Shown one piece after another: positions 1 to 8,952 of a stretch of DNA of 8,952 nt. Numbering within the stretch: the stretch's first letter is position 1; every line of letters starts with the position of its first letter. The notes beneath the pieces are model-generated. The model saw only the letters and a list, made by a program, of their open reading frames with translations. It was not told where the DNA came from and did not search any database. Origin of the DNA: Clostridia bacterium (GTDB taxonomy: Bacteria > Bacillota_A > Clostridia > Christensenellales > CAG-138). The position numbers were made by a program, and so were the translations under genes. The stretch covers positions 1-8,952 of the forward strand of contig JAFZCW010000034.1 of NCBI GenBank assembly GCA_017556125.1, given 5' to 3'.

Positions 1-305
1 CCGATGATGAGGGAGTTCCGGAGCGGGACCCACAGGATCGTTTTCGTCAGAGGACTGGCGAGCAGATATTTCCAGTACCAGAGCGTATAGTCGCCGACTT
101 TTGCTCCGGGAATATTGCGAAGCTCCGATTTGGCGACGATGAAGGTGTTGTGCACCATGGACAGGAGCGGGATGACGATCAGGACAAACAGCAGGATCAG
201 CGTGATGAAAACGATCACATTGAAAGGATTCCCAATCAGGCTGTTGAACTGGTTCTTAAACCGCTCTTTGGTCATTGGAGGACGTTCCCATCCTTTTTTT
301 GCCAT
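1..305 (-). CDS. ABC transporter permease, FbpB/AfuB/PotB-like (N-terminal part, runs off left edge)
   Basis: This is the N-terminal 101 residues of an inner-membrane permease subunit of a binding-protein-dependent ABC importer. A basic cytoplasmic leader (residues 1-28) precedes one clear hydrophobic segment at about 29-51. An extracytoplasmic stretch follows, with a WYWKYLLASP segment at 76-85. A further segment ends in LRNSLIIG at the edge; the Y-x-x-L ... NSL pattern is typical of the region before the second helix in FbpB/ThiP/PotB-type permeases. Start: ATG at 305, with AGGAGG seven bases upstream. It lies 63 bp downstream of HAD1 in the same direction with no terminator between, so the two are probably co-transcribed from the operator-bearing promoter near 1200. 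The substrate cannot be read from this part. Relatives import iron, thiamine, polyamines, phosphonates and (AfuABC) hexose phosphates. The fold call is good; the substrate is unknown. Confidence 0.82.
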   Translation of the reverse strand, partial: MAKKGWERPPMTKERFKNQFNSLIGNPFNVIVFITLILLFVLIVIPLLSMVHNTFIVAKSELRNIPGAKVGDYTLWYWKYLLASPLTKTILWVPLRNSLII

Positions 306-368
306 TTTCAATCCTCCTCTTCGGGAACAGTATCGGTATCTGGACAATTACGGGAAGCCGGTCGGCGC

Positions 369-1136
369 TCAGGAGCGGGCGGCCTCGATTTCCCGTTCTT
401 TCTTCAGAATGGTGTAGACATCATAGATGTCCGTGATCTGATAATCGGGTTGCACGTCATATTCGCCGAGATCTTTCTGCGGCGTCAGGAAGGAATTGAT
501 CTTGAACACGCGCCCGAAGCCCATTCTGCGGGGGCCTACGACATCTCTTGAAAGCGTGTCACCGACGAACGCGCATTCGGAGGGGTCGAGATCCGCCTGC
601 GCAAGAGCGACGCGGAAGATGTTCGGATGGGGTTTGCGGTAGCCGGTGACCGAAGAGAGCGTAATGTCGTCAAAGTACTGGCGGATCCCGTATTTCTTCA
701 GGGTCGAAAAGACCTGGAACAGGCTTCCGGTGTTGCTGACGACGGAAACATACATGCCGAGGTCTTCTTTCAGGCCTTTCAGCATTTCGGCTCCGTGCTC
801 GCGGAGTTTCCTGTCATAAAAAGTCGTTTCCCACATATGCGCGATTTCTTCGCTGATCTCAGCGAGCTTGGTGCGGTTTACCGGGATATCCCGGAATCCC
901 CAGTCGACCCAGATGACTTCCGGCTTCAGTTCGACGAGCGTCCGCTCGGAATCCTTCTTATATGCCTGGATCCCTTCGCCGACGATCTCCCAGAGGCGTT
1001 CAGCCCCGTAGGGGACCTGGATATCGTGCTTTTTAAGGATGTCATAGAGCGCGTATGCGGTTGCCTTGTTGTTTTTTTCGTCTGAATACAGGTCTTCCAG
1101 CGTACCGCCCATATCGAACATTACGGCTTTGATCAT
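369..1136 (-). CDS. HAD1: HAD-superfamily (subfamily I) hydrolase-like protein with DxGGT motif I
   Basis: This 255-residue cytosolic protein has the HAD Rossmann core and an alpha-helical C1 cap (about residues 18-105). Motifs: I is DMGGT with the nucleophile D8, but G10 replaces the usual general acid/base Asp; II is VVSN with S134; III is RKPHP with K168; IV is GDTLSRD with D193 and D198. The Mg2+ ligands and nucleophile are therefore present, while the residue most HAD phosphatases use to protonate the leaving group is not. The cap carries an E-x-x-W-x-x-W element (E73, W76, W79) echoed in the four HAD proteins on the other strand. The ATG at 1136 has GAGGAG eight bases upstream. It is the first gene after the left promoter/operator and precedes the permease. 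It resembles HAD2 more than HAD3-5 (VVSN, GDTxSRDV). Family membership is sure; substrate and reaction are unknown. Confidence 0.88.
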   Translation of the reverse strand: MIKAVMFDMGGTLEDLYSDEKNNKATAYALYDILKKHDIQVPYGAERLWEIVGEGIQAYKKDSERTLVELKPEVIWVDWGFRDIPVNRTKLAEISEEIAHMWETTFYDRKLREHGAEMLKGLKEDLGMYVSVVSNTGSLFQVFSTLKKYGIRQYFDDITLSSVTGYRKPHPNIFRVALAQADLDPSECAFVGDTLSRDVVGPRRMGFGRVFKINSFLTPQKDLGEYDVQPDYQITDIYDVYTILKKEREIEAARS

Positions 1137-1174
1137 GGATTGTTCTCCTCTGCTGATGATGAAGTGTGGGTCAG

Positions 1175-1188
1175 CGTAAACGTTTCCG
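1175..1188. promoter_or_regulatory. Operator A for the LacI-family regulator
   Basis: The 14-bp CGTAAACGTTTCCG fits the palindrome CGNAAACGTTTNCG at all defined positions. It has the central CG dyad typical of LacI/GalR operators. It lies just downstream of the HAD1 promoter -10 region and upstream of the HAD1 start, where a bound repressor would block initiation or early elongation. The same word recurs at the two divergent promoters near 4770 and 4950. Assignment to the LacI protein encoded at 3728-4741 is inferred from this recurrence. Confidence 0.8.
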
Positions 1189-1203
1189 AAAAAGTACGAT
1201 TAA

Positions 1204-1233
1204 ATATTATCATCTCATGACAGGCACTGTCAA
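1204..1233 (-). promoter_or_regulatory. Promoter of the HAD1-permease operon
   Basis: On the minus strand, a perfect -35 TTGACA (1228-1233) is followed by a -10 within TGATAATAT. The -10 can be read as GATAAT with a 16-base spacer or as TAATAT with an 18-base spacer and a TG extension. The A+T-rich stretch downstream leads into operator A at 1175-1188. The predicted start is about 1195-1200. Confidence 0.75.
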
Positions 1234-1284
1234 TTCAAAAAATACGGTCGTTTTAGGTACTTTAAAAAGCGGAACAGTAAGGGA

Positions 1285-1312
1285 GCAGGCCGTTCTGTTC
1301 CGAACGGCCTGC
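1285..1312 (-). terminator. Hairpin terminator at the end of the lacI-PHP-pfkB-mgtC operon
   Basis: A perfect 11-bp inverted repeat (GCAGGCCGTTC / GAACGGCCTGC) with a 6-base loop lies ten bases after the MgtC-family stop codon. Read on the minus strand, the run of T is not immediate: a mixed sequence of about 15 bases precedes CTTTTT. Termination may therefore be incomplete or factor-assisted. On the plus strand a T-rich stretch follows more closely (from about 1321), but no gene reads into it from that side. Confidence 0.65.
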
Positions 1313-1322
1313 ACGGTGATTT

Positions 1323-2051
1323 TTATTTTGTGAGTTCGCAGCTGATCGCGCGGATGTTGCCGATCGACTCGAGGAAAGCCGCGATATCGCTGACGGTAAT
1401 ATCCTGCCCCATGCGCAGGGTGAATTCGTAGTTTGCGCTTCCGTCGTCGTTGAAAGCAACTTTGGTCGCGAGGATCTGCATTTTCTGATCATTCACATAG
1501 GCCCGGAAGGCTTCCCGGAAAGCCTGGGGATCCTTGACCGTACAGCGGATCTTGCCGACGATCATGGAGTCTGCGCCGAGCGTGTACCGGTGCATCAGGA
1601 CCTGAAGGACGGCGATCAGGACGGTCGAAAGGATTCCGACGACATAGAGTCCCGCGCCGATCGCAAGGCCGATGCCCGCCGTAGCCCAGATGCCGGCCGC
1701 AGTGGTCAGACCCCGGATGGAGCTTCCTGTATGGAAGATGATGCCCGCGCCGAGGAAGGAGATGCCCGTGATGACCTGCGCCGCAAGTCGGGCGGGATCC
1801 GTGCCGTGCGTTCCGAAGAGGAAGGTTCCGTCGGCAAGTACGGTATCGGAGAAACCGTATTTGGATACGATCATGATCAGGGCGGCGGCGCAGCTGACGA
1901 TGATATGCGTGCGGATGCCGGCTTCCTTGAGCCGCTTTGTGCGCTCAATGCCGATTGCGGCTCCGCAGGCGCAGGCGACCACAAGCCTTAGGAAGAATTC
2001 CAGATACTGCATGATCGTGAAAGACTTGAGCAGTACTACACCGGATGTCAT
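1323..2051 (-). CDS. MgtC/SapB-family membrane protein
   Basis: This 242-residue integral membrane protein has about five hydrophobic segments (roughly 17-35, 45-63, 90-107, 112-133, 136-155) and a soluble C-terminal domain of about 85 residues that resembles the ACT-like tail of MgtC proteins. Family signatures are visible: IGIERTKRLKEAGIRTH (33-49), DPARLAAQVITGISFLGAG (85-103) with the conserved D85, and SIRGLTTAAGIWATAGIG (111-128). MgtC proteins are linked to survival at low Mg2+ and to modulation of P-type or F-type ATPases; many Firmicutes homologues have no tested role. Start: ATG at 2051 is backed by GCGAGG nine bases upstream; the internal ATG at 2012 has no comparable site. It is the last gene of the regulator operon, 76 bp after the kinase. 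That placement is odd for a sugar-use operon. Confidence 0.88.
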   Translation of the reverse strand: MTSGVVLLKSFTIMQYLEFFLRLVVACACGAAIGIERTKRLKEAGIRTHIIVSCAAALIMIVSKYGFSDTVLADGTFLFGTHGTDPARLAAQVITGISFLGAGIIFHTGSSIRGLTTAAGIWATAGIGLAIGAGLYVVGILSTVLIAVLQVLMHRYTLGADSMIVGKIRCTVKDPQAFREAFRAYVNDQKMQILATKVAFNDDGSANYEFTLRMGQDITVSDIAAFLESIGNIRAISCELTK

Positions 2052-2127
2052 TTCTGATGACCTCGCTTTCTTGCTTCCCGTCCGGACAGGACAGAGAACT
2101 TAATCAGAGGGAGGGAAACCTTTCCCG

Positions 2128-3006
2128 TTAACGGTAATACTTGTCGATGAAATCATAGACGTCCTGACGGGTTCCCTTGAACGGTCCGGGCGTTTCCATC
2201 TTCAGGGAAACCAGGGCGGCGGCAAATTCAAGGGCTTCCGGGATATCGTGCGACAGACGTTCGCCGAGATAACCGGCAAAGGTCGTATCGCCGCGTCCCG
2301 TTCTTCCCGCAAGTCCGCGGGGACGCAGGGGAGAGCGGTAGATTTTATGTCCGTCGCAGACGATCGCTTCCGTGTTGTGCGTGATCAGGACTTCTTTTGC
2401 GCCCATCTCGCAGAGCATGAAGGCGGCCTTCTCGCGGTCATCCGTTCCCGTGAGCACTTCCGCTTCCGCCGCGTCGGTCTTCAGATACCGGACATTCGGG
2501 AAGCTGGTGTATTTCTCCGGCCAGTCGAGGAGTTCCAGCGATCCGTCTTCGAATCTGCGCCGGAGAAGAGCCTGAACGTCCACGGCGGTATCCCCGCGCG
2601 CTGCGCACGCGGCGATGACGTCGCTTCCGATATCTCCGTAAACCAGACCGCCCAGGTGATAGATGCGGGCTTCCGCGTCCGGAAGATCCTCGGGGGTATA
2701 GGGCGGAATCATGCCCGTGTTCAGGCAGAGACGGCGCTCACGGTCAGGCGTGAAATAGGTGTTCTGCATTTCCGTGCAAGTGGGCGCGTCGACCGCAAAG
2801 ATCTTTTCCACTTTGCTGTCCGCGAAAACCTTGTACGGATCAAGTTTTTCCGGATTGCCCTTCGGGACGACGGCCACACTGTGCCCTACCGCCGATGCGG
2901 CGTAGCCGGAAAAAGTGACGGCGCCGCCGGCAATGTATTCTTCACGTCCGTCAAAGTCGATGTTGTGGTCCAGCGATATCTGGCCGATAATCATGAGATC
3001 ATACAC
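2128..3006 (-). CDS. PfkB-family carbohydrate kinase
   Basis: This cytosolic ATP-dependent sugar or nucleoside kinase of the ribokinase fold has 292 residues, a usual length. Visible landmarks, numbered from the GTG start: an N-terminal strand with D13-H14 and the GG-containing substrate motif AGGAVTFSG (26-34); a KTDAAEAEVLTG segment (176-187) matching the N-x-x-E region, with Asp in place of Asn; and GRTGRGDTTFAGYL (234-247), holding the anion hole and the catalytic Asp (D240). The canonical GAGD is here GRGD. The substrate is unknown. Start: TTG at 3012 lies only three bases from GAGG, whereas GTG at 3006 is nine bases from it and is preferred. With that start it overlaps the end of the PHP gene by eight bases, which suggests translational coupling. 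Its location beside a phosphoesterase-type gene and under the same regulator points to phosphorylation of the imported compound (inference). Confidence 0.9.
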   Translation of the reverse strand: MYDLMIIGQISLDHNIDFDGREEYIAGGAVTFSGYAASAVGHSVAVVPKGNPEKLDPYKVFADSKVEKIFAVDAPTCTEMQNTYFTPDRERRLCLNTGMIPPYTPEDLPDAEARIYHLGGLVYGDIGSDVIAACAARGDTAVDVQALLRRRFEDGSLELLDWPEKYTSFPNVRYLKTDAAEAEVLTGTDDREKAAFMLCEMGAKEVLITHNTEAIVCDGHKIYRSPLRPRGLAGRTGRGDTTFAGYLGERLSHDIPEALEFAAALVSLKMETPGPFKGTRQDVYDFIDKYYR

Positions 3007-3709
3007 TTTCAAGTACCTCGCATTCTTTTATAATATTTTCATTTCCGGGGCTCCAGAGCCGGAAGTTCCCGGAAGTCAGCACGTTCTTCATTTCATAGGA
3101 GTCCGTGATGCGGTTCTCGCACAGGATCGCGGCGCGCCCTTCATCGCCGATGCGGTGCGCATCCGATCCCACCACGCGGTACAGATGCGGATTCTCCTTC
3201 GCAAGCTTCAGCGCCAGTTCGTTCCGGCTGTCGTGCCGGGGGTTGCAGTTGACCACTTCAAGCCCGTGCACGCAGTCATAATATACGATATCGTTATGCC
3301 GGTAGGGATGCGCGTGGATGATCAGGATCTCTTTTCCGTAGGTATCGAAAAAGGACTGATGATCCATCCGGCAGATGAACGGATGGTCGTAAAGCCACTG
3401 TTCATCGATTCCGTAAAGCAGGTAATCGCTTTCATTCTCCGGGAAACGCAGTTCGCAGCCGAGGATGATATCCATTCCGAGGGCTTCGCCCGCCTTTTTC
3501 GCGTTCCGGTATCCGGATAAATACCGGTCCATGCATTTTTCCCAGTTATCCGGACAGCCCAGCATAGAAAGGTAAGTATCATGCAGGTGGTCCGTCACGC
3601 ACAGGCCCTGATAGCCCAGACTGTGATAGGTCTTCACCTGATCAACCGCGGGCACGTGGCCGCAGCGGCTGGTCTCCGATGTGTGCAGATGCAGTTCGTA
3701 CTTATACAT
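2999..3709 (-). CDS. PHP-domain metal-dependent hydrolase (phosphoesterase-like)
   Basis: This 236-residue, stand-alone PHP-domain protein has a TIM-barrel-like fold that binds two or three metals and in known members hydrolyses phosphoesters (histidinol phosphatase, YciV/RNase AM and relatives). All metal-ligand motifs are visible, numbered from the chosen start: ELHLHTSE with H7 and H9; TDHLH with D40 and H41; CELRF with E86; HAHPYR with H132 and H134; and GSDAH with D183 and H185. No polymerase or other domain is attached, so a small-molecule phosphatase or related hydrolase is likely. Start: ATG at 3709 follows GGGGGA by six bases. The in-frame ATG at 3727, directly after the regulator's stop codon, has no ribosome binding site and would add six residues. 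It is second in the regulator operon and overlaps the kinase start. The fold and metal site are sure; the substrate is unknown. Confidence 0.88.
   Translation of the reverse strand: MYKYELHLHTSETSRCGHVPAVDQVKTYHSLGYQGLCVTDHLHDTYLSMLGCPDNWEKCMDRYLSGYRNAKKAGEALGMDIILGCELRFPENESDYLLYGIDEQWLYDHPFICRMDHQSFFDTYGKEILIIHAHPYRHNDIVYYDCVHGLEVVNCNPRHDSRNELALKLAKENPHLYRVVGSDAHRIGDEGRAAILCENRITDSYEMKNVLTSGNFRLWSPGNENIIKECEVLESV
3016..3021 (-). promoter_or_regulatory. Ribosome binding site that selects the GTG start of the PfkB kinase
   Basis: GCGAGG read on the minus strand is three bases from an in-frame TTG (3012) and nine bases from an in-frame GTG (3006). The nine-base spacing is the workable one. 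The site lies inside the end of the PHP coding sequence. Confidence 0.55.
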
Positions 3710-3715
3710 CAATTG

Positions 3716-3721
3716 TCCCCC
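3716..3721 (-). promoter_or_regulatory. Ribosome binding site that selects the PHP-gene start
   Basis: GGGGGA on the minus strand is six bases before ATG at 3709. Nothing similar precedes ATG at 3727. The resulting protein begins MYKYELHLHT, putting the first metal-binding His pair at the extreme N-terminus, as usual for PHP proteins. Confidence 0.5.
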
Positions 3722-3727
3722 GGACAT

Positions 3728-4741
3728 TTATACTCTGTTCATTTTCAGGCAGGATCCGCGCACGACCAGCGAAGGGGAAACAAGCATGCTGGTGTATTCC
3801 GTTTCCGTGCCGTCGATGTGGCGGAACAGCATATCCATCGCCGCGGTCGCGAGTTCCTGCTTCGGCTGATTGATCGTGGTCAGGTTGATCGGCGGAAGGG
3901 AAGCGAACGAGATGTTGTCGAATCCCATCAGCGAAAGGTCTTCCGGGATCCGGATCCCTTTTTCGTACGCGGCGTGCATGACGCCGATCGCAAGCGTGTC
4001 GGAAGCGCATAAAATGGCGGTCTCGTCGTGCGGACTTGAAAAATGTTCGCGCGCGAGCAGATATCCCGCCTCATGGGAGCTCCTCGGATAGCTGCTTTCT
4101 ATGATGTTCGGTTCAAGCCCGAGTTTCCTGCAGGTCGAGATATATCCTTCCACGCGCAGCGAATGCGTCACGCTGTTCTTTCTTGCGCCGAGGTAGAGGA
4201 TCTTCCTGTGGCCGAGGGAATACAGGTATTCCGTCGCGATCTGCATGCCCAGCGTATTGTCGATGGAAATATAATTCTCCGGAAGGTCCTGCATGTTTTC
4301 GCTGACGAAAACCGTCGGGACCTGCGCGGTGAGAGACTTCAGATTCTCATGCGATTCGTGACTGATCGGAAGGATGATGATCCCGTCGACCTTTCGGCTG
4401 AGGAGCAGCCGGAACACGTCGCGCTCCTGCGCCTGATTGTAGGAGGAGTTGCATACCATGAGGTTGTATCCGTGTGCGCGCGCATAGGTCTCCAGATGGA
4501 CGGTCAGCTCGCTCATGAACGGGTTATCGATACTGGCGAGGATAAGCCCGATGATGTTCGTGCGCTTCATCACCATGGATCTTGCGACGGAATCGGGCGT
4601 ATATCCCATCTCGTCGCACAGTTTGAGAATGCGCTGGCGGGTCTTTTCCCCGATTTCAGGGCTGCCGGACAGCGCGCGGGAAACGGTGGCGTAAGAGACG
4701 CCCGCGACTTTGGCGACATCTTTCAATGTTAAAGAACGCAT
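3728..4741 (-). CDS. LacI/GalR-family transcriptional regulator
   Basis: This 337-residue DNA-binding repressor has the usual family length. Residues about 5-25 form the helix-turn-helix (LKDVAKVAGVSYATVSRALSG region) and about 50-60 the hinge. From about 62 a periplasmic-binding-protein-like effector domain starts with IIGLILASIDNPF; DNTLG, LYLGAR and SLMGFDNISFA mark the usual conserved strands. It is expected to bind a sugar or sugar phosphate and to release or hold DNA accordingly. The ATG at 4741 has AAGGAGG six bases upstream. It is the first gene of its operon and divergent from the HAD2 operon. The operator at 4770-4783 in its own promoter implies autoregulation, and matching sites at 1175 and 4950 suggest it also controls the two HAD operons. 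The effector cannot be identified from sequence by eye. Confidence 0.93.
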   Translation of the reverse strand: MRSLTLKDVAKVAGVSYATVSRALSGSPEIGEKTRQRILKLCDEMGYTPDSVARSMVMKRTNIIGLILASIDNPFMSELTVHLETYARAHGYNLMVCNSSYNQAQERDVFRLLLSRKVDGIIILPISHESHENLKSLTAQVPTVFVSENMQDLPENYISIDNTLGMQIATEYLYSLGHRKILYLGARKNSVTHSLRVEGYISTCRKLGLEPNIIESSYPRSSHEAGYLLAREHFSSPHDETAILCASDTLAIGVMHAAYEKGIRIPEDLSLMGFDNISFASLPPINLTTINQPKQELATAAMDMLFRHIDGTETEYTSMLVSPSLVVRGSCLKMNRV

Positions 4742-4769
4742 GGCCGGCCTCCTTATTTCCCCGAATTTC

Positions 4770-4783
4770 TGTAAACGTTTTCG
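4770..4783. promoter_or_regulatory. Operator B (regulator autoregulation)
   Basis: TGTAAACGTTTTCG matches CGNAAACGTTTNCG at 11 of 12 defined positions. Eight bases separate it from the -10 box of the minus-strand promoter of the regulator operon, so it covers the predicted transcription start. This spacing equals that of operator C on the other strand. Confidence 0.8.
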
Positions 4784-4791
4784 CTTATCTC

Positions 4792-4821
4792 ATTCTACAT
4801 TCGGAGCGCAGGCTTTGTCAA
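4792..4821 (-). promoter_or_regulatory. Promoter of the regulator-PHP-pfkB-mgtC operon
   Basis: On the minus strand, -35 TTGACA (4816-4821, perfect) and -10 TAGAAT (4792-4797, one mismatch) are separated by 18 bases. The predicted start is about 4785, inside or next to operator B. Confidence 0.78.
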
Positions 4822-4861
4822 TGCTCCGGAGAGGGCGTAAAGCTCAGGAAATCAGAACGCA

Positions 4862-4894
4862 TTCCGCCAGGTCCAGAGACCGGTCCGGGCGGAA
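4862..4894. repeat. Nested inverted repeat between the divergent promoters
   Basis: TTCCGCC (4862-4868) and GGCGGAA (4888-4894) form an outer inverted repeat. An inner GGTC (4870-4873) pairs with GACC (4878-4881), followed by a second GGTCC. The element lies about 17 bases upstream of the HAD2 -35 box and outside both predicted transcripts, so a protein-binding site is more plausible than an RNA structure. Its role is unknown. Confidence 0.4.
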
Positions 4895-4911
4895 CAAACG
4901 TGATTTCAATA

Positions 4912-4941
4912 TTGACAAGCATAAGGTTTTTGATTTAAAAT
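4912..4941 (+). promoter_or_regulatory. Promoter of the HAD2-HAD5/iPGM-like operon
   Basis: -35 TTGACA (4912-4917, perfect) and -10 TAAAAT (4936-4941, one mismatch) are 18 bases apart. The predicted start is about 4948, at the left end of operator C. Confidence 0.8.
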
Positions 4942-4949
4942 ACAGCCAT

Positions 4950-4963
4950 CGTAAACGCTTGCG
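4950..4963. promoter_or_regulatory. Operator C (HAD2 operon)
   Basis: CGTAAACGCTTGCG matches CGNAAACGTTTNCG at 11 of 12 defined positions. It begins eight bases after the -10 box, the same geometry as operator B on the opposite strand. A bound LacI-type repressor here would block initiation. Confidence 0.8.
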
Positions 4964-4992
4964 TTCATATTCTGCTCTGGAGGGTTTTCTGG

Positions 4993-5754
4993 ATGATTTC
5001 GACTCTTCTCTTCGATCTGGGCGGGACACTTCATTCGGTAAAACGGACGGATGATACCTGCAGACGCTTTTCAGAGCATCTTCTTTCCCGCCTGGCGCAG
5101 TACGGCATCCATCTTGACACAACCCCTGAGGAACTCTTCGCGGTCATCCGCAGAAACGCGGAGGAATACAAGCACCGCGGGGAAAAGGATCATACCGAGC
5201 TGGAGCAGGGCGAGATCTGGAACGATTATTACCTGAAAGAATTTCATATCGGCAGGGAACGCCTTGCCCCGATCGCGGAGGAACTCAGTTTTCTCTACGA
5301 TTATGAACGCGTGACGAACATGCGCAAGCCCCGTCTCAAGGAGACGATCCTTGAACTGCACGACATGGGGATCCGGATGGGCGTCGTTTCCAACATCATC
5401 TCCACCTCGCTCGTGCCGCACATGCTGCACGAGTACGGCATTTTTGATCTGATGGAATGCATCGTGATGTCGAGTTCCACCGGGATCCGGAAGCCCGATC
5501 CGCGCATCTTCGATATCGCGCTTCAAGAAATGGGCGTCTCCGCCGCGGAGACGGGATATGTCGGCGATACGATCTCGAGGGACGTGCTCGGAGCGAGAAA
5601 CGCGCATCTGGGACTCGCGGTGCGCATCAACAATCCGTCGATCGCCCACAGGGACGCGGCTTTTCAGGGGGCAGGCGCCCCAGAGGCCGATTTTGTAATA
5701 GACGAGCTGTATGAGCTGCCGGATATCATGCGCCGTGTGAACGGCATGCAGTGA
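4993..5754 (+). CDS. HAD2: HAD-superfamily (subfamily I) hydrolase-like protein with DxGGT motif I
   Basis: This 253-residue protein is the first gene of the plus-strand operon. Motif I is DLGGT (nucleophile D8, G10 in place of the general acid/base Asp); motif II is VVSN (S133); motif III is RKPDP (K167); motif IV is GDTISRD (D192, D197). The C1 cap holds an E-x-W element (E74, W76) in the place seen in the other four copies. GDTxSRDV and VVSN link it to HAD1, on the far side of the locus, more than to the adjacent HAD3-5. Start: ATG at 4993, with GGAGGG eight bases upstream. A 55-base gap separates it from HAD3, with no terminator seen. The 5' leader holds operator C. Fold and Mg2+ site are sure; the substrate is unknown, and simple phosphatase activity should not be assumed given the missing Asp. 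Confidence 0.88.
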   Translation: MISTLLFDLGGTLHSVKRTDDTCRRFSEHLLSRLAQYGIHLDTTPEELFAVIRRNAEEYKHRGEKDHTELEQGEIWNDYYLKEFHIGRERLAPIAEELSFLYDYERVTNMRKPRLKETILELHDMGIRMGVVSNIISTSLVPHMLHEYGIFDLMECIVMSSSTGIRKPDPRIFDIALQEMGVSAAETGYVGDTISRDVLGARNAHLGLAVRINNPSIAHRDAAFQGAGAPEADFVIDELYELPDIMRRVNGMQ

Positions 5755-5809
5755 TATGCGCGCAGGTCATTTTTGATTCGATTACTGAAACGGAAAAGGA
5801 GACAGCACT

Positions 5810-6541
5810 ATGACGGATACGATCTTTTTCGATGTCGGAAACACCCTGCGCATCGTGGTGAAGGACAAGGAGTTTTCGGACAGGGCCGAGAAAGAGCTGA
5901 TGGAGCTTGTCGGCGCGACCGAACCGCACGATGTTTTTTACGAGAAGCTCGAGGCGCGCTGGAAAAAGTACCGCAAAGAGGTCAAAAAATCGCTGCTCGA
6001 CGCGGGCGAAATGGAGCTCTGGAGCCAGCATCTGCTTCCCGATTATGACCCCGAACTCGTCTGCGCGAACGCAGGCAGGCTGACCAGGCTCTGGCGCGAC
6101 CATGACGGCCGCAGGATCCCCCGCGACGACGTCAAGTCCACGATCATCGAACTGGACCGCCGCGGATATACGCTCGGCATCATCGCCAACACGATCACGG
6201 AAACGGAGATCCCGGACTGGATGGTGTCCGACGGCGTCGCACACTATTTCAAAGCAGTGATCCTTTCCTCCAAGGTCCGCCTCCGCAAACCGGATCCCGC
6301 CATCTATCACCTCGCCTGCAGGGCGATTGGGAAGGAGCCGTCCCAGTGCGCGTATGTCGGGGACAATCCGATCCGCGACGTGGAAGGGACAAGGAAAGCC
6401 GGCTACGCCCTGATGATCCGGATCGATGAGCCGGATACGATCAAAAACGAGCCGCAGGAGATCATTCTCCAGCCGGACTACACGATCACCCGGATTTCGC
6501 AGCTGCTGGACATCTTCCCGCCGCTCAAGGCTGAAAACTGA
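5810..6541 (+). CDS. HAD3: HAD-superfamily protein with DxGNT motif I and Ala in motif II
   Basis: This 243-residue protein has motif I DVGNT (D8; G10 replaces the acid/base Asp). Motif II is IIANT: Ala126 (GCC at 6185-6187) stands where Ser or Thr normally binds the phosphoryl group. Motif III is RKPDP (K160) and motif IV is GDNPIRD (D185, D190). The cap carries E69 and W71. It belongs with HAD4 and HAD5, sharing a [T/S]xEIPxW[ML] segment after motif II (here EIPDWM, 133-138) and GDNxxRDVEG. With two of the usual catalytic or binding positions changed, it is the copy most likely to have altered or lost phosphatase chemistry. Start: ATG at 5810 with AAGGAG eight bases upstream. It ends 17 bases before HAD4. 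Confidence 0.87.
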   Translation: MTDTIFFDVGNTLRIVVKDKEFSDRAEKELMELVGATEPHDVFYEKLEARWKKYRKEVKKSLLDAGEMELWSQHLLPDYDPELVCANAGRLTRLWRDHDGRRIPRDDVKSTIIELDRRGYTLGIIANTITETEIPDWMVSDGVAHYFKAVILSSKVRLRKPDPAIYHLACRAIGKEPSQCAYVGDNPIRDVEGTRKAGYALMIRIDEPDTIKNEPQEIILQPDYTITRISQLLDIFPPLKAEN

Positions 6542-6558
6542 TACGCAGGAGAAAACAC

Positions 6559-7320
6559 ATGGAAAAAGAATTTGACGCTGTCTTTTACGATCTCGGAGGC
6601 ACGCTCCGCCTTGTAGAGCGCGACGCGGAATTTGAAGCGGAGGCGCGCCGCAAAATCGCGGAAATGTGCGGAGAGACCGGCGATCCGGACGAATTCTGCA
6701 AGTTTCTGGATTACCGTTATGCCGGATACCGGAAATGGTGCTTTGAAACGATGCGGGAAGCGCCGGAGGAAGAGCTCTGGACGAAATGGCTGGCGCCGGA
6801 ATATCCCCGCGATCTGATCAGAAAGAACGCGATCGAGCTCACGATCGAATACCGCAACAAGGACGGCCGCCGGGTCGTGGCGCCGAACGGAGCCCAGTCC
6901 ATCAAGGACCTGTACGCGAACGGATACAAGCTCGGCATCATCTCCAATCTCGTGACCTCCCAGGAGATCCCGCGCTGGCTGAAGGAGGACGGTCTTGAGC
7001 AGTACTTCGGCGCCGTCCTGCTGTCCTGCGTGGAGGGAATCAGAAAACCGGATCCCGCCATCTCCAACAAGGCCTGCGCGCTGCTCGGGGTCAAGCCGGA
7101 GCGGTGCGTATATATCGGCGACAACCTGAAACGGGACGTGGAAGGCACCCGCCTTGCCGGGTACGGCATGTTTATTCTGTATACCACGCCCGAAAAGCTC
7201 GCCAAGGAAAAGATCACGGACGAGAACCGTCCCGACGCGGTCATATTTGATTTCAGCGAATTGAAGGAACTGTTCCCGAAAGCGCCGCATGTGGCGTGGG
7301 ACAAGGTACGGAGGGTATGA
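6559..7320 (+). CDS. HAD4: HAD-superfamily (subfamily I) hydrolase-like protein with DxGGT motif I
   Basis: This 253-residue protein has motif I DLGGT (D11; G13 in place of the acid/base Asp), motif II IISN (S129), motif III RKPDP (K163) and motif IV GDNLKRD (D188, D193). The cap holds EAPEEELWTKW (67-77), near identical to HAD5's EAPESMLWTRW, and RRVVAPNG (104-111) matches RVVVPNG there, so HAD4 and HAD5 are close paralogues. Start: ATG at 6559, with AGGAG seven bases upstream. Its stop codon is four bases before the HAD5 start, which indicates coupled translation. It shares a 19-base identical DNA word with HAD3 at the motif III region. The substrate is unknown. Confidence 0.88.
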   Translation: MEKEFDAVFYDLGGTLRLVERDAEFEAEARRKIAEMCGETGDPDEFCKFLDYRYAGYRKWCFETMREAPEEELWTKWLAPEYPRDLIRKNAIELTIEYRNKDGRRVVAPNGAQSIKDLYANGYKLGIISNLVTSQEIPRWLKEDGLEQYFGAVLLSCVEGIRKPDPAISNKACALLGVKPERCVYIGDNLKRDVEGTRLAGYGMFILYTTPEKLAKEKITDENRPDAVIFDFSELKELFPKAPHVAWDKVRRV

Positions 7321-7324
7321 ACAG

Positions 7325-8101
7325 ATGATCAACGGCATCAAAGCAGTATTTCTGGATCTCGGCGGGACGTTCCGGATCGTCGATGAAACCAACAAGCCGT
7401 ATATCCGCGAGGCGCGCAGCCGTATCGCGGATATTTGCGGTACGGACATGGATCCGGATTCGTTTTACGACTTTCTCAACAAGCGGTACGACACCTACCG
7501 CACCTGGGCGCTGAAGTATATGTGCGAAGCGCCGGAATCCATGCTCTGGACGAGATGGCTCGTTCCGGAATGGGACAAAGAAAAGATCGAAAAGGCGGCC
7601 GTCGAGCTGACCTACTGCTTCCGCAGGGCAAAGGGGGAGCGGGTCGTGGTGCCCAACGGCATCGACACGGTCAGGAAACTGATCGGCCGCGGATACAAGG
7701 TCGGGATCATCAGCGATCTGGTCGGCACGGCCGAGATCGACGAATGGCTCGACAAGGACGGCATCCGCGATCTGTTCTGCACCGTGCAGCAGTCTTCTGT
7801 CACGATGCTCCGTAAGCCGCATCCGGCCATCTATTTCCTGGCGCTCAGCGACGCCGGCGTCCGTCCGGAAGAGAGCTGCTTTGTGGGGGACAACCTGAAG
7901 CGCGACATCATCGGCGCGAAAGAGTCCATGTTTGCCGGAACGGTCGGCGTGGAATACCCGGGCGGGATCGAGTTCAAGCTGACGGAAGAGAACCGGCCGG
8001 ACTGCATCATCCATCATTTTGAAGAACTGCTGAACGTATTTCCCGGAGAAGGGGTTTTCGATCCCGGCCAGGCCGAGGATCCGGCTCCCCGCATTCATTG
8101 A
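7325..8101 (+). CDS. HAD5: HAD-superfamily (subfamily I) hydrolase-like protein with DxGGT motif I
   Basis: This 258-residue protein has motif I DLGGT (D11; G13 in place of the acid/base Asp), motif II IISD (S130, with Asp instead of the Asn that follows in the other copies), motif III RKPHP (K164) and motif IV GDNLKRD (D189, D194). The cap holds EAPESMLWTRW (68-78). A C-terminal tail of about 20 residues after the last core helix is rich in Pro, Gly and acidic residues. Start: ATG at 7325 is chosen because GGAGGG lies nine bases upstream. An in-frame ATG at 7289 would overlap HAD4 by 32 bases and add 12 residues unlike the other copies. It is the fourth gene in the operon, 35 bases before the iPGM-like gene. 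The closest paralogue in the window is HAD4. The substrate is unknown. Confidence 0.87.
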   Translation: MINGIKAVFLDLGGTFRIVDETNKPYIREARSRIADICGTDMDPDSFYDFLNKRYDTYRTWALKYMCEAPESMLWTRWLVPEWDKEKIEKAAVELTYCFRRAKGERVVVPNGIDTVRKLIGRGYKVGIISDLVGTAEIDEWLDKDGIRDLFCTVQQSSVTMLRKPHPAIYFLALSDAGVRPEESCFVGDNLKRDIIGAKESMFAGTVGVEYPGGIEFKLTEENRPDCIIHHFEELLNVFPGEGVFDPGQAEDPAPRIH

Positions 8102-8136
8102 ACGGAAACGCATCATAGAGAAGGAGCGATCAGAAT

Positions 8137-8952
8137 ATGGCAAACTATAAACTGGCAGGCGGCGACGCACTGGCGCGTGCGGTCGAGAAGCTTTACGTGA
8201 ACGGCGGATCAGAATACCATTTTGAGCCGATGAACCTGACGGACGCGGAGGGGAATCCGGTCGGACTCGTGAAGCCCGGCGACGGCGTGATCTTCTGCTG
8301 CCGCAGAGGGGAGCGCGAGACGGAGCTGACGGACGCCTTTACCGATCCGCAGTTCAAGGGATTCGAACGCAAGATGATCGATCCTCTTGATTTTGTGATC
8401 CTGACCATGTACAGCGAAAAATACACGTATCTGCCGATCGCGTTCGCGCCGTCGAAAGTGCAGAAGACGCTCGCGGAGGTCCTGTCCGAAAACGGAAAGA
8501 CCCAGATGCACCTGGCGGAGAGCGAGAAATACGCCCATGTGACGTTCTTTTTCAACGGCGGAAACCAGCATCCCTTCCAGGGAGAGGACGATATCCGGAT
8601 CCCCTCGCCGAAAGGAGTTCCGTTCGAAACGGTTCCCGAGCTGAAGATCGAGGAAGTTTCGGAAACGCTCTGCAAGGGGATCGACAAGGGATATGATTTC
8701 ATCGTGACAAACTTCGCAAACGGCGACGTGATCGGTCACACGTCAAGCGATTCGGCAAAGCCCGTCGCCTGCGAAGCGATCAGCAGGTATGTGGGGAAAA
8801 CTGTTGCTTATGCACGCGCACACGGATACAATGTTCTTGTAACGGCAGATCACGGAAACATCGAGATCCTGCACACGCCGGAAGGCAAGCCCCATGTTTC
8901 GCACACGACGAATCTCGTGGCCTGCATCGCGGTCGGCGAGGGAACGGAACAG
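8137..8952 (+). CDS. Shortened homologue of cofactor-independent phosphoglycerate mutase (C-terminal end off window)
   Basis: 272 residues are visible and the frame is open at the edge. They align with about residues 205 onward of GpmI: VIF-C-C-R-R-G-E-R (51-60) keeps the two Arg of the VIFFNFRxDR motif (R57, R60); ESEKYAHVTFFFNGG (128-142) keeps K131; FANGDVIGH (193-201) keeps D197 and H201; TADHGN (236-241) keeps D238 and H239; SHTTN (255-259) keeps H256. So one metal site is complete and the second is half present. The GpmI N-terminus, with the first metal-binding Asp, the nucleophilic Ser and several substrate-binding residues, is absent. It cannot be restored by a longer start: an in-frame TAG lies at 8116-8118. 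ATG at 8137 has AAGGAG ten bases upstream. Reading frame and motifs look maintained, so a working protein is more likely than a relic. Ordinary mutase activity through a phosphoserine is not expected. Confidence 0.85.
   Translation, partial: MANYKLAGGDALARAVEKLYVNGGSEYHFEPMNLTDAEGNPVGLVKPGDGVIFCCRRGERETELTDAFTDPQFKGFERKMIDPLDFVILTMYSEKYTYLPIAFAPSKVQKTLAEVLSENGKTQMHLAESEKYAHVTFFFNGGNQHPFQGEDDIRIPSPKGVPFETVPELKIEEVSETLCKGIDKGYDFIVTNFANGDVIGHTSSDSAKPVACEAISRYVGKTVAYARAHGYNVLVTADHGNIEILHTPEGKPHVSHTTNLVACIAVGEGTEQ

What the first reader, a model, noticed from the sequence alone, without database searches (positions are those of the whole stretch)
369..8101. Five HAD paralogues in one locus, all with the general acid/base Asp of motif I replaced by Gly
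HAD1 to HAD5 read DMGGT, DLGGT, DVGNT, DLGGT and DLGGT at motif I. In established HAD phosphatases the second Asp of DxDxT protonates the leaving group and then activates water. Members lacking it usually do other chemistry (dehalogenases, phosphonatase, ATPases) or are slow phosphatases. DxGGT occurs elsewhere in subfamily I, but five copies in under 8 kb, under one regulator, with nucleophile, Lys and DxxxxD kept, suggests a set specialised on related substrates, or on forming and holding an aspartyl-phosphate.
Basis: partly seen in the sequence, partly recalled or inferred. Interest (0 to 1): 0.75.

Follow-up and report, generated by a model that had tools for sequence, protein, structure and literature searches.

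The report
Five-phosphatase inositol gene cluster
Five related phosphatase-like enzymes, all missing the same catalytic acid, belong to a gene cluster shared by distantly related anaerobic bacteria that probably takes up and strips phosphate from inositol compounds, and its next gene is a sugar-acid mutase whose two halves are swapped in order.

Summary
HAD1-5 read DMGGT, DLGGT, DVGNT, DLGGT, DLGGT, and motif-I +2 is Gly in 263 of 263 readable copies in related loci (269 labelled). The cluster HADs group apart from same-genome DxDxT paralogues. HAD3 has also lost the motif-II Ser/Thr (Ala in 79 of 80). "Other chemistry" does not follow: E. coli YihX (DLGNV) is an active, selective phosphatase.

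The surroundings say more. The cluster recurs in Clostridia, Sphaerochaetaceae and Chloroflexota (79 loci). HAD5 is followed by a circularly permuted cofactor-independent phosphoglycerate mutase (65 of 65 near-full-length copies; canonical Asp154 is Ser). The PfkB is a TM0415-type pyrophosphate-dependent kinase by signature (RTGRGD in 47 of 47). In relatives the cluster adjoins inositol genes of two different routes: IolG/E/B/D, or IolG/M/N plus an IolO-like gene. One LacI-operator-like motif precedes both HAD operons.

Best reading: an inositol-phosphate uptake and dephosphorylation module; the HADs are phosphatases selective for cyclitol phosphates, the permuted enzyme a phosphomutase. Substrate untested; the comparison with genomes lacking the module could not be run.

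The parts
3..305 (-). Start of a fused double ABC permease (cut by the window edge; 613 aa in relative L002)
   Evidence: two BPD_transp_1 stretches in L002; nearest NCBIfam models are ModB, PhnU2 and CysT types, all under their cut-offs
369..1136 (-). HAD1, motif I DMGGTLED
   Evidence: +2 Gly in 15 of 15 readable copies of 16
1176..1188 (.). LacI-operator-like site GTAAACGTTTCCG upstream of HAD1
   Evidence: 1 mismatch to the pattern; AAACGTTT site upstream of HAD1 in 6 of 6 loci with HAD1 on the minus strand (arrangement)
1323..2051 (-). MgtC-family membrane protein
   Evidence: PF02308, 121 bits; in 16 of 79 related loci
2128..3012 (-). PfkB-family kinase of the TM0415 type, predicted pyrophosphate-dependent
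   Evidence: E 2.3e-35 to TM0415 (1vk4), next different protein 2.9e-5; RTGRGD in 47 of 47 copies over 250 aa
2999..3727 (-). PHP-domain phosphoesterase-like protein
   Evidence: PF02811, 34.4 bits over 26.4; in 37 of 79 loci
3728..4741 (-). LacI-family regulator
   Evidence: PF00356 + PF13377
4771..4783 (.). LacI-operator-like site GTAAACGTTTTCG (LacI side of the divergent promoter)
   Evidence: loose core sites in 50 of 60 LacI/HAD intergenic regions, 3.57 versus 0.146 per kb elsewhere
4951..4963 (.). LacI-operator-like site GTAAACGCTTGCG (HAD2 side)
4993..5754 (+). HAD2, motif I DLGGTLHS
   Evidence: +2 Gly in 48 of 48 readable copies of 50
5810..6541 (+). HAD3, motif I DVGNTLR; motif-II Ser/Thr replaced by Ala
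   Evidence: +2 Gly in 79 of 79 readable copies of 80; motif-II Ala in 79 of 80
6559..7320 (+). HAD4, motif I DLGGTLR
   Evidence: +2 Gly in 69 of 69 readable copies of 70; AlphaFold2 pLDDT 94.4
7325..8101 (+). HAD5, motif I DLGGTFR
   Evidence: +2 Gly in 52 of 52 readable copies of 53
8137..8952 (+). First part of a circularly permuted iPGM-like enzyme (cut by the window end; about 521 aa in relatives)

Best explanation
The five HADs are the phosphatases of a LacI-controlled module that imports phosphorylated inositol compounds and turns them into inositol for catabolism. An ABC importer brings the substrate in. HAD1, 2, 4 and 5 each form an aspartyl-phosphate on the motif-I Asp. Because Gly has replaced the acid/base Asp, leaving-group protonation and water activation depend on the substrate (a neighbouring hydroxyl or phosphate of the cyclitol ring) or on cap residues; the motif-I +6 residue is subfamily-specific (Glu/Gln in HAD1, mostly His in HAD2, Arg in HAD3-5) and may help. 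This keeps them off the cell's own sugar phosphates. HAD3, which also lacks the motif-II Ser/Thr, may be weak or have a binding role. The permuted PGM-like enzyme keeps the phosphoserine and metal residues and moves a phosphate to another position of the same molecule. The PfkB enzyme phosphorylates an inositol-pathway intermediate with pyrophosphate in place of IolC. SHOWN by sequence: gene content, conservation, permutation, signatures, operator-like sites, linkage to inositol genes in relatives. INFERRED: substrate, import, direction of flux, regulation by the LacI protein, substrate-assisted catalysis, mutase function.
For: The module occurs with two different inositol routes: IolG/E/B/D in, for example, L002 and L010 (IolD; IolB-like of L002 under its cut-off) and L036; IolG/M/N with an IolO-like gene in L025 (IolM 500 over 450, IolN 303 over 245, IolO-like 170 under 300, IolG 446 over 355), where a gene of the UxaE cluster lies between. 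What is common is inositol upstream of both. All 10 Gfo/Idh genes tested from the loci are IolG over the cut-off; the group is in 29 of 79 loci and is the next gene after the permuted one in 22 of 63. In the 14 genomes examined there are 16 IolG genes over cut-off in 43 Mb; 9 of 14 genomes have one within 13 kb of the permuted gene, expected about 0.01 per genome (relatedness not corrected). IolG over cut-off in 38 of 49 module genomes against 4 of 14 control genomes. Inositol monophosphatase PF00459 in only 16 of 49 against 14 of 14 controls. Kinase like TM0415, which phosphorylates myo-inositol with PPi (PMC5931981); a Levilinea saccharolytica homologue tested there is from the species of locus L036. 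IolC over cut-off in 0 of 14 (controls 3 of 14). LacI-type sites before HAD2, HAD1 and, in L025, the UxaE-cluster gene. The permuted enzyme is additional to a canonical iPGM in 9 of 14 genomes, with Asp154 to Ser in 65 of 65.
Against: No activity is known to me for any of these proteins. 50 of 79 loci show no IolG in the stretch held (many contigs are short), and in 41 of 63 the gene after the permuted one is something else. 11 of 49 genomes have no IolG over cut-off; 4 of 14 have no IolD over cut-off, one of them with two fragments. No comparison with related genomes lacking the module: that search failed 13 times, and the 14 controls are distant. IMPase absence could be lineage loss or incomplete genomes: all 10 Chloroflexota genomes have one. 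The operon in Clostridia also holds type II GAPDH and PGK, which fits glycolysis. The five HADs carry net charges of -5 to -12, caps -1 to -7, which does not favour highly phosphorylated substrates. Known phytases are not common: PTP-like phytase only weak partial hits in 3 of 14, one just over cut-off; histidine acid phosphatase in 1 of 14. TM0415 has a high Km for inositol (12 mM), and the authors suspect another true acceptor for it and for the Levilinea homologue (PMC5931981); the L036 stretch shows no PfkB gene, so whether that homologue is the module's kinase was not checked. IolC-like matches up to 241 bits, under the 300 cut-off, exist.
Confidence: 0.5

Rival explanations
1. Glycolytic and sugar-phosphate reading: the HADs dephosphorylate imported or overflow sugar phosphates, and the permuted enzyme is simply a phosphoglycerate mutase isozyme working with the type II GAPDH and PGK of the same operon.
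For: Type II GAPDH (397 over 185 bits) and PGK lie downstream in clostridial loci; transketolase halves in 23 and 22 of 79 loci; most iPGM motif regions checked are kept, though the pattern for the Arg261 region matched only 48 of 65; the binding-protein profile weakly matches 4r72-4r75 (E 0.004), which I recall as AfuA, a hexose-phosphate binder.
Against: A canonical iPGM over cut-off is present in 9 of 14 genomes, and apgM is in 13 of 79 loci and next to the permuted gene in 8; Asp154 is Ser in 65 of 65 and the SDGGVH region is changed in 63 of 65; GAPDH/PGK do not appear in the Chloroflexota and Oscillospiraceae loci held, while IolG recurs in clostridial, Oscillospiraceae and Chloroflexota loci.
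Confidence: 0.22
2. One reading: loss of the acid/base Asp makes these proteins form and hold an aspartyl-phosphate, or hand the phosphoryl group to an acceptor (for example phosphate, making pyrophosphate for the PPi-dependent kinase and the membrane pyrophosphatase).
For: Gly at +2 in 263 of 263 readable copies; a PPi-dependent-type kinase in the window and Na+-translocating pyrophosphatase-type genes in 11 of 79 loci, one of them (L019) preceded by an operator-like site.
Against: YihX with the same replacement turns over about 10 times per second (PMC4251788, passages). Making PPi from a phosphate ester is uphill (general knowledge). No sequence feature for acceptor binding was identified.
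Confidence: 0.08
3. The HADs are general house-cleaning phosphatases that travel with sugar and polyol loci, and the inositol link is a by-product of LacI-regulated carbon catabolism.
For: HAD phosphatases are often promiscuous (general knowledge); neighbours also include malate racemase, transketolase and iron alcohol dehydrogenase-like genes.
Against: Gene order and subfamily-specific residues kept across phyla; two different inositol routes attached.
Confidence: 0.15

Closest known systems
Escherichia coli YihX (HAD4), alpha-D-glucose-1-phosphatase, subfamily IA
   Same: Gly at motif-I +2 (DLGNV); nearest characterised row in the tree; active and selective (PMC4251788, abstract and passages).
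   Different: Long branch and weakly placed; single gene; Val instead of Thr at +4; different substrate context.
Thermotoga maritima inositol operon TM0411-TM0416 with kinase TM0415
   Same: TM0415-type kinase; IolG; in L025 also IolM, IolN and an IolO-like gene. L033 has only a weak, unspecific IolM match (178 under 450).
   Different: No five HADs or permuted mutase are mentioned for it in the passages and sections read; ROK regulator IolR instead of LacI (PMC3750489, passages).
Cofactor-independent phosphoglycerate mutase (TIGR01307)
   Same: Both halves match, 466.8 bits over 330.65 in sum for L002; phosphoserine and metal motifs kept.
   Different: The two halves are in the reverse order in 65 of 65 near-full-length copies; Asp154 is Ser.
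Bacillus-type iol pathway
   Same: At least one gene of the IolE, IolB or IolD groups beside the module in 14 of 79 loci; IolG and IolE of L002 and IolD of L036 over their cut-offs.
   Different: IolC over the cut-off in 0 of 14 genomes; IolB of L002 (98 under 205) and IolE of L036 (203 under 290) under theirs; HADs and permuted mutase added.
AfuABC/Fbp-type ABC importers
   Same: Fused double permease, ATPase and family-1-like binding protein.
   Different: The binding-protein profile matches 4r72-4r75 (AfuA, name recalled) only at E 0.004; proteins titled iron-binding score better over a short stretch. Ligand unknown.

Membership tests
HAD superfamily, subfamily IA phosphatases | Fold and motifs I, III, IV | tested here: met
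   Pfam over cut-off for all five, invariant D, K, GD..RD; HAD4 model matches solved HAD structures
HAD superfamily, subfamily IA phosphatases | Second Asp of DxDxT (acid/base) | tested here: not met
   Gly in 263 of 263 readable cluster copies of 269; YihX shows it is not indispensable for activity
HAD superfamily, subfamily IA phosphatases | Motif-II Ser/Thr | tested here: not met
   Not met for HAD3 only (Ala in 79 of 80); Ser or Thr in every parsed copy of HAD1 (12 of 16), HAD2 (46 of 50), HAD4 (65 of 72), HAD5 (53 of 56), the rest unparsed
HAD superfamily, subfamily IA phosphatases | Phosphatase activity | not testable with these tools
   No assay
iPGM (TIGR01307) | Catalytic Ser and two-metal site | tested here: met
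   GNSEAGH 65 of 65, TADHGN 65 of 65, N.ANGD..GH 65 of 65, DGWG motif 64 of 65
iPGM (TIGR01307) | Canonical domain order | tested here: not met
   C-terminal half first in 65 of 65 near-full-length of 74 labelled; in 114 of 114 listed proteins with both motifs, of 120 (not independent of the loci)
iPGM (TIGR01307) | Asp154 in the transferase site (number and role recalled) | tested here: not met
   GRS in 65 of 65; the Asp of 1ejj aligns with it
iPGM (TIGR01307) | 2-PG/3-PG mutase activity | not testable with these tools
   No assay
PPi-dependent ribokinase family (TM0415) | RXGRGD motif | tested here: met
   RTGRGD 47 of 47
PPi-dependent ribokinase family (TM0415) | Five key residues K171, F221, R229, R232, M266 | tested here: inconclusive
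   Window K178, R237, R240, M272 kept; F221 aligns with Leu229 (numbering offset of the tagged chain counted by hand)
Inositol catabolic locus | Inositol dehydrogenase and a downstream route encoded nearby | tested here: met
   In relatives only; the window itself ends before that position
Inositol phosphate uptake | Transporter binds inositol phosphate | not testable with these tools
   Binding-protein ligand unknown

The most novel reading that the evidence does not exclude
The cluster is a complete cytoplasmic pathway for inositol polyphosphates: an importer, several regio-dedicated HAD phosphatases whose missing acid/base is supplied by the substrate's own neighbouring groups, and a circularly permuted enzyme that is an inositol-phosphate mutase shifting a phosphate that the HADs cannot reach (for example the axial one), with pyrophosphate rather than ATP spent in the inositol branch.
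Probability: 0.22. Interest if true: 0.9.

Novelty: new variant of a known kind. Interest (0 to 1): 0.7.

Why it matters
If right, anaerobes of the rumen, gut and digesters can use phosphorylated inositol inside the cell by a route that often lacks the classical inositol monophosphatase and the phytase families searched, which bears on phosphorus and phytate turnover in animals. It also gives a natural test of how HAD phosphatases work without their acid/base Asp, and a natural circular permutation of a textbook enzyme, conserved with a changed active-site residue, which sources that name it mostly call simply phosphoglycerate mutase.

Tried and rejected
Rejected: that the last gene is a truncated iPGM (my first view); relatives show a permuted full-length enzyme. 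Rejected: that hexuronate genes beside some loci break the inositol link; D-tagaturonate is listed among the metabolites of the Thermotoga route in PMC5931981, and IolM/IolN were found with a UxaE-cluster gene in L025. In L033 and L042 the UxaE-type genes come with mannonate-oxidoreductase-like or other sugar-acid genes but no IolM or IolN over cut-off was found among the genes tested, so a plain hexuronate route remains possible there. Three proteins of 723, 727 and 719 aa join a canonical front half to a permuted protein (P0242, P0243, P0245); I take them as assembly chimaeras, not as an evolutionary intermediate, since the joins fall in the same conserved stretch; not tested. Plasmid search with window 3728-8952: no match. 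Search for papers by PDB codes 7F6E/7F6P/7F6N gave two zoological papers. A naive longest-ORF gene map took antisense frames for genes and was replaced by a codon-bias map (wrote the selections, then stopped with an error; finished). A note said that four Chloroflexota genomes without canonical iPGM have apgM beside; in the locus maps it is three of four (not L074). HAD4 fold search and HAD charges gave no substrate hint.

Literature: no paper on a permuted iPGM among the 5 or the 12 by title and start of abstract, and none of the words sought (permut, domain order and others) in PMC2964296 or, for permut, in PMC5382265. For HADs with inositol phosphate, one search listed 20 of 45 papers; none by title. 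Absence from print beyond these searches is not claimed.

Full report
OBSERVATION. Five HAD genes are present as stated. Motif I is DMGGT, DLGGT, DVGNT, DLGGT, DLGGT; the Lys of motif III and the GDxxxRD of motif IV are invariant among the five. Among the 120 listed closest proteins +2 is Gly in 119 and Arg in one. In related loci, rows labelled by best match to a window HAD (over 60 bits) have Gly at +2 in all readable copies: HAD1 15 of 15, HAD2 48 of 48, HAD3 79 of 79, HAD4 69 of 69, HAD5 52 of 52, window included; 6 of 269 have no readable motif. HAD3 in addition has Ala at the motif-II Ser/Thr in 79 of 80. The residue at motif I +6 differs by subfamily: Glu or Gln in HAD1 (15 of 15), His in most HAD2 (44 of 48), Arg in HAD3 (78 of 78), HAD4 (71 of 71) and HAD5 (52 of 52) (all labelled rows whose motif matched the pattern).

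TREE. With 83 rows (cluster HADs of 200-330 aa from the window and 15 loci, other HADs of four module genomes, five E. coli HADs), HAD3-5 with one extra Levilinea HAD form one clade (100/98), HAD2 another (100/100), and clostridial HAD1 groups with two other HADs of the Oscillibacter genome (85/94); three Chloroflexota rows form a separate HAD1-like set. Together with YihX they form a group of 61 rows (95/75) in which every readable row has Gly; all DxDxT rows lie outside, and two further Gly rows lie with YjjG. The fork uniting HAD1, HAD2 and HAD3-5 without YihX has only 81/84. YihX is an active phosphatase with strong preference for alpha-glucose 1-phosphate and very low pNPP turnover (PMC4251788, abstract and passages). 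The HAD4 model (pLDDT 94.4) matches solved HADs; nearest are PH0459 and its engineered BH32 descendants, and N-acylneuraminate-9-phosphatase. PH0459 reads FDFVGT.

RELATED LOCI. After a codon-bias gene map, counts in 79 loci are: HAD3 76, permuted PGM 73, HAD4 69, LacI 61, HAD5 55, HAD2 49, PfkB 46, PHP 37, IolG-like 29, ABC ATPase 18, MgtC 16, HAD1 15, permease 15, apgM 13, HppA 11; short contigs make these lower bounds. The Levilinea genome (L036) also has five HAD matches around the cluster: HAD3, HAD4, two in one 474-aa frame and one at the front of a frame that continues into what reads as a TIM-barrel protein; a like two-HAD frame is in L049.

THE PERMUTED MUTASE. The window protein at 8137 matches iPGM from about residue 214 onward. 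In relatives the protein is about 521 aa: canonical residues about 211-504 come first, then the canonical N-terminal part. 65 of 65 near-full-length copies (over 480 aa, of 74 labelled) have this order; GNSEAGH, TADHGN and the D..GH motif are kept in all; the canonical GRD reads GRS in all; the SDGGVH region is changed in 63 of 65 (two unmatched); the Arg261-region pattern matched only 48. Of 120 listed proteins, 114 show both motifs and all 114 are permuted; 116 have Ser, three Asp (as the three chimaeric ones would), one none. Sources that name them mostly say phosphoglycerate mutase, one says alkaline phosphatase family protein. The model has pLDDT 85.9; the 22 PDB matches with E up to 0.001 are all iPGMs and their alignments span 227-329 columns against 522 residues, about half, as a sequential aligner would give for a permutation. 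Of 14 module genomes 9 also hold a canonical iPGM over the cut-off; the other five are four Chloroflexota and L016's. It is therefore usually an extra enzyme, not the housekeeping mutase.

INOSITOL AND PYROPHOSPHATE. The gene after the permuted mutase is of the IolG-like group in 22 of 63 loci with a called next gene; 10 of 10 tested members score over the IolG cut-off. IolE (404 over 290) and an IolB-like gene (98 under 205; KduI/IolB Pfam family over cut-off) follow in L002, IolD (927 over 715) lies in L036, whose IolE is under cut-off (203). In L025 the module is followed by a UxaE-cluster, an IolM, an IolN, an IolO-like and an IolG gene; the UxaE label comes from its cluster, whose L042 member matches PF16257, while the L025 member itself had no NCBIfam hit at 1e-20. 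Over 49 module genomes IolG is over cut-off in 38; in the first 14, IolD is over cut-off in 10 and each genome has IolG or IolD over cut-off. Controls: IolG 4 of 14, IolD 3 of 14. IMPase is found in 16 of 49, among them all 10 Chloroflexota, against 14 of 14 control genomes; IolC over cut-off in 0 of 14, controls 3 of 14. The window PfkB matches TM0415 far better than any other solved structure and carries four of its five PPi residues and the RXGRGD motif, with Leu for Phe221; RTGRGD is in 47 of 47 copies over 250 aa. TM0415 uses PPi, not ATP or ADP, on myo-inositol, and a Levilinea saccharolytica homologue was also PPi-dependent, with unspecific products (PMC5931981; sections 6, 9 and 10 read). 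No PfkB lies in the L036 stretch, so that homologue may or may not belong to the module. Pyrophosphatase genes of the HppA group lie in 11 of 79 loci (one member tested, 942 over 894 for a sodium-translocating model).

REGULATION. GTAAACGTTTTCG and GTAAACGCTTGCG lie between LacI and HAD2 and GTAAACGTTTCCG lies before HAD1; 3 matches with at most one mismatch against 0.03 expected in the window. A loose core occurs in 50 of 60 LacI/HAD intergenic regions, 3.57 per kb against 0.146 elsewhere; of the 45 regions printed, all six from Chloroflexota lack it. Of 138 strict AAACGTTT sites in the loci and window, 33 lie inside called genes; sites precede HAD1 in 6 of 6 loci where it lies on the minus strand, one UxaE-cluster gene and one HppA gene. 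Binding of the LacI protein to them is inferred.

INFERENCE. The constant part (HADs and permuted mutase, with importer and PPi kinase in part of the loci) joined to two alternative inositol routes argues that it acts upstream, on a phosphorylated inositol compound. Which compound is open: monophosphates, glycerophosphoinositol or higher phosphates. The acidic HADs and rarity of the phytases searched (beta-propeller phytase not searched) lean towards lower phosphates. Substrate-assisted catalysis would explain conserved loss of the acid/base in enzymes that share a cytoplasm full of sugar phosphates; it is a proposal, not a result.

LIMITS. No genome is held for the window, so statements about inositol genes rest on relatives such as L002, whose corresponding genes are 85-96% identical to the window's. 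The order-wide background search never ran. Density statistics ignore relatedness, and some loci are near-duplicates (for example L010 and L011).

Noticed in passing
L002:11579-13147 and 64 other near-full-length copies in related loci: Natural circular permutation of cofactor-independent phosphoglycerate mutase, mostly database-named as the ordinary enzyme, with Asp154 replaced by Ser.
   Followed up: yes
window 5810-6541: HAD3, found in the most loci of the set, lacks both the acid/base Asp and the motif-II Ser/Thr (Ala).
   Followed up: partly
window 2128-3012: PfkB kinase with the pyrophosphate-dependent RTGRGD signature of TM0415; may replace IolC.
   Followed up: partly
L019, L023, L044, L049, L055, L058, L061, L063, L070, L078, L079: Membrane pyrophosphatase (HppA group) gene near the module.
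   Followed up: partly
L114 (L036 genome), L049:18965-20455: Chloroflexota carry a frame with two HAD domains; in Levilinea the second domain reads DAGDL and has GH in place of GD at motif IV, so it looks degenerate.
   Followed up: no
L010:15251-16501, L002:14240-15292: Type II (archaeal-type) GAPDH and a PGK in the clostridial operon, beside a LarAH6 malate racemase.
   Followed up: partly
P0242, P0243, P0245: Proteins joining a canonical iPGM front to a permuted one; probably assembly chimaeras.
   Followed up: partly
L054:5196-6176, L010:1764-2714: ComEC-like metallo-beta-lactamase-fold protein next to the ABC importer genes in some loci.
   Followed up: no
L033:12360-13547: Chloroflexota loci hold a phosphoribulokinase/uridine-kinase-like protein with an unassigned N-terminal half, sometimes twice per locus.
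   Followed up: no
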